DNA from: Methylovulum psychrotolerans | Lineage (GTDB): Bacteria > Pseudomonadota > Gammaproteobacteria > Methylococcales > Methylomonadaceae | Direction: 5' to 3' | Length of the DNA: 64,000 nucleotides | Assembly (NCBI RefSeq): GCF_002923755.1 | Contig: NZ_PGFZ01000010.1 | Location: 44,326-108,325, forward strand | Part shown: positions 1 to 64,000 of the stretch, in pieces | How positions within the stretch are numbered: the stretch's first letter is position 1 | Layout of the letters: each line of letters starts with the position of its first letter | Made by a program: the position numbers and the translations under genes | Notes under the pieces: generated by a model | The model's database searches: none | Seen by the model: only the letters and a program-made list of their open reading frames with translations | What the model was told of the DNA's origin: nothing

Positions 1-1053
1 TTCCTGATTAGCAAGATGCTTCAGCCAAACCCAGTATTACGCGAAAGGACGGCGTCTACTAAAGGCATATCATTTAAGGGGCCGTATATCATGGCGATGA
101 ACCGCATCCAATTCCAACCTGGGCTGTCACTGCCTGAGTTTCTTAAGCAGTTCGGCAGCGAAGCGCAATGTGAGGCCGAACTTGAGCAAGCCCGCTGGCC
201 TGAGGGTTTTGTCTGCCCCTGTTGTGGCGGAACCGGCCATAGTGTGTTTAAAACCGGCTCCCACAAAACCTTCCAGTGCAAAGCCTGCCGCCGCCAAACG
301 TCACTGACCGCCGGGACGCTCTTCCAAAGCACCCGCCTGCCGCTGACGGTTTGGTTTCTGGCGATCTATTTCATCAGTCAAGCCAAGACAGGGCTGTCCG
401 CATTGGCTTTGAAGAGGCTGATTGGCGTCAGCTATCCCACGGCTTGGCTGATCCAGCACAAGCTGATGGCGGCGATGTCCGAGCGTGACGCGGACTACAC
501 CCTCAGCGGCAGGGTCGACATTGACGACGCTTATCTTGGTGGCGAACTCAGCGGCGGCAAAGCGGGCCGGGGGTCTGAAAACAAAGTGCCTTTTGTGGCC
601 GCGCTGTCGCCTGACGACGACGGGCATCCTTTATGCATCAAGCTGTCCCCCGTTCCGGGCTTCACCAGCGAGGCTATTGCCGACTGGGCGGAAACTAACT
701 TGGAACCCGGCAGCGCCGTCTTATCTGACGGGCTGGCCTGCTTCGCGGCGGTGACCCGGGCGGGTTGCCGACACGGGGCGATCATTGTCGGCGGGCGAAA
801 ACCTAAAGAAATGCTTGAATTCCTATGGCTCAATACCATACTGGGCAACCTTAAGACCAGCCTTGGTGGTGCTTACCATGCGTTTGGGTTCGCAAAATAT
901 GCCTCGCGTTATCTGGGGGCGTTCGCCTATCGCTTCAACCGCAGGTTCCAGCTCGATAGGCTTCCCATGCGCCTGCTTGTTGCCGCCATCGCCGTTGGGC
1001 CTCTCGCCCAGAGGTTTGGATCCGCTCGGCTGAAGCATCTTGCTAATCAGGAA
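1..1053 (+). mobile_element. IS1595-family insertion sequence
   Basis: Bases 1-26 and 1028-1053 are perfect inverted repeats (TTCCTGATTAGCAAGATGCT and six more bases), and they enclose one transposase gene. The true left tip may lie a few bases before the window, so the target duplication cannot be checked here. About 1.05 kb is a usual size for this family. The right repeat lies inside the transposase reading frame, which continues into the flank. Confidence 0.88.
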
Positions 1054-1251
1054 GGGGTAAGCGCTGTTAGGAAGATTATTTTTAAGCAACCAAGAAAATA
1101 CAGTCCCCCAAAAATGCAAAAAAGCCAACCGTCCGAAAACGGTTGGCTTTGTTTTTACGGCAAGATGCCGCTGTTCAAGCCATTAATGCCTTGCGCATTA
1201 ACAATTATTGAACAATTTGCAAGCCCTGGGTGTTGTTTGCAGGGTTGTTAG
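91..1251 (+). CDS. IS1595-family transposase (reads out of the element)
   Basis: This is the transposase that would move the element at 1-1053. Near the N-terminus is a zinc-ribbon pair (CPCCGG, then CKACRR). A DDE/DDN-type catalytic core follows, with Asp in VDIDDAYLGGE, Asp in VLSDGLACF and an Asn-containing third motif (LWLNTILGNLKT), as is usual in the IS1595 group. ATG at 91 is preferred because the frame upstream of it encodes the inverted repeat; a start at 16 is also open. No stop lies before the right inverted repeat, so the last 60 or so codons are host DNA and the natural C-terminus probably ends near base 1053. The extra tail may weaken function. The family call is firm; activity is unknown. 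Confidence 0.85.
   Translation: MAMNRIQFQPGLSLPEFLKQFGSEAQCEAELEQARWPEGFVCPCCGGTGHSVFKTGSHKTFQCKACRRQTSLTAGTLFQSTRLPLTVWFLAIYFISQAKTGLSALALKRLIGVSYPTAWLIQHKLMAAMSERDADYTLSGRVDIDDAYLGGELSGGKAGRGSENKVPFVAALSPDDDGHPLCIKLSPVPGFTSEAIADWAETNLEPGSAVLSDGLACFAAVTRAGCRHGAIIVGGRKPKEMLEFLWLNTILGNLKTSLGGAYHAFGFAKYASRYLGAFAYRFNRRFQLDRLPMRLLVAAIAVGPLAQRFGSARLKHLANQEGVSAVRKIIFKQPRKYSPPKMQKSQPSENGWLCFYGKMPLFKPLMPCALTIIEQFASPGCCLQGC
1121..1156 (-). terminator. Rho-independent terminator, possibly bidirectional
   Basis: An 11-bp perfect stem (AAAGCCAACCG at 1121-1131 with its complement at 1140-1150) encloses an 8-base loop. T-runs flank it on both strands. It lies just past the stop codon of the leftward gene at 1205-2980 and would also stop readthrough from the insertion sequence. 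Confidence 0.82.
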
Positions 1252-2980
1252 AGTAGATGATTGGCGTACGGCAATCGTTAGTGGCACTGCCGCTGGTGCC
1301 TGGGAAAATGGCATGGCTTAATGGGTTAACAGGGGCTGCCAAGTTAACTTTGCCGGTTGCCGCAGCAGGGTGTGTGCTGTTAGGAATTGCCATAATGCCA
1401 GAAGCACCGAAAGTATGAGTACCTGTATTGGTGTTGACATAGCTGATTACAGAAGGGGTAGTGAATGAACTAACCAATTCCAGAACCATTGCTTTCAGCG
1501 CGGCGTCAGTCAATACAGTCGTGTTGTATTGGAAAGTACCTTCAACCCAATCAGGGTATAAGCCGTTAGCGACGTTAGCCAAAGTCGGCGCTACACCGTC
1601 GATTTTCACGAAACGGTAAGCGTTAGCCAAGTTGGCGTTTTTGTCTAATGATTGGAAACCGACTGCCCAACGTACCGCAGTCGCGCCAGCAGCGCCATAA
1701 GCTGTGCCTGGGGCAAAGTTACCCGCCGTGTTGGCTGAGCCTGCATCCAATTCATTCAAACATTCAGCCAAATCGCCGCCGCTGGCCATGGCATGAACCA
1801 TAGGACGCAAACTTTTTTCTACGTTGGCGATAGGGCCAGCTTTATAGCCTGTTTGGCCAGATTCGCCAATGGCAGAATGGTCAGCATGTTGGACAACTTT
1901 GCTGCCGTTGGTGCCACAGACGTTGCCTAAGAATTTAACGCCAAATTGGGCTTTGGTGCCTGAACCGACAGTACGGCTACAGATATGGACTTTAGCTGCA
2001 CCTGGTTTGTTGGCGGCACTGACTTGGGTATACAAATCAGAAGCGCCGACTTTAAACTGGGTCCATTGGTTGATTTTGCCGGCACCTAAAGCAGGGGCAC
2101 TGATGTTGGCGGCTAATGGCGCGACTGGTGTTGGGTAGGCGGCAAACAAAGCAGCGACAGTGCCTTTATTCAGGTTAGGCATACACGCTTCTGAATCGGC
2201 AGTATCAACTTGGGTGCCAGACAGGTCAGTATAGCCAGCATTTTTTGGGTTACAAACGCTAGTTACAGGAAATTGGGCTTCTTGCAGCGCGTTACGCAGC
2301 TTAGTCGTAGCAACGATACCAAACACAACGGCAGGGCCTGGGACAATTTGGTAAGTGGTTGGTGTTGGGTTTGGCGGAGTGCCAGGAACCGTACCTACAG
2401 GCGCATTTTCACTGGCGACAGTGAAAATTTGTGGGTTGACATCGGACATACCGAAAGTAGGGACGTGGAATTCAGCGTTAGTGCTGACATTGTATGCGCA
2501 AGTTTTGACGCTGGCGAACACAGAAGAAGACGCAGAAGTACAAGCTGTTGGGTTAGTCGTCAGATTCAAGAATTCAATTTGCGCAGGGGCGACGATTGGC
2601 ACAACACCTTTGCCTGAACCGCCCGCGTTACGTTTGTAAACCAACAGGTTTGACGTAGTGATAGAAGCAGGGATGCTGGTGTCAGGTGTCAAGCTGCCGT
2701 TAGCGGCAGTGTTCAATTCACAGATATAAGCCAATTGGTTGCCAGTTGACTCTTGGAATTTATGGACAGTACCCGCTCTACAAACGCCTTCGTTAGTACC
2801 GACAGTCAAGCCTCTTTCAATCAAATCTGATTGGGCAGAAGAACCTGACAGATAAACGGTAGTGGTATCAGCCAAAGTTGCCGCATCAGGCAGGTTGTTG
2901 GCATTGAAGGTAATGGCCGCTTGGGCAGCGCCGCCAAACAAAGCCGCAGAGATTGCCGCTCCTAATAAGATTTTTTTCAT
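1205..2980 (-). CDS. Secreted periplasmic-binding-protein-like protein
   Basis: This is an exported protein of 591 residues with unknown function. The start at 2980 is chosen because GAGG lies just upstream and the protein then opens with a clean signal peptide (MKKILLGAAISAALFGGAAQ, cut after the next Ala). The mature part has a GSSAQSD segment, a glycine-rich VYKRNAGGSGKG segment and an FGMSDVNP segment. These resemble the anion-binding loops of PstS-like type 2 periplasmic binding proteins, but the protein is almost twice the usual length. Several Cys are present, and no membrane anchor or sorting signal is seen at the C-terminus. It stands alone, followed by a strong terminator. A phosphate or oxyanion role is inferred from the loop resemblance and the Pho-box-like repeat upstream. 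Confidence 0.75.
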   Translation of the reverse strand: MKKILLGAAISAALFGGAAQAAITFNANNLPDAATLADTTTVYLSGSSAQSDLIERGLTVGTNEGVCRAGTVHKFQESTGNQLAYICELNTAANGSLTPDTSIPASITTSNLLVYKRNAGGSGKGVVPIVAPAQIEFLNLTTNPTACTSASSSVFASVKTCAYNVSTNAEFHVPTFGMSDVNPQIFTVASENAPVGTVPGTPPNPTPTTYQIVPGPAVVFGIVATTKLRNALQEAQFPVTSVCNPKNAGYTDLSGTQVDTADSEACMPNLNKGTVAALFAAYPTPVAPLAANISAPALGAGKINQWTQFKVGASDLYTQVSAANKPGAAKVHICSRTVGSGTKAQFGVKFLGNVCGTNGSKVVQHADHSAIGESGQTGYKAGPIANVEKSLRPMVHAMASGGDLAECLNELDAGSANTAGNFAPGTAYGAAGATAVRWAVGFQSLDKNANLANAYRFVKIDGVAPTLANVANGLYPDWVEGTFQYNTTVLTDAALKAMVLELVSSFTTPSVISYVNTNTGTHTFGASGIMAIPNSTHPAAATGKVNLAAPVNPLSHAIFPGTSGSATNDCRTPIIYSNNPANNTQGLQIVQ

Positions 2981-3264
2981 GTTATCCTCGTTATTTATAA
3001 ATATAAAAAAACCGCACTTACAGTCTATGGGTACAGTGGGCATCTTCAACACATCAGGCTCAATTCCTTCTGCTAAGGGCTATTCATCAAACCCTTAATA
3101 AACGGCAAACTAGCCTTCCATGTTTAAGCAATGACACACCGCCAGCTTGGCCATTATTCATATCCGCTAGATTGGTCAATGCTGATGGCCTTACCTCAAC
3201 TTGTGGTATTTTTTCATACTTACTGCGTGAAGATGGTTACAGCTTCATGAAAATTCCATGTAAC

Positions 3265-3286
3265 GTATGACGTTTGTATGACGTTT
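3265..3286 (-). promoter_or_regulatory. Pho-box-like tandem repeat
   Basis: Two exact 11-bp copies of GTATGACGTTT lie in tandem. Read on the minus strand they give ACGTCAT-N4-ACGTCAT, close in sequence and spacing to the PhoB half-site CTGTCAT repeated every 11 bp. The site is about 285 bp upstream of the PstS-like gene and about 60 bp upstream of the gene at 3349, so the controlled gene is uncertain. Confidence 0.4.
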
Positions 3287-3348
3287 GTGGCTTATCTTGG
3301 CTTTCGTAGTATTTCTGTAACATTAATCTTTTATCTTATGCGCAATTG

Positions 3349-3900
3349 ATGAACCACCCTCATCCCCCTGATCACCCACAGCTCCCAGGGAGTTGCCTTT
3401 TGAACGAATTAAAACAAATCATTTCGCTACGCCTGGTCGATAGTGATAGGGCCGCAGTGCAGGCGATCGCCGCACGCCTGTTTGTCAGGGAATCTGATAT
3501 TTACCGTTTCGCCATTAACTATCTGCTCAACCGGTTCAGTTGCCTGTTTGACGATACTTACACGGGCAGCGATTTATTGCCCGCCATGCTGGAAATCCGC
3601 GCGGAAATTAACCACACCCTCGGCTTAAAAAGACATCAGCTAGAAAAGATCATTAATGGTAACAACATCAACCCGGACAAATATGTGGCGATGTGTGATA
3701 TTGAACTGCTGCTGATGCCGCAACACTTGCTAAGACAGCGCCTGCTGAAACTGGATGAAAACCCAAGGAACCAAGGCGATGTGGAGACTTGGCTAAAAGA
3801 CTACCTGACCGACAAATACCATTTGCTGGCTGTGGAAAAAAAGACGGTATTCGACGATTTTATCGTGCCGCGCAAAAAAGCCCCAAAGCTTGATACCTAA
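3349..3900 (+). CDS. Hypothetical protein, ribbon-helix-helix-like N-terminus
   Basis: I do not recognise a named family. The segment ISLRLVDSDRAAVQAIAARL followed by RESDIYRFAINYLLNRF has the strand-helix-helix look of a ribbon-helix-helix DNA-binding domain. About 110 charged residues with no clear motif follow. The start is doubtful. ATG at 3349 has no good ribosome site, while TTG at 3400 is preceded by AGGGAG at 3387-3392 and would begin directly at the putative domain (LNELKQIISL). The gene stands alone and is followed by a remnant of the inverted-repeat element. A transcription-regulator role is inference only. Confidence 0.65.
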   Translation: MNHPHPPDHPQLPGSCLLNELKQIISLRLVDSDRAAVQAIAARLFVRESDIYRFAINYLLNRFSCLFDDTYTGSDLLPAMLEIRAEINHTLGLKRHQLEKIINGNNINPDKYVAMCDIELLLMPQHLLRQRLLKLDENPRNQGDVETWLKDYLTDKYHLLAVEKKTVFDDFIVPRKKAPKLDT

Positions 3901-3925
3901 TGGCCTGCCAACGCTTCACAGTGAA

Positions 3926-4063
3926 TTTTCGCCTGTACGACAGGAAAGGCATAAGCTCACGCCCCTGTGAAGAGGGCTTTCGGCTTCGCTCAGGAACTGA
4001 GCGGTGGGGTTTAACACACTGAGGCGCAATGGAGCGCCCACTTAATTTTATGCACGTTCCTTA
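3926..4063 (+). repeat. MITE-like element, partial copy 1 (left end missing)
   Basis: This copy shares TTTTCGCCTGTACGAC, the following ATAAGCTC stretch and the terminal segment ATTTTATGCACGTTCCTTA with the full copy at 5838-6121. No left inverted end is found. Its last three bases (TTA, 4061-4063) are the stop codon of arsA read on the minus strand. Confidence 0.65.
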
Positions 4064-5824
4064 ATGCCTACCCGCCAACGCCAACAGCCGATCAACTCCC
4101 ACAGGCTCTTCAGATAATAACGGTACCACGGCATAGCGATGGGCATGTTGATGCGCAACCGCGTCGATTTCGCGCACTTCATTCATAGCACGTTGACGCA
4201 ATAACGGCGATGCCACGGTCGTGGCAGCGATACTGTTATTGATCACCCACGCCCAAGGCTCAATACCGGCACGGCGCAAGTCGTTTTGCAGATTAGCCGC
4301 TTCCAGCACAGGGGTCGTTTCGGCCAATGTGACGATCAGCACCTTGGTTTGCTGAGGGTCTTGTAGTTGCATCATCGGCGTTGAAAACGGCACACTGCCG
4401 TCCATCTGCCGGGCGACTTCCCGATGATAAGCCCCTGTTGCGTCAAGCAGCAACAAAGTATGCCCAGTTGGGGCGGTATCCATCACGACAAACTGCTTAC
4501 CTGCCGCGCGGATAATCCGCGAAAACGCCTGAAACACGGCGATTTCTTCGGTACAAGGCGAACGCAAATCCTCTTCCAGCATAGCGCGGCCTTGCGCGTC
4601 CAGCTTAGCGCCTTTGGTCGCCAAAATCTGTTGGCGATAACGTTCCGTTTCGGCGTGAGGGTCGATACGGCTGACGGTCAGATGGGCTAACGCCCCATCC
4701 AGCGTTTCACCCAAATGCGCAGCAGGGTCAGAGGTGGTCAGATGCACAGGCAAGCCGCGTTGCGCCAAATTAACTGCCACTGCCGCCGCTATTGTCGTCT
4801 TACCTACCCCGCCTTTGCCCATCAACATGATAAGGCCGTGACCGCCCAAGGCGATTTCAGCAACCAGACCAGAAAGGCTAGGCTGCGTAAACGCCATAAC
4901 TGGCGCAACCGCCATCGGCACTGACGCAGGCGCGTCAACTAACAGCTGCCGCAAAGCCTCCAGCCCCACCAGATTAAAGGCCTTAAGCAATACCTCGTCA
5001 CGCGGCAAAGCCCGCAACACCTCCGGGATGCCCTGTAGCGCCGCCTGCTCACGCGTATGGATAGCCAACGCCAAGGAATCATTGCCTATTGCGCTGGCAG
5101 GCAAGAGCGCGTTAATCAGCAAATATTGGTTCTGAAAGCCAATAGCCGCCAATTCCTCATGCGTACGCGCCACCTCGCGCAAGGCCGAGTGCTGGGCGCG
5201 GGCCACTAAAATCAGCCGGGTGCGGGCCGCATCAGCAAGACAGGCAACCGCCGCCTTATACTGGTCGCGTTGCTTTTCCAAACCCGCCAAGGGGCCAAGA
5301 CAAGAAGCGTCGCCCTTACCTTCTTCAAGAAAGCCAGTCCAAGCACCCGGCAATTGCAACAAGCGGATGGTGTGTCCGGTCGGGGCCGTATCGAACACGA
5401 TGTGATCGTAACCGCTGGTTAAGGCCGGATCAGTCAATAAGGCGGTGAACTCGTCAAAGGCGGCAATCTCCGTCGTGCAAGCACCCGACAGCTGTTCCTC
5501 AATGCCTTTGACCACCGCTTCCGGCAACAGACCGCGCACTGGCCCGACAATACGGTCACGGTAAGCTTGGGCAGCGGCTTGCGGATCAATTTCTAATGCC
5601 GCCAAGCGGGGCACGGCAGGGATGGCGGTAATCTGATTACCGATAGTGATGCCGAAGACTTGGCCGACATTGGATGCAGGGTCAGTGCTGACCAGCAAAA
5701 CCTGTCGCCCGGCATCGGCTAATTGTATGGCCGTGGCACACGCCACCGAGGTTTTACCCACACCGCCCTTGCCGGTAAAAAACAAAAAACGTGGTGCTTG
5801 GTCAAGAAACCTTAATGCGGACAT
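4061..5824 (-). CDS. arsA: Arsenite-transporting ATPase ArsA
   Basis: This soluble ATPase drives arsenite/antimonite extrusion by the membrane protein ArsB. It has the two tandem halves typical of ArsA, each with a deviant Walker A (GKGGVGKT near residue 20, and again in the second half) and a DTAPTGHT signature (twice). Cys in SGACTTEIAAF and RSPCTEEIAVF match metalloid-binding positions. At 587 residues it has the normal length. The start at 5824 gives the usual opening just before the first P-loop and has GAGG upstream; a longer open frame would run into the repeat element. It is the last gene of arsR-arsC-arsD-arsA. A 284-bp repeat separates it from arsD, and another copy ends at its stop codon. 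No arsB or acr3 follows in this window. Confidence 0.93.
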   Translation of the reverse strand: MSALRFLDQAPRFLFFTGKGGVGKTSVACATAIQLADAGRQVLLVSTDPASNVGQVFGITIGNQITAIPAVPRLAALEIDPQAAAQAYRDRIVGPVRGLLPEAVVKGIEEQLSGACTTEIAAFDEFTALLTDPALTSGYDHIVFDTAPTGHTIRLLQLPGAWTGFLEEGKGDASCLGPLAGLEKQRDQYKAAVACLADAARTRLILVARAQHSALREVARTHEELAAIGFQNQYLLINALLPASAIGNDSLALAIHTREQAALQGIPEVLRALPRDEVLLKAFNLVGLEALRQLLVDAPASVPMAVAPVMAFTQPSLSGLVAEIALGGHGLIMLMGKGGVGKTTIAAAVAVNLAQRGLPVHLTTSDPAAHLGETLDGALAHLTVSRIDPHAETERYRQQILATKGAKLDAQGRAMLEEDLRSPCTEEIAVFQAFSRIIRAAGKQFVVMDTAPTGHTLLLLDATGAYHREVARQMDGSVPFSTPMMQLQDPQQTKVLIVTLAETTPVLEAANLQNDLRRAGIEPWAWVINNSIAATTVASPLLRQRAMNEVREIDAVAHQHAHRYAVVPLLSEEPVGVDRLLALAGRH

Positions 5825-5837
5825 GAGAAACCTCAGG

Positions 5838-6121
5838 TAAGGAACGTGCATGAAATAAAATTTGTTGAACAGACAAAAGTACGACAACTTCCTCCCAGCC
5901 TGCCCTTTGGCAGGGGGAGGGGCATTTTTCCCCTGATTTTCGCCTGTACGACGGGGAAGCCATAAGCTCCCTCCCCTGCCAAGGGCGACTGCACGGATGC
6001 ACACCCTCAGGGGTGTAAAGGAGGTAGAGCAACGCAAGGAGCGGTTGCCGAGAGGGCTGGGGTGGGGTTTAATACGCAGAGGTGCAATGGAACGCCGACT
6101 TGATTTTATGCACGTTCCTTA
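5838..6121 (+). repeat. MITE-like inverted-repeat element, full copy 2
   Basis: The ends are inverted repeats: TAAGGAACGTGCAT starts at 5838, and its complement ATGCACGTTCCTTA ends at 6121. The interior holds GC-rich hairpins (for example around 5893-5922) and no convincing gene. Copies at 3926-4063 and 56258-56387 share the ends. It fills the gap between arsD and arsA, and its right end forms the stop codon of arsD (TTA at 6119-6121, minus strand). Possible TA duplications flank it, which would suggest movement by an IS630/mariner-type transposase. Confidence 0.75.
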
Positions 6122-6475
6122 GCAACAGCTACTGCCACTACAACAAGCGGATACCGGTTTTTCGGTTGTTTCGGCAATGGCCGCCCAACGCGCCAATTCA
6201 TCGCGGTTAGGGTAACGCCCCGCCAAAGCCACCTCACCGTCTACTAAAACCAATGGCAATGCATCAGCACCTGAACGCTCCAGAAAGGCCTTTACGACAG
6301 CATTGTCAGCAAAAGCCATCGGTTGCTGAGCCAGGTTGAAGCGCTCAAGGTTTGCGCCATTTTGCTTTGCCCAATCCACATCGGCAGAAAAACCCACTAA
6401 CTGTTGATCGACTTCCACACCGCACACACCCGTACTGCAACACAAGGCGGGGTCAAAAATTTGAATGCTTGCCAT
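6119..6475 (-). CDS. arsD: Arsenite metallochaperone ArsD
   Basis: ArsD hands arsenite to ArsA and raises its affinity. The 118-residue protein has the thioredoxin-like ArsD form with the vicinal pair Cys12-Cys13 and Cys18 (CCSTGVCG), the essential metalloid site of the family. A second cluster sits at the C-terminus (ACCSGSSCC), resembling the extra vicinal cysteines of plasmid R773 ArsD. It lies 18 bp after arsC. The final stop codon is contributed by the inverted-repeat element, so the original tail may have been slightly different. The family call is strong. Confidence 0.93.
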   Translation of the reverse strand: MASIQIFDPALCCSTGVCGVEVDQQLVGFSADVDWAKQNGANLERFNLAQQPMAFADNAVVKAFLERSGADALPLVLVDGEVALAGRYPNRDELARWAAIAETTEKPVSACCSGSSCC

Positions 6476-6493
6476 GATTAAATTCCTTAAACG

Positions 6494-6973
6494 TTAGGGT
6501 AACAGATTGCCAAGACGATCCAGTTCCGCTTTTAAGCGTTCGCGGGCGTCCTTTAATTCATCCAGCGGTAAAGCCAGAAATTGTTCAATGCGATGCCGCA
6601 AAATACGGTAAGCCGTCATAAACGCCGCTTTGATTTCCTCTTCAGTACCTTCGGCATGGGCGGGGTCTTCAACCCCCCAATGACTGCGTAAAGCGCCGCC
6701 CAAATACACCGGACAGGTTTCGTTAGCCGCATTGCCGCACACGCTCAGCACAATATCCGGTGTCAACGGCAGATCATTCCAAGATTTGCTGTAATAGCCC
6801 TCGGTAGAAATGCCTTCCTGCTCAAGCAAAGCCACCGCGCCGCTGTTTAACCGACCCAACGGCTTGCTGCCCGCACTGATGGCCCGCCACCCTTCCGGGG
6901 CAAGATGATTGAAAATGGCTTCACCCATCAGAGAACGGCAAGAATTGCCAGTACATAAAAATAAAACATTCAT
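6494..6973 (-). CDS. arsC: Arsenate reductase, thioredoxin-coupled type
   Basis: It reduces arsenate to arsenite, which the rest of the operon then handles. The phosphatase loop CTGNSCRS (Cys7, Cys12, Arg13) is that of low-molecular-weight tyrosine phosphatases. Cys79 and Cys87 in VCGNAANETC match the Cys82/Cys89 relay of the thioredoxin-coupled ArsC, in contrast to the glutaredoxin-type enzyme of E. coli. The protein has 159 residues. ATG at 6973 is chosen over an in-frame TTG two codons upstream. It is the second gene of the ars operon, 33 bp after arsR. Confidence 0.92.
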   Translation of the reverse strand: MNVLFLCTGNSCRSLMGEAIFNHLAPEGWRAISAGSKPLGRLNSGAVALLEQEGISTEGYYSKSWNDLPLTPDIVLSVCGNAANETCPVYLGGALRSHWGVEDPAHAEGTEEEIKAAFMTAYRILRHRIEQFLALPLDELKDARERLKAELDRLGNLLP

Positions 6974-7006
6974 AATCAATAAGATGTATTAATGAAAAAT
7001 AAAAAA

Positions 7007-7345
7007 TTAATCGCTATCACAGCAAGGGGATGCCTTATCGGCATCAAAACAGTGTTCCGGGCTACCCGCACAACACTCGGCAGTCAAATAGCCGATCAAT
7101 GCCTGCATAACGGCAAGGTTCGCCCGATAACGCTGGTAGCGTCCCTCTTGGGTGACGTTAAGTAAACCGGCATACGTCATCGCCTTGAGATGAAAGGACA
7201 GATTCGTGGGCGGTAACGCCAATAACGTGGCAATTTCACCCGCCACCAGCCCGGTGGGCGCCTGTTTTACCAGCAGCCGAAAAATATCCAGCCGAATGCC
7301 GGATGCTAGTGATTCAAAAAGTGTGGTGGCAAGTTGTTTATCCAT
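7007..7345 (-). CDS. arsR: Arsenical-resistance repressor ArsR
   Basis: This is an ArsR/SmtB-type winged-helix repressor that leaves DNA when arsenite binds. The DNA-reading segment is PPTNLSFHLKAMTYAGLL. The usual E. coli metal site (ELCVC in the recognition helix) is absent. Instead there is a C-terminal pair plus a third cysteine (Cys91, Cys92, Cys99 in ECCAGSPEHC) and a further CC near the end. This resembles the Acidithiobacillus ArsR with C-terminal As(III) site. It heads the operon and overlaps its own candidate operator at the start. Confidence 0.92.
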   Translation of the reverse strand: MDKQLATTLFESLASGIRLDIFRLLVKQAPTGLVAGEIATLLALPPTNLSFHLKAMTYAGLLNVTQEGRYQRYRANLAVMQALIGYLTAECCAGSPEHCFDADKASPCCDSD

Positions 7346-7347
7346 CC

Positions 7348-7371
7348 TTCAATTATACAATAATAGTTGAA
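7348..7371 (-). promoter_or_regulatory. Candidate ArsR operator
   Basis: This is an imperfect 24-bp dyad whose arms TTCAATTAT and the complement of TTCAACTAT match at 8 of 9 positions. It sits directly upstream of the arsR start codon in AT-rich DNA, the expected place for autoregulation. Binding is inferred from position and symmetry. Confidence 0.5.
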
Positions 7372-7624
7372 ATATAAAAATTATAAAATGGCTTATTGTA
7401 AAAGTTGTCTGCCCAATGTGCATGTGCTTATTGGCGAGCCAAACGATTGCCTTTTGGATAGGAGTGCGTACAGGGAGTTGAGTTCCCCCCCTTTTGGCAA
7501 TAAGCACAAAACATGACGCGCCTGCCTCTACAGATAAACCGTAGATAGCATTCCGCAATTGACTGTCCAGCCTTTTGCCGACAAGATGCTACAATAACCG
7601 TTTTTTCATCGCCCTCCTCCCCCT

Positions 7625-9415
7625 GTGCAAACTAAACCGGACAAGCCCGTTGACCTTTGGAAGCCCATTAAACAAATCGCCCTTGAGCATAAAAAAGCCC
7701 TGGTTTACTCGCACCTGATCGCGGTCTTAGCCACCGTCGCCAGCGTTCCCGTACCGTTGCTGATGCCCTTGCTGGTCGATGAAGTCTTGCTGCATAAACC
7801 GGGCATTGTCATGGCCACTATTGACTTGGTCGCCCTGCCGGAATGGCGGCAACCGATTTTGTATATCGGCGTGGTGCTGTTTATCAGCGTTCTGCTACGC
7901 TTATTCTCCATCCTGTTCAACATCATCCAGTTGCGGCAATTTTCGATGGTATCGAAAGACATCGTGTTCCGGCTGCGCAAAGGCCTGCTTGACCGCTTGC
8001 GGACGATTTCAATGGCCGAATATGAAAGCCTAGGCACGGGTACAGTGGTCACGCATCTGGTCACCGACTTGGACACGCTGGATAATTTTATCGGCAACAC
8101 CATCAGCAAACTGTTGATTGCGGTACTGACCATCATCGGCACAGCGGTGATTTTGCTCTGGATGCACTGGCAACTGGGCTTATTTATCTTATTGCTCAAT
8201 CCGGTGGTGATTTATTTCACCCGCGTAGTCGGGGCAAACGTCAAACACCTAAAAGCTAAAGAAAACTCTGCATACGAAATTTTCCAACAAGCCCTGACCG
8301 AAACCTTGGAGGCCATCCACCAGATCCGCGCCAGCAACCGCGAACAATACTATTGCCAAGAACTGATTACCGCCGCCCGTTCAGTCAAAGACAACGCCAT
8401 CGCTTACGCGTGGAAAAGCGATGCCGCCAACCGCCTCAGTTTTCTGATATTTTTGTTCGGCTTCGATGTATTCCGCGCCGGTGCCATGCTCATGGTGTTC
8501 TATTCCGACTTGACCATGGGACAAATGCTCGCGGTGTTCGGCTATTTATGGTTCATGATGGCGCCGGTACAAGAAGTTTTAAACATCCAATACGGCTACT
8601 TTGCCGCCAAAGCCGCCCTGCTCCGCATCAATCGCCTGAATGCCCTGCAACAAGAGCCGCAATACCCGCATCTGCATAACCCTTTCCAAGGCCAAAAAAC
8701 CGTCGCGGTGCGCGTCGATAACCTGCATTTCAGCTACGGCGAAGACAGTATCCTCAACGGCATAAACCTGCACATCAAAGCGGGCGAAAAAGTCGCCTTA
8801 GTCGGAGCCAGCGGCGGCGGCAAATCGACCCTGATCCAAATCCTGATTGGCCTGTATCCCTGCGCCCCGCAGCGCATTTATTTTAATGATATACCCATTG
8901 AACAGATCGGTTTGGATATCGTCAGAGAAAATGTCGTCACCGTTTTGCAACATCCTGTATTATTTAACGACACCATCCGCGCCAACCTGACCCTCGGTAA
9001 ACCGGCCCCTGATGACGTGCTATGGCACGCCTTAGAAATCGCCCAACTGGGCGAAGTGATAAAAGACTTGGACAAAGGTTTGGATACCGTCGTTGGCCGC
9101 CACGGTATGCGCCTGTCCGGCGGACAACGCCAGCGCATGGCCATTGCCCGCATGGTGGTCGCCGACCCCAAAGTCGTCATCCTTGATGAAGCGACCTCGG
9201 CCTTGGACAGCGAAACGGAGCATAATCTGCACCAGGCTCTGGCGACATTTTTAACAGGCCGCACCACGCTCATCATCGCCCATCGGCTCAGTGCCGTCAA
9301 ACAAGCCGACCACGTTTATGTGTTCGAGCAAGGCAGCATTTGCGAGCAAGGGCGGCACGAAACCTTAATCCAACAAAATGGCCTTTATGCCAAGCTATAC
9401 GGCGAGTACCAATAA
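7625..9415 (+). CDS. ABC-type exporter, fused membrane and ATPase domains
   Basis: This is a half-transporter that would act as a homodimer in the inner membrane. An N-terminal six-helix membrane domain covers about residues 25-325. The ATPase follows with Walker A GASGGGKST, signature LSGGQRQR, Walker B VVILDEATSALD and the H-loop IIAHR. The length of 596 residues is typical for the MsbA/MdlB exporter class. Substrate cannot be told; the group includes lipid and multidrug exporters. GTG at 7625 is the only reasonable start, because no Met occurs until the first membrane helix region, and no clear ribosome site precedes it. A PHP phosphoesterase gene starts 2 bp after its stop. Confidence 0.88.
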   Translation: MQTKPDKPVDLWKPIKQIALEHKKALVYSHLIAVLATVASVPVPLLMPLLVDEVLLHKPGIVMATIDLVALPEWRQPILYIGVVLFISVLLRLFSILFNIIQLRQFSMVSKDIVFRLRKGLLDRLRTISMAEYESLGTGTVVTHLVTDLDTLDNFIGNTISKLLIAVLTIIGTAVILLWMHWQLGLFILLLNPVVIYFTRVVGANVKHLKAKENSAYEIFQQALTETLEAIHQIRASNREQYYCQELITAARSVKDNAIAYAWKSDAANRLSFLIFLFGFDVFRAGAMLMVFYSDLTMGQMLAVFGYLWFMMAPVQEVLNIQYGYFAAKAALLRINRLNALQQEPQYPHLHNPFQGQKTVAVRVDNLHFSYGEDSILNGINLHIKAGEKVALVGASGGGKSTLIQILIGLYPCAPQRIYFNDIPIEQIGLDIVRENVVTVLQHPVLFNDTIRANLTLGKPAPDDVLWHALEIAQLGEVIKDLDKGLDTVVGRHGMRLSGGQRQRMAIARMVVADPKVVILDEATSALDSETEHNLHQALATFLTGRTTLIIAHRLSAVKQADHVYVFEQGSICEQGRHETLIQQNGLYAKLYGEYQ

Positions 9416-9417
9416 CC

Positions 9418-10269
9418 ATGCCCGAACCTGACCCAAGCAAACCGCAAATTTACGACCTGCACTGCCATTCCACCGCCTCAGACGGGGCTTTGTCGCCCAC
9501 CGCCGTGGTGCAGCGTGCCTATGAACGTGGCGTAACCGATCTGGCTCTGACCGACCACGACACCACTGCCGGACTGGCCGAGGCGGAACGTTGCGCCGCC
9601 ACCGCCGGCATAACCCTGATCCCCGGCATAGAACTGTCCGCACAATGGCGGCACCAATGCTTCCATATTGTCGGCCTAGGCATTAACTCTGCCTACCCGC
9701 CCCTAGCCGATGCCACGCAACGGTTACAAAACACCCGCATGGACAGGGCGGAACGGATTGCCGACAAACTGGAAAAAAAACGCATCCCCGGTGCCTTAGC
9801 CGCAGTCATGGCGGCAGCGGGTGACGGCATGATCACGCGTAGCCATTTTGCCGACTTTCTGGTCGCCGGACACCATGTTAACAGCCAACAGGAAGCTTTT
9901 GACCGCTATCTGGCCAAAGGCAAACCCGCCTACGTCTCGACCGCGTGGGCAGAATTGGTGGAAGCGGTCGGCTGGATTACCCAATCCGGCGGCGTGGCGG
10001 TGCTGGCGCACCCCCTGCGTTACAAACTCAGCGCCAACCAAATGCGCCTCTTACTGACTGCGTTTAAAGACGCGGGCGGACAAGGCATAGAGGTCGTTAC
10101 CGGACGCACCAACCCCGACGAAATCAGCCGGGTCTGCCAATACGCCAAAAACTTTGGCCTGAGCGGCTCGATGGGTTCCGACTTTCACGGGCCCGACCAA
10201 TGGGTGGAACTCGGTCGCCTTATGGCCCTGCCGCCGCAAATCCAACCCGTTTGGCAATTACTTAACTAA
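9418..10269 (+). CDS. rnm: PHP-domain phosphoesterase (RNase AM / YciV type)
   Basis: This is a metal-dependent phosphoesterase of the PHP superfamily. Relatives such as E. coli YciV (RNase AM) trim 5' ends of RNA and split 3',5'-nucleoside bisphosphates. Visible metal ligands are DLHCHST near the start, LTDHDT around residue 46, PGIEL, the AHPLRY segment and SDFHG near the end. The protein has 283 residues, the normal length. ATG at 9418 is chosen because it lies 2 bp after the ABC exporter stop and starts directly before the first motif. The symbol is by family resemblance only. Confidence 0.82.
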   Translation: MPEPDPSKPQIYDLHCHSTASDGALSPTAVVQRAYERGVTDLALTDHDTTAGLAEAERCAATAGITLIPGIELSAQWRHQCFHIVGLGINSAYPPLADATQRLQNTRMDRAERIADKLEKKRIPGALAAVMAAAGDGMITRSHFADFLVAGHHVNSQQEAFDRYLAKGKPAYVSTAWAELVEAVGWITQSGGVAVLAHPLRYKLSANQMRLLLTAFKDAGGQGIEVVTGRTNPDEISRVCQYAKNFGLSGSMGSDFHGPDQWVELGRLMALPPQIQPVWQLLN

Positions 10270-10390
10270 CCGCACAGCGGGTAAAAAACTTACCCGCCGC
10301 CGCAATTCACTTTTGCGCACATCGCCAATAGTATCGCCTCCCCTATTGAGTTAAAATATCCCCATTCAACCCACTAAAGAAGTCAAGATT

Positions 10391-11341
10391 ATGCAAATCG
10401 TACTCGCAAACCCCCGTGGATTCTGTGCCGGTGTAGACCGCGCCATCGAAATCGTCGACCAAGCCATAGAAGCGTTCGGCGCCCCCATCTATGTCCGTCA
10501 TGAAGTCGTGCATAACCGTACCGTCGTTGACGGCCTGAAAGAAAAAGGCGCGATTTTTATCGAAGACCTGACCGACGTACCCGTCGGCTCTTACCTTATC
10601 TTCAGTGCCCACGGCGTTTCCAAACAAGTACAGCAAGAAGCCAAAGAGCGCAACCTGACCATTTTTGATGCCACCTGCCCCCTAGTCACCAAAGTGCATC
10701 TGCAAGTCGCCAAACACGCCAAATCCGACCGCGAAGTGATCCTGATCGGCCACGCCGGCCACCCCGAAGTGGAAGGCACCATGGGCCAATACGAAAAATG
10801 CACGGAAAACGGCGGCATTTATCTGGTCGAAACCCCCGAAGACGTCGCCAAACTGCACGTCAACAACCCCGACAACCTGGCCTACGTCACCCAGACCACC
10901 CTGTCCATGACCGATACCCAAATCATGGTCGATGCCCTCCGCGCCCGGTTTAGCTCCATCCAAGACCAGAAAAAAGACGATATTTGCTACGCCACCCAAA
11001 ACCGTCAAGACGCGGTGTATGAGCTGGCAAAAACCGCCGGCACCATCTTAGTGGTCGGCTCGCCGAACAGTTCCAACTCCAACCGCCTGCGCGAAATCGC
11101 CGAACAGCTCGGCAAACCCGCCTACCTGATCGATACCGCCAAGGACATGCAGCAAGAGTGGTTTACCAACATTGATGTCGTCGGCGTAACCGCCGGCGCC
11201 TCCGCCCCCGAAGTCTTAGTACAAGAAGTGATTAACCAACTGAAACAATGGGGCGGCCAATCGACTATTGAAATCCAAGGCATTGAAGAAAAAGTCGTCT
11301 TCTCCCTGCCCAAAGGCCTAAGAAAAGCCAGTGTCGCCTGA
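10391..11341 (+). CDS. ispH: 4-hydroxy-3-methylbut-2-enyl diphosphate reductase
   Basis: IspH carries out the last step of the MEP isoprenoid pathway, reducing HMBPP to IPP and DMAPP with an iron-sulfur cluster. The three cluster cysteines are visible: Cys12 in NPRGFCAGV, one in FDATCPLV and one in [11 protein letters not shown]. Other family motifs are [15 protein letters not shown], [11 protein letters not shown] and [13 protein letters not shown]. The length of 316 residues is normal. The start is at ATG 10391. The next gene, hslR, overlaps its end by 11 bp, so the two are probably translated together. Confidence 0.97.
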
Positions 11342-11729
11342 ACTGGAGTCCCTCCGCCTAGATAAATGGCTGTGGGCGGCGCGTTTTTTTAAGACCCGTG
11401 CCGATGCCGCCGAAGCCATCAACGGCGGCAAAGTCCACGTCAACAAACAACGCGCTAAGCCAGGTAAAGACATTAAAGTCGGTGCACAACTGAGCATCAG
11501 CAAAGACCGCTACCGCTGGGAGATCACCGTCACCGCCCTCAGCGGCCAACGCCGCGCCGCCAAAGACGCGGCGCTGCTCTACGAAGAATCCCCGGAAAGC
11601 CACGCCCAACGCCAACTGCAAATCATCCAACAGCGCGAACAACGGGAATTTTTAGCCATCAACGGCATAGACCACAAGCCCAATAAAAAAGAACGCCGCT
11701 TGATCCATCGGTTTAAAGATGGGCAATAA
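11331..11729 (+). CDS. hslR: Heat shock protein 15 (ribosome recycling, S4 domain)
   Basis: Hsp15 binds free 50S subunits that still carry a blocked nascent chain. The N-terminal S4 RNA-binding domain is clear ([20 protein letters not shown], then INGGKVHVN). A basic tail ([14 protein letters not shown]) ends the 132-residue protein, as in E. coli Hsp15. The start is GTG at 11331, inside the end of ispH. No terminator is obvious before the CRISPR leader. Confidence 0.92.
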
Positions 11730-12066
11730 CGCCCATCACCTTACCGCGTTTCCGGTACAGAAAAGCTCCCCTCGCGATCAATATGAGCGGCATCAAACGG
11801 AGCGCAAAGGTCTTTAGCCTTTGGACGATAACCTAAAGCCAACGCATTAACATTCCGCTTACCCCCTGTAGCTTACCCATAACCATAACAGACCAGCCCC
11901 TATTTTTACCCCCTAAGCCTGCACCCCCAAAATTTAGGAATAAATTTAAAGCCCAAATTTACTTAATAATAATCAATAACTTATAGTAGCATCAAAAAAC
12001 ATTGGTTTTTCTTGCCAAAATCCCCGTAAAGCCTATATACTCTAGCCTCTGAAGCATCTAACTCCA
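11730..12066 (+). promoter_or_regulatory. AT-rich CRISPR leader region
   Basis: No gene is seen. The last 130 or so bases before the first repeat are AT-rich with short A and T runs. In type I-F arrays the leader lies upstream of the repeat in this orientation, so transcription is expected to run rightward from here. The first part, next to hslR, holds nothing I can name. Confidence 0.5.
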
Positions 12067-12694
12067 GTTAACCGCCGCACAGGCGGCTTAGAAAAAAAGT
12101 TAAAATCAAAACTGATGTTCCCCATTGTTAACCGCCGCACAGGCGGCTTAGAAAGATTATTGTCGCTAATAATGATTAACGAGCCAGTTAACCGCCGCAC
12201 AGGCGGCTTAGAAATCTTATGAGTTGGGCTATCACGCTTGGGGTACGTTAACCGCCGCACAGGCGGCTTAGAAACACCCGCCGCCTGCGCCAGCGCATCG
12301 CTGATAGTTAACCGCCGCACAGGCGGCTTAGAAAAGCCCTCGAAACCGAAACCGACCCTTTTTTGCGTTAACCGCCGCACAGGCGGCTTAGAAAATGCTT
12401 CGCGCCATGTTAGCCATGACAGGCATGTTAACCGCCGCACAGGCGGCTTAGAAAATGTTGAAGGCCTTGATTGATTGCTTGGTGTTGTTAACCGCCGCAC
12501 AGGCGGCTTAGAAATTTTCCGGTTTTTGAAAATACAAAAACTTAATGTTAACCGCCGCACAGGCGGCTTAGAAAAATAGTCGAAGAGCGCGATCAGCTTT
12601 CGCAGTGTTAACCGCCGCACAGGCGGCTTAGAAATTTACATTATAAGAACTTCTGTTTGTTGTAATGTTAACCGCCGCACAGGCGGCTTAGAAA
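12067..12694 (+). CRISPR. CRISPR array, 11 repeats and 10 spacers, type I-F-like
   Basis: Eleven identical 28-bp repeats begin at 12067 and recur every 60 bp, the last at 12667. All ten spacers are exactly 32 bases and are all different. Each repeat starts GTTAACCGCC, has a 5-bp stem (CCGCC/GGCGG) around the loop GCACA, and ends TTAGAAA. Stem size, loop size and the 28/32 geometry are those of type I-F (Csy) arrays. No cas gene lies within the window on either side. Confidence 0.97.
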
Positions 12695-12797
12695 ATCAAT
12701 CTTAGCACCCGACTGGATTTGTTTCAGAAACGTTTGTAGGCAAGCATTTTTATGCTGAAATAGTCACGCTGTACCAAAAATTACACGAGGCTGACTT

Positions 12798-13007
12798 ATG
12801 ATCCATAGATACCAAGACAATTGCCGTTTTTGCGCCCATTATCTGGGCGGACAGCGCTGTAAGGCATTCCCTTTGTCGATACCTGCTTACTTATGGTCGG
12901 GCGACAACCAGCACCGTAGCCCCTATGATGGCGACCAAGGCATCCAGTATGCGTCTAAGCAGATGGCCGTGCCCGATGCAGATGCCTTTCTGTCCGGCAA
13001 TTATTAA
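12798..13007 (+). CDS. Small conserved CxxC protein
   Basis: This 69-residue protein has Cys9 and Cys12 (CRFC) plus Cys21, followed by AFPLSIPAYLWSGDNQH and a GDQGIQY segment. That pattern is one I know from small uncharacterised bacterial proteins with a zinc-ribbon-like head, and no function is established. A ribosome site (ACGAGG) precedes ATG 12798 at good distance, which supports a real gene. It lies 103 bp after the last CRISPR repeat, but nothing links it to CRISPR function. Confidence 0.6.
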   Translation: MIHRYQDNCRFCAHYLGGQRCKAFPLSIPAYLWSGDNQHRSPYDGDQGIQYASKQMAVPDADAFLSGNY

Positions 13008-13085
13008 TGGCTGGCGCATCCGTCACTGTTAACCGTCGGCCAGCATTTACAGCAGCTTAAAAACCCAAATGCCATTATCTACCCC

Positions 13086-13409
13086 TCACAAACAAGTTGG
13101 CGGCTTGGGCAACCCCGCCAGCTTGCAAGTATACTTCAACGGCCCAGCGGGGAATAAGCGCTGCAAATAACGGCTATTGCCCTTCTCTTCCCCTAGCGTC
13201 TTCGCTATGGCTTTGGCGAATACCCGTGCATTGGGCAGATGCTTATACTGCCGATAATACCCCCGCATAAATTCAATCAGCTCCCAATGCGCCTCCGTCA
13301 ACTGAATCTGGTTAGCAGCGGCTAATGCCTCGGCGACCGTAGGGTTCCAATCCGCCGCATTCACCAAAAAACCTTGCTCGGTAGTCGGTAAGGCGATACC
13401 TTCAACCAT
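13086..13409 (-). CDS. tusE: TusE/DsrC-family sulfur carrier with both DsrC cysteines
   Basis: TusE accepts persulfide sulfur from TusBCD for 2-thiouridine in tRNA; the related DsrC carries sulfur for dissimilatory sulfite reductase. The C-terminal arm reads YTCKLAGLPKPPTCL. It has the penultimate-region Cys common to all members and, 11 residues earlier, the second Cys found in DsrC but absent from E. coli TusE. The protein has 107 residues. The start at 13409 overlaps the tusB stop in a TAATG arrangement. It is the last gene of gdx-tusB-tusE. The operon points to TusE, the two cysteines to DsrC chemistry; I use tusE with reserve. Confidence 0.83.
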   Translation of the reverse strand: MVEGIALPTTEQGFLVNAADWNPTVAEALAAANQIQLTEAHWELIEFMRGYYRQYKHLPNARVFAKAIAKTLGEEKGNSRYLQRLFPAGPLKYTCKLAGLPKPPTCL

Positions 13410-13699
13410 TAAGACCATGATTGTGTCACTGTATTTTTAACGGTCAACGCCACCAGCCCGGCATAATCGACCAAAGCCAACCCTGCTACCAAGTCAGCTT
13501 GGGCAAGGCCGCGTATCTGTAAATCATCCGCTAAGGCAAACACCTGGCAGGCCCCTGTTAAGCGGCTTATCTCCTGCGCCCAACGGCTATTTTTTAACAA
13601 TCCCAGCACCGCGCCATCCAAAAAAACCACATCATCCCCTGCGCCGATCCGCGCCAGTACCGCCGCATCCGGCGGCGTTTGAAAAATGAGCTGTAACAT
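13409..13699 (-). CDS. tusB: TusB/DsrH-family sulfur relay protein
   Basis: This 96-residue protein is of the DsrH/TusB family, part of the TusBCD heterohexamer that passes sulfur to TusE. It has the DDVVFLDGAVLG start region and the CQVFALADDLQIRGL segment with the conserved central Cys and the Asp-Leu-x-x-Arg-Gly pattern. It is coupled to its neighbours by overlapping stop/start codons on both sides (TAATG). The usual partners tusC and tusD are not next to it in this window. Confidence 0.8.
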   Translation of the reverse strand: MLQLIFQTPPDAAVLARIGAGDDVVFLDGAVLGLLKNSRWAQEISRLTGACQVFALADDLQIRGLAQADLVAGLALVDYAGLVALTVKNTVTQSWS

Positions 13700-14019
13700 T
13701 ACACCGTATCCGTTATTTTTAAGCCAATAATGCCGATAATCACCAGTAACAGCGAGAGCAAACGCGGCCAGTCCGCCGATTCTTTAAAAAGGACAATCCC
13801 CAGAATGGCTATGCCGACTGCACCGATGCCCGTCCACACGGCATAAGCCGTACCGATAGGTAAGGTTTTAATCGCCAACGTCAGCAGATAAAAGCTCAGC
13901 GCACCAGAAGCGGCAGTCAGCAAGCTTGGCCAAAGCTGGGTGAAGCCTTCGTTATACTTAAGGCTGACCGCAAAAACAATCTCTATCACACCCGCCAAAA
14001 ACACTAATAACCACGCCAC
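13699..14019 (-). CDS. gdx: SMR-family guanidinium exporter-like protein (Gdx/SugE)
   Basis: This is a four-helix small multidrug resistance protein of 106 residues. The essential membrane Glu is in [13 protein letters not shown]. The signature [14 protein letters not shown] and the ending GIIGLKI closely match E. coli SugE/Gdx, which exports guanidinium in exchange for protons. It is first in an operon with tusB and tusE, an unusual pairing. The upstream region has no recognisable guanidine riboswitch. The membrane-transporter call is firm; the substrate rests on similarity. Confidence 0.88.
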
Positions 14020-14074
14020 AATAACCTCTTTTTCTTAACAAAACAGCGGACATTTTACAACATGTAGGGGGCAA

Positions 14075-14109
14075 GGGCATGTAAGTCTGCCGCAAACAGA
14101 CAAATGCCC
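14075..14109. repeat. Two-tier hairpin in the gdx/LamG intergenic region
   Basis: Outer arms GGGCAT/ATGCCC and inner arms GTCTG/CAGAC form a two-tier hairpin around a 7-base loop. It may be a small interspersed repeat, since GTAGGG and CCCTAC flank it in the style of the palindromic element at 31847-31995. Confidence 0.4.
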
Positions 14110-14117
14110 TACGTTTA

Positions 14118-14133
14118 AGGTAAATATTTACCT
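14118..14133. promoter_or_regulatory. Perfect 16-bp palindrome (possible operator)
   Basis: AGGTAAATATTTACCT is a perfect palindrome 71 bp before the LamG gene and about 100 bp before gdx on the other strand. Perfect symmetry and the shared divergent position suggest a repressor site. No regulator is identified. Confidence 0.35.
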
Positions 14134-14204
14134 GCCTTCGCCGAGATTCTTTGCTACATTACCTCCGACACAGCGATTATCATCATAAAAAGGACTGGAA
14201 AGCC

Positions 14205-14972
14205 ATGAAAACCACGACAAAATGCCTATTATCCCTCGTTGCCGCCATCGGCACTTATAACGCCCAAGCCGCCCCATTGAATAATATGGTCGCCAACTGG
14301 CATATCGACGAGGGTGCAGGCCAAAAAATCCTTGATTCATCGGCTTATGGCAAACATGGGCAACTGGGCGGCAGCACGGCGGCAGATGCCGCCGACCCAC
14401 TCTGGATTAGCCGCCGTTTTGACGATGCGGCGTTAAATTTCACGGGTGGACAGTATGTAAAAATACCTCATGCGGCTATTTTAGAGCCGCAAAAAATCTC
14501 TGTGGAAGCGTGGATAAAAGCAGGGACGACTGACGCAACCGTACCGCTGTATGTGCTTGCCAAAAGCAACCATGCCTGTAGTTATGCCGCATACGGCCTC
14601 TATCTGCACGAAAATGCGACGCACAGCAATGGCGTGCCTTATTTTTATGTCGCCAACAGTGACGGCTCGTCTTATACCGAATCGCCCGATCCGGGCTATA
14701 GCTTAATGGATGGCAAATGGCATCATTTGGTCGGCACTTATGACCTGAACGCCGTCAGGTTATATGTAGACGGCGTACAAGTCGGTACCGGAACACCAAC
14801 AAAATCAGCCATCGGCTACGGCAGTTTCAGCCAAAAAGATGTCTATATCGGCAGTTTTGACAATGGGGCAAATGGATGCCCATACCAGTTTATCGGCAGC
14901 ATTGACGAAGTAAGGATATGGAATAAAGCCTTGACTGCCAGTGATGTGTTGACCCGCTATAAGGGCTATTGA
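14205..14972 (+). CDS. Secreted LamG-domain protein
   Basis: This 255-residue exported protein has a signal peptide ending about residue 22 (AQA, then APLNN). The mature part is one concanavalin-like LamG/laminin-G jellyroll. Visible family features are VANWHIDEGAGQKILDSS near the start, VEAWIKAG in the middle, DGKWHHLVGTYD, VRLYVDGVQVG and a closing GSIDEVRIWNKAL. Such domains bind sugars or proteins at the cell surface. No catalytic domain is attached. ATG at 14205 is chosen because the signal peptide begins there. It is a single gene, followed by a strong terminator. Confidence 0.85.
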   Translation: MKTTTKCLLSLVAAIGTYNAQAAPLNNMVANWHIDEGAGQKILDSSAYGKHGQLGGSTAADAADPLWISRRFDDAALNFTGGQYVKIPHAAILEPQKISVEAWIKAGTTDATVPLYVLAKSNHACSYAAYGLYLHENATHSNGVPYFYVANSDGSSYTESPDPGYSLMDGKWHHLVGTYDLNAVRLYVDGVQVGTGTPTKSAIGYGSFSQKDVYIGSFDNGANGCPYQFIGSIDEVRIWNKALTASDVLTRYKGY

Positions 14973-14980
14973 CAGGCACA

Positions 14981-15007
14981 AAAAAGGGCGGTCAAGCCGC
15001 CCTTTTT
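14981..15007. terminator. Bidirectional Rho-independent terminator
   Basis: The stem AAAAAGGGCGG at 14981-14991 pairs with CCGCCCTTTTT at 14997-15007, with the 5-base loop TCAAG. A-run and T-run flanks serve the converging LamG gene and mltD. Confidence 0.85.
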
Positions 15008-15030
15008 ATCGGTGTCGGTGTCAGAACGTT

Positions 15031-16776
15031 TTAAGTAGAGGGCTGCCCGTCAACAATCACTTTTAATTGCTGCCCAGGACGCAGGCCTCTGCTTAATGCG
15101 TCGGCGTTAGTTTTGCGCAATTCGCTTACGGAGATGTTAAAGCGTTTGGCGATTTGCGTCAGGGTATCGCCATTGCCGACTTTATAATGCACCAAGCGTA
15201 TCGGTGCGGCTGAGGCGACCTGCTGGTTGGCGGTGCCCCCTTTAATCACCAGTTTACGGCCCGGCAATAGGGCGGTTTTTAGGGTTATTTTATTCCACTC
15301 GGCCAAATCCTTAGGATCTACTGCAAAGCGTTGCGAGATATTCCAAAAGGTATCGCCTTTTTTCACCGCATACATCTGGCCGCTGCCGCCAGTCTGGATT
15401 TTTGCCGCTTTTACCGCTATCGGCTGGCGCTCAGCCCGCGCGTCGTTAAGGTCGTCGCTGGCGGACGGAATCTGCAAGCGCATACCCCAACGCACATTAC
15501 CGTCGGGCAAATGGTTGGCTTGGCGTAACGCCGCTATGCTGGTATGGCTACGCTCGGCAATCGCCGATAAGGTTTCGCCCGGCTTGACGGTATAACGCCC
15601 TGAAATAGTGCTGGTCTGAATCTCTTCATGACGCTCTTCTTTCGGCTCGCTTCTTTTCATGATAGGGGCGGCGGCAAGCCGTTCTTCAGAGCGGATTCTG
15701 GCCGGAGCCGGGGCTGGTGCAGCCTCTTCATAAAATTGGCTGTAATCGACGCGTTCGTTAAACGGCAATTGGGCGAGGTTTCTTTTAAAGTTTTGCGCTT
15801 GCGCCACTGGCACTAACAGGCGGTGCGGACCTTGCGGGGCGGTACACGATCGGTTAAAACCCGGATTAAGCTTTAAGAATTGGTCAAAAGGGGTATTGGC
15901 CAATTGTGCGGCTTTGCGCAAATCCAACGGCGCTTTAATATCGACCGCTTCAAAATACGGCTTATTAGGGATATGATGCAAATGCAGATTGTATCGCTCG
16001 GCATTAGCGAATATTTTGGCGATCGCCAATAAGCGCGGCACATAATCTTGGGTTTCTTGGGGCAGGCTTAAAGACCAGTAATCCGTCGGCAGACTGCGGC
16101 CTTCATTTTTATCTATCGACTTGCGGACGCGGTTTTTACCGCAATTGTACGAAGCCAAAGCCAACAGCCAATCGCCGTCGAACAACTCGCTTAACTCTTT
16201 CAGATAAGTGGTCGCGGCTTTAGTGGAGGCATAAACATCGCGGCGGCCATCGTACCAATCATTTTGCTCCAAACCGTATTCTTGACCTGTAGAAGGGATG
16301 AATTGCCAAAGCCCTGAGGCATCAGCGGTAGAATAGGCGTTCACCACGAACGCGCTTTCCACCACGGGCAATAAGGCCAATTCCCCAGGAATGTGCTTAG
16401 CTTCCACCTCGTCCAAAATATGGTGCAGGTAAGGCTCTGCGCGTTGCTGGATAATTGCGAGGGAAGCCGGATGTTGCAAGTACCAATCAACCGCACGGTC
16501 GATACGCTCATTATCCATTTCCGGCAGGGAATAGAGCGCTAATAAACGGTCCCATACGCTATCGTATTGGGCGGTTTCGCTTTGGGGCTTGTGTTTGTTG
16601 AATTTAAGGCGAGAACCGGCCTGTCCAGAGACATTCTCTGGCGCATTAGGATCGGTGTTGCCGGACACTTGGTCGGTGGCACTGATCTGGTCGGTGGCGT
16701 TTTCCGTACAGCCTGCTGCCAAAAAAGACAACAAAATCAATAGGAAATTAACTGGCCTCTTAAAATTAACATGCAT
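15031..16776 (-). CDS. mltD: Membrane-bound lytic murein transglycosylase D
   Basis: MltD cleaves peptidoglycan strands to 1,6-anhydromuropeptides. It is an outer-membrane lipoprotein here: the lipobox is FLAAGC with Cys at residue 23. The SLT-type catalytic domain holds the active Glu in LPVVESAF, then ASGLWQFIPSTGQEYGL and the ALASYNCGKNRV helix. Three LysM repeats follow near the C-terminus (starting YTVKPGETLS, YAVKKGDTFW and YKVGNGDTLT). The length of 581 residues is normal. In E. coli, mltD also neighbours yafS and rnhA, as it does here, with divergent transcription. Confidence 0.95.
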   Translation of the reverse strand: MHVNFKRPVNFLLILLSFLAAGCTENATDQISATDQVSGNTDPNAPENVSGQAGSRLKFNKHKPQSETAQYDSVWDRLLALYSLPEMDNERIDRAVDWYLQHPASLAIIQQRAEPYLHHILDEVEAKHIPGELALLPVVESAFVVNAYSTADASGLWQFIPSTGQEYGLEQNDWYDGRRDVYASTKAATTYLKELSELFDGDWLLALASYNCGKNRVRKSIDKNEGRSLPTDYWSLSLPQETQDYVPRLLAIAKIFANAERYNLHLHHIPNKPYFEAVDIKAPLDLRKAAQLANTPFDQFLKLNPGFNRSCTAPQGPHRLLVPVAQAQNFKRNLAQLPFNERVDYSQFYEEAAPAPAPARIRSEERLAAAPIMKRSEPKEERHEEIQTSTISGRYTVKPGETLSAIAERSHTSIAALRQANHLPDGNVRWGMRLQIPSASDDLNDARAERQPIAVKAAKIQTGGSGQMYAVKKGDTFWNISQRFAVDPKDLAEWNKITLKTALLPGRKLVIKGGTANQQVASAAPIRLVHYKVGNGDTLTQIAKRFNISVSELRKTNADALSRGLRPGQQLKVIVDGQPST

Positions 16777-17047
16777 CGTCTTATAGCCTAAGAGTGTAGT
16801 TATATAATATAAGGGTTATAGTATAGCGTGTTTTTCTTGAAATTATTCAAAGGAATATTACATTATCTGAAAGAAAAAGTTAATCCACGCCTAATGCCTG
16901 ACCCGCCTGCGATTAATTGCCCGCCGCCAGCCGTTTTCTTTCCGCATTAAGCGGCAAGCTTGGCGTAAATAAACAGTGTCCATGCCACAGCGGCAACCAC
17001 CCGCCTTGCCTTAAATTGGGGCAGGCTCACAACCTGTAAGCACCGCA

Positions 17048-17767
17048 ATGAAACGTAACTTCTTATTTTCTTGGTACCAAACGCCTAGGGGCAAATTGCT
17101 AAAAGAACTCGAAACCGAGTATCTGCAACGCGCCATTACGGTAAGTTGCCAGCAAACCGTTTTGCAGATTGGTGGATTGGGCTGGGAAAATGACTTTATT
17201 GACTGTACTTTATACAAATTCTATACCATTCTTGACGCAAAAAATCTAGGCTCACCGCTGGCCAGAAAAATTCAAGCCAAAGCCTTCCGTTTGCCGTTAA
17301 AATGTGCCAGCGTCGATATGGTCATTGTTCCACATCTGTTAGAATTTGACACGTCGCGCTTCCAAACCATGCGCGAAATAGAGCGGGTCTTAAAGCCTGA
17401 AGGGGTCATCCTGATGATGAACTTTAACCCTTGGAGCATCTGGATTCGGTACCAGTTTTTATGGGAACTCAAACTGACCGATTCTTGGCGCGGGCACTTT
17501 ATCAGCCATGCCCGAATGATGGACTGGCTAAAACTGCTCAATTTTGAAGTTACCGTCTCGTCAAGCTTTTATCTGGATGAAATCAAGACCAAACACGGCA
17601 AAGCGGTGCGCACGGCCGGCTCGTTTACCGCAACCGCCTACGCCATTAAGGCCATTAAGCGCCGCTACAACCTGATCCCCTTATCCCCAGTGACGCAAAC
17701 CGACCAACCCCGTTTAATGACCACCTCTTTAGCTTCTACCTCTACCCCCCAAATTAACCATGACTGA
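17048..17767 (+). CDS. SAM-dependent methyltransferase, YafS-like
   Basis: This 239-residue class I methyltransferase matches by position and sequence the yafS gene next to rnhA in E. coli. The nucleotide-binding part is diverged: [15 protein letters not shown] stands where a GxGxG motif would be. Next come [12 protein letters not shown], the usual motif-4 segment, and [19 protein letters not shown], the typical LKPGG-like turn of methyltransferase type 11. The substrate is unknown. The end overlaps rnhA by 8 bp, so co-translation is likely. ATG at 17048 is taken as start; no strong ribosome site is visible. Confidence 0.83.
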
Positions 17768-18203
17768 CTGCGTAATTATCTATACCGACGGTGCTTGCCG
17801 CGGCAACCCGGGCCCTGGCGGCTGGGGTGCGATGCTGACCTATAAAAGCCACAGCAAAGAACTGTTTGGCGGCGAAGCCACCACCACCAACAACCGCATG
17901 GAACTGATGGCGGCGATACAAGCCTTAGAAGCGCTGAAAAAACCCTGCAAAGTCAAATTGCACAGCGATTCCAGCTATGTACTGAAAGGCATTACCGAAT
18001 GGTTGCCCGATTGGAAAAAACGCAATTGGCGCACCGCCGCCAAACAGCCCGTGAAAAACGACGACCTCTGGCGCAGGCTCGATGCCGCCAGTAACCTGCA
18101 CACCATCGAATGGCAATGGGTCAAAGGCCATTCCGGCGACCCCGGCAACGAACGCGCGGATGCTTTGGCAAATAAGGGGATTGATAGCTTAGGGAGGGGA
18201 TAA
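17760..18203 (+). CDS. rnhA: Ribonuclease HI
   Basis: It cuts the RNA strand of RNA-DNA hybrids, for example R-loops and primer remnants. The catalytic carboxylates are visible: Asp10 in [16 protein letters not shown], Glu in [15 protein letters not shown], Asp in [12 protein letters not shown] and the last Asp in [10 protein letters not shown]. The basic handle region ([16 protein letters not shown]) is present, so this is the E. coli-like type. The length is 147 residues. It overlaps the preceding methyltransferase gene. In E. coli, dnaQ lies next to rnhA; here a membrane protein gene follows. Confidence 0.97.
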
Positions 18204-18238
18204 AATAGGCCTAATAACGCCACGCGAAGAGGAAAATC

Positions 18239-18883
18239 ATGATTCAGGCGCTTTTCATTCTAGCGGCATTACTTATTCTTGCCCTTGCAGGGTATTTGCT
18301 GATTATTGCTGTCCGCTGGGCGTTCCGGTTTCCAAAAGCCGCGCTCATCCTCTGCACCCTATTAATTGCCGGATGCGGCATCTATTACCAACACTTTATA
18401 ACACAGCATAGGCTAAAGCACCTCCCCAAAGACCTACCCATTGACGATATCCTTTACGCCAACGAAGAATCTTGGGGATGGGGGCCTGGCGGCAATGAAA
18501 CGGGCTTTATCGCCTATAAATTACCCGATATTGCCGCACAAGCTATACTGCAAGGCGGTCTTGCTTATCTGGAAAAATTATCGCCCAGAGGATCAGCATC
18601 CGGCTTTTATTGGCATTACGGAAAATGGCAAGAAACCCCAATTCTGTCAGATCCCCAGTGGCTAGACAATAAGCAAAAACGCGAAGCCATAACAGCGGCA
18701 GCTAGCCCCAAAATTGCCAACTACCTAAACGTATATGGCTTTGGCATTCCCATAGACCCGCTGATTGAGAGCGAGCTTAATACGGCAATTGCCAAACCAA
18801 AAAGCTATTTTGCCTATGGGCGCATTGGCATCATCATTGTCATTCCCGATGCCCGAAAAGTTATCTATGCTTACAACGGTTAG
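18239..18883 (+). CDS. Hypothetical membrane protein
   Basis: I do not recognise this 214-residue protein. It begins with two hydrophobic helices (about residues 4-27 and 33-50). The rest is probably periplasmic and has no known motif, apart from an aromatic and glycine-rich stretch (NEESWGWGPGGNETGF). The start at 18239 has GAGGAAAATC directly upstream, a plausible ribosome site. It follows rnhA by 35 bp on the same strand and may be read with it. Confidence 0.7.
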   Translation: MIQALFILAALLILALAGYLLIIAVRWAFRFPKAALILCTLLIAGCGIYYQHFITQHRLKHLPKDLPIDDILYANEESWGWGPGGNETGFIAYKLPDIAAQAILQGGLAYLEKLSPRGSASGFYWHYGKWQETPILSDPQWLDNKQKREAITAAASPKIANYLNVYGFGIPIDPLIESELNTAIAKPKSYFAYGRIGIIIVIPDARKVIYAYNG

Positions 18884-18901
18884 GCGTAGATAAACAAAGC
18901 C

Positions 18902-19282
18902 TTATTTCTTACTGCCCAACAAGCTCTTCAAATCCGCAAACGGATTATGGGTGGCCACAGGCGCACTGGCTTTGCGGGTCTGGATACCGGAGAAGCGGGT
19001 CTCCTCATAACGCGAATGCTCATTATCATGGCAATACAGGCATAACAATTCCCAATTGCTGCCATCCGCCGGATTATCGTCATGGTTATGGTTGCGGTGA
19101 TGCACGGTCAGCTCCGCAAGGTTTTTGTGGGTAAACTCACGCGCACAACGCCCGCACACCCACGGATACATCTTTAAAGCCTGCCCGCGATACGATTGCT
19201 CGCGCAATTCCTGTTCACGGCGGGCGGCCATCACTAACTGGGTTTGTTTGTCGCTATTGGCGGATGTTTTATTGACTGCCAT
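18902..19282 (-). CDS. yajD: HNH nuclease family protein YajD
   Basis: This is a small HNH-motif protein of 126 residues similar to E. coli YajD, whose cellular role is not known. A zinc-binding CGRC pair comes first, then the HNH core LTVHHRNHNHDDNP, NWELLCLYCHDNEHSR. The segment ALKMYPWVCGRCAREF and the ending NPFADLKSLL are shared with YajD. ATG at 19282 is preferred over one 24 bases upstream because AGGACAGG lies just before it. Confidence 0.9.
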   Translation of the reverse strand: MAVNKTSANSDKQTQLVMAARREQELREQSYRGQALKMYPWVCGRCAREFTHKNLAELTVHHRNHNHDDNPADGSNWELLCLYCHDNEHSRYEETRFSGIQTRKASAPVATHNPFADLKSLLGSKK

Positions 19283-19374
19283 ATCCTGTCCTAAAAACTC
19301 ATGCAAATAGGCCTATTGTAAAGCGTCTGAGCCTTTAGCGATAGTCATCATAAAGCTAAGCGTCCGGCTCCAGA

Positions 19375-19512
19375 TCAGGCGGCCATTGATGGCCGCCGGA
19401 TTAACTTAATCAAGCGGCGCATAAACCCCTGCATCGGGCGTTTTTTATAGTGGTTCATAATGCCGTCGATTTTATTGTACACCTGATCGTGCATGTGGAT
19501 TTTTCTTGGCAT
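19375..19512 (-). CDS. 45-residue basic protein downstream of lexA
   Basis: This tiny open frame begins MPRKIHMHDQVYNKIDG and ends in an Arg/Lys-rich tail (RRLIKLIRRP). A strong ribosome site, GAGGAG, lies nine bases before the ATG, and the gene starts only 16 bp after the lexA stop, so the two look co-transcribed. I know no family for it. In many bacteria the gene after lexA is an SOS-induced division inhibitor such as sulA; this protein is far smaller and shows no similarity I can see. A 9-bp inverted repeat (19378-19397) overlaps its last codons. Confidence 0.55.
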   Translation of the reverse strand: MPRKIHMHDQVYNKIDGIMNHYKKRPMQGFMRRLIKLIRRPSMAA

Positions 19513-19528
19513 GGCCTTGCTCCTCACA

Positions 19529-20170
19529 TTAAATGACTGGGTTGGCATGGGATCGGTAACTGCGCATTTGCCCGACCAGCACACCTTGGATTTGCACCTG
19601 TTCAGGGCGGTAAGCCAACGCGCTCATGGCCGCATTGGCGGGCAGCAACAACACTTGTCCGGCGGATTGCTGAATGTATTTCAACGTGGCTTCGGCGTTA
19701 TCAATTAGGGCGACGACAATCTCGCCGTTCTGGGCATAAGCGCGTTGCTCAATCACCACCCAATCGCCATCAAAAATCCCCGCCTCAACCATCGACTCGC
19801 CTTTAACTTGCAACACATAACACGGCTTATTGGTTTTTAAGGCCTCAGGCACCACCATATAGCCGACCGTCTCCAACGCCTCAATCGGTTTACCCGCAGC
19901 GATAGCCCCGACAAAAGGCAAGCCCTGCCCTTCCCTAGCCTCTACCCGCGCTTGTGCCGTCAGGCGCACCCCCGTCTGCTTATTGCCGTTAAACGGCTCG
20001 ACCAGCCCCGCATTAACCAGTGCCGAAATATGCTTATGCAAAGACCCGCGCGAAGCCATGTCCAACGCTTCACAAAGCTCATCCAGACTGGGGGGATAAG
20101 GAAAACGCGCTTGATTGGCGCGTAAGAAGTTAAAAATCTCCCGCTGCCGCCTAGTTAAAATCTCCATCAT
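19529..20170 (-). CDS. lexA: LexA-family SOS repressor
   Basis: LexA represses DNA-damage genes and is inactivated by RecA-stimulated self-cleavage. The N-terminal winged helix reads PPSLDELCEALDMASRGSLHKHI. The cleavage site is Ala92-Gly93 in VGAIAAGKPIEA. The protease dyad is Ser126 in GESMVEAG and Lys164 in ATLKYIQ. At 213 residues it has the normal length. The recognition helix differs clearly from E. coli LexA (RSPNAAEEHL), so a different operator is expected. Two start codons lie side by side (20170, 20167). A 45-residue protein is encoded just downstream. Confidence 0.93.
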   Translation of the reverse strand: MMEILTRRQREIFNFLRANQARFPYPPSLDELCEALDMASRGSLHKHISALVNAGLVEPFNGNKQTGVRLTAQARVEAREGQGLPFVGAIAAGKPIEALETVGYMVVPEALKTNKPCYVLQVKGESMVEAGIFDGDWVVIEQRAYAQNGEIVVALIDNAEATLKYIQQSAGQVLLLPANAAMSALAYRPEQVQIQGVLVGQMRSYRSHANPVI

Positions 20171-20198
20171 GCGCCCTTCCTTAACGTGTTGAATACGG

Positions 20199-20254
20199 GG
20201 TTAGCTTACCAGAGACAACGGCAAAAGCAAGAAAAAAGAGAACAAAAAGAGAAC
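20199..20254 (-). promoter_or_regulatory. Candidate LexA control region
   Basis: Two signals lie upstream of lexA. Bases 20240-20254 read on the minus strand are GTTC-N7-GTTC (GTTCTCTTTTTGTTC), the form of the alphaproteobacterial SOS box. Bases 20199-20210 are a 12-bp dyad GGTTAGCTTACC with one mismatched pair. Either could be the autoregulatory site. The E. coli type CTGT-N8-ACAG is not seen. Confidence 0.4.
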
Positions 20255-20739
20255 AAGAAAGATACAGAGAAAAGCGAAACAGCCGTAGAAACGTTGTCGC
20301 ACCTTTACCGCTTAGCGCTAGGCGTAGATCTGCTCGGCTCTAACTAATTACATGGGTGGCAATGGCCGCCACTATTTTCGCAACTGTTTCTTTCACCCCG
20401 GTCTTTAATGCTGGATGGCTGTAGGCAGGCGGCAAATCCGGCTCCGCCGCGCACCATTCCACAAGTCTTCTGACATTAGCTGAAGGCGGCTTTGCTGGCC
20501 GTACGGTAAGCCCGACAGCTTAAGAAATCATTTTTTTCAACCAATTGAAACAACATGAAAAAATATATTTATACAAGATGCTGGTTAGCCTTACTGAACC
20601 GTTTATTCCATACTGCCTATTAGTCCCTGAGGTTGCGCCAATTTATTTACTGGGCAACGCCAATTAAAAATAGGGTTATGCCCCTAGTGCGCGTAGAATC
20701 CTTTCGCGTAATCAATTAATTTTAAAAAGGAAAACGGTT
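20255..20739. other. Intergenic region without recognised gene
   Basis: There are about 485 bases between the lexA control region and the small secreted protein. I see no open frame with a ribosome site, no tRNA cloverleaf and no clear terminator. The last 200 bases are AT-rich and probably hold the promoter of the gene at 20740. Confidence 0.5.
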
Positions 20740-21126
20740 ATGAAAAAAATAGCTTTGACGGCGGCGATAGGGGTTTTAAGTGTATGGGCAAGCGTTGCGT
20801 TTGCGGACATTGCCTTAGAATCGAAAGATGATATGCACGGAACGTGGAAACTGCAATATACGAAAAACTCCCTCACCGCGAAAGAAACGGTATCACGGGA
20901 AGATTCGTGGGTATTTCAGGGCGGAAAAGTCACTATCAAAAATATTGCCCGCGAAGGCGGACATTATGACCAAACACCGCTGAATTATGAAATCGACAAC
21001 GGCAAATTAAAAGTGCCTTTTGTAGGCCGCTCAGGATTTGATACCTTTACCTTAGTGGAGCGCACAGCGGATACCATGACGCTGAAAGGCAAATTCGGCG
21101 AGCTTTACTATTTTGTAAAAAAATAG
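20740..21126 (+). CDS. Small secreted protein, lipocalin-like
   Basis: This 128-residue exported protein has a signal peptide MKKIALTAAIGVLSVWASVA, cut near residue 22 (AFA). The mature part, about 106 residues, reads like a small beta-barrel: HGTWKLQYTKNSL, then alternating hydrophobic strands ending FGELYYFVKK. It resembles copper-resistance or lipocalin-like periplasmic proteins, but I cannot assign a family. A good ribosome site (AAGGAAAACGGTT) precedes ATG 20740. It is a single gene. Confidence 0.72.
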   Translation: MKKIALTAAIGVLSVWASVAFADIALESKDDMHGTWKLQYTKNSLTAKETVSREDSWVFQGGKVTIKNIAREGGHYDQTPLNYEIDNGKLKVPFVGRSGFDTFTLVERTADTMTLKGKFGELYYFVKK

Positions 21127-21300
21127 CCGCAGGCATTTTAGCCAAGACAGGCCTACTGTCGGGCAGACCCTCATTATCTTGCATGGCACAGCGATATGGC
21201 TACCCGGCAACATATTGGCGTACAGAATCACTTGGTTAACGCGACCATAGGCGATGGACGTTAACCCATCACCTATGCGCGGGTTATTGCCCGGCCTTCT

Positions 21301-21600
21301 CTACGACTCGGCGCTGTCCATATCCGCCAAATACATATCCGCCAATAATTTCTTCTCGGCAGTTGTCAGTAAAATCCGTTTATAAGCCTGTTCTTTCTGT
21401 TCTCCGTCCACCTGACTGCGGCGGTCATTGGCACGCCTGAGCATTTTGCGGCGGTCGTGAATCGGCTGCTCCAGACCTTGGGTGCGGATATACTCCAGCC
21501 ATTCGGGCGAACCGAACGGATGCGGATTTTGGCGGCGGTCGCCCCCACACCGGGTATTAGAAGATTCTCTAAGGCTGGTTCTTAAATCAATGATGTTCAT
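21301..21600 (-). CDS. Hypothetical protein, charged, 99 residues
   Basis: I do not recognise a family. The protein is rich in Arg, Asp and Glu (GGDRRQNPHPFGSPEWLEYI, DRRKMLRRANDRRSQ). It has no signal peptide, membrane helix or cysteine motif beyond one Cys. A clear ribosome site AGGAGAC lies upstream of ATG 21600, which supports translation. It lies convergent to the secreted protein at 20740 and downstream of rimK on the same strand, 145 bp away. Confidence 0.6.
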   Translation of the reverse strand: MNIIDLRTSLRESSNTRCGGDRRQNPHPFGSPEWLEYIRTQGLEQPIHDRRKMLRRANDRRSQVDGEQKEQAYKRILLTTAEKKLLADMYLADMDSAES

Positions 21601-21744
21601 ATTATTATTGTCTCCTATCCTTGATTGCGGGCATTATCGGCCAACACAACAATAATAGGTTAACGTTTCATAAAGTCAAACACCTTTGCTCTTTAAACTT
21701 TAAAGAAACATCTAAAAATAGCCGCCGACTTCAACGGATGCTAT

Positions 21745-22680
21745 CTAGCCCTTGCCGCGTGTGCGTGTCCGGGCTTGGATGGATTTGTCTTTGGAGGTTT
21801 CCAGCGATTCAAAGCGTTTTTCCATAAACTGGATAATCAAGTCGGCAATGTCTTTGCCGCTGGCGGCTTCAATACCTTTCAGCCCAGGCGAGGAATTAAC
21901 TTCCATAATCACCGGGCCGTGGTTAGAGCGCAGCATATCCACGCCGCACACGTTAAGCCCCATGATTTTGGCGGCGCGGATGGCCGTCGAACGCTCTTCA
22001 GGAGTCAGGCGCACTAAGACGGCCGAACCGCCCCGGTGCAAGTTAGAACGGAACTCACCGTCCGCGCCTTGGCGTTTCATCGCGGCAACCACCTTATCGC
22101 CGACCACAAAACAGCGCAGGTCACTGCCGCCCGCTTCCTTAATAAATTCCTGCACCATGATATTGGCTTTCAAGCCCATAAACGCTTGGATGACGCTTTC
22201 GGCGGCATTATGGGTTTCCGCCAGCACCACACCAATGCCTTGGGTGCCTTCCAATAGCTTAATGACCAGCGGCGTACCGCCTACTTGGTCAATCAAATCG
22301 GTGATGTCGTCAGGGTTATTGGCAAAGCCGGTCACCGGCAGGCCTATGCCTTTTCTTGCCAGCAATTGGGTGGAGCGTAATTTGTCGCGCGACCGGGAAA
22401 TGGCGACCGATTCGTTCAGGGGCAGGACATTCATCATTTCAAATTGCCTTAACACCGCCGTACCGTAAAAGGTCACAGACGCGCCAATACGCGGTATGAC
22501 CGCATCAAAGTCGGTCAAATCTTCACCACGGTAGTGGATGGACGGATTATGCGAAGTGATGTTCATATAGCAGCGTAAAACATCCAAAACCCTGACTTGA
22601 TGTCCGCGTGCTTCCGCAGCCGCAACGAGCCGGGACGTTGAATACAGTTTAGGGTTACGCGATAAAATAGCAATTTTCAT
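21745..22680 (-). CDS. rimK: RimK-type alpha-L-glutamate ligase
   Basis: This ATP-grasp enzyme, as in E. coli RimK, adds glutamates to the C-terminus of ribosomal protein S6. The ATP-grasp core is visible: [19 protein letters not shown], a nucleotide-binding segment; [21 protein letters not shown]; and the metal-binding [15 protein letters not shown]. The length of 311 residues is slightly above E. coli's 300, with a basic tail ending RTRTRGKG. The start at 22680 ([15 protein letters not shown]) is the usual one. It is divergent from an nspC-like decarboxylase gene, sharing a 170-bp intergenic region. Confidence 0.93.
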
Positions 22681-22851
22681 AACTTCTCAAGTGGAGGGGA
22701 CGGGTAAATGGCGCATATTCTGTCATGATTTAAGCCATCAAGCACCAGAAATAACGCCGCGAATACGTTTGGGCAGAGCAATATCCTATTAAAGCGAATA
22801 TCCGTTAAAATAGCTTTTCAGTCCCCACTTTTTTATAGGATCATTCAGGCG

Positions 22852-23997
22852 ATGGAAATTTCCGCCCGCATTTATGCCGGCCTTGCAACCCCCGCTTTAG
22901 TAGTGGATGAAGGGCGGCTTCTGGCTAACTTAAAAGCTCTGGACACCTTGCGCCAGCAAAGTGGCTGTAAAGCGCTATATTCTATCAAATCCCTGCCATT
23001 TGTGCCGATTTTGGCGTTGGCAAAACCCTATATTGACGGATTTTCGGTCAGTTCCTTATTTGAGGCCAAATTGGCGGCTGAAGTCTTGGCGGGTACGGGC
23101 AGCCTGCATTTGACCACGCCCGGCATCCGCCCTGATGAAGCGCTTGAATTGGCCGGGCTATGCAGCCATGTCAGTTTGAATTCGCTATCGCAACAACAAC
23201 GGTTTGCCCCGCTGATGCAAGAGCGCACCTCGGTAGGCTTGCGCATTAACCCAAAACTGCCGTTTGTCGAGGATGCGCGTTACAATCCTTGCCGGCCCCA
23301 TTCAAAATTGGGTGTTGACTTGGAAACGTTATCGCAAAGCCCAGCGTTGGAGGCTATTGAAGGCTTGCATATCCATACCAATTTTTCTGGCACAGATTAC
23401 ACGCCGTTGCTGAAAACGGTCGCCAAGCTGACGCAGCATTGGCCGGGTAATTTGCGTAAATTGCATTGGTTGAACCTCGGCGGCGGTTATATGTATTGCC
23501 AAATCCGCGACCAGACGGCCTTTGTCACGCAAGTCCAAGCCCTGCAAGACACTTATGGCTTAACGGTGTATATTGAACCGGGCAAATCGGTTTTGGAAGA
23601 TGCCGTGCAACTGGTCGCCACGGTGATCGACTTGTTTAGCAGCGACGGCAAGACCATCGCCATCCTTGACACCTCCGTCAATCACCATCCTGAAGTGTTT
23701 GAATATCAAAGGCAGCCGGAAATTAGCGGCACGGATCAGCATGGCGAACATTCGGCAATCATAGCGGGTTCGACCTGTTTGGCCGGAGATTTGTTTGGCG
23801 AGTATCGGTTCGGCAAACCCTTGCAATTGGGCGATAAAATCATCTTTAACAATGCAGGAGCCTATAGCTTAGTCAAAGCCAACCGCTTTAATGGCTATAA
23901 TTTGCCAAGCGTCTACATGCACCATGCCAACGGGGAGTGCCAAGCACTAAAACATTATACTTATCAAGATTATCGCCAACAATGGTTGGGCGATTGA
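22852..23997 (+). CDS. nspC: Carboxynorspermidine decarboxylase-like, PLP fold III
   Basis: This is a PLP-dependent decarboxylase of the alanine racemase-like fold. NspC makes norspermidine or spermidine from the carboxy precursors. Lys46 in YSIKSLPF is the expected PLP lysine. GFSVSSLFEAKL, the LNLGGGY phosphate-binding turn, YIEPGKSV and the catalytic GSTCLAGDLFGEY with its Cys agree with the NspC branch. The region after GLHIHTNF differs from the HNLCES form I know in classical NspC, so substrate choice may differ. The length is 381 residues. The start is ATG 22852. No carboxynorspermidine dehydrogenase gene lies nearby. Confidence 0.78.
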   Translation: MEISARIYAGLATPALVVDEGRLLANLKALDTLRQQSGCKALYSIKSLPFVPILALAKPYIDGFSVSSLFEAKLAAEVLAGTGSLHLTTPGIRPDEALELAGLCSHVSLNSLSQQQRFAPLMQERTSVGLRINPKLPFVEDARYNPCRPHSKLGVDLETLSQSPALEAIEGLHIHTNFSGTDYTPLLKTVAKLTQHWPGNLRKLHWLNLGGGYMYCQIRDQTAFVTQVQALQDTYGLTVYIEPGKSVLEDAVQLVATVIDLFSSDGKTIAILDTSVNHHPEVFEYQRQPEISGTDQHGEHSAIIAGSTCLAGDLFGEYRFGKPLQLGDKIIFNNAGAYSLVKANRFNGYNLPSVYMHHANGECQALKHYTYQDYRQQWLGD

Positions 23998-24142
23998 AAG
24001 CAAAGGCCCTATTGGCAGACACTACCCAGTCATCGGCAAAGGCTAAAGCCCTTTACCGGACAATTGCAGCGCTTATATTCTGTAAATTATTGATTATTTG
24101 TTTTATTTATAGGCACTCGCCCTAGTAACCTTATCTATCAAG

Positions 24143-24171
24143 CTGAGTTTTAAGGGTTTGCTTGTTATAAT
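24143..24171 (+). promoter_or_regulatory. Candidate sigma-70 promoter of dapA
   Basis: A perfect -10 box TATAAT at 24166-24171 has a weak -35 CTGAGT 17 bp upstream. It lies about 41 bp before the dapA start. Confidence 0.45.
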
Positions 24172-24212
24172 GGACGGATTTTAACCGTATCCATATCTGT
24201 TCGAGAGATTTC

Positions 24213-25088
24213 ATGATTCAAGGTAGTATCGTAGCATTAGTCACCCCCATGGACGACAGTGGGGCTGTGGATTTTCAGAAACTCCAAGCATTAGTGCATT
24301 TTCATATTGCGCAAGGCACTGACGCACTGGTCGCCGTCGGCACCACAGGCGAATCGGCAACGCTGGACGAACACGAACATTGCGCTGTCATCAAAGCTGT
24401 GGTCGAGTATGCGGACGGTAAAATCCCAGTCATTGCAGGTACAGGGGCAAATGCCACCAGCGAAGCCATTAACCTGACCCGCCGCGCCAAAGAAGCGGGT
24501 GCTGATGCCTGTCTGATCGTTACGCCCTACTATAATAAGCCTACCCAAGCCGGTTTATACCTGCATCACAAGGCCATTAACGATGCCGTGGATATTCCGC
24601 AAATCTTATACAATGTGCCTGGCCGCACCGGTTGCGACATGTTGCCGGAAACGGTGGGGCGGATCGCCGAATTAAAAAATATTGTCGGCGTGAAAGAAGC
24701 GACCGGCGACTTAAGCCGCATCAAGCAAATCCGTGACTTGACCGGCCCAGACTTTGCCATCTATACGGGCGATGATGCCAGCAGCCGCGAATTTTGCCTA
24801 TTAGGCGGTAACGGTTCCATTACGGTCACGGGTAACGTCGCCCCGAAACTCGTTCATGATATGCTGATGGCCGCCCTCGCGGGGAATAAAGATGCCGCCT
24901 TGGCATTAGACAGCAAACTCGCCGCCTTACATAAGCAGCTCTTCATCCAATCAAACCCCATCCCTGTTAAATGGGCGGTTGCCGAAATGGGCTTGATTGG
25001 CAAAGGCATCCGCCTGCCCTTAACGTGGTTGACGGAAGATTGTTTTGCTGCCGTCCGTGCCGCCATGCACCTTGCCGAAGTCATTTGA
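24213..25088 (+). CDS. dapA: 4-hydroxy-tetrahydrodipicolinate synthase
   Basis: DapA condenses pyruvate with aspartate semialdehyde, the first committed step to lysine and diaminopimelate. Visible are GTTGESATL with the catalytic threonines, YNVPGRTG with the catalytic Tyr, and the Schiff-base Lys in IVGVKEATGD. The length of 291 residues matches the family. GAGAG before ATG 24213 is the likely ribosome site. The outer-membrane lipoprotein gene bamC begins 2 bp after its stop, the same dapA-bamC order as in E. coli. Confidence 0.97.
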   Translation: MIQGSIVALVTPMDDSGAVDFQKLQALVHFHIAQGTDALVAVGTTGESATLDEHEHCAVIKAVVEYADGKIPVIAGTGANATSEAINLTRRAKEAGADACLIVTPYYNKPTQAGLYLHHKAINDAVDIPQILYNVPGRTGCDMLPETVGRIAELKNIVGVKEATGDLSRIKQIRDLTGPDFAIYTGDDASSREFCLLGGNGSITVTGNVAPKLVHDMLMAALAGNKDAALALDSKLAALHKQLFIQSNPIPVKWAVAEMGLIGKGIRLPLTWLTEDCFAAVRAAMHLAEVI

Positions 25089-25090
25089 TT

Positions 25091-25849
25091 ATGAAATTAA
25101 CCCTTGTGTTGCCGCTGCTCAGTGCTTTGGCCTTAACCGGTTTGACCGGATGCGGCTATATCAAAAGCCTGTTTCCCGATAAAGAGAAAGACTACCAGTA
25201 CACGGTGGAAATTCCGCCTTTAGTATTGCCTGCCGACTTGGCAAAAAATGATGGCCTAAAACGCCCCGCACCAGCCGTGCCGATGACTCCCGGCACGGCC
25301 GAAACCAGTGCCAATGCCGTCACCCCCGGCAGTAACTCCGCTAATGAAGCGCCGGAACTTGTCGCCCCTGCCCCTAATGCGCTTGAGCCACTGCCAGCCG
25401 CTTCAGAAGAGCCTATTACGGTCAGCACCAGCACAGACAATAAATCTAGCCAGCACGAACAGATTCCGGTCACGTTACTGAAAACAGCAGACGGTATCGA
25501 CACCTTACGCTTGTCGGCGCCCTTTGAAAATGCTTGGCGGGCAGTAGATAAGGCGTTAAGCCGTAAATCGGTTGAAGTGACCAACCGCAATAAAGCCGAA
25601 AAGCAATTTACCCTGCATTACGACCCTGATGAAAAAGCCTTGGAAGACCGCTCATTTTGGCAAGAAGCCTTTTTTATCTTTCATGGCCTGAACGGTAACG
25701 AGCAAGAGTTTATCGTCAAGCTGAACGACCATAACGGACAAACTGATGCGGTTATTTTGGATAAAGACCAAAAGCCCACCGCCGATGCCAGTGCGTTAAA
25801 ATTGCTTAAACTCTTACAAGACACTATCCAATCAGGTTTTAATAAATAA
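25091..25849 (+). CDS. bamC: Outer-membrane assembly lipoprotein BamC
   Basis: BamC is a lipoprotein subunit of the BAM complex that inserts beta-barrel proteins. The lipobox is LTGLTGC, with Cys at about residue 20. A Pro/Ala-rich unstructured stretch follows (about residues 50-120). The C-terminal helix-grip part holds LRLSAPFENAWRAVDKAL and WQEAFFIFHGLNGNEQEFIVKL. The length is 252 residues, shorter than the E. coli protein (about 344), so one of its two helix-grip domains is probably missing or reduced. ATG 25091 lies 2 bp after dapA. Confidence 0.85.
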   Translation: MKLTLVLPLLSALALTGLTGCGYIKSLFPDKEKDYQYTVEIPPLVLPADLAKNDGLKRPAPAVPMTPGTAETSANAVTPGSNSANEAPELVAPAPNALEPLPAASEEPITVSTSTDNKSSQHEQIPVTLLKTADGIDTLRLSAPFENAWRAVDKALSRKSVEVTNRNKAEKQFTLHYDPDEKALEDRSFWQEAFFIFHGLNGNEQEFIVKLNDHNGQTDAVILDKDQKPTADASALKLLKLLQDTIQSGFNK

Positions 25850-25907
25850 TTGGCAACGTGGCAGACGGGCTATAACGCCCTGCCGGACAAATTGCCCCGA
25901 AAAACCT

Positions 25908-25931
25908 AGCCGGAACAGGCCTGTTCCGGCT
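25908..25931. repeat. Perfect 24-bp palindrome between bamC and purL
   Basis: The centre is GCCGGAACAGGCCTGTTCCG plus flanking paired bases; every base pairs, with no loop. A second small hairpin (GGCCTG/CAGGCC) follows at 25937-25955. No T-run follows, so this is not a standard terminator. It could be a protein-binding site or a transcript hairpin after bamC. Confidence 0.55.
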
Positions 25932-25992
25932 TAGTGGCCTGTTGGACGCAGGCCACCCCTACCCTCTCTATTTTACCCAGTATCTTGCCCCC

Positions 25993-28900
25993 ATGTTAAA
26001 AATCCCTGGAACCGCCGCCCTTTCAAGCTTTCGTATCAAGCAACTGTTATTAAAGTTGCAAGCTTTAGAACCTGCCATTACTGAGGTGAACGCCCGTTTT
26101 ATCCATTTTGTCGATAGCGATGGCGATTTGACCGCATCTGACCAAGACATTCTGGCAAGCTTATTGGCTTATGGGCCGGATTGGGCGAATGCCGACGTGG
26201 AAGGCGAACGGCTCTTAGTTATCCCGCGCTCAGGCACCCAATCGCCTTGGTCGAGCAAGGCCACCGAAATTGCCCAACGCTGCGGCCTGACATCCATCCG
26301 CCGTATCGAACGGGGTATTGAATATACCCTCTCCTGCCCTGTCGCATTGCCGCCTAGCGTTGCCGTCCTGCTCCACGACCGTATGACCCAAAGTGTGGTG
26401 TTGGCCGACACGGATACCGGGCTATTCCAACAGCACCAGCCCCTGCCCTTACAAACCGTCAACCTGCTTGAGCAAGGCCGTGATGCTTTAGACAAGGCGA
26501 ATACAGACTTAGGTTTGGCTTTATCCGCCGACGAAATCGGCTATTTGGCCACCAGCTTCCAAGAGTTGGGCAGAAATCCTACCGATGTCGAGCTGATGAT
26601 GTTTGCCCAAGCCAACTCCGAACATTGCCGCCATAAAATTTTTAATGCCGATTGGACGATTGACGGGGTCGGGCAGGCGCGGTCTTTATTCAGCATGATC
26701 CGCAATACCGCCGAACAGCATCCTGAGAATATTTTATCGGCCTACAGCGACAATGCCGCCGTTGTGACCGGCTCTAAGGCACGGGTCTTTATCCGTAACC
26801 CACACACGGGCGAATACAGCTACACCGAAGAAGACGCGCACCTGTTGATGAAGGTGGAAACCCACAACCACCCCACCGCCATTTCCCCATTCCCTGGTGC
26901 GGCGACCGGATCAGGCGGCGAAATCCGTGATGAGGGCGCGACCGGACGTGGTTCAGCAACCAAAGCCGGGCTGACAGGTTTTTCCGTATCGCATTTAAAA
27001 ATCCCCGGCTTTTTGCAACCTTGGGAACATGACAATGGCAAACCGGAGCGTATCGCCTCCGCCTTGGACATTATGTTGGAAGGGCCTTTGGGCGGTGCGG
27101 CCTTTAATAACGAATTCGGACGGCCTAATATCGCCGGGTATTTCCGTAGCTTTGAGCAGCCCGTCGCCGATAGCGGCAACGCATTTAGGGGCTACCACAA
27201 ACCGATTATGATTGCGGGCGGCATGGGCAATATCCGCCCGATGCTGATCGAAAAACAGCCTATCCCTGCCGGATCGTTAATTATTATCCTCGGAGGCCCC
27301 GCCATGTTAATTGGCTTAGGCGGTGGCGCGGCTTCATCACAAGCCTCCGGCAGCAGTTCCGAAGCCTTGGATTTTGCTTCCGTGCAACGCGAAAACCCTG
27401 AGATGGAACGCCGTTGCCAAGAAGTCATCAACCATTGCAATGCCCTCGGCGAGGCGACCCCTATTATCTCCATCCATGATATTGGCGCGGGCGGCTTGTC
27501 CAATGCCGTGCCGGAAATCATCCATGATTGTAACCGGGGCGGACGCTTTGAACTGCGCAACGTCCATAATGCCGATTTAGGCATGTCACCCATGCAAATC
27601 TGGTGCAATGAAGCCCAAGAACGCTATGTGGTCGCCATCAAACCGGAAGCATTAGACTTATTCACGGCATTTTGTGAGCGTGAGCATTGCTTGTTTGCGG
27701 TCATCGGCGAAGCTACCGAAACTGAGCATCTGACCCTGAATGACCAGTTGCTGGGCACTAAGCCTGTGGACATCCCCATGTCGGTGTTATTCGGCAAGCC
27801 GCCGAAAATGCACCGCCACGCCGAACACCGCACTGCCAACTTACCCGCACTCGATACCAGCGGCATTGTGCTGGCAGAAGCGGTGCAACGGGTTTTGGCG
27901 TTTCCGGCGGTGGCCGACAAAAGCTTTTTGATCCACATCGGCGACCGCTCGGTGACAGGGTTGGTGGCGCGTGACCAAATGGTCGGGCCTTGGCAAGTCC
28001 CTGTCGCCGATGTCGCCGTCACCGCGTCCGGCTTTTATGCCCTGACGGGCGAAGCAATGGCAATGGGCGAACGTACGCCGCTAGCAATCATTAACGCCCC
28101 CGCATCTGGACGCATGGCTATCGGCGAAGCCATCACCAACTTGGCGGCGGCACGGGTCGACTCCTTAAAAAGCATTAAATTGTCGGCTAACTGGATGGCG
28201 GCGGCTGGCTTCCCTGGCGAAGATGCCGCCCTGTTCGACACCGTGCAAGCCGTGGGCATGGAACTGTGCCCTGCCTTAGGTATTGCCATTCCGGTCGGCA
28301 AAGACTCTTTGTCCATGAAAACCGTCTGGCAGGATGCGGCGGGGGGGAAAACCATGACTGCCCCCTTGTCCTTAATTATCACCGCCTTCGCGCCCGTTTT
28401 GGACATCAGCAAAACACTGACCCCACAACTGCGCCCGATTGCCGATAGCGTCTTGCTGCTGGTGGATTTAGGCGCGGGCAGAAACCGTCTGGGCGGTTCG
28501 GTATTGGCGCAAGTTTACGCGCAATTAGGCAACGATTGTCCCGATGTCGACCAAACAGCGCTGTTAAAAGGCTTCTTTGAAGCCATCCAAAACCTCAACC
28601 ATAATGGCTTGCTGTTGGCTTACCATGACCGCTCCGACGGCGGCTTACTGGCTACGGTCGCAGAAATGCTGTTTGCGGGGCGGCAAGGCGTGGCGCTAAA
28701 TATGGACAGTTTGGGCAATGACCTGCTCGCCGCTTTGTTTAACGAAGAGCTAGGCGCGGTATTGCAAGTGCGCAAGGAAAATTGCGCCCAAGTGCTAAAA
28801 ATCCTGACCGATGCCGGTTTGGCCGATTGCCTCCATACCATCGGGCAAACCGTCAGCGGCCAAAGCCTGAGCCTCTATAAAGCTGGCGAATTGCTATACA

Positions 28901-29856
28901 GTGCCAGCCGTGCCGAACTGCAAAGCCAATGGTCGCAAGTCAGCTACCGGATGCAGGCCTTGCGCGATAACCCCGACTGCGCTTTAGCGCAATTTGAGCG
29001 CATTGCCGATGATAACGACCCCGGCTTACAGGCCGCGTTAAGTTTTGCCGTCAACACCGACATCAGCGCCCCGTATCTGGCCTTAAGCAAGCCGAAAATT
29101 GCCATCCTGCGCGAGCAAGGTGTCAACGGCCATGTAGAAATGGCGGCGGCTTTTGACCGGGCAGGTTTTACCAGCATTGACGTGCATATCAGCGACATTA
29201 TCCATGGCCGCGTCAGCTTAAGCGATTTTATCGGCCTTGCCGCCTGCGGCGGCTTTTCTTACGGCGACGTGCTGGGCGCTGGTGGCGGCTGGGCAAAATC
29301 CATCTTATTCAACGCCCGCGCCCGTGAGGAGTTTAGCGCGTTCTTTAACCGTCCTGATACCTTCGGCTTAGGGGTGTGCAATGGTTGCCAAATGCTCTCC
29401 GGCTTAAAAACCATTGTTCCTGGTGCCGAGCTATGGCCGCGCTTTGTCCGCAATAACTCCGAGCAATTTGAGGCACGGGTGGCGATGGTGGAAGTGCAGG
29501 CCTCGCCTTCGGTGTTGTTTGCCGATATGGCCGGTTCCCGGATGCCGGTCGTCGTCGCCCATGGCGAAGGCCGCGCCGTGTTTGCCGACGGCCCGCAAGC
29601 CGCCTTGGACGCACAAACGGTCGCCTTATGCTATGTCGATAATTATGGCGCTAAAACCACCGCTTTCCCTGCCAACCCTAACGGCTCACCCTTAGGCATT
29701 ACCGGGTTGACCACCACCGACGGACGTTTTACCATTATGATGCCGCATCCTGAGCGCTGCTTTAGAACCTTGCAAAACTCTTGGTATCCTGACGGCTGGC
29801 AAGAATACGGCGCGTGGATGCGCTTGTTCAGAAACGCCCGCGATTGGGTAAAGTAA
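25993..29856 (+). CDS. purL: Phosphoribosylformylglycinamidine synthase, large form
   Basis: This enzyme makes FGAM from FGAR with glutamine and ATP in purine synthesis. The single 1287-residue chain has the proteobacterial layout. An N-terminal linker domain comes first ([14 protein letters not shown]). Two AIR-synthase-like ATP domains follow ([37 protein letters not shown]). The C-terminal class I glutaminase has Cys in [12 protein letters not shown] and the His/Glu pair in [12 protein letters not shown] 25993 matches the usual opening; an upstream Met codon at 25942 runs through intergenic hairpins and is unlikely. It stands after bamC but about 140 bp away. Confidence 0.97.
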
Positions 29857-29877
29857 ACCCAAGACCGTAACATGTAC

Positions 29878-29931
29878 AGGCTAGGGCATATCCTTTATAC
29901 TCTAGCCTGACATAAAACGAATGCCCTTTTT
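29878..29931 (+). terminator. Terminator with overlapping alternative stem
   Basis: The stem AGGGCAT (29883-29889) with ATGCCCT (29921-29927) runs into TTTTT and would act as a terminator after purL. The left arm overlaps a rival stem, AGGCTAG (29878-29884) with CTAGCCT (29902-29908). The two cannot form together, which gives an attenuator-like arrangement before the gene at 29947. Confidence 0.45.
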
Positions 29932-29946
29932 ACTATCGGACAAACA

Positions 29947-30402
29947 ATGAACTCGCTGGATTATCGAAAAATTTTCAGGGGACTGGCTACGATCGGCATT
30001 CTTATTATTTTTTTGTTGCCGCATTTAGTATTCGAGTTAGTCACCGAAGCAGGCCATGTCGTATTAGAATTAATCGTCGAACTGGGTCATATTGTCTTTG
30101 AATGGGTAGAAATTAGCCTGGATACCGTTATCGAGCTGCTGTTTGAAACCGAGTTGCACGATACCCAGATTATTGTTTTCTATATCATCATGGCAGTTGT
30201 CTGTTTCGCGCTGTATCGCTTGGCCTTATTAATCCCCCGTTGGTTGCGATGGCTTTACAATAAACTGGTGGCTTATTATTTAGGGCAAAAAAACCGCTTT
30301 AGCTTGTACTGGCAAAGCCTCAGCTTGCTGAACAAAATAAAAATGGCGGCTATCGGCATCGGCGTTAGTGTCGGTTATTTATATGTGTTTTTCTCTTTCT
30401 GA
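29947..30402 (+). CDS. Hypothetical membrane protein
   Basis: This 151-residue protein matches no family I know. Hydrophobic segments lie at about residues 12-31, 75-97 and 130-150. Between the first two is an acidic amphipathic stretch with a rough internal repeat (GHVVLELIVEL, then GHIVFEWVEISL) and several Glu spaced along one face. The middle loop is basic and aromatic (IPRWLRWLYNKLVAYY). It starts at ATG 29947, 20 bp beyond the terminator-like structure. No partner genes are adjacent. Confidence 0.65.
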   Translation: MNSLDYRKIFRGLATIGILIIFLLPHLVFELVTEAGHVVLELIVELGHIVFEWVEISLDTVIELLFETELHDTQIIVFYIIMAVVCFALYRLALLIPRWLRWLYNKLVAYYLGQKNRFSLYWQSLSLLNKIKMAAIGIGVSVGYLYVFFSF

Positions 30403-30656
30403 TACGGCAATTAGGTCATATCCCACCATAGCTATGCCTTCTGCCCCAACACCAGTAGCGCGGGCTGTGTTCTTAATATCTGCGGTTACCCAGCCATATT
30501 CTGCGGTTTAAAAAACAAATTCGGTTTTGTCTTAGGGTCGTCCTGTCTTTATGCCCTTGGGTATTTATGCCCTTTGGGCGTACCTGCCCTGCCGACGCAC
30601 AGCATCCATTGTAGGCGTTAGAAAATTACAACTACCAAAATTAACGGGTTCAACTG

Positions 30657-31088
30657 ATGAAAAACATCCGCCTTAAATACTTCGACCTATCATTACCCGC
30701 GATAACGGCGTTACGCGAATGCCTAAATGCGGTTGAAAAATCGGGGCTGGAAAAAGCCTTGCTGGAATTGGTTTACCTGCGGGTATCCCAAATAAACGGG
30801 TGCGGGTATTGCCTCAACCTGCACGCCAAAGCCTTGCGCGAAGCTGGCGAAACGAATGCCCGCATTGACATGCTCGCGGGTTGGAAAGTGAGTGCCTGTT
30901 ATTCCGAACCGGAACGCGCCGCCCTCGCCTGGGCCGAATCGTTGACCGCCATCACGGTAGACGGCGGCAGTGATGCGGCGTTTGCCCAGTTAAAAGCGTT
31001 TTTTACGGATGCGCAAATTTCCGACCTGACTATCGCCATTGCCAATATGAATGCCCTGAACCGTATCGCCATCAGCATGCGGGTCTGA
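30657..31088 (+). CDS. AhpD-like carboxymuconolactone decarboxylase-family protein
   Basis: This 143-residue protein is of the AhpD/CMD superfamily. The redox motif is Cys49-x-x-Cys52 with His56 (INGCGYCLNLH), typical of small alkylhydroperoxidase-like proteins that reduce peroxides through a disulfide. The preceding LLELVYLRVSQ helix and the later ERAALAWAESLT helix also fit. Its physiological partner is unknown. A GNAT acetyltransferase gene follows 40 bp downstream on the same strand. Confidence 0.87.
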   Translation: MKNIRLKYFDLSLPAITALRECLNAVEKSGLEKALLELVYLRVSQINGCGYCLNLHAKALREAGETNARIDMLAGWKVSACYSEPERAALAWAESLTAITVDGGSDAAFAQLKAFFTDAQISDLTIAIANMNALNRIAISMRV

Positions 31089-31128
31089 TGGCACCTTAAC
31101 AACAAGCGTTTTTTGCAAAAGCAAGACA

Positions 31129-31677
31129 ATGAAAAAACCAAGTGATTTTGATTTCAAGCCTTCCATTGTAGGCGGCTCCATTGTGCTCAGGCCGCTGTAT
31201 CCTGAGGATTTCGGGCAGTTATACGCAGTAGCGGCTGACCCGCTCATTTGGGAACAGCACCCGCAACCCCTGCGTTATCAACGGGAGGTGTTTGGGAGCG
31301 GTTTTTTTGCCGGTGCCATCGCTTCCCCAGGGGCTTTGGTGGTGCTTGACAAGCTATCAGGAGACATCATTGGCTCATCCCGGTTTTATGAATGGGATGC
31401 TGAGCGTCAGGAAGTGGCGATCGGATTCACCTTCCTGGCCAGAAGCCATTGGGGTGGGCAGACCAATCGGGAATTGAAACGGCTTATGCTGGAACATGCC
31501 TTCCGTTGGGCAAACACTGTGTGGTTTCACGTTGGTGTCAACAACATCCGTTCACGAAAAGCCATGGAAAAAATTGGCGCAGAATTTTCCCACGAAACCG
31601 CCAAAACGGTTAATGGCGTTATGGATACTTATGCGTTTTATCGGATTGAGGCAATCAGATTCTGTACTGAACGATAG
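31129..31677 (+). CDS. GNAT-family N-acetyltransferase (RimJ/RimL-like)
   Basis: This 182-residue protein has the look of the RimJ/RimL branch: IVLRPLYPEDFGQLYA at the start, IIGSSRFYEWD in the middle strand, VAIGFTFLARSHWGGQTNRELK at the acetyl-CoA site and HVGVNNIRSRKAMEKIGAEF at the end. Members acetylate N-termini or small molecules; the target here is unknown. It starts at ATG 31129 and follows the AhpD-like gene. Directly downstream is a broken SRPBCC gene. Confidence 0.87.
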   Translation: MKKPSDFDFKPSIVGGSIVLRPLYPEDFGQLYAVAADPLIWEQHPQPLRYQREVFGSGFFAGAIASPGALVVLDKLSGDIIGSSRFYEWDAERQEVAIGFTFLARSHWGGQTNRELKRLMLEHAFRWANTVWFHVGVNNIRSRKAMEKIGAEFSHETAKTVNGVMDTYAFYRIEAIRFCTER

Positions 31678-31702
31678 CGCGGCGCGTTGTGCAAACAAAA
31701 TT

Positions 31703-32345
31703 ATGGACGACATCATCTGGCCTGAGGCCTACCTGCCCGGCATGACTGACAACTACGTCTCTAATGAACTCATCGTCAGCGACTTGAGCGCCGTTGCGGT
31801 GTAGGCGGCATTTAACGACACGTCGTACAGCAACGTGTCCGACATTTATACTGTGAACGGCCAAGTTTTCGGCTTTTACAATTCACCGTAGGGTACGCTG
31901 TGCGTACCTTTTGCACTGATTTTTATGAGGATTTTTTAAAGGTACGCACAGCGTACCCTACCAAAAAAACCGAAAACTTGGCCGTTTGAAGTATATTTCC
32001 ATAACAGCCCAGAGCCGCAGCTACACCTGAGCTCCCATTTCCGTTTACCACCTTTAACTTTTCGGTAGAGGCGTACGTTACCGAATACCAACCACCCGTT
32101 AACGACGAAGCGGCGCGGGTCGCTTGGCACGGTTGGGTAGACGACGGTACGGCGGCAAACCGTCTGGATGTCCATCATGCTTGGCTGTTTGAAAATCTGC
32201 CGGGCGGGTACGCATACTGGCTCAAGAAACCCCAATTGGCAACCCCGCGCAGACCCTCGCTGCGATCAAGCCCAATCCAATGCTTAAAGCCCATCAAGAA
32301 TGGCTTGAAGGCCTGGCGCAGATAGCAGCCCGTATCCAAGCGCAG
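31703..32345 (+). pseudogene. SRPBCC-family protein, disrupted
   Basis: The 5' part begins MDDIIWPEAYLPGMTDNYVS, an opening I know from SRPBCC/polyketide-cyclase-like proteins. An in-frame stop follows (TAG at 31802), then AAFNDTSYSNVSDIY. Homology is broken by the inverted-repeat element at 31847-31995. It resumes at about 32035 with FTTFNFSVEAYVTEY and NDEAARVAWHGWVDDG, then RLDVHHAWLFENLPGG. A frameshift near 32210 moves the end to another frame (QETPIGNPAQTLAAIKPN, then MLKAHQEWLEGLAQIAAR). At least one stop, one insertion and one frameshift make this a clear pseudogene. Confidence 0.88.
31847..31995. repeat. 149-bp palindromic MITE-like element
   Basis: The outer inverted arms of about 26 bp (TATACT at each tip, then AACGGCCAAGTTTTCGG) have three mismatches. 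Inner perfect arms of 23 bp hold GGTACGCACAGCGTACCC (31888-31910 with 31939-31961). It interrupts the SRPBCC pseudogene. No gene is inside. Confidence 0.85.
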
Positions 32346-32500
32346 TCTGTGCAGCCTCTCACTGGCGTTTGCTGCCTCACTGCCATTAAGTTAATGAAAG
32401 CATTTCAAGCATTGCTCAAAATTACAGATTATCGTTACAGCACCCAACTTCCTCTCCCAGAACTGTCCCTTAACGCCAAAGCTAGACATAAAAACCCAGT

Positions 32501-32524
32501 TGCGGGACGGTAGCCCGTCCTGCA
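32501..32524. repeat. REP-like hairpin
   Basis: TGCGGGACGG pairs with CCGTCCTGCA (one G-T pair) around a 4-base loop. It lies between the SRPBCC pseudogene and sucA. There is no T-run, so it is more likely a REP-type palindrome than a terminator. From 32346 to 32773 no gene is seen otherwise. Confidence 0.45.
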
Positions 32525-32773
32525 ATATTTGCCTTGACGCGATAAAAGCCAAGCAAATAGGACTCTAGCACCTATTGTCACCGTTATTTTCAAAAATCAG
32601 GCCGCTATTATCATCTGGTGGCCGATTATCTTCAGTCAGTACCTGCTAATAAATTCGGCATATTCGCCTTTCCTGTTAAAATAACGGATATTTTTAACAA
32701 CGCCAGTGTCCACTGCTTTGATTACGCCTTTCTATCGCGCAAACCCCGTCCTGAATACACCGGATTCCCCCTA

Positions 32774-35599
32774 ATGAGTACATTACTTAAACTTTTTCAA
32801 GATTCATCTTCCTTGTATGGCAGCAATGCCACCTTTATTGAGGATTTGTACGAACGTTTTCTGGAAAACCCAGAATCTATTGACCCTAGCTGGCAACAAC
32901 ATTTTAAGACCCTACACCCTAATACCGATTTTGAGACCGCCCATAGCCCGATTGTCGAGCGTTTTGCCAAGCTGGCGATCAAATCACCAAACCGTTTGGC
33001 GCAAATCCAAGGCTTTACCGAAGAAAGCGTCAAAAAACAATCGGCGGTGGCACGGCTGATTAACCATTACCGTGTCCGTGGCCATCAGATTGCCAGCAAT
33101 AACCCTTTAGGCAAAACGGCTCCGCCGCCTTTGGATATGGAGCCGTCCTATTACGGCCTGTCGGAACCGGATATGGACACCTTATTCGATACGGGGGCTT
33201 TGTACGGGATCAATAAACTGCCTTTACGCGATATTTTGGCACACCTGCGCAGCATTTATTGTGGCAGTATCGGCTCCGAGTACATGCACATAGACGATAC
33301 CAATATCCGCCGCTGGTTTATTAACCGCCTGGAAAGCGCCAAATCTTACGGCACGCTGGATCAGGACAAGAAATGCTGGATACTGAAATTATTGACAGCA
33401 GCGGAAGGTATCGAAAGCCATTTACAAAACAAATTTGTCGGCCAAAAACGCTTTTCATTAGAAGGCGGCGAATCCTTGATTCCGGTACTGGATGAACTCA
33501 TCCAACGTTCCGGCGAAAAAGGCGTGAAAGAAATCGTTATCGGCATGGCCCACCGTGGACGCCTGAACGTCTTGGTGAATATTTTGGGCAAAAGCCCGGC
33601 CAGCCTGTTTGAAGAATTTGCCGGACATTTCACCCTAGTGCCAGGGATGCGCTCAGGGGATGTCAAATACCACATGGGCTTTTCGTCGAACATTGAAACC
33701 CCGGGCGGGCCGGTGCATTTGGCTTTGGCATTTAACCCTTCACACCTGGAAATTATCAATCCGGTGGTGGAAGGCTCGGTAAAAGCCCGCCAAGACCGTG
33801 CGGGTAAAGAGGGGCAGAGTACGGTGATTCCGGTGCTGATACATGGCGACGCGGCGTTTGCCGGTCAAGGTATTGTCATGGAAACGCTCAATATGTCGCA
33901 AACCCGCGCCTTTTCGACGGGTGGCACTATCCATATCGTCATCAACAACCAAATTGGCTTTACCACCAGCAACCCGTTGGATGCCCGTTCTACGCCCTAC
34001 TGTACCGATGTTGCGCGGATGATCCAAGCTCCGGTGTTTCATGTTAATGGCGACGACCCCGAAGCGGTGCTGTTTGTGACCCAGTTGGCGGTGGATTTCC
34101 GCATGACCTTTAATAAGGATGTGGTGATTGATCTGATTTGTTACCGCCGTTTGGGCCATAACGAAGCTGACGAACCGGCGGCAACCCAACCGTTGATGTA
34201 CAAAAAAATCCGTAAGCACAAGACTACCCGTAAGCTGTATGCCGAGCGGCTTATTGCCGAAGGCATTGTCACGCCCGACCGTGTTAAAGACATGGCGCAA
34301 GCCTATCAAAACTTGCTGGAAGCGGGGAAAATCGTGTCGCGTCCGGTTTTGGACAGCCGCAGTTATTCGTATTCGACGCAATGGAACCAGTTTATCAACA
34401 AGCAATGGGACATTCCTTGCCAAACTGCCATATCCTTAGATCGCCTGCGTTTTTGTAACGACCGGATGCAACGCCTGCCCGCCGGTTTTGAATTGCATCC
34501 GAGGGTCGCCAAAGTGATGGAGAACCGCCGTAAAATGGCGGCGGGGGCCATGCCTTTGGATTGGGGGTTTGCCGAAAATCTGGCCTATGCGACGCTGTTA
34601 ATGGAAAAGCACAATATCCGCCTGACCGGACAAGATGTCGGGCGTGGTACGTTTGTCCATCGCCATGCCGTACTGCATAACCAAATCAATAATAAAACCC
34701 ACACACCCCTAAAACATTTGGATGAAGCCCAAGGCCGCGCACAAATCTTTGACTCGCTGTTATCGGAAGCGGGGGTCTTGGGTTTCGAATACGGCTATAG
34801 CACCACCACACCGAACACATTGGTGATTTGGGAAGCGCAATTTGGCGACTTCGCCAATGGTGCCCAAGTGCTGATCGACCAGTTCATCAGTTCCGGCGAA
34901 ACCAAATGGGGGCGGCTGTGTGGCTTGGTGATGTTGCTGCCGCATGGTTTTGAAGGCCAAGGCCCGGAACATTCCTCGGCACGTCTGGAGCGCTATTTGC
35001 AGTTGTGTGCCGAACATAATATGCAGGTTTGCACTCCGACCACACCCGCACAAATCTTCCATCTGTTACGGCGGCAAGTATTGCGGCCTTACCGGAAGCC
35101 GCTGATCGTCATGAGCCCTAAAAGCTTGTTGCGCCATAAATTGGCAATATCGACCCTGGAGGATCTGACTTCCGGCGAATTCCAAGCCATTATTGGCGAA
35201 CAGGACGCGCTCGCCCCGAAAAAAGTCACCCGCTTGGTGTTGTGCGGCGGCAAAGTGTATTACGACTTATTGGAAGCCCGGCGCGAAGCCGACCTCAAGC
35301 ATGTCGCCATTGCCAGGATTGAGCAGTTGTATCCGTTCCCATTAACGTTGTTTAAAGCGGAAATTGCTAAATACCCGCACTTAAAAGAACTGGTCTGGTG
35401 CCAGGAAGAGCCGAAAAACCAAGGGGCTTGGTATAATTCCAGCCACCATTTTATCGACAACCTACCCGCCTCTATTAAAGTCACCTACGCTGGCCGCGAA
35501 CCTTCCGCATCGCCTGCTGTCGGTAGCTTTCATGTACATATCGAACAACAAAAAGCCGTTGTGCAGTCAGCACTTTATGGCACTTCTTCAGGAAAATAA
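32774..35599 (+). CDS. sucA: 2-oxoglutarate dehydrogenase E1 component
   Basis: SucA decarboxylates 2-oxoglutarate with thiamine diphosphate and passes the succinyl group to E2 in the TCA cycle. The protein of 941 residues has the N-terminal E2-binding segment ([19 protein letters not shown]), [14 protein letters not shown], the ThDP-binding [15 protein letters not shown] and INNQIGFTT, and the C-terminal pyrimidine-binding domain ([11 protein letters not shown]). ATG 32774 gives the standard start; an upstream in-frame codon would add 52 residues without similarity. It is followed by sucB and lpd on the same strand with almost no gaps. Confidence 0.97.
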
Positions 35600-35600
35600 C

Positions 35601-36842
35601 ATGAGCATTGAAGTCCTAGTCCCCAATTTACCCGAATCCGTAGCCGATGCCACTTTAATCTCGTGGCATAAAAAAGCTGGCGATGCCGTCAATAAAAATG
35701 ACAATCTGGTTGATCTGGAAACGGACAAAATCACCTTGGAGGTCACCGCCCCCGAAGCCGGCATCCTCAGCGAAATCTTGCAACATGACGGGGCTATTGT
35801 AACCAGCGGCGAATTGCTGGCGCGGATTAGCATCGGCGCAGTTGCCGATACCGCCCCCGCCTCTGCGCAAACCGACGAAGCCAAAGCCGGAGCGATTCCG
35901 TTAAGCCCTTCGGTACGCCGTCTGATTAGCGAAAACACCTTAGACCCTGCACAAATCACCGGCACAGGAAAAAGCGGCCGCTTGACCAAAACCGATGTTT
36001 TGGAACATTTGCAAAAACAAACGCCAGCGGCGGCCACCCCACCACCCGCCCCAGTTGCACCCAGCATTGCGCCTGCACCTGCCGCACCGGTCAGTGCGCC
36101 GCCTGTCGTAGCCACCGTAACGACACCACCGCCGTCTAATCTACGGCCTGAGCAGCGCGTCGCTATGACCCGGTTACGCGCGAAAGTCGCCGAAAGGTTA
36201 TTGCAAGCGCAACAAAACGCCGCCATGTTGACTACCTTCAATGAAGTCAATATGCAAAACGTCATTGATTTGCGTAACCAATATAAAGGCCGTTTCGAAG
36301 ATAAACATAAAGTCAAATTGGGCTTTATGTCCTTTTTCGTCAAAGCCTCTATTGAAGCGTTGAAAAAATTCCCGGCCATTAATGCCTCCATCGACGGTAA
36401 CGACATCATATACCACGGCTACTATGACTTAGGCATTGCCGTCAGCACCCCGCGCGGCCTGATTGTGCCTGTGCTGCATGATGCCGACCAACTGGATTTT
36501 GCCGGCATTGAAAAATGTATCGTCGATTACGGCGAAAAAGCCCGTGCCGGCACCTTAACCTATGACGACCTGAAAGGCGGCACGTTCACCATCACCAATG
36601 GCGGCGTATTTGGTTCCATGCTCTCCACGCCTATCCTCAATCCGCCGCAATGCGCGATTTTAGGTATGCACGCCATTAAAGAGCGTGCGGTGGTTGAAAA
36701 CGGCCAAATCGTTATCAGGCCAATTATGTATTTAGCTTTGTCTTACGACCATCGCTTGGTAGATGGCCGCGAAGCGGTACAGTTTTTAGTCACGATTAAA
36801 GAATGCTTGGAAGCTCCTGCCCACCTACTCCTAAACATTTAA
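35601..36842 (+). CDS. sucB: Dihydrolipoyllysine succinyltransferase E2
   Basis: E2 carries the lipoyl arm of the 2-oxoglutarate dehydrogenase complex. A single N-terminal lipoyl domain has its Lys in [10 protein letters not shown] (about residue 43). An Ala/Pro-rich linker, the peripheral-subunit binding domain ([12 protein letters not shown]) and a second Ala/Pro linker follow. The catalytic domain ends with the HxxxDG motif in [13 protein letters not shown]. The length is 413 residues. The start at 35601 has AGGAAAATAAC upstream and lies 1 bp after the sucA stop. lpd starts 4 bp after its own stop. Confidence 0.97.
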
Positions 36843-36846
36843 GCCT

Positions 36847-38286
36847 ATGTCAACCATACCCCCTATTTATGATGTCATCGTCGTCGGTGCTGGCCCTGCG
36901 GGCTACTCCAGTGCCATCCGTTGCGCCCAACTCGGTTTGCGGACTGCTTGTGTTGATAATTGGCGTAATAAACAGGGGCAGCGTATTTTGGGCGGCGCCC
37001 ATCTGAACTCCGGCTGCGTCGCGTCGATCACCTTACTGGAGTCGGCGCGGCTCTACCATGCGCTCAACCATGACCTAAAAAAACACGGAATCCATGCCGA
37101 TAATATCAGCCTTGATATTGCCGCCATGATCCAACGCAAAGACAGCATTATTGATGCGCTGGGCCATAAAATCACCGACTTGTTTAAGCTGCATAAAATT
37201 GACAGCTTCCATGCCACCGCCAAATTAATCAAGCCTAGGCAACTGCATCTCACCCCGATAGACGGCTCCGAGCCTTACCGCCTGGAAGGTAAGCATATTA
37301 TTTTGGCGACCGGCTCATCGCCTATCCCCTTACCTTATGCCAAAGTCGATAATGAATTTATTATCGACTCTTTTGCGGCCTTAAATATGACCACTTTGCC
37401 GAAAAAATTGGCGATCATCGGCGCAGGTGTGATAGGTTTGGAACTGGCGGCGATATGGGGCCGTTTAGGGGCTCATACGGTCTTATTGGAAGCCCAAGAA
37501 AGTTTCTTATCCTTACCCGACCAACAGATTTCCCGCGAAGCCTACCGCATTTACACACAGCAAGGTTTGGATTTGCGTTTAGGGGCACGGGTGACGGCGG
37601 CGAAAAAAGTCGGCAAAAAAGTCCAAGTCGAGTATCAGGATCAAGAAGGCAACCACAGCCTCAAAGTGGACAGGCTGATTGTCGCGTCTGGCCGCAAACC
37701 GAACACCGAAAACCTAGCCGCCCCCGAAGCCAGCCTGTTACTGGATGAAAATGGCTATGTGCATGTCGATGAAAATTGCCGCACCAATTTGCCTGGGGTT
37801 TTTGCGATTGGCGACTTAACCGTGTTAGGGCCGATGCTAGCGCATAAAGGTATAGAAGAAGGTGTGTTTGTCGCCGAACAAATCGCCGGCAAACACACTG
37901 CCATCCATTACGACACCTTGCCCAGCGTCATTTATACCGATCCTGAAATTGCCTGGGTAGGACAGACCGAACAAGTGTTACGCGCTTTAGGGGAACCGAT
38001 TAAAATCGGCATTTTCCCTTTTAGCGCCACCTCCCGCGCCCAAGCGTCAGGCCGTACCGAGGGGCTGGTGAAAATCATCGCCCATGCCGAAAGCGATGCT
38101 TTATTAGGGGTTCACATCATTGGCCCGAAAGCCTCAGAGCTCATTGCCGAAGCGGTGCTGGCCATGGAGTTTTCGGCCAGCAGCGAGGATTTGGCGCGGA
38201 CTATACATGCCCACCCGACCCGCTCGGAAGCCTTCCACGAAGCGGCCTTGGCATTTAAAAAGATGCTCTCGCATATCCCTGGCTGA
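36847..38286 (+). CDS. lpd: Dihydrolipoamide dehydrogenase-like, one redox cysteine missing
   Basis: In the complex, E3 reoxidises lipoamide through an FAD-linked Cys-x4-Cys pair. The 479-residue chain has the normal fold: FAD site VVGAGPAGY, NAD site IIGAGVIGLELAAIWGRLGA, second FAD motif FAIGDLTVLGPMLAHKG, and the C-terminal HAHPTRSEAF dyad of the partner subunit. The redox loop, normally GGTCLNVGCIPSK, reads GGAHLNSGCVASI. Cys57 is kept, but the first Cys is His52 (codon CAT at 37000-37002), and the loop's Pro and Lys are also gone. By established mechanism such a protein should not support normal lipoamide oxidation. It lies 4 bp after sucB. Confidence 0.9.
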   Translation: MSTIPPIYDVIVVGAGPAGYSSAIRCAQLGLRTACVDNWRNKQGQRILGGAHLNSGCVASITLLESARLYHALNHDLKKHGIHADNISLDIAAMIQRKDSIIDALGHKITDLFKLHKIDSFHATAKLIKPRQLHLTPIDGSEPYRLEGKHIILATGSSPIPLPYAKVDNEFIIDSFAALNMTTLPKKLAIIGAGVIGLELAAIWGRLGAHTVLLEAQESFLSLPDQQISREAYRIYTQQGLDLRLGARVTAAKKVGKKVQVEYQDQEGNHSLKVDRLIVASGRKPNTENLAAPEASLLLDENGYVHVDENCRTNLPGVFAIGDLTVLGPMLAHKGIEEGVFVAEQIAGKHTAIHYDTLPSVIYTDPEIAWVGQTEQVLRALGEPIKIGIFPFSATSRAQASGRTEGLVKIIAHAESDALLGVHIIGPKASELIAEAVLAMEFSASSEDLARTIHAHPTRSEAFHEAALAFKKMLSHIPG

Positions 38287-38294
38287 TAACGCTT

Positions 38295-38798
38295 ATGAAG
38301 AACAGCATCCGCTTTGTTATTAGCCCTTGTTCTTTAGGCTATGTTTTAGTAGCCGAAACGGCTAATGGGATATGCGCCATTGCCTTGGATGATGACGAAC
38401 AGGCCTTAAGCGCCTATCTGCAAAACCTGTTTCCCAAGGCTTTACTCATTCCTAACCATCATTCAATAGAGAGGGCGGCGCAAGTGCTGGCACTTATCGA
38501 AGCCCCCCAGTTGCCGTGTAGCTTACCTTTAGACATTCAGGGCACGGCGTTTCAGCAACAGGTTTGGCAAGCCTTACGCGCCATTGCGCCCGGCACAACG
38601 CTGAGCTATTCCCAACTGGCCGAAGCTATCGGCGCCCCTAAAGCCGTACGGGCGGTAGCAGGGGCTTGCGCCGCCAATAAATTGGCGGTCGCCATACCCT
38701 GCCACCGCATCATCCATAAAAACGGCAACAACTCCGGCTACCGTTGGGGTGTTGCCCGCAAGGCCGAGTTATTGCGCCGCGAGCAGCTTAAACCTTAA
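38295..38798 (+). CDS. ogt: Methylated-DNA--[protein]-cysteine S-methyltransferase
   Basis: This is a suicide DNA-repair protein that takes alkyl groups from O6-alkylguanine. The acceptor is Cys in the IPCHRI motif (about residue 135), followed by NSGYRWGVARKAELL. The DNA-binding wing GTAFQQQVWQALRAIAPGTTLSYSQLAEAIG and the asparagine-hinge region match the Ogt/Ada C-terminal family. The length is 167 residues. It starts 8 bp after lpd, so it may be read with the sucAB operon. Its stop overlaps the convergent glgX by 4 bp. Confidence 0.93.
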   Translation: MKNSIRFVISPCSLGYVLVAETANGICAIALDDDEQALSAYLQNLFPKALLIPNHHSIERAAQVLALIEAPQLPCSLPLDIQGTAFQQQVWQALRAIAPGTTLSYSQLAEAIGAPKAVRAVAGACAANKLAVAIPCHRIIHKNGNNSGYRWGVARKAELLRREQLKP

Positions 38799-40891
38799 CG
38801 GCCTTCAAATACCACCACACTGCGTCCCGCCACTTGGTAGCCGGATTTACCGGCGCGTTTCTGTTTGTTAGGCAGGACAATATCGCCCGGCGATACCAGC
38901 GAGGTATTGACCGCCAAATACCAGATCCTGCCTTCAAAAACGGGTAAATTAATGGTGACGGCGGTGTCCGCCATATTCATGACAATATGCAAATCCGCTT
39001 CATGAGCCTCATGGATTTCACGCCCTATGAGCGTATAACGCAATAGCTGCGCGTGTGGGTCATCCCAACACGGCACATCATCGCCATTTTGCCAATGCCA
39101 GATAATATCCGGCAACAAGCGTTCGCCGCTGGGCTTGCCGGTCAAAAAATGGCGGCGCATAATGCTGGGATGACGCTTGCGCAAAGCGATCATCTGTTGG
39201 ACAAAGCGCACAATATCGGCATTTTGTTTGGCCAAATCCCAGTTTAACCAAGACAAGCCATTATCTTGGCAGTAGCCGTTATTATTGCCGTTCTGGGTGT
39301 TGAGAAATTCATCTCCGGCCAATAACATCGGCACACCTTGGCTCAGCAATAAGATCGCCAAGGCATTTTTGGCCTGTTGCCGCCGTAATGCCATAATCGC
39401 CGGATTATCCGTGTCGCCTTCGACACCACAATTGTAGCTCAGGCTATTATTGCAGCCGTCCTGATTGTTCTCGCCGTTCGCTTCGTTATGTTTTTGGTTG
39501 TAACTGAACAGATCATATAAGGTAAAGCCATCATGGCACGTGATAAAGTTAATGCTGCTGATCGGCATACGGCCATGCGGCTCATAGAGATCGCTACTGC
39601 CGCACAGACGGGTCGCCACTTCATTGACAATCCCTTTATCGCCGCGCAGAAAGCGGCGCACACTGTCACGGTAACGCCCATTCCATTCCCCCCAGCGATA
39701 GCCGGGAAAACTGCCGACCTGATATAATCCGGCGGCATCCCAAGCTTCGGCAATCAATTTAGTTCTTGCCAATTGTTCGGACAGCTCTATCCCCCAGAGC
39801 ACAGGCGGGTTATGCAGAACTTCACCGCCCTCACCCCGCGCCAAAGCGCTGGCAAGGTCAAAGCGGAAACCGTCAACATGCATTTCCCGCACCCAATATT
39901 CCAGACAACTGATGATAAAACGCGATACTAGAGGATGGTTGGCGTTGACGGTATTGCCGCAACCCGTATAATCATGGAAAATACTCTTATCAAAAGGGTC
40001 GAGATGATAGAAAATATCCCCTGAAATGCCCTTGAAATTAATCATCGGCCCGCGCGTACCCGCTTCGGAGGTATGGTTGAACACCACGTCAAGGATGACC
40101 CCCATGCCCGCCTTATGTAAGGCCTTAACCAAGTCGCGGAATTCTTGGATATGGGTGCCTTGCTCAGGTGTGACGCAAAAGCCCGGATGCGGGCTAAAAA
40201 AGCTGTGCGTACTGTAACCCCAATAATTTTTCAACCCCAATTCGGCAGTATGCTGCGGCACGTCTTGCTCATCAAAGGCCATAACCGGCAACAGCTCGAC
40301 ATGGCTGATACCCAATGCTTGCAAATAGGGGATTTTTTCAATCAAACCCGCAAACGTGCCGGGATGTTTGACTTTGGCTGTGGTGTCGCGGGTATACCCA
40401 CCCACATGCAGCTCATAAACAATGGCTTTTTCACTGCTGATGCGTAGCGGCGTATCGCCTTCCCAGTCATAACGTAGGTCTACCACAGCTCCCCGCATGG
40501 CGGTTTGGCTATTATCGCCTGGCCTACAGGCGATGGCACGCTGCCAACGTTTATGGCTGACTGCCCGCGCCCAAGGGTCAAGCAAATGCTTGTCTTTATC
40601 AAAGCGCAAGCCGGAATGGACGGGATCGTAAGGGCCATCCAGCCGCCAGCAGTACCAAGTACCGACCGGCAAATCTTTAACAAAAACATGCCAAGAAAAA
40701 AAAGTGCGGTTTTTCTCTTTGCTCAGCGTAATGATATGGGAAGGCTCGGTACTGTCTGAAGCGGTAAACAGCAATAACTCTACCGCTGTGGCATGACGGC
40801 TGAAAATGGAAAAATTAACCCCGCCCTCAGTGACAGTGCAACCTGGCGGATAAGGATTGCCGTGTTTTAATTTAAATTCGAGTTTGTGCAT
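38795..40891 (-). CDS. glgX: Glycogen debranching enzyme GlgX
   Basis: GlgX hydrolyses alpha-1,6 branches of phosphorylase-trimmed glycogen. An N-terminal CBM48-like domain (NPYPPGCTVTEGGVNFSIFS) leads to the GH13 barrel. The nucleophile Asp is in VDGFRFDLASALA, the acid Glu in LIAEAWDAAGLYQVG, and the third Asp in FITCHDGFTLYDL. The length is 698 residues. ATG 40891 is chosen because the domain begins shortly after; a TTG at 40924 is an alternative. It converges on ogt. No other glycogen gene is nearby. Confidence 0.95.
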   Translation of the reverse strand: MHKLEFKLKHGNPYPPGCTVTEGGVNFSIFSRHATAVELLLFTASDSTEPSHIITLSKEKNRTFFSWHVFVKDLPVGTWYCWRLDGPYDPVHSGLRFDKDKHLLDPWARAVSHKRWQRAIACRPGDNSQTAMRGAVVDLRYDWEGDTPLRISSEKAIVYELHVGGYTRDTTAKVKHPGTFAGLIEKIPYLQALGISHVELLPVMAFDEQDVPQHTAELGLKNYWGYSTHSFFSPHPGFCVTPEQGTHIQEFRDLVKALHKAGMGVILDVVFNHTSEAGTRGPMINFKGISGDIFYHLDPFDKSIFHDYTGCGNTVNANHPLVSRFIISCLEYWVREMHVDGFRFDLASALARGEGGEVLHNPPVLWGIELSEQLARTKLIAEAWDAAGLYQVGSFPGYRWGEWNGRYRDSVRRFLRGDKGIVNEVATRLCGSSDLYEPHGRMPISSINFITCHDGFTLYDLFSYNQKHNEANGENNQDGCNNSLSYNCGVEGDTDNPAIMALRRQQAKNALAILLLSQGVPMLLAGDEFLNTQNGNNNGYCQDNGLSWLNWDLAKQNADIVRFVQQMIALRKRHPSIMRRHFLTGKPSGERLLPDIIWHWQNGDDVPCWDDPHAQLLRYTLIGREIHEAHEADLHIVMNMADTAVTINLPVFEGRIWYLAVNTSLVSPGDIVLPNKQKRAGKSGYQVAGRSVVVFEGR

Positions 40892-41146
40892 ATTTTTATG
40901 AATAACCGTGTCGTTGTCTGGCAATATTTTCTATAAAACATCACCCGTAATGAAATAGTCACTATTTCTTATTATCATTGTAGCCCTTTGCCACCAATAA
41001 ACTAGCAACTGACTGTTTAAGCCATTTGCAGCGTGTCGGTTCATCATCCCCCATGCTTACTTTTACTGCCACCCCATTTCCCATGCCCTCGCTTTTTACA
41101 ATAATCCACTGAGAAAACCGTTTTTTAAGACAGGAAAATTTTGATT

Positions 41147-41881
41147 ATGAACTATTTATTCATTTGTGGCACAGCCCGTTCCGGAACAACGGCCATGTGG
41201 CGTTTAGTGACAGCGGACGAGCGTTTGGTCATTGGCTTGGAAAGATATTCCAAGCATAGCTCCCATCATGCGCTGACCACTGACCTGTTTACCCCAGAGC
41301 GCTTTCTTGAGCTTCGGGCCGGCGACACGTTCTACCCTAATTTATGCGAATTTGACCCTTATTATGAAAAAGTTGGGGCATTGTTAGCCCATGCCGAGTA
41401 TGTCGGTGATAAAATCCCCAAATTATTTAATTTTTTAGATACGCTATTCGCAAATATCCCGACAGCGAAAGTCATTTTTATGCTGCGGAATATCATTGAT
41501 GTCGCCACCTCTTTCGAAAGTCGGGCCAACAGCATCCAAGACAAATCTTGGCCTGAAACCCGCAAAACTCAGGCGGCCATTAAGGAGTGGAGAAACTCCT
41601 TACTCATGCTGAAAAAATATCACCATGATGACCGTGTGTTTCCGGTCATTTACGAAGAGTTTTTCGCAGCCAACAGCTCTATAGAGCCATTGTACCAATT
41701 TCTTGGCCTAGAACCCACCCAAGCCGCCCATTTAGCCCACCAGACATTGCTGGCACAAAACCTGCAATTGGAAATAAAACGCCGTAAACGGGAATTGTCG
41801 GTCGAAGGCGTGCAACAAATTTGCGAGACGGCACCTTTTGCTTTATACAGGGAAGTGCTACGCACTATTAGGGCTAAATAA
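41147..41881 (+). CDS. Sulfotransferase family protein
   Basis: This 244-residue PAPS-dependent sulfotransferase-like protein has its 5'-phosphosulfate loop FICGTARSGTTAMWRLV at the N-terminus. The 3'-phosphate-binding segment KVIFMLRNIIDVATSF follows in the middle, and VIYEEFF later. The acceptor is unknown; related enzymes sulfate glycans, peptides or lipids. ATG 41147 is preferred over TTG 41141; CAGGAAAA lies upstream. It is first of three rightward genes ending at 44314 that may belong together. Confidence 0.82.
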   Translation: MNYLFICGTARSGTTAMWRLVTADERLVIGLERYSKHSSHHALTTDLFTPERFLELRAGDTFYPNLCEFDPYYEKVGALLAHAEYVGDKIPKLFNFLDTLFANIPTAKVIFMLRNIIDVATSFESRANSIQDKSWPETRKTQAAIKEWRNSLLMLKKYHHDDRVFPVIYEEFFAANSSIEPLYQFLGLEPTQAAHLAHQTLLAQNLQLEIKRRKRELSVEGVQQICETAPFALYREVLRTIRAK

Positions 41882-41922
41882 GCAGATTTTTACTTTCAGA
41901 CATCTTATATAATCAGGCAACT

Positions 41923-42606
41923 ATGGCTATCATTAACCATTCCCATAAATTTATCTTTGTCCATATCCCAAAAACTGCCGGAACCTCCCTAACCTCCGCA
42001 CTGGAAAAATATACCCATTACTGCGATTTGGAAATTGGCGGCACGGCTTTTGGCGAACAGATACAAAGCCCCTACAGAAAACGTTTCGGCTTGGCCAAAC
42101 ATTCCACCGCCAAAGAAATACGCAATGTGTTAGGTACTGTGGCTTGGGCACAAACATTCAGCTTTTCTTTTGTCCGCAATCCTTTTTCCCGCTGTCTATC
42201 AACCTACCATTTTTTGCGCAAATGGGATGCACCAAACAGTGAAATATCCAGAAAAATCAGAGGTTTTAATAGCTTCGATGATTATGTGTTATCGGATATT
42301 TGGCAAGAAACCAATGGCCCTGACGAATTGTTCCGCCCACAAATTTATTGGCTACGCGCAAACATTAACACCAATAGCCTACTGGTCGATTTTGTCGGTC
42401 AAGTCGAACGTATTAACGAAGATTTTGCCACCATCCTTCATTCTATTGGCATACCGGAAAGTAAACGCCCAAGTACTTTACCAAAACTCAACAGCAGTCA
42501 GCCTTCAGCACTGACTGACATTAAAAATCAGGCAGTGATCGACAAAATTATCACAAAATACCGGGTCGATTTTGAAACCTTCGGCTATCCTTATTCGCCT
42601 TATTGA
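41923..42606 (+). CDS. Sulfotransferase family 2 protein
   Basis: This is a second sulfotransferase of a different family (heparan 2-O-sulfotransferase-like). The PAPS loop is FVHIPKTAGTSLTSAL at about residues 12-27, and the 3'-phosphate segment is SFSFVRNPFSRCLSTYHFL. FVGQVERINEDFATIL is a further family mark. The length is 227 residues, normal for bacterial members, many of which sit in capsule or exopolysaccharide regions. It starts 41 bp after the first sulfotransferase. The acceptor is unknown. Confidence 0.85.
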   Translation: MAIINHSHKFIFVHIPKTAGTSLTSALEKYTHYCDLEIGGTAFGEQIQSPYRKRFGLAKHSTAKEIRNVLGTVAWAQTFSFSFVRNPFSRCLSTYHFLRKWDAPNSEISRKIRGFNSFDDYVLSDIWQETNGPDELFRPQIYWLRANINTNSLLVDFVGQVERINEDFATILHSIGIPESKRPSTLPKLNSSQPSALTDIKNQAVIDKIITKYRVDFETFGYPYSPY

Positions 42607-42754
42607 CCGAGATGTTGTTTGGCGTACAGAGAGCCCGCAGCAGCCTAACAACAATTGTCTAAGGCGGGCTTTATAAGCGACCCGTTTGACCGTTGCGTTT
42701 TTTTTGCAAAATCTCAACATTATCCTTACTGTCAAATCCAATAGGAATACGCCA

Positions 42755-44314
42755 TTGTCACCCAAAAAACCTCATTTTATCACTGCCACCCATTATTTCG
42801 GACGCTGTTCTATGGGTAACTTTTGGAATACGTTCGAATGTGGGCGGGTGCCTGACGATTTTAAACAAATCCGTGCTGACGGCTTTAACGCCATTATCCT
42901 CATTGTTCCGTGGGCGCACCTACAGCCGCACACTCAGCCGATTGAATATGACCAAACCATTTTAGGCAGGTTATCTTACTTGCTCGCCCAAGCGCGTGCC
43001 GTCGGTTTGCGCATTATGCTAAGGCTAGGTTATTTGTGGGAAAATGCCCCGGCCGATATGACAACCTACCGCCGCTACCAACGGCTATTGACCGATCCGC
43101 AGCTGCAATTGGCTTGGCAGGATTATCTCGCTAAAGTGGAAAGCGTGGTTGGTGAGGATGCCCAAGACTGCAATTTTTTCCTTAGCTGGGAAGATGCTTA
43201 TTGGCCGGTGTTGCGCCACCCTGAAAACCTGCGTCCAGAAGCCCGCATCAAATACGCCCAAGACATCGGGCTGACCGCCTATATCAAAAAACGTTTTGCT
43301 TTTGAGCAGCTACAGGCACTTTACGATGTCACTGCCGACTCTTATGATACCTTGCCCGCCCCCACCTCCAGGGAAAAATTATTTGCCGAATTCGCCCTAT
43401 TTTTTGACCGCGAATACATAGAGCCTTGGATACTCGCCAGTAAAAATGCGTTAGTCCATGACATTTGGTATGAACACCGTATCGATCCTGATGTATTTTA
43501 CGGGGATGGCTGGCAAGACTCCGTAGAATACGGCTCCTATAAAACCGGCAGCAGTTGTGATGTCATCTATTATCATCCTAAAATAGGGGTAAGTGGCGCC
43601 AAGCCCCTCAGCGCCGACGAGGCCGCCAAACACATGCAGCGGGTCTTAAATGGCTTCCGACCTTTTAATATCCACAAAAAACCGGTTTTTTTAGACCAGT
43701 TCAACTTTAAGATCAATAATCCCAAGCACCCTGATTTTGCCCGTCTGGCGGACGAGCATGTCCCCCGGCTTTTAGAACAACTGGTTCCCCTGTTCAAAAA
43801 AAATCTGATCGGCTATGGTGTCTGGGGCTACCGTGATTGGCGTGACGACAAAATTTTTAACGGGGCTTTTGAATTGGGCTTGGCCGGCTGGGAAGGCACT
43901 CAGCTGATTATGGAAGGCGACACTGTCCTGTTGACAGCGGGCAGCGAGCTGAAACAAGCTAACTTACCCCCCATGCCGTTTGTTTATATTGAATGTTTGC
44001 CGCTACCCGGCGAAACAGTGCTGAGCATCAGCAACGGCGTATGCACCGAACAGCAAACCGTTACCGCCGATACCTGTGAAATCATCCTGACTTTTGCCCA
44101 GAACAACACGGGCAAAGGGCCGCTTCATATCAATTGCCTGCAAGGTACGCTCAGCATCCGTAAAGTCGCTTACTATTCGCACATTTACAGCAACGGCATG
44201 AGGGATATTAACGGCGCGGCCAGCCCTATCCTCAATGCGATTGCCCGTTTTAACCATACGCTTGCCCCCAACCTGCCAACGGCGGCCCATAAGCAAGCCG
44301 CCCTGCCCGCTTAA
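42755..44314 (+). CDS. Glycoside-hydrolase-like TIM-barrel protein
   Basis: I cannot name the family of this protein of about 519 residues. The opening HYFGRCSMGNFWNTFECGRV, the stretch DGFNAIILIVPWAHLQP and LRIMLRLGYLWENAP read like the first strands of a (beta/alpha)8 glycosidase of the GH5/GH39 kind. Candidate acid residues are Glu in FFLSWEDAYWP and Asp in KPVFLDQFNF. The last 140 residues look like a beta-sandwich. No signal peptide is seen. TTG 42755 is chosen as start since AGGAA lies 7 bases upstream; a longer frame from 42686 is possible. It follows the two sulfotransferases on the same strand. Confidence 0.65.
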   Translation: MSPKKPHFITATHYFGRCSMGNFWNTFECGRVPDDFKQIRADGFNAIILIVPWAHLQPHTQPIEYDQTILGRLSYLLAQARAVGLRIMLRLGYLWENAPADMTTYRRYQRLLTDPQLQLAWQDYLAKVESVVGEDAQDCNFFLSWEDAYWPVLRHPENLRPEARIKYAQDIGLTAYIKKRFAFEQLQALYDVTADSYDTLPAPTSREKLFAEFALFFDREYIEPWILASKNALVHDIWYEHRIDPDVFYGDGWQDSVEYGSYKTGSSCDVIYYHPKIGVSGAKPLSADEAAKHMQRVLNGFRPFNIHKKPVFLDQFNFKINNPKHPDFARLADEHVPRLLEQLVPLFKKNLIGYGVWGYRDWRDDKIFNGAFELGLAGWEGTQLIMEGDTVLLTAGSELKQANLPPMPFVYIECLPLPGETVLSISNGVCTEQQTVTADTCEIILTFAQNNTGKGPLHINCLQGTLSIRKVAYYSHIYSNGMRDINGAASPILNAIARFNHTLAPNLPTAAHKQAALPA

Positions 44315-44333
44315 GGCCACCCGCCCCGACTGA

Positions 44334-44355
44334 GCCGCCCTTTAAAAAGGGCGGC
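44334..44355. terminator. Terminator-like hairpin between convergent genes
   Basis: GCCGCCCTT at 44334-44342 pairs with AAGGGCGGC at 44347-44355 around a four-base loop (TAAA). The T and A runs are short. It separates the TIM-barrel gene from thrC. Confidence 0.6.
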
Positions 44356-44362
44356 AAAGGGT

Positions 44363-45448
44363 TTACAGGCTATCTAAAATAGCCCGTTTTACCGCATCCA
44401 AGCTCGCGTCAATGGTAACGGGTTTAGCGTCGGCACATTGCTGCATGGCAATTTCCGGGTCTTTAATGCCGTTGCCCGTCAAGGTGCAGACAATCCGGCT
44501 GCCTTCGGGAATTTTGCCGATACTGATGTCATGCAGCGCCCCCGCCAACGATGTTGCGGAAGCGGGTTCACAAAATACCCCTTCAAATTGCGACAACATT
44601 TTTTGTGCCGCCAAAATCTGCTCGTCACTAAACTTATCAAACCAACCGCCGGACTCTTTCTGGACGTTCCAAGCCAAATCCCACGATTGCGGATTACCGA
44701 TACGGATTGCCGTCGCTAAGGTTTCAGGGTTTTCTATCGGATGGCCGGCCACAAACGGCGCCGCACCCGCCGCCTGATAACCGCACATAATCGGCAAATT
44801 ACGGGTCACCGCCGCATGGCTGGCCGAATAACGGGCATATTCGGTATAACCTTTCCAGTACGCAGTGATATTGCCCGCATTACCAACGGGTAAGCAGTGA
44901 TAATCGGGCGCAAAACCCAGCTCATCAACAATTTCAAAGGCTGCGGTTTTTTGGCCTTCGATACGGAACGGATTGATGGAGTTGACAATAGTCACGGGTG
45001 CCAATTCGGCGACTTCCTTAACTAAAGCCATGCCTTTATCAAAGTTACCGTTAATTTGGATGATTTTGGCATCATACATCAAGGTTTGTGCCAGCTTGCC
45101 CAAGGCAATCTTACCTTCGGGGATCAGTACGAAGGCCTTAATGCCCGCCCGCACCGCATAAGCCGCCGCCGAAGCTGAGGTATTGCCGGTCGACGCGCAA
45201 ATAATGGCTTGGCTACCCGCTTCCACAGCTTTGGTCACAGCCATGGTCATACCACGGTCTTTAAACGAACCAGTGGGGTTCAGGCCTTCAAATTTGACGT
45301 AAATATCGACCTCTTTGCCGATCAGGCGGGGGATATTTTGCAATTGGATCAGCGGTGTGTTGCCTTCGCCAAGGCTAATCAGGCGGGTGTCGGCACTGAC
45401 GGGCAGGCGGTCACGGTAGCGTTCAATTAAACCGGTGTAACGGGACAT
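44363..45448 (-). CDS. thrC: Threonine synthase
   Basis: ThrC turns O-phosphohomoserine into threonine with PLP. The PLP Lys is in PTGSFKDRGMTMAV (about residue 62), CASTGNTSASAAAYA follows, and LPVGNAGNITAYWKGY binds the phosphate of PLP. At 361 residues this is the short form, as in Bacillus, rather than the longer E. coli type. AGGAACTCTC precedes ATG 45448. It lies 91 bp downstream of hom on the same strand, giving a hom-thrC unit. Confidence 0.95.
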   Translation of the reverse strand: MSRYTGLIERYRDRLPVSADTRLISLGEGNTPLIQLQNIPRLIGKEVDIYVKFEGLNPTGSFKDRGMTMAVTKAVEAGSQAIICASTGNTSASAAAYAVRAGIKAFVLIPEGKIALGKLAQTLMYDAKIIQINGNFDKGMALVKEVAELAPVTIVNSINPFRIEGQKTAAFEIVDELGFAPDYHCLPVGNAGNITAYWKGYTEYARYSASHAAVTRNLPIMCGYQAAGAAPFVAGHPIENPETLATAIRIGNPQSWDLAWNVQKESGGWFDKFSDEQILAAQKMLSQFEGVFCEPASATSLAGALHDISIGKIPEGSRIVCTLTGNGIKDPEIAMQQCADAKPVTIDASLDAVKRAILDSL

Positions 45449-45539
45449 GAGAGTTCCTATGAATTTGAATAGTGATAATTAGGTTTATTAATGCTTATTA
45501 GGTAAGCTTTATTGTATAGAGCAGAGCTAACCAATAAGA

Positions 45540-46850
45540 CTAGCCCAGCGTTTCCATGCGGATACGGTTGACTTTGCCGCTGACCGTGGGCAAGGCTTCA
45601 ATCGCCCGGATAGCGGCGTTCATTTCTTGTTCCAAGGTGATTTGCGTCAACATAATAATCGGCAAGGCTGTACTGTCTTTAGGCGGCTCTTTTTGGATAA
45701 TGGCTTCTATACTGATGTCATGGTCGGCAAGGATTTTTGTGACATCCGCCAATACTCCTGGCTTATCTTCGGCGTTCAGGCGCAAATAATACGATGTTTT
45801 AATGCGTTCCGCCGAAAGGACCGGAATATCCGCCAAGGCATCGGCACGGAACGCCAAATGCGGCACCCGGTTTTCCGGGTCGGAAGTCAAGGCGCGTACC
45901 ACATCAATGACATCGGCGACCACGGACGAGCCAGTCGGCTCAGCCCCTGCACCTGCACCGTAATATAAGGTCGCGCCGACGGCGTCGCCTTTGACCAACA
46001 CCGCATTCATCACGCCGTTGACATTAGCGATCAACCGCCGCTCAGGAATTAAGGTCGGATGCACCCGTAACTCAATGCCCTCGGCAGTTTTGCGGGCAAT
46101 CCCCAAATGCTTGATACGGTAGCCCAATTGCTCGGCATATTCAACGTCAATCCGGGCAATTTCGGTAATGCCTTCGGTATAAACCTTCTCAAACTGCAAA
46201 GGGATGCCAAAAGCAATCGATGCCAATATAGTCAGTTTATGCCCGGCATCAATACCTTCAACATCAAAAGTAGGGTCGGCCTCGGCATAACCCAAGGCTT
46301 GGGCTTCGGCCAACACATCGGCAAAATCGCGGCCTTTATCACGCATTTCGGTCAGGATAAAGTTGCCCGTACCATTGATAATGCCGGCCACCCATTGGAT
46401 TTGGTTGCCGCTTAGGCCTTCACGGATCGCCTTAATAATGGGTATGCCGCCCGCCACCGCCGCTTCAAAAGCGACGATTACGCCTTGCTCACTGGCTTTG
46501 GCAAATATCTCGTTACCGTGGGTGGCAATCAGCGATTTATTGGCGGTGACAATATGTTTGCCGTTGGCAATGGCGGTCAGAATCATATCTTTAACCGTCC
46601 CTGCCCCACCGATGGTTTCCACAATAATGTCGATATCAGGGTCGTTGATGATGTCTAAGGGGTCGGTGGTCAATTGTATATCTTGCGTGTCGCAGATACG
46701 CGGTTTTTGTAAATCTCTTGCCGAGGCGCGGGTAATGATAATTTCCCGTCCGGCGCGGCGGGCAATTTCTGCCGCGTTGCGCTTTAAGATATTGACCGTA
46801 CCGCCACCGACAGTACCCAATCCCAACACACCTACTTTTATCGGTTTCAA
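45540..46850 (-). CDS. hom: Homoserine dehydrogenase
   Basis: This enzyme reduces aspartate semialdehyde to homoserine for threonine and methionine. The Rossmann motif is VGVLGLGTVGGGTV. GIDAGHKLTILASIAFG carries the conserved catalytic region, and a C-terminal ACT domain (YYLRLNAEDKPGVLADVTKIL) points to feedback control. There is no aspartokinase fusion. Start: TTG 46850 has GGAG six bases upstream and gives the usual opening LKPIKVGV; ATG 46892 would add 14 residues and has no good ribosome site. thrC follows. Confidence 0.94.
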   Translation of the reverse strand: MKPIKVGVLGLGTVGGGTVNILKRNAAEIARRAGREIIITRASARDLQKPRICDTQDIQLTTDPLDIINDPDIDIIVETIGGAGTVKDMILTAIANGKHIVTANKSLIATHGNEIFAKASEQGVIVAFEAAVAGGIPIIKAIREGLSGNQIQWVAGIINGTGNFILTEMRDKGRDFADVLAEAQALGYAEADPTFDVEGIDAGHKLTILASIAFGIPLQFEKVYTEGITEIARIDVEYAEQLGYRIKHLGIARKTAEGIELRVHPTLIPERRLIANVNGVMNAVLVKGDAVGATLYYGAGAGAEPTGSSVVADVIDVVRALTSDPENRVPHLAFRADALADIPVLSAERIKTSYYLRLNAEDKPGVLADVTKILADHDISIEAIIQKEPPKDSTALPIIMLTQITLEQEMNAAIRAIEALPTVSGKVNRIRMETLG

Positions 46851-46938
46851 AGCAAACTCCAGTTCAGCTAAAAGCTGACCATTATATTTCATAAGCCGTA
46901 AGGCACAAGCGCGAGTTTACGGTTAGCGGCCTTGAGCC

Positions 46939-47145
46939 TTAGGACGTTTTTACTAATTTCTTACGCACTTTTTTGCTGACCATATTAATAAACTCATCGC
47001 TGTTGTCATAGCCTTGGACTTTGATAAACTCGACTATCGACGCGATTAATTTTTTGGTGTCGGCGATTTCTTGGTGCGAACGTCCGCAACCTTGGCAATG
47101 TGTGCCGTCTTTTGTGCAGAGGTCAGCACAGGGGGTAAATTTCAT
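46939..47145 (-). CDS. Small Cys-rich protein, DUF1289-like
   Basis: This 68-residue protein starts with a cysteine cluster, CADLCTKDGTHCQGCGRSHQEI. It resembles the CxxC...CxGCxRT pattern of the DUF1289 family, a probable small metal- or RNA-binding domain of unknown role. The rest is a charged helix with a basic end (SKKVRKKLVKTS). GAGAG lies upstream of ATG 47145. It sits between miaA and hom on the same strand but is separated from both. Confidence 0.7.
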   Translation of the reverse strand: MKFTPCADLCTKDGTHCQGCGRSHQEIADTKKLIASIVEFIKVQGYDNSDEFINMVSKKVRKKLVKTS

Positions 47146-47324
47146 AACATCTCTCGGATTATTTTAAGTAAATCGGGCGGGGCTTTAGTCAGTGGCCCAT
47201 TAAGAATGCCAAGATAGCCGCCACCTTGCGGTAACTTGCCTTATTTTAAAGCTATTTACGGCACAGGACACGAAGAATACGCAATTTTTGCCGATGCATC
47301 CGTCTTATGGTCGGCTTATCGGCG

Positions 47325-48263
47325 TTAAACCAGCAGATGGCGGCCAATGCAGGCAAGGGCTTGGCTGACTAACGCGCTGTCGCCCGTCACCAAATGCTCG
47401 GCTTCGGTTTCTTTACGCAGCCAAGTGAATTGCCGCTTGGCCAGTTGGCGGGTGGCGGCGATGGCCTGCTCGGTCATAGTCTGCCAATCCGTATCGCCAT
47501 GCAGATAGGCCCATACTTGCCGATAACCCACCGCCCTCAGTGCGGGCAAAGCGGCGTTTAAATCGCCGCGCTGGTACAGCACCCTGACCTCCTCGACCAA
47601 ACCTTGCGCCAGCATCTGATGGAAGCGTTCGGCAATAATGCCGTGCAGGATAGCCCTATCAGACGGGGCGACCACCAGCTTAAGGATACGGTAAGGGATC
47701 GCGGGGCCGGTATCGGCAAAAAAGTCCGACAAGGGTTGGCCACTTAATTCATAGACTTCCAATGCCCGTTGCACCCGTTGCGGGTCGTTAGGATGGATTC
47801 TGGCGGCGGCTTTAGGGTCTATCGCCGCCAAGCGCTGATGCAAGGCCTCTTTACCTAAGCTTGCCAACTCTTGGTCTAAACGCCGCCTCAGTTCCGGGTT
47901 GGCCGCTGGCAGCACGGCCAAGCCACTACTCAAGGCATTAAAATACAGCATAGTGCCGCCCACCAAAATCGGCAACTTGCCGCGTGCGGTCAAGTCCGCC
48001 ATCAAAGCCAAGGCTTGGCTGCGGAATTGTCCGGTGGAATAGGCCTCAGAAGGGTCAAGGATATCGATCAGATGATGGGGAATGCCGCCGCGCTCCTGCG
48101 CGGTCGGTTTGGCCGTGCCGATGTCCATGCCGCGAAACACCAAAGCCGAATCGACACTGATGATTTCGCCATTAAGCTGCTGTGCCAATTGCACCGCTAA
48201 AGCCGTTTTGCCGGAAGCGGTCGGCCCCATGAGAAAAATGGCGGGGGGAAGGGTTAAATCCAT
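47325..48263 (-). CDS. miaA: tRNA dimethylallyltransferase
   Basis: MiaA adds the dimethylallyl group to A37 of tRNAs reading U-starting codons. The P-loop is FLMGPTASGKTALAV near the N-terminus. Next come ISVDSALVFRGMDIGTAKP, PHHLIDILDP and LVGGTMLYFNAL, and the C-terminal CRQL-like arm AATRQLAKRQFTWLR. The length is 312 residues. ATG 48263 matches the usual opening; a GTG 36 bases upstream is possible. It is last in nnr-tsaE-amiB-mutL-miaA, the order known from E. coli; hfq does not follow here. Confidence 0.96.
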   Translation of the reverse strand: MDLTLPPAIFLMGPTASGKTALAVQLAQQLNGEIISVDSALVFRGMDIGTAKPTAQERGGIPHHLIDILDPSEAYSTGQFRSQALALMADLTARGKLPILVGGTMLYFNALSSGLAVLPAANPELRRRLDQELASLGKEALHQRLAAIDPKAAARIHPNDPQRVQRALEVYELSGQPLSDFFADTGPAIPYRILKLVVAPSDRAILHGIIAERFHQMLAQGLVEEVRVLYQRGDLNAALPALRAVGYRQVWAYLHGDTDWQTMTEQAIAATRQLAKRQFTWLRKETEAEHLVTGDSALVSQALACIGRHLLV

Positions 48264-48305
48264 AAATACGGGTTCAGGCAAGGGGGCGGCAAACGGCACA
48301 AGGCC

Positions 48306-50114
48306 TTATTGTCCGCGCAAAAAGAATTTATCCAATTCGCCCGTTGAGAGGGCAATCCAAGTAGGGCGGCCATGGTTGCATTGCCCGCTCCGTTCCGTTT
48401 TTTCCATATCGCGCAGCAAGCCGTTCATCTCCTCAACCGTCAGGCGGCGTTGGGCGCGGATGGCTCCGTGGCAAGCCATTGTCGCCAACAGTTCTTGGAT
48501 ATGCTCTTGCACCCGTTGGCTCATGCCATGCTCGGACAAATCCGCCAACACATCGCGGAACAAGGTTTCGACATCGGTATGGCGTAACAAAGCCGGCACG
48601 GCGCGTAGCACTATGGTTTCGGGGCCAAAACGGTTAATGTCAAACCCCAAGGCCAAAAAAATGGCTTGGGCCTGTTCGGCCAAGTCGGCTTCGGCAAGGC
48701 TGGTGCTGAGTTTTATCGGCAACAGCAAGGGCTGGCTGGCGACTGTACCTTGCTGATATTGCTGTTTCAGGCGTTCATAAGTGACCCGCTCATGGGCGGC
48801 ATGGGCATCCACCAAAATAATGCCCGTGCGCGTCTCCGAGAGGATAAAAATATTATGTAAATGGGCAATGGCATAGCCTAACGGCGGCGCCCCGCCCGCC
48901 TCAGCATCTACCGCTGTCGGTATCGGTAGAGGTTCGGCGGCCAATTGCGCGTAATGCCGAAGCTGCTCTTCAACCTGCAAAGGCAACTGGCTTTGTCTGG
49001 CGGGCGGCGGCTGGTAAACCGCCGCCGTACCGCCCCCTGTCGCCGCCACTGTCGGCGGTAAAGGCGGATGGGAGACCTCAGGTAACGTATGGATAGTCAA
49101 ATCAGGATGGCCGGGACGTAAATCCGCCAAGCTACGGTGTAAGGCGCTGAACAAAAAATCATGCACCAACCGCCCTTCCCTAAACCGGACTTCCAATTTG
49201 GCGGGATGGGCATTGACATCAACTAAGGTCGGATCTAAGGTCAGGTATAACACAAATACCGGATGGCGGCCATGAAACAGGACATCCTGATAAGCTTGCT
49301 TGACCGCATGGGCGACCAGCTTATCCTTAATCAGGCGGCGGTTGACATAAAAAAACTGCATGTCCTGCTGGCTACGCGAAAATGTCGGCAAGCCGACCCA
49401 GCCGGTCAATTGCAAACCGGCTGCGGCAAAATCAATGCTGACGGCGTTATCGACAAAGGCTTGGCCGCACAAGCTGGCGACGCGCTGGATTTGCTGAGCT
49501 TCGCTAAGTGCGGGCTTTAATTTAAAGATTTCCTTTTGGTTATGCACCAAGGTCAGGCCAATATCAAAACGGCTTAAGGCCATGCGTTGCAGTAAAGTTT
49601 CGATATGGTTAAATTCGGTTTTTTCCGTCTTTAAAAACTTGCGCCGAGCGGGGGTATTATAAAACAAATCCCTTACTTCAATCGTTGTTCCCGGTGGGTG
49701 CGGGTCGGGTTGCGGGGCAAAATCCTGTTCGGAACCGTCGGCAGCGACCCGCCAAGCGCAATCGCTGGCCGCCGTGCGGGAAATTAGCGTCAACCTCGAC
49801 ACCGAGCTGATACTGGGCAAAGCCTCACCGCGAAAACCCATGCTGGCGACCTGCTCCAAATCCTGTAAAGAGGCAATTTTGCTGGTGGCATGACGGGACA
49901 AAGCCAGCGGCAAATCGTCTTTAACAATGCCGCAACCATCGTCCCTAATTTTAATCAGCCGGATGCCGCCCTGCTCTATCTCTATATGGATGTGGCCGGC
50001 TCCGGCATCAAAACTATTTTCGACCAGCTCCTTAACTACCGAGGACGGCCTTTCGACAACTTCACCCGCAGCAATTTGGTTAACCAGTTGGGTCGGTAAG
50101 GGATGTATGCGCAT
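48306..50114 (-). CDS. mutL: DNA mismatch repair protein MutL
   Basis: MutL links mismatch recognition by MutS to strand incision. The N-terminal GHKL ATPase has all motifs: NQIAAGEVVERPSSVVKELV, ENSFDAGA, IRDDGCGI, ASMGFRGEALPSI and GTTIEVRDLFYNTPAR. The C-terminal dimerisation domain starts around residue 410 (GYAIAHLHNIFIL) and includes VDAHAAHERVTYERL and ATMACHGAIRA. The endonuclease motif DQHAxxE(x)4E is absent (VDAHAAHERVTYE), as in gammaproteobacteria with MutH. The length is 602 residues. miaA starts about 40 bp downstream. Confidence 0.97.
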   Translation of the reverse strand: MRIHPLPTQLVNQIAAGEVVERPSSVVKELVENSFDAGAGHIHIEIEQGGIRLIKIRDDGCGIVKDDLPLALSRHATSKIASLQDLEQVASMGFRGEALPSISSVSRLTLISRTAASDCAWRVAADGSEQDFAPQPDPHPPGTTIEVRDLFYNTPARRKFLKTEKTEFNHIETLLQRMALSRFDIGLTLVHNQKEIFKLKPALSEAQQIQRVASLCGQAFVDNAVSIDFAAAGLQLTGWVGLPTFSRSQQDMQFFYVNRRLIKDKLVAHAVKQAYQDVLFHGRHPVFVLYLTLDPTLVDVNAHPAKLEVRFREGRLVHDFLFSALHRSLADLRPGHPDLTIHTLPEVSHPPLPPTVAATGGGTAAVYQPPPARQSQLPLQVEEQLRHYAQLAAEPLPIPTAVDAEAGGAPPLGYAIAHLHNIFILSETRTGIILVDAHAAHERVTYERLKQQYQQGTVASQPLLLPIKLSTSLAEADLAEQAQAIFLALGFDINRFGPETIVLRAVPALLRHTDVETLFRDVLADLSEHGMSQRVQEHIQELLATMACHGAIRAQRRLTVEEMNGLLRDMEKTERSGQCNHGRPTWIALSTGELDKFFLRGQ

Positions 50115-50133
50115 TAAGCCTTAAATCGTTTTT

Positions 50134-51333
50134 TTACAGTGCCGCCATACGGCTATCGATGGGCGCAGATTTTTTAAAATAATCATACACGCCTGCAAAA
50201 ATGGCCCTGGCCATTTGCGTCTGGTAGCGCGGATTAACTAAATTCTGCTCTTCCAGAGGATTGGAAATAAAAGCCGTCTCCACCAAAATGGAGGGGATAT
50301 CAGGTGACTTAAGGACAATAAACGCGGCTTTTTGCACCGCATCACGATGTAATTGGTTCACTCCGTCAAAATGCCTTAACACACTGTCGGCAACTTGTTG
50401 GCTGGCGGATAAGGTGGCCGTTTGCGACAAATCCAACAGCACCGAAGCCAACACGTCTTCTTTATCGCTTAAATTGACCCCGCCCACCAATTCGGCGGCA
50501 TTTTCCGACTTTTCCAGCCAACGGGCGGCTTCGCTGGATGCGCCCTGAGTCGATAAGGTGAATACGGAAGCCCCACGCACCGAAGTATCATTAAACGCAT
50601 CGGCATGTACGGAAATAAACAAATCGGCTTTGGCGGCACGCGCAACCTGCATCCTTTCCCGCAGGCCGACATAATCATCACCCTTACGCACCATCACCGC
50701 TTTCATACCCGGCTGGGCATCAATCAGCACGGCAAGCTTTTGGGCAATGGCAAACGTGACCACCTTCTCTTCGGTACCTTGCGGGCCATGGGCACCCGGA
50801 TCATTACCGCCATGCCCTGCGTCAATGGCGATAACAATATCACGGCCTTTATGAATAATGGCTTTGGGTTCGGCGGCAGGCTTAAGCTTAGCAACCTTAG
50901 GTGCTACTGCCGCAACGGCTTTAGGGTCATTAGCGGATATCGCCTTATGGGTAAGGTCAACCGTCAAGCGGTGTTCGTTACGGTTATTGGACGATAAGGA
51001 GAATTTTTCCGGGCTAATGGCTTTTTTTAAATCGATCACCAGCTTTACGCCAGCCGCATCCTGAACCGCCAAACGGGTCTTAGCAAATAAGGGGTGGTCA
51101 GCCGGAGGCTGTTGTAAACTGCCCTGCAAAGCGGCATTTTTAATGACGATGACTAAGCGTGGCGGGTTATCCATAACAAAAACGCGATGCTTAGGTGAGG
51201 CCGTAACGGCAACCGACAGATGGCCTTGTCGATTATCGTAAGCTAATGCCCCCACTTGGATGGGTTCTGGCAACGCCATAGCAGCCCCTGATTGCAAGGC
51301 TAAAATACACAGTATTTTATGGTAATTTTTCAT
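50134..51333 (-). CDS. amiB: N-acetylmuramoyl-L-alanine amidase (AmiB/AmiC-like)
   Basis: This periplasmic amidase frees peptides from peptidoglycan during cell separation. A signal peptide ends near residue 20 (GAAMA, then LPEPI). An AMIN domain follows (residues about 25-125), then the Amidase_3 domain with zinc ligands in AIDAGHGGNDPGAHG, Glu in GTEEKVVTF, His in FISVHADAFND and the catalytic Glu in ILVETAFISNP. No LysM repeat follows, unlike E. coli AmiB. The symbol follows gene order between tsaE and mutL. ATG 51333 is used rather than an upstream TTG. Confidence 0.93.
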   Translation of the reverse strand: MKNYHKILCILALQSGAAMALPEPIQVGALAYDNRQGHLSVAVTASPKHRVFVMDNPPRLVIVIKNAALQGSLQQPPADHPLFAKTRLAVQDAAGVKLVIDLKKAISPEKFSLSSNNRNEHRLTVDLTHKAISANDPKAVAAVAPKVAKLKPAAEPKAIIHKGRDIVIAIDAGHGGNDPGAHGPQGTEEKVVTFAIAQKLAVLIDAQPGMKAVMVRKGDDYVGLRERMQVARAAKADLFISVHADAFNDTSVRGASVFTLSTQGASSEAARWLEKSENAAELVGGVNLSDKEDVLASVLLDLSQTATLSASQQVADSVLRHFDGVNQLHRDAVQKAAFIVLKSPDIPSILVETAFISNPLEEQNLVNPRYQTQMARAIFAGVYDYFKKSAPIDSRMAAL

Positions 51334-51436
51334 AGACAACGCCAAAAAATAATATCTCAGTCGAGATTATATAGTAGCTTATCCTTAGATATATACAAGA
51401 TATATACAAACCGGACTCTCTAAACCGGATGATTTT

Positions 51437-51856
51437 TTACGGCTTACCCCACTCCAAGGTCATCAGCCGTCCATTGCCTTCGGCTTCCAAACGGATGATG
51501 ATGTCAGGCGGCGGTAAAAACCCCAAGCCTTTTTCGGCCCACTCGATAAAACACAGGCAAGGCTGGCTAAAATAGTCACTTATACCTATCCATTCCAGCT
51601 CTTCCGGTTCGGCAAGCCGATATAAATCGAAATGGTAGATGGTTTGCCCTTTAATGGCATATTCTTCCACTAAGGTATAAGTGGGGCTTTTGACCGCCCC
51701 CACAAACCCGGCTGCACGCAGATACGCCCGTACCAGCGTAGTCTTACCCGCCCCCAGATCACCTTGCAGAAACACCACAGCTTGCGCGGGTAACAGTTCG
51801 CGTAATTCGCCGCCTAACTGTTCGGTCGCCGCAGTGTCGGCCAAGTAACGGCGCAT
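51437..51856 (-). CDS. tsaE: tRNA t6A biosynthesis ATPase TsaE
   Basis: TsaE is the ATPase that recycles the TsaB-TsaD complex making threonylcarbamoyladenosine at A37. The P-loop FLQGDLGAGKTTLVRAYL, the SPTYTLVEEY switch segment and YHFDLYRLAEPEELEWIG are all present. CFIEWAEKG matches the usual acidic stretch. The length is 139 residues. Its start at 51856 overlaps the last base of nnr, so the two are coupled. amiB follows about 100 bp downstream. Confidence 0.95.
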   Translation of the reverse strand: MRRYLADTAATEQLGGELRELLPAQAVVFLQGDLGAGKTTLVRAYLRAAGFVGAVKSPTYTLVEEYAIKGQTIYHFDLYRLAEPEELEWIGISDYFSQPCLCFIEWAEKGLGFLPPPDIIIRLEAEGNGRLMTLEWGKP

Positions 51857-53343
51857 CAGTGGTTAACCAAACGCCGTAAATGCGGCATCAGATCACTGGC
51901 AAGCAAGCCGCGCTCACCGTCTTGCATCGCAGCCATATCGGCGGCTTTACCGTGGATATACACGCCTTGCTGGGCGGCATCTTTTAACGAAAAACCTTGT
52001 GCCAACAATCCGGCTATAACGCCGCACAGCGCGTCCCCCATACCGCCTGAAGCCATGCCCGGATTACCGCTAGTGGATACGCCAATATCATCGGCGGTGG
52101 CGATTAACGTACCCGCCCCCTTAAGGATGGCGATGCCGCCATATTTTTTTTGGACATTGGCGACCACCGTAAAACGGTCTTCTTTTATTTTCGCTATGGG
52201 CAAGTTCATCAACCGTGCGGCCTCGCCGACATGCGGGGTCAAGATACTCCGGTAAGGGGTCAGCAGCAGATTGTTATGTGCAGCCGGAATTTTCGCCAGA
52301 ATATTGAGGGCATCAGCATCAATCACCGATACCTTCCGGGAATGGATCACCGCCAATAACAATTCCTTTGCCCAATGGCTTTGGCCTAGGCCGGGGCCGA
52401 TAACGACTACATTGGCTTTTTCCAACAGGCTGGTCAGTTGCTCGGCATTATCGACACCGTGACACATCAGCTCAGGGCGGTGGACACTGATAAATCCGGT
52501 ATGCTCTTTACGCGTGGCGACACTCACCAAACCCGCCCCCACCCGCAAAGCGGCTTCCGACGCTAACATTACCGCCCCAATATAGCCACGGTCGCCACCA
52601 ATCACCAGCACATGACCATTTTTGCTTTTATGTATACAGCGGTCACGGCGCGGAAAAGTCTTCGGTAAGACCCGATACACCGTGGATTGCACATCCTGAA
52701 AGACTTCTTCCGGCACATCCAATGAGGCATAAATAATGTCCCCACAATATTCCGCCGCCTCTCCTGTCAGCAAACCCCGTTTCAGGCCAATAAAAGTCAC
52801 CGTACAATCGGCCTTAACGGCTGCTGCCAGGACGGTTCCGGTATTGGCATTCAGGCCGGACGGCAAGTCTACCGAAATCACCGGGCTGGCGCTGTCATTA
52901 ATCGCTTGGATAGCCGCCAGATACTGGCCAGTCACCGGCCTGTCCAGTCCGGTGCCGAATAACGCATCGACAATAACATCCGCGTTTATAGGCTGCCCCA
53001 AACTGAACGTGCTGACGCTACCGTGTGCCGCCCTATAGTGTTGGTAGGCGGTTAACGCATCCCCTTTCAACACATCCGGGCTAACCAAAGCGTAAACGTC
53101 AACGGACAAACCCGCTGACAAAGCCAACGCGGCGGCAATATAGCCGTCCCCGGCATTATTGCCTGCCCCACAAAAAACCGCAACTGTCCGCGCGTGCCGC
53201 CATTTTTTATGCAGTTGGGCAAAAACGGCGGCACCGGCTTTAGTCATCAGCGCAAAACCGGAAATGCCCCGCTGATGGATAAGCCGCTGTTCGAGTTCCT
53301 GAATTTGTGCCGTGTTGTACAGTGTCGGCGGTAGTGTTTGCAT
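51856..53343 (-). CDS. nnr: NAD(P)H-hydrate repair enzyme, fused epimerase/dehydratase
   Basis: This bifunctional enzyme repairs damaged NADH and NADPH hydrates. The N-terminal YjeF_N epimerase half has AVFCGAGNNAGDGYIAA, DVIVDALFGTGLDRPV and VDLPSGLNANTG. The C-terminal dehydratase half has HVLVIGGDRGYIGAVMLA, GPGLGQSHWAKELL, DADALNIL, LTPHVGEAARL and SGNPGMASGGMGDALCGVIAG. The length is 495 residues. It is first in the five-gene nnr-tsaE-amiB-mutL-miaA series. ATG 53343 is the only start close to the fold. Confidence 0.96.
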   Translation of the reverse strand: MQTLPPTLYNTAQIQELEQRLIHQRGISGFALMTKAGAAVFAQLHKKWRHARTVAVFCGAGNNAGDGYIAAALALSAGLSVDVYALVSPDVLKGDALTAYQHYRAAHGSVSTFSLGQPINADVIVDALFGTGLDRPVTGQYLAAIQAINDSASPVISVDLPSGLNANTGTVLAAAVKADCTVTFIGLKRGLLTGEAAEYCGDIIYASLDVPEEVFQDVQSTVYRVLPKTFPRRDRCIHKSKNGHVLVIGGDRGYIGAVMLASEAALRVGAGLVSVATRKEHTGFISVHRPELMCHGVDNAEQLTSLLEKANVVVIGPGLGQSHWAKELLLAVIHSRKVSVIDADALNILAKIPAAHNNLLLTPYRSILTPHVGEAARLMNLPIAKIKEDRFTVVANVQKKYGGIAILKGAGTLIATADDIGVSTSGNPGMASGGMGDALCGVIAGLLAQGFSLKDAAQQGVYIHGKAADMAAMQDGERGLLASDLMPHLRRLVNH

Positions 53344-53583
53344 AAAATTATTTTGTTAAAATGACCGCAGAATAATCCAATTCCCAACAAGTCCGGCATT
53401 TTTGCCGTTTTGGGTTTTCAAAGACATTTTTTATGATACATTAAAGACCGCTAAGATGCTTATAAGGCCTAAAACCCTTTTAGGCGCTTGGCAATGAATG
53501 ATATGGGATTGGATATCCAAACAATTTGTTTCATGTCCATTCCTTAAGCAACTTATAACTATAAAGAATCCTGAGGAAAACCC

Positions 53584-54156
53584 ATGAGTAACGTATTAAA
53601 TGAAGTGCTGCTGGCAAACCGCGGTTACGCGGCCAGTTTTGACAAAGGCGACCTGCCTATGCCTCCAGGACGGCGTTTTGCCATTTTGACCTGTATGGAC
53701 GCACGACTGGACCCTGCCAAATATGCCGGCTTGTCAGAAGGCGACGCGCATGTTATCCGTAATGCGGGTGGCCGAGCCAGTGATGATGCCATACGCTCCT
53801 TGGTCATTTCCTACAAACTGCTCGGTACCCGCGAATGGTTTGTTATCCACCATACCGATTGCGGCATGGAAACCTTCACAGACGACATTATGCGCGGCTT
53901 ACTGGCCTCCAGCTTAAAAACCGCCTCAGTTGACGAACACGGCTGGCATGACTGCTGCGAAGGCCCAGGCTCCGCCGAAGCCAACCACATTAGCTGGCTG
54001 ACCATTAAAGACCAAGCCCAAAGCGTTTTAGAAGATGTCCAACGCATTAAAGCACATCCCTTAGTGCCTAGCGACATTCCGGTTTACGGCTATATTTATG
54101 ACGTTAAATCAGGCCGCCTGATCGAAGTGCCGGAAGCCACCGCCGCCGGCAAATAA
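53584..54156 (+). CDS. Beta-carbonic anhydrase
   Basis: This zinc enzyme interconverts CO2 and bicarbonate. Ligands are visible as Cys37 with the Asp39-Arg41 dyad ([10 protein letters not shown]), then His90 and Cys93 in [26 protein letters not shown] is the usual second motif. The length of 190 residues matches the short bacterial beta class. CTGAGGAAAACCC lies before ATG 53584, a strong ribosome site. It stands alone, opposite to the nnr series. In a methylotroph it may serve carboxylation or pH balance (inference). Confidence 0.93.
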
Positions 54157-54192
54157 GGCAAAAGCAGCCGTGCCGGCATTAGTGCCGCACGG

Positions 54193-54480
54193 CTACTCTT
54201 TATCGATCCATTCCTCTAAGGCCGCAATGATGCTCTTCGCTTGGTCTTTGCTGGAAATATTAAACTTGGATTTTTGCTGATATTCCCCGTTGCGTTTTTG
54301 GTAACGGCGGATAGTATATTTATCCGGGCCGTATTCTTCCTTAGCGCGGTTCCAATCCTGATAACGGTACATCACCGTCGCCCAAGCCCCCTTGGTCAAA
54401 ACTTTTTTATCCAGTTCCTTAACGGTCTCAATATCGCCGTCCTGATAACTTACCGTCAATTCATCTACTGTTTCAGCCAT
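54193..54480 (-). CDS. Hypothetical protein, 95 residues
   Basis: No named family is recognised. The protein is charged and starts MAETVDELTVSYQDGDIETV. A middle stretch KGAWATVMYRYQDWNRAKEEY and a C-terminal acidic helix (SIIAALEEWIDKE) follow. It has no signal peptide or membrane segment. GAGG lies nine bases before ATG 54480, a strong ribosome site that decides the start over a Met four codons earlier. It converges on the carbonic anhydrase and lies 73 bp after the beta-propeller gene on the same strand. Confidence 0.65.
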   Translation of the reverse strand: MAETVDELTVSYQDGDIETVKELDKKVLTKGAWATVMYRYQDWNRAKEEYGPDKYTIRRYQKRNGEYQQKSKFNISSKDQAKSIIAALEEWIDKE

Positions 54481-54553
54481 GTTATTCCTCAACTATTACC
54501 AAATGGTTCGGAGTCTATCATATCGCCCGGCAATATCCGCTTAAAAAACGGCG

Positions 54554-55507
54554 TTATTTGCCGATAAATTGCCCAAAAGCCCGGCTGCCCTCACCCGTCT
54601 TAACCGTCTTAATGACACGCAAGGTTTGCGCGTCCACAACCGAGACAGAATTGTCAAACCAATTGGCGACATAGACATGGCGGTCATCAGGATGGGTACT
54701 GATACCTTCCGGCTTTTCGCCGACCGGCACCAAACCTATCGCCGTCAAGGTGGCGGTATCAATCACCGACACCGAGCCGTCGTCTTGGTTAGTCACCAAC
54801 AAACGGCTGTCATTTAAAGCCAACGCCGCCGCATAAGGCAACATGCTGACCTTAACCGTCGCCAACACCTGCATCCGCCGGGCATCCAGCACCGTCACAT
54901 CATCACTTTGCACATTAGCGGCATACAAGCGCTCGCCACGGCTATCTAAGGTCAAACCAAACGGATGCTTACCCACCGCCACAGTTTGCTTCACCGTGCC
55001 GCTGCCCAAATCCACCTTACTGACCGAATTGTCCAAACGGTTCGCCACATACAGCCAACGGTTATCGGGACTGACCGCCAAGCCGGACGGCGATTGCCCC
55101 ACAGCAATGGTTTGCACCACCTTAAGGCTAGCGGCATCGACCACCCCGACGCTATTATTATACCAATCGGCGACATAAATACGGCGGCTATCCGGGCTAA
55201 CGGCAATGCCCAACGCCCCGTCACTGACCTTAACCTCCGCCACCAACGCGCGTTGCGCGGTGTCGATAACGGCAAAACCGTGCGCTTCCGGGGTGCTGAC
55301 ATAACAGCGCTTACCGTCGGGGGCAACTGCCACCCCGGCAGGCTTACCCGGCACGGCAACCGTCGCCACCACCTCACCCACCGCCGTATCAATAATAGAG
55401 ACGCTATCGCCCAACTGATTGCTGATATAAGCAAACGGGGCGGCAACCGCCGCAGACGTAAAAAAAGCGGTAGCTATTGCTACCGCTTGCACAAGCTTAG
55501 CCCGCAC
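54554..55507 (-). CDS. YVTN-type beta-propeller protein, exported
   Basis: This exported protein of 317 residues has a signal peptide ending near residue 22 (AAVA, then APFAY). The mature part is about seven repeats of some 42 residues with the YVTN pattern, for example RRIYVADWYNNSVGVVD, RWLYVANRLDNSVSKVD and RHVYVANWFDNSVSVVD. Such propellers often accompany PQQ- or cytochrome-linked oxidation, and several are found near methanol-oxidation genes. No catalytic residue is evident. It lies 8 bp downstream of the MxaD-like gene, so both are probably one transcript. Confidence 0.87.
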   Translation of the reverse strand: MRAKLVQAVAIATAFFTSAAVAAPFAYISNQLGDSVSIIDTAVGEVVATVAVPGKPAGVAVAPDGKRCYVSTPEAHGFAVIDTAQRALVAEVKVSDGALGIAVSPDSRRIYVADWYNNSVGVVDAASLKVVQTIAVGQSPSGLAVSPDNRWLYVANRLDNSVSKVDLGSGTVKQTVAVGKHPFGLTLDSRGERLYAANVQSDDVTVLDARRMQVLATVKVSMLPYAAALALNDSRLLVTNQDDGSVSVIDTATLTAIGLVPVGEKPEGISTHPDDRHVYVANWFDNSVSVVDAQTLRVIKTVKTGEGSRAFGQFIGK

Positions 55508-55515
55508 CGGATGGC

Positions 55516-56079
55516 CTATTTTTCAGCCAAGGCTTTCAAATTGGCCAAGCCACCTTTCAAAATCGCCGTAACGGCGGTATTGGCGGCTTCTTCGTTCATT
55601 TCCGCTGGCGGATTGTTGTTCATATAAGCGCGGTAGTAACCGGCTTTCCAAGAAACTACCGTTGCACCGCCTTTCGCTTCCACTTCAATGCTGGCCGCAT
55701 AGTTGTCCACTGGCAATACGGGTACTTTTTCGTCCACACCCGAATGGTTAATGGTCTTGACGGTGCTCATATCGATAATTTTATAGGCGTAAGACATATT
55801 TTTTTCGTCATACTTTTTCAGCTCTTCCGTGATAGTGCCGCCGGCATCCAAGGTCAACACGCGGACTGAGCCTTTATTGTTACCCTTATCGACAGTGGTG
55901 CTTTTAACGCCCGGCAACCAGGACATATCACCGTAATCTTTAATGATATGCCATACTTTTTCGGCAGGGGCGTTAATTGTCACTTCTTCTTCCGCTTTTT
56001 GGCGGACTGGGCCGTGGGCATTAGCAACCGCAGTAAACATGAGCATAGCTGAGAACCCCAATAAAGCAATTTTTTTCAT
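55516..56079 (-). CDS. MxaD-like SRPBCC protein, periplasmic
   Basis: This 187-residue protein has a signal peptide (MKKIALLGFSAMLMFTAVAN, cut at AHG) and one SRPBCC helix-grip domain. HGPVRQKAEEEVTINAPAEKVWHIIKDYGD and VVSWKAGYYRAYMNN are close to MxaD of methylotrophs. MxaD helps electron transfer between methanol dehydrogenase and cytochrome c in Methylobacterium. ATG 56079 is chosen since AGGAA sits at proper distance. It is followed at 8 bp by the beta-propeller gene. No dehydrogenase gene lies in the window. Confidence 0.82.
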   Translation of the reverse strand: MKKIALLGFSAMLMFTAVANAHGPVRQKAEEEVTINAPAEKVWHIIKDYGDMSWLPGVKSTTVDKGNNKGSVRVLTLDAGGTITEELKKYDEKNMSYAYKIIDMSTVKTINHSGVDEKVPVLPVDNYAASIEVEAKGGATVVSWKAGYYRAYMNNNPPAEMNEEAANTAVTAILKGGLANLKALAEK

Positions 56080-56257
56080 AGTCATTTCCTAGTGAGAACA
56101 AATAAACGCCCCATTATATGCCAACTACCCGCCGCAAGCATTAGTTGATGGTGTCTTTTCGTGGGTAATGCCCATAGATGGACTAAACAATCAATGGTTT
56201 ATGAAATACCCCTTATGCAAGCGGAAGGTAAAGGGCTTTAGGCCTTGCCGAATGGCT

Positions 56258-56387
56258 TAGGAACGCGCATGAAATAAAATCTGTTGTAAAAACGTTACAC
56301 GGTAACGTCACTACAGTTTTTAGCCTAATCGGGGGTATTTTTTGCCACTGAACTTAAATGGCAACATTATTTTATGCACGTTCCTTA
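56258..56387 (+). repeat. MITE-like inverted-repeat element, short copy 3
   Basis: The left end TAGGAACGCGCATGAAATAA and the right end ATTTTATGCACGTTCCTTA form inverted repeats like those of the element at 5838-6121. The interior is only about 90 bp and not evidently the same as copy 2, so it looks like an internally deleted or replaced form. It is the main content of the gap between the MxaD-like and GloVer genes (56080-56445). Confidence 0.7.
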
Positions 56388-56445
56388 ACCGGGCTTTTAG
56401 CCACTGCCACCCACAAAGTAGCCACAAACCGCTGAACTGTTACAC

Positions 56446-57702
56446 CTATGGGCTGACCTTAAATACCGTGCCAAAACCGTATTGGCCTCCTGAGTTGGTT
56501 GCCCCATAGAGATTACCTAAGGCATCCCGCACCAGTCCGGCAAAAGGAGATTTCCCGTTGGTACCGTCAAAATCAACCAGGGTCGCTAATGTCCACGCCG
56601 TTTGTCCGGTCACGGGCGGCGACAGCTTGAAAACAGTACCAAAATCGTCGTCAGCACCGCCGATAAAGGCTGTGCCATAAAGGTTGCCGGATGCATCCCT
56701 CAGCAGCGGCGCAAAGGGGTAGTGGCCGCTGGTCGCGGTAAAATCGGCCAGTGTGGTCAGCCTCCAGGTGGTTTTGCCCGGCAAGGGCGGCGACAGTTTG
56801 AACACCGTGCCTAAGCCGTTTGCCCCACCACGGGTGGTTGTGCCATAGAGGTGGCCGACTTTATCGGCCACCAATCCGGCAACCGGGAAATTCCCGTGTG
56901 TGCCGTCAAAATCAACCAGCGTGGTCAGCACCCATTCGCTCTGTCCGACCGCAGGCGGCGACAGCCGGAACACCGTGCCGTCATCGTCAACGCCGCCCCA
57001 CCAAGTTGTCCCGTACAGGTTGCCGGACGCGTCCATAATCAACCCACCAAACGGCAGGGTGCCGTTGGTGCCATTAAAGTTGACCAACGTACTCAGTGTC
57101 CAGCCTTTTTTTCCGGCGGCAGGCGGCGCTAGCCTGAACACGCTGCCGCCATGGCCTGCCCCACCATCAAATGTTGTACCGTAGAGGTTGCCGGACTTAT
57201 CCCTCAGCAAGCGGGCGGAAGATAAGGGGGCCTGTGTACTGTCAAAGTTGAACAGTGTAGTCCGCGTCCATTTGGTTTGCCCGACCGCAGGCGGGGCTAG
57301 CCGGAATATCGTGCCTACGCCGTTGGTGCCACCGCTGACGGTGACAGCGTACCAATTGCCGTCTTGGCCTTGCAGCAAAGGGCCTGGCTGATAACCGTCA
57401 CTAGGGCTGTTAAATTTGCTGAGCCGCGTTAACGTCCACGCGGTGTATTCGGGTGCTGGCGGCGACAGTTTGAGCACCGAGCCGGCATAGCCTAGGCCTT
57501 TTGCCGTCCCGTACAAACTGCCCGCCCCGTCCAATACCCATGTAGAATCAGGATAGGCACCGTTGTTGCCGTCAAAATCAAGCAGGGTGGTGAGTTGGGC
57601 AGCCTGCGCCCAATTTGGCAAGACCACGGCCATCAATAAGGGAACAGCGGCCAGTTTGCAACAGGCCCGCAACGTCGACAAGATATTCTTCTTTTTTTGC
57701 AT
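56446..57702 (-). CDS. Secreted GloVer-type tandem-repeat protein
   Basis: This 418-residue exported protein has a signal peptide ending near residue 35 (NWAQA, then AQLTT). Seven tandem units of about 52 residues follow. Each starts with a TLxDF-type strand, contains GNLYGTTxxGG, and ends GTVFKLSPP. This is the pattern named choice-of-anchor tandem repeat GloVer, predicted to form a beta-propeller-like surface protein. No anchor is visible at the C-terminus. GGGGAAATAT before ATG 57702 decides the start. Function is unknown. Confidence 0.82.
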   Translation of the reverse strand: MQKKKNILSTLRACCKLAAVPLLMAVVLPNWAQAAQLTTLLDFDGNNGAYPDSTWVLDGAGSLYGTAKGLGYAGSVLKLSPPAPEYTAWTLTRLSKFNSPSDGYQPGPLLQGQDGNWYAVTVSGGTNGVGTIFRLAPPAVGQTKWTRTTLFNFDSTQAPLSSARLLRDKSGNLYGTTFDGGAGHGGSVFRLAPPAAGKKGWTLSTLVNFNGTNGTLPFGGLIMDASGNLYGTTWWGGVDDDGTVFRLSPPAVGQSEWVLTTLVDFDGTHGNFPVAGLVADKVGHLYGTTTRGGANGLGTVFKLSPPLPGKTTWRLTTLADFTATSGHYPFAPLLRDASGNLYGTAFIGGADDDFGTVFKLSPPVTGQTAWTLATLVDFDGTNGKSPFAGLVRDALGNLYGATNSGGQYGFGTVFKVSP

Positions 57703-57870
57703 ATATTTCCCCTTAGGGTGATGATGGTTTACGCACAAAATTGGCTGGACGAAAAATAGACAGGTCGCTGCCTTAGGACAATCGCATTAAACATGTAGCA
57801 AGACAATTTATTAGGTTTTAATTGCTGCTGGGCAAAACTGTCCGAGTATGGCTTTCAGCACAAAACCCGG

Positions 57871-59916
57871 TCATAACTCTTCCTCAACAAGCCAACGCCC
57901 CAATACAGGGATATTCAGTTGGCCTTGCCCATCAATTAGCAGCCGCCGTTCCAGCCAACGGCGGGTACGCGAATCGGGAGCCGTGGTTTCACCCAGCGCC
58001 AGCATCTGCAAAGCCTCACGGGCGGATTCGGGGGCGGTGCCGTACAAATGGCGGAAATAATAGGCGCTTTGCTCCAATGCGCGGCACTCCACCGCTTCCA
58101 GATCAGCCAGCTCAGCGGTGCGGCACTGGGTTTCATTAAGGCGGCTGACCAAAAGACTACCGTACAACTGCACCAGATCGGGCTGGCCACCTGTACGCTG
58201 ATAGATACTTTCGGCCACGCCTAAGGGGATGGCCTCGGCGGGAAATACCGGAATGGGGCGGGTCAAAAGCCCTACCGTTGTCTGCCTATCCAAATGCCCG
58301 ATAGCTATTTCGCGGACATTAATGAAATGGTCGCTCCATAACTCTCCCCATTCCTCAAAGGGTGCGGCACCGGAAACCAGCAGCCGCACCCGCCGCTTGT
58401 GCTGGATGGTGGCTCGCAGCAAGCCCATGAATTGCAAGAGTTCCCGCTGCTCGCCGGGGAACAGGTCTTCCAGGCGTTCAAATTCGTCGATGCAAAGCAA
58501 TAAGCGCCGTTCACCGACAGCTGTTTCCAGTGCGTCCAGCCAGTCTTTGGCGGTCTCGAAAGGGGCCGTCAATAGGCGTTCCCGGTCTAAGGCAGGCAAT
58601 TCCAGTTGCCGGTCACGCCGGGCTTGGATACGGATCTGCCGATCCATGGCTCCGAACAACGCCGACAGACTATCTACGGGATTATCTTGAAGGTCGAACA
58701 ATACCACTACCGCATCCGGCAACATCGACGGCAGCATTTTAAGCAACGAGGTCTTGCCGCAACGGCGCGGCCCTAAAAGCGCCAAAGACGCGGCATTCCC
58801 GGCATCGGCCAGCAGCTCATCCACCCGCCGTACCAGATTTTCCCGCCCCCGAAAAACCTCCCGCCCCGTTTCCGGCTCCAGGGGATTCCCGGAGCGGAAG
58901 GGATTGGGCAATTGCTGTTCGGCGGCTTGTTCCGCCTCCCGCCGCAAAGCGGCCAGGGCGGTATGCCAAGCTGGCAGGATAGGCCGCAGTTCGCGGGCTA
59001 AAAAGGAGGAGGTATTGAGCAACTGGTTTTCCAGCGACTTAAAGGCCTTTTCTCCCCGTTCCAGATGGCCTAAACGGTGATAGGCGATCTTGGATTGCTG
59101 TGCCGCTTGGAGATAACGGGCCATTTCGGCCAAACCCGACAGCAGGGGGTCTGCACCCTCTACCCCCGGCAACCAATCCCCCTGAAGTTCCGCCGCCTCG
59201 GCAAAGCGGCTGGTGTGGGCATATTGGGCCAGTTCCCGCGCTTGCAAGCGGGCTAAAGCGATGCGGCCAAGCCGCTGCTGACCCGGCGCGATGGCGCAGG
59301 CATCAAGTGCCCGACGTGCCAAGGACGGGTCGGTTTCTGCTGTGAGTGTTATATGGCTGGCTAAGAAAGGCAAGGGAAAATAAATTAGCTCATGGTGCAG
59401 CACCGGAGACCAATTTAGGGTAGGCCGACCAGTGAAACGCTGGATGAAATACGAGAGGGATGCAGCCTGAATCTCCATAAGATAAAACGGCAACCGGATA
59501 TAAGCCACTCCCCAAGCCACTCCAAAAGCCACGCCCCCAGCCACGCCCAAAGCCACGCCCAAAGCCACGCCCCCAGCCACGCCCAAAGCCACGCCCAAAA
59601 CCACGCCCAAAGCCACGGCCAAAGCCACGCTCAAAGCCACGCCCAAGTAATCCACTACGAACCCGTAGGATTGGAGTGCCAAAACCAATGCGCCAGTTAA
59701 CAGTGGTATAGCCGTCACAAGCAATACAAACATCCGTAAGACAAAAGCCCGCCCCACCCCACCCCGCCGCCAAAGCCGCCAAGCGAATGCACCAGGCTCA
59801 TCAATCCCCAAAGCACGCAAACGCCTATGCAAGGTCACTGGCTGCATGAACAGCAGCCAGAGTAGTTCCCAATAGCCTGGTAAAGATACCTTCGGCTGTG
59901 TGCTGGCAATTTTCAT
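57871..59916 (-). CDS. Membrane-anchored STAND-like ATPase
   Basis: This protein of 681 residues has no specific family name that I know. An amphipathic N-terminus leads to hydrophobic helices (about residues 57-80), then 48 residues of V-A-L-G-type tetrapeptides (about 90-137) encoded by a 12-bp minisatellite. A helical region (about 140-340) follows. The ATPase part has Walker A GPRRCGKT (382-389) and Walker B LLLCIDEFERLEDLF. A winged-helix-like C-terminus ends RWLVEEEL. The overall form is of the AAA_16/STAND class used as switches in signalling and defence. The start at 59916 overlaps the preceding stop as ATGA. It is the second gene of a two-gene unit. Confidence 0.78.
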   Translation of the reverse strand: MKIASTQPKVSLPGYWELLWLLFMQPVTLHRRLRALGIDEPGAFAWRLWRRGGVGRAFVLRMFVLLVTAIPLLTGALVLALQSYGFVVDYLGVALSVALAVALGVVLGVALGVAGGVALGVALGVAGGVAFGVAWGVAYIRLPFYLMEIQAASLSYFIQRFTGRPTLNWSPVLHHELIYFPLPFLASHITLTAETDPSLARRALDACAIAPGQQRLGRIALARLQARELAQYAHTSRFAEAAELQGDWLPGVEGADPLLSGLAEMARYLQAAQQSKIAYHRLGHLERGEKAFKSLENQLLNTSSFLARELRPILPAWHTALAALRREAEQAAEQQLPNPFRSGNPLEPETGREVFRGRENLVRRVDELLADAGNAASLALLGPRRCGKTSLLKMLPSMLPDAVVVLFDLQDNPVDSLSALFGAMDRQIRIQARRDRQLELPALDRERLLTAPFETAKDWLDALETAVGERRLLLCIDEFERLEDLFPGEQRELLQFMGLLRATIQHKRRVRLLVSGAAPFEEWGELWSDHFINVREIAIGHLDRQTTVGLLTRPIPVFPAEAIPLGVAESIYQRTGGQPDLVQLYGSLLVSRLNETQCRTAELADLEAVECRALEQSAYYFRHLYGTAPESAREALQMLALGETTAPDSRTRRWLERRLLIDGQGQLNIPVLGRWLVEEEL
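59504..59647 (-). repeat. 12-bp minisatellite inside the membrane ATPase gene
   Basis: Twelve units of exactly 12 bp follow one another, with consensus GCCACGCCCAAA on the plus strand. Most units differ by one to three bases; some carry CCA at the end. They keep the reading frame and encode repeated four-residue units such as GVAL and GVAG in the hydrophobic segment. Confidence 0.95.
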
Positions 59917-61895
59917 GCTTCGTCCTCTTCTTCCAACCATTGCCGCAAAACCTCACCGAATAACCGACCGTTCTCGTCCTGTAAGCCCCGCAGTCGAAAG
60001 GTGCTGTTAGTGGCCGAAAATCCGCCGGTTGCAACATTCCGCAAGGCTTGCTTATCCTTGTTGCGTAAGGTTTTCCAGAGCTGGCGCAGGCGGGGGTAGG
60101 CATTTGATCGGGCTTGGTCTACCGCCCATTCGCGGGATTTGCCGTGGCGGCGGGCTTCGGCCAAGCGATAGCCCAGAAGTTGCAAAAAATAGGGATGGCG
60201 GCCAGCCCAGCGGCGCATCAGCGCTTGGTCTTCCCCGTCCAGCTTACCCTCACCGCGCCGCACCAATTGCTCGGCGGCGGCGGGTTCGAGCAGGCCTAGC
60301 CATTCGATGCGCAGTTTATTGTCAAAGGGCGAGCCACGCCCCAGCTGTTCGAACACCAAGTCAATAGGCTGATGGGTGGCCAGCACCAAGCACAACCTAT
60401 CCAAAAGCCCCCGGAGCCGCTCAAAGAAACGGTATTCAAACTTGCGCAGGAAGATTTCCGCTTCATCCAGCAACAGCACAGGCGGCAGGCCGGGCAGGCC
60501 AACACGGTCGACCCAAGCCGCCAGCCGGTCGGCGGCAGGGTCCGCGCAGTCAGCACAGGCTTTGCCAGTAATAGCGGCTACAAAAGCAGACAGCGAAGCC
60601 GCTTCCGGCCCTTCACCACGGAGCAGAACCACTGTCCGGGCCATGATGCGGGCTTTTTGTTCGAAGTTTTTCAGCACCGACATTTTGCCGATACATCGGT
60701 CACCGACCAAGGACACACTGGAACCCTCTTCCAAAGCTTGAATCAGGCTATCCATTAAGGCCACCCGACCCACGAAATTAGGCGGAAGGGCCGGACGATT
60801 GAAATCATAGGGATTGGAGCTAGGGTCAATGCGGGCTATGGCTTGGGCTAATGGCCACAACAGCCGCCCTTGATGGCTTTGCTTGTAGCGGCTGTCATCG
60901 TCGTGCCAATGGCCTCGCTCTGACCAAGCACGGAACCAAGGTTCAACACTGATGGGCCGCCCTTGCCCATCAAGTTGTAAGGTGATGAGTTGGCAACCGT
61001 TAGGATAGTGGTCTGCGTGGTGGCCTTCGTACAAACAGCCAGCCGCCAATTCCACCAGCCCCCGGTCGGGGTCGTCACTGCGTTCAAGAACGGCGTTGTG
61101 CAAATGGCCGCGTAACAACAAGTCGGCATGTTCGGCTAACAGATTTTTGGCGGCTGCGTGATCGGCCAGATCCCAAAGCGGATGATGGCAGAGGACAAGG
61201 CGCAAACCAGGGAATTTGTTGCCTTCCTTGTCGGTGGCATGAAGCATGATTTGGTCATCGGTGAGCCAAAGTTTTTGGGCATCGTGGTCGTCCCCAGCCA
61301 GCCAAGCGGTATCCAAACCCGTAATATGTATCGGAAAGGGCAAGCCCGGAAAGTCCGGGCAGACGTGATAACCCACCCGTCCGTGGTCATGACGCTCCGG
61401 CAACAAGGCTTCCCTCCCCAGTTCCGTAAGCCATTGGCGATAAGCGGCCTGCCGTGCCAACACCGGTTCAAGCCAACCCGTATCCGCACCGGGCGGCGGT
61501 TTACCGCTGCCTCTCAGCCAACGCGATAACGTCAGGCCATCCATTTGGCTGAATGTTTCGCGCAGTTTTTGCCATTCCGCCAGATGGAGGCCTCGGTCAA
61601 TGTCGTGGTTGCCGGGCACAAGGAAAAACCGCTCAGGTGGCAGGGACAGCTTTTTCAATACGGCGTGGAAGAATGCAGTGGCGGCGGCATATTCCCCCGG
61701 CTTACCCCAATCCGCCGCATCGCCAGTAAAACACACCAAATCAATAGGGCCGGCAGCGGTGACGGCTTCCAGATTATGTTCCCAGGTTGCCCCCAAAACC
61801 CGCTGCCGCCGCCAAGATTCCGTCTCGCGCGGGCCGCGTTCGTGCAAGTCGGAGATATGTAGGATGCGTAGCGTGTAGTTTTTTTCGTGTGCCAT
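59913..61895 (-). CDS. Metallophosphoesterase-ATPase fusion protein
   Basis: This 660-residue protein couples two domains. Residues 1-320 are a calcineurin-like phosphoesterase: Asp16-x-His18 (SDLHERG), Asp59/Asp62 (TGDAADWG), Asn96-His97-Asp98 (GNHD), CHHPLW near 237 and GHLH at 263-266 are the full metal set. Residues 370-660 are a STAND-like ATPase: Walker A GDRCIGKMS at 398-406, where Met405 replaces the Mg-binding Ser/Thr, and Walker B PVLLLDEAE. A winged-helix-like end follows (GRLFGEVLRQWLEEEDEA), related to that of the next gene. GGGGAG precedes ATG 61895. The stop overlaps the next start by 4 bp (ATGA). Confidence 0.82.
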   Translation of the reverse strand: MAHEKNYTLRILHISDLHERGPRETESWRRQRVLGATWEHNLEAVTAAGPIDLVCFTGDAADWGKPGEYAAATAFFHAVLKKLSLPPERFFLVPGNHDIDRGLHLAEWQKLRETFSQMDGLTLSRWLRGSGKPPPGADTGWLEPVLARQAAYRQWLTELGREALLPERHDHGRVGYHVCPDFPGLPFPIHITGLDTAWLAGDDHDAQKLWLTDDQIMLHATDKEGNKFPGLRLVLCHHPLWDLADHAAAKNLLAEHADLLLRGHLHNAVLERSDDPDRGLVELAAGCLYEGHHADHYPNGCQLITLQLDGQGRPISVEPWFRAWSERGHWHDDDSRYKQSHQGRLLWPLAQAIARIDPSSNPYDFNRPALPPNFVGRVALMDSLIQALEEGSSVSLVGDRCIGKMSVLKNFEQKARIMARTVVLLRGEGPEAASLSAFVAAITGKACADCADPAADRLAAWVDRVGLPGLPPVLLLDEAEIFLRKFEYRFFERLRGLLDRLCLVLATHQPIDLVFEQLGRGSPFDNKLRIEWLGLLEPAAAEQLVRRGEGKLDGEDQALMRRWAGRHPYFLQLLGYRLAEARRHGKSREWAVDQARSNAYPRLRQLWKTLRNKDKQALRNVATGGFSATNSTFRLRGLQDENGRLFGEVLRQWLEEEDEA

Positions 61896-62382
61896 AGCTT
61901 AACTCCCCAGCGGTATCGTACTAGGCTATAGTGATTCTCTCCTAAAAGCAATACGGGAAGGGGCAATTCAATGCCCAAAGTATTTAGCTAAGCCACTTGG
62001 CGAATATACCGCCCTATAAGCCAAGCAGAAAGGGATTACCGATACCGACGGGGGCTATCCGCAAAAATGGACGCAAGCCGCCACTGCCCATTAGAAATGA
62101 TGAATATTTACAACGTAGAGAAAAAAACAAGTAAGCCCGACAAAAGGCTAAAAATGACAAAAACCGTGCTGTTGCTGATACAGTTGCTAATAGCACGGAT
62201 TTTTAAAAGACCGAACGCGTGTAACGCTTTGATTTAAATGGTGGGGTGTTAGTGATTAATAGTACATTTCACATATTTTAAAAAATCATTAACTTAATTG
62301 ACTTTTATGTAAACAGTTAGCCATTTTAGATAAACTTAATCCCGTCAATCATCTTCTTTCATCCGCAATAACAAATATCCCC
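61896..62382. other. AT-rich intergenic region
   Basis: About 490 bases lie between yejF and the metallophosphoesterase gene, both leftward. The half next to yejF is strongly AT-rich (around 62220-62350). The part next to the phosphoesterase start should hold its promoter, but I cannot point to a clear -35/-10 pair. No convincing gene is seen. Confidence 0.5.
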
Positions 62383-63990
62383 TCACCCCACCCGCAAAAC
62401 CGGCACCGCCGCCAATAATTTTTGCGTATAAGCTTGTTGGGGTTGGGTCAGCACTTGTTTGGCATCGCCTTGTTCGATGATTTTGCCTTTATACATCACC
62501 GCCACGGCATCGGCGATTTCCGCCACCACCGCCAAATCATGGGTAATGAACAGATAACTTACGCCTTGCTCGCGCTGTAAGGTTTTCAGCAAGCTGATAA
62601 TCTGCGCTTGCACCGACACATCCAAGGCGCTGGTCGGCTCATCGCAGACAATCAGGCGGGGCTTGACCGCCAACGCCCTGGCAATGCAGATGCGCTGGCG
62701 TTGGCCACCAGAAAACTCGTGCGGATAGCGCAAGGCCGCTTCTTCCGGCAAGCCGACTTGTTGCAGCAAGTGCCGGACGCGGCTAGCGCGTTCGGTCGCG
62801 CTGACTTCGGGGTATAAGGCGGTAATGCCTTCGGCGATAATGTCGCCTATCAACATTCTAGGGTTCATAGCCGCAAACGGGTCTTGAAACACCATTTGCA
62901 TCGCCGCGCGTTGCTGCCTTAAGGCTTCGCCGCTTAATTCATGCAAGGCTATGCCGTCCATAAATACTTCGCCGCTATTATGCGGCAACAGGTTTAACAA
63001 GCTTTTGCCCAGGGTGGTTTTGCCGCAGCCCGATTCTCCGACTAAGGCCAAGGTTTTGCCTGCGGCTAGCTCAAAGCTGACCCCATCGACGGCCTTAACG
63101 TGATCGACCACGCGCTGGAACAGGCCTTTGCGGATAGGGTAATAACAACAAAAATCTTTGACTTGCAATAACGGCGTATTGACCGCTTCAGACGGGGTTT
63201 TAACGTGGCTGATGGACGGCAACGCCGCCAGCAGTTTCTGGGTATAAGGGTGCTGGGGTTGCCGGAAAAAATGCTCGGCCCATCCGGTCTCGACAATTTT
63301 GCCTTGCTGCATGACAGCCACACGGTCGGCGATGCTGGAAACTAAAGCCAAATCATGGCTGATCAGCCACAAGGCCATGCCGGTTTGCTGTTGGATCTGT
63401 TTTAACAACGCCAAAATTTGCGCTTGTATGGTCACATCCAAGGAGGTGGTCGGCTCGTCGGCGATCAACAAATCCGGCTGCCCAGCCAAGGCCATGGCAA
63501 TCATCACCCGCTGCCGCTGCCCCCCGGACAATTGGTGCGGAAAATCTTTCAGGCGTTGTTGGGGATTAGGGATTTCCACTTGTTGCAACAATTCCAGCAC
63601 CCGTTGCGCCAAGGCTTGCGCCGATAAGGCAAAATGCAGGCTAATGGCTTCGGCAATTTGCTGGCCGATCGTCATCACCGGATTTAACGCCGACATGGGG
63701 TCTTGGAATATATAGGCGACGCGGCGGCCCCGGATTTTGCATAATTGTAGCTCCGCCAAGGCCAATAAATCCTCACCCTGGACGGTGATCGCTGCGGCGC
63801 TGATGTGCGCCGTATCCGGCAACAGGCGCAACACCGATAACGCAGTAATCGACTTACCAGAACCGGACTCACCGACCAGTGCAAAGGTTTCACCGGGATA
63901 TACCGCAAAGCTGATGTCATCAACCACCGGCTGGCCTTGTTTAAAAGCCACGCGCAAATGCTCAACGGTAAGAATGGGCGACTTCAGCAT
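62383..63990 (-). CDS. yejF: Oligopeptide ABC transporter ATPase, duplicated (YejF-like)
   Basis: One chain of 535 residues holds two complete ATPase domains, the layout of E. coli YejF. YejABEF imports peptides, including microcin C. The first half has GESGSGKSITALSV, signature LSGGQRQRVMIAMAL and DEPTTSLDVTIQAQ. The second has GESGCGKTTLGKSL, FSGGQRQRICIARAL and DEPTSALDVSVQAQ. Both carry the oligopeptide-type C-terminal extension (QHPYTQKLLAALP; QQAYTQKLLAAVP). The permease and binding-protein genes, if present, would lie upstream beyond the window end. Confidence 0.92.
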   Translation of the reverse strand: MLKSPILTVEHLRVAFKQGQPVVDDISFAVYPGETFALVGESGSGKSITALSVLRLLPDTAHISAAAITVQGEDLLALAELQLCKIRGRRVAYIFQDPMSALNPVMTIGQQIAEAISLHFALSAQALAQRVLELLQQVEIPNPQQRLKDFPHQLSGGQRQRVMIAMALAGQPDLLIADEPTTSLDVTIQAQILALLKQIQQQTGMALWLISHDLALVSSIADRVAVMQQGKIVETGWAEHFFRQPQHPYTQKLLAALPSISHVKTPSEAVNTPLLQVKDFCCYYPIRKGLFQRVVDHVKAVDGVSFELAAGKTLALVGESGCGKTTLGKSLLNLLPHNSGEVFMDGIALHELSGEALRQQRAAMQMVFQDPFAAMNPRMLIGDIIAEGITALYPEVSATERASRVRHLLQQVGLPEEAALRYPHEFSGGQRQRICIARALAVKPRLIVCDEPTSALDVSVQAQIISLLKTLQREQGVSYLFITHDLAVVAEIADAVAVMYKGKIIEQGDAKQVLTQPQQAYTQKLLAAVPVLRVG

Positions 63991-64000
63991 AACAATCTCA

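Follow-up and report, generated by a model that had tools for sequence, protein, structure and literature searches.

In STAND proteins with sensor repeats, such as Avs, the ATPase is followed by a long sensor made of repeats at the C-terminus. A two-gene arrangement is found in the nSTAND2 operon, predicted to be a counter-invader system: in the sections that treat it, both genes encode STAND NTPases, one protein may have eroded NTP motifs, one bears variable effectors, mostly GT4 or HEPN, and the operon is termed mobile (Kaur et al. 2021, PMC8195603). The single protein DS-8 (DefensePredictor, PMC13092281) is anti-phage, and its metallophosphoesterase (MPE) and NACHT mutants are reported there to lose phage defence. 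In systems outlined in 2020 (PMC7159879), the exchangeable components include calcineurin-type phosphoesterases as well as TIR and peptidase domains, in the part that concerns us. Here we analyse two adjacent genes, A and B, in a 64,000-nucleotide stretch of DNA (hereafter the window). As judged from sequence, the conserved pair with its swapped enzyme suggests an undescribed immune-like switch.

Domains and coupling of genes A and B

Gene A (59913..61895, minus strand; identified by ORF, Pfam and homologues) encodes 660 aa in which an MPE is followed by a STAND-type ATPase, so the fusion proposed in the preliminary description is confirmed by the Pfam match and the profile comparison with B given below. 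Full-length homologues were found at 69% (L021/L047) and 49% (L048, broken off by the contig start). The MPE domain covers about residues 9-325 (60921..61871, minus strand), as delimited by Pfam and the DS-8 model with an estimated end, and matches Metallophos at 6.7e-13 over residues 9-267. Its motif residues D16/H18, G58-D59, G95-N96-H97-D98, H237-H238 and G263-H264-x-H266, which belong to its metal-binding motifs, are intact, and they are invariant in alignment A3 save for D16, short of which the truncated L048 sequence ends. The ATPase domain and C-terminus, residues 360-657 (59925..60818, minus strand), were delimited by hhalign to B and to small partner ATPases, the latter aligning at E 7e-19; the AAA_16 match is weak (residues 374-523, 24.4 bits, under the cut-off of 32.6). 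Walker A reads GDRCIGKM (60681..60704, minus strand; alignment and motif scan), with Met after GK where Ser or Thr is usual and where two MPE homologues have Thr or Ser. Because of this replacement A may bind ATP and hydrolyse it poorly.

Gene B (57871..59916, minus strand; ORF, Pfam) encodes 681 aa from its ATGA start, or 689 aa from an alternative in-frame ATG at 59940. It scores above the cut-offs of nSTAND1 (PF20703, 35.6 bits vs 27.1) and AAA_22 (30.8 bits vs 27), and nSTAND1 is matched by all three B homologues at E<=0.1. PF20703 has no match in A itself; the partners in L122 and L130 and one in L055 exceed its cut-off. The ATPase and C-terminal region of B spans residues 337-679 (57880..58908, minus strand; Pfam, hhalign), and its Walker A, GPRRCGKT, is intact. 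The membrane region consists of two hydrophobic stretches, residues 52-84 and residues 86-140 (59497..59763, minus strand; Kyte-Doolittle window), which, together with the nSTAND1 match, bear out the earlier reading of B as a membrane-anchored ATPase. Within the second stretch a 12-bp tandem repeat of 12.1 copies (59502..59646, minus strand) encodes GVAx tetrapeptides, and two B homologues have 24.2 and 25.7 copies.

As previously noted, the stop codon of A overlaps the start codon of B in a 4-bp ATGA (59913..59916, minus strand), and an RBS-like GGAAGAAGAGGA within the 3' end of A (59923..59934, minus strand) lies 6 bases ahead of B's ATG. A likeness of the two C-terminal ends had been taken to indicate paralogous modules. 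By profile comparison it is part of a homology of the whole domain, ATPase and C-terminus: residues 360-657 of A align to 337-679 of B with hhalign probability 97.7 and E 1.4e-12, using profiles of just three rows each.

Compared with the G033 copy, A has a pN/pS of 0.19/0.70 and B one of 0.19/0.65 (ratios about 0.27-0.29, synonymous sites being near saturation), and both genes look to be under purifying selection. Walker A of the form GxxxxGK[ST] is present in 29/29 B proteins and in 20/29 A-type partners; it is wholly absent in eight of these partners, the operons of which persist. We therefore consider it very improbable that the window holds a degenerating copy, defunct because Walker A is altered in A. 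The motif GDRCIGKM does depart from the Thr or Ser of the two MPE homologues, but both reading frames are open, the pN/pS ratios are low, the MPE motifs are intact, and operons are kept even where the partner is without any Walker A.

Exchange of the N-terminal domain and conservation of the pair

The main new result, drawn from comparison of the predicted proteins, is that the N-terminal domain of A is interchangeable and the membrane ATPase constant. MPE, SEFIR, TIR, trypsin-like, hydrophobic or HTH N-termini, or none, occur on the same or related A-type ATPases. A single ATPase lineage carries the MPE (window, L021, L048), SEFIR (L122, 3e-19), TIR (L132, 2.2e-11) and a hydrophobic segment sufficient for two TM helices (L120/L161, L121, L127); L130 has a TIR-like domain as a separate gene, recognised by eye. 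The trypsin-like domain (L163, 2.5e-15) is found on another ATPase lineage. Among HTH-like N-termini that of L151 is above the Pfam cut-off (HTH_3, 2.6e-8), those of L152, L141 and L041 are weaker, and those of L146 and L150 were recognised by eye only; L042 and L155, of the same clade, gave no match when searched for HTH. Swapping of N-terminal domains is a hallmark of conflict systems, and SEFIR, TIR and trypsin-like domains are typical of them. Since these domains are swapped among relatives, and since the MPE is homologous to that of anti-phage DS-8, an immunity-type role becomes likelier, and an immune-like function of the pair is probable.

Three loci of the MPE version were found (window, L021, L048) and A and B are kept together in all of them. 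This version is sporadic, being present in the genome of the window and in 1/250 other genomes of the order. In one other order B-like genes occur in 40/42 genomes, and for 25/35 sampled B-like genes an A-type ATPase lies upstream on the same strand. The 197 non-B ORFs of the sampled regions include 25 partner-like genes, every one upstream of a B-like gene on the same strand. These 36 regions (L120-L155) were a non-random choice from the order-wide matches, 16 best-scoring and 20 others, and L140 duplicates L038. Nine of the 35 sampled B-like genes are partnerless, eight of these nine having 914-952 aa, as are those of the earlier loci L036, L037 and L039. Since B-like genes are this widespread in that order and in part partnerless, part of the family looks like a resident function.

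Trees were made for 29/35 partner-B pairs; L138, L143, L145, L147 and L148, together with one pair of the two from L155, were omitted for the sake of a smaller set. Partner and B trees have the same four clades (Mantel r 0.897, 0/5000 permutations). The effector clade shows a weak match with L021 included (r 0.40, 165/5000) and a stronger one without it (r 0.71, 0/5000). The preliminary claim that the pair is conserved as a unit is thus upheld by the MPE loci, the partnered majority of the sample and the matching trees, but does not extend to the partnerless B-like genes, which in part bear out the lone occurrence named beforehand as counting against it.

Genomic setting and a candidate switch

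The neighbours of A and B in the window, read by eye, look like housekeeping genes, and a defence-island or prophage setting is unsupported. The immunity-type plan put forward earlier gains from domain swapping and DS-8 homology. The non-MPE relative L040 adjoins Septu PtuA/PtuB (PADLOC). Viral contigs searched with three alignments gave zero relatives, in a search that starts from short exact peptide patterns and may let distant relatives escape, and phage records searched with A gave none either. Among plasmids A gave three records with partial matches only, chiefly to the MPE, and neither B nor a B relative gave any. In genome contigs A as a single-sequence query found no homologues, and a two-row alignment of A found two loci. 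A flanking ABC gene is present in 19/20 genomes of the genus, that of the window included; ten fetched regions around this gene had no match to the other flanking genes, A or B. Since the other flanking genes were unmatched in these regions, gene order has changed and a clean empty-site junction cannot be named.

Structure models are of low confidence (mean pLDDT 59 and 57), so their PDB matches weigh little: Rv0805, purple acid phosphatase, Mre11 and CD73 for the MPE, 2qen, ORC/Cdc6 and TnsC/MuB for the ATPase, and plant NLR resistosomes for B, at TM-scores of 0.10-0.15.

Instead of immunity, the two membrane-tethered proteins could serve regulation or stress signalling in the host, with B sensing envelope state; we hold this to be unlikely, though far from negligible, and give no better chance to its corollary that the partner would work via DNA binding (HTH) or cyclic nucleotide hydrolysis (MPE). 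HTH-like N-termini on several partners fit transcriptional regulation equally, and the near-ubiquity of B-like genes in one order, their partnerless members, the housekeeping-like neighbours in the window and the resemblance of the MPE fold model to Rv0805, among others, point the same way. Homologous partners that carry SEFIR, TIR or trypsin-like domains, the sporadic MPE version and the unmatched HTH in L042 and L155 argue against it.

We favour, with some confidence, a STAND switch made up of two genes, the effector of which can be exchanged. By sequence, B is the constant half, a membrane-embedded STAND ATPase, and A a second, homologous ATPase with the variable half at its N-terminus; by comparison, the two halves are co-inherited. 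Translational coupling would keep the two proteins in step. B would bind ATP and respond, at the membrane, to invasion or damage. A may dock onto B by means of its related ATPase domain and form a mixed oligomer, in which the N-terminal domain clusters or is released and the phosphoesterase is turned on. The active enzyme might cleave nucleic acid, nucleotides or a cyclic nucleotide that serves as a signal, and so arrest the infected cell. That B is the sensor we infer. More tentatively, and with the odds somewhat against it, B with its length-variable GVAx repeats may act as the sensor hub in a family of bacterial immune systems yet to be described, sensing attack at the membrane and firing the effector of its cognate ATPase, be this a phosphoesterase, TIR, SEFIR, protease, membrane segment or DNA-binding domain; the arrangement would then resemble the sensor-helper NLR pairs of plants.

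If true, bacterial immunity would gain a membrane-bound, modular dual-STAND family and the sensor-helper layout of two NLR-like proteins would become testable in bacteria. One switch with several N-terminal domains would be a ready comparative set in which the switch can be studied separately from the effector, and it would help to identify the targets cut by metallophosphoesterases of DS-8-like systems.

Comparison with described systems

Avs/AVAST membership was rejected, as the long C-terminal sensor is absent and no Avs model matches; the ATPase/C-terminal region reaches residue 657/660 in A and 679/681 in B. PADLOC PDC-S60 has an MPE N-terminus in common with A (8.9e-21), the best stretch, residues 9-118, being 108 of the model's 1027 positions.

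As in the systems of PMC7159879, in so far as these are outlined in the part considered, the family of the window exchanges calcineurin-type phosphoesterase, TIR and peptidase domains. Unlike in those systems, MoxR, vWA, VMAP and GTPase genes were not recognised beside the window's module, and a vWA-MoxR ternary system was rejected on this ground.

The MPE of A matches the DS-8 model NF053861 (NCBIfam) with 63.4 bits and E 9.1e-18 over residues 13-311. Like DS-8, by its description in PMC13092281, A combines a metallophosphatase at the N-terminus with a STAND-type ATPase, and the MPE domains are homologous; DS-8 is a single protein with NACHT, whereas the module in the window is made of two proteins, has an ATPase of another kind and includes a partner in the membrane. 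There is very little chance that A and B correspond to DS-8, or to an Avs-like single-protein defence system, split over two genes. The homologous MPE and a STAND-type ATPase in each protein speak for such a split, but the DS-8 match is restricted to the MPE and far under the cut-off of 790, NACHT has no Pfam match in A or B at E<=1, both proteins end in the ATPase/C-terminal region, which a long C-terminal sensor would not fit, and B adds a membrane domain. A split DS-8 was rejected for its distance from the NF053861 cut-off and the lack of NACHT.

Like the nSTAND2 operon, the window has two adjacent genes with STAND NTPase cores, that of A recognised via profile comparison, and a variable effector is fused to one partner in its family. 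GT4 and HEPN, named for that operon in PMC8195603, are unseen in the family, which has MPE, TIR, SEFIR, trypsin-like, hydrophobic and HTH-like domains instead, and we found no mention of a membrane-repeat ATPase such as B in the sections of that source on the operon. nSTAND2 (PF20702) has no match in A or B at E<=1 (Pfam); partner relatives in L054 (28.6 bits) and in L164, L169 and L171 (37-49 bits) are above its cut-off of 24. As to eroded NTP motifs the picture is mixed, with Met after GK in A of the window, eight of 29 partners devoid of Walker A and 20 with it; as to mobility, the MPE version is sporadic, but a clean empty site did not emerge and the viral, phage and plasmid records searched gave at most partial matches to A. 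On the published descriptions considered here, the nSTAND2 two-gene operon is the nearest published concept and DS-8 the nearest tested MPE, and the window fully fits neither.

Layout and domains of the pair

Gene A (59913-61895, minus strand, ORF of 660 aa) precedes gene B (57871-59916, minus strand, 681 aa), with A's stop and B's start overlapping in the 4-bp ATGA claimed in the preliminary description. GGAAGAAGAGGA lies 6 bases ahead of B's ATG, within gene A; an alternative in-frame ATG 24 bases upstream would give a B of 689 aa. The proposed fusion in A was confirmed by Pfam, with a calcineurin-like phosphoesterase (MPE) at residues 9-267 (Metallophos, 6.7e-13) and then a weakly matched ATPase (AAA_16, 24.4 bits against a cut-off of 32.6). 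The MPE motif residues are intact and common to homologs save D16, which is beyond the reach of the truncated copy at locus L048. B is indeed a second, membrane-anchored ATPase: nSTAND1 (35.6 bits, cut-off 27.1) and AAA_22 were matched, and within its N-terminal part residues 52-84 and 86-140 form hydrophobic stretches. Tandem duplication seems to alter the length of this membrane region, since the 12-bp repeat encoding residues 86-140 has 12.1 copies in the window and 24.2 and 25.7 in two B homologs.

Directly downstream of B lies a gene for a repetitive secreted-looking protein (56446-57702, Tachylectin match 3.3e-15); no counterpart of it was seen around the flanking ABC gene in the regions fetched from ten relatives. 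The window also contains a CRISPR-like array (12067-12694; 11 copies of the 28-bp repeat GTTAACCGCCGCACAGGCGGCTTAGAAA, spacing exactly 60 bp), which resembles type I-F repeats.

A profile comparison with just three sequences per profile aligned A 360-657 with B 337-679 (probability 97.7, E 1.4e-12), so the C-terminal resemblance noticed earlier belongs to a relation that spans the whole domain. Because small stand-alone ATPases upstream of other B-like genes are nearer to A's ATPase (E 7e-19) than B is, and B aligns with the B-like proteins of those loci over nearly its whole length including the membrane repeats (E 7.9e-84), A is best regarded as the usual small partner plus an MPE at its N-terminus. 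The Walker A motif GxxxxGK[ST] occurs in all 29 B proteins and 20 of 29 partners; it is missing from 8 partners among these pairs, and the window's A reads GDRCIGKM. Given this difference, B is the constant ATPase and apparently an active one, and the ATPase activity of the partner may be expendable.

Occurrence and co-inheritance

The full MPE version was seen at three places: in the window itself, in the MAG G033 of an uncultured Methylococcaceae (loci L021 and L047 on one contig; A 69%, B 71% to the window) and in a Nitrococcus MAG (L048; A 49%, B 53%). B comes after A each time; the two genes overlap in the window and in L048 and are separated by a 430 bp gap in G033, where B (L021:313-2925) carries in-frame insertions with HPNPPP-type repeats, one within the ATPase domain and another close to the C-terminus. 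Within the window's order, full-length A was found in its own genome and 1 of 250 others, remaining matches being partial, over the MPE. Among 398 genomes drawn phylum-wide, the profile of the A-type ATPase matched the window's own genome only and the B profile matched three more (L054, L055, L056), each with a partner ATPase upstream. Past the L054 module, on the opposite strand, lies a nucleotidyltransferase-like and HEPN-like gene pair (L054:8755-9578, by eye). In the class, B matched in 6 of 321 genomes, own included; ten class regions read comprise four with a partner (L040-L043), four without (L036-L039), one broken (L044) and one weak match in a protein of another kind (L045).

Another order of the class, that of G431, has B-like genes in 40 of 42 genomes, the maximum being 9 matches in one genome. 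The 36 regions fetched there, chosen rather than random, hold 37 B-like genes, two of them without upstream sequence. A partner ATPase lies directly upstream (same strand, <=400 bases) in 23 of the remaining 35, and two more have it beyond intervening genes, by eye two Uma2-like genes in L120 (Pfam Uma2 3.9e-10 for one) and a Fic-like gene in L133. The rest are one broken gene (L134) and nine without a partner, among them L140, which repeats the gene of L038. Partner-like genes (>40 bits) numbered 25 among 197 non-B ORFs in 316 kb, all upstream of a B-like gene, a count uninformative on partners elsewhere as the regions were cut around B. The idea that the pair is conserved as a unit is supported: the two genes stay together at 3/3 MPE loci, and 25/35 sampled B-like genes have a partner, against 9/35 with none.

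FastTree trees of 29 partner-B pairs (six further pairs were left out) divided partners and B proteins alike into the same four clades: effector, HTH-like, L054/L055/L056/L124 (three of which have a hydrophobic segment at the C-terminus) and short-partner. Their distance matrices correlated at r 0.897 (0/5000 permutations), common species history still included. For the effector clade alone, r was 0.40 (165/5000) with the insertion-bearing L021 kept and 0.71 (0/5000) with it removed.

Exchanged domains and likely function

ATPase domains of the effector clade are 34-67% identical to A's (alignment of 8, with L120/L161 outside it). Their N-termini are an MPE (window, L021, L048), SEFIR (L122, PF08357 3e-19), TIR (L132, TIR_2 2.2e-11) or a hydrophobic segment of two-TM-helix length (L120/L161, L121, L127); L130 has no such domain and a TIR-like gene (by eye) directly upstream. 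Related partners carry a trypsin-like protease (L163, 2.5e-15; a GVA-repeat membrane gene follows, cut off by the locus end) or an HTH (L151, HTH_3 2.6e-8, above the Pfam cut-off), with weaker Pfam HTH matches in L152, L141 and L041, HTH-like N-termini by eye in L146 and L150, and no Pfam HTH match in L042 and L155. A genome of the same genus (G122, L025:5034-8372) has two TIR-like genes, both weakly matching ThsB models, then a B-like ATPase that is soluble, lacking the membrane part.

A defence or prophage setting of the window was not borne out: the window's neighbours, read by eye, look like housekeeping genes. Searches of viral contigs showed no member of the family, A had no match in phage records, and plasmids gave partial matches to A only. 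A resident regulator would fit the HTH-like partners and the partnerless B-like genes, 8/9 of which are 914-952 aa long. The 18 sampled B-like genes of 911-958 aa comprise 10 with a partner and 8 without; a gene resident in G431's order may be among this longer class (about 910-960 aa). Predicted structures of A and B were both weak models, the best fold matches of B being plant NLR resistosomes at TM-scores of 0.10-0.15.

Kaur et al. describe a conflict-system pattern in which toxic or signalling domains are swapped while the NTPase core stays constant, and they list calcineurin-type phosphoesterases among the domains (PMC7159879, PMC8195603). The MPE of A is homologous (E 9.1e-18) to that of DS-8, a single anti-phage MPE-NACHT protein for which PMC13092281 describes loss of phage protection in catalytic and NACHT mutants. 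A non-MPE relative adjoins a Septu pair (L040:3489-5547; PtuA 8e-104, PtuB 2.6e-41). From the domain exchange, the DS-8 homology and the Septu neighbour, we lean towards an immune-type membrane switch with the effector on the partner, in which A would dock on B, the trigger and substrate being likewise presumed.

Comparison with known systems

The window's own genome has a second MPE conflict-type operon (L046, contig C12, about 5704-11857), with an MPE protein (Pfam) and, by eye, a MoxR-like AAA plus a large third protein, like vWA-MoxR ternary systems; L023 in G212 has an identical plan. No published description of the A-B pair was found in a literature collection with few subscription papers and without the holdings of bioRxiv itself; in that collection the term nSTAND2 occurs in Kaur 2021 and in one unrelated chemistry paper. 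The nSTAND2 two-gene operon, as described in Kaur 2021 (PMC8195603), is the nearest published idea. A and B have no nSTAND2 by Pfam; since some partner relatives do match nSTAND2, the boundary between the two groups seems gradual.
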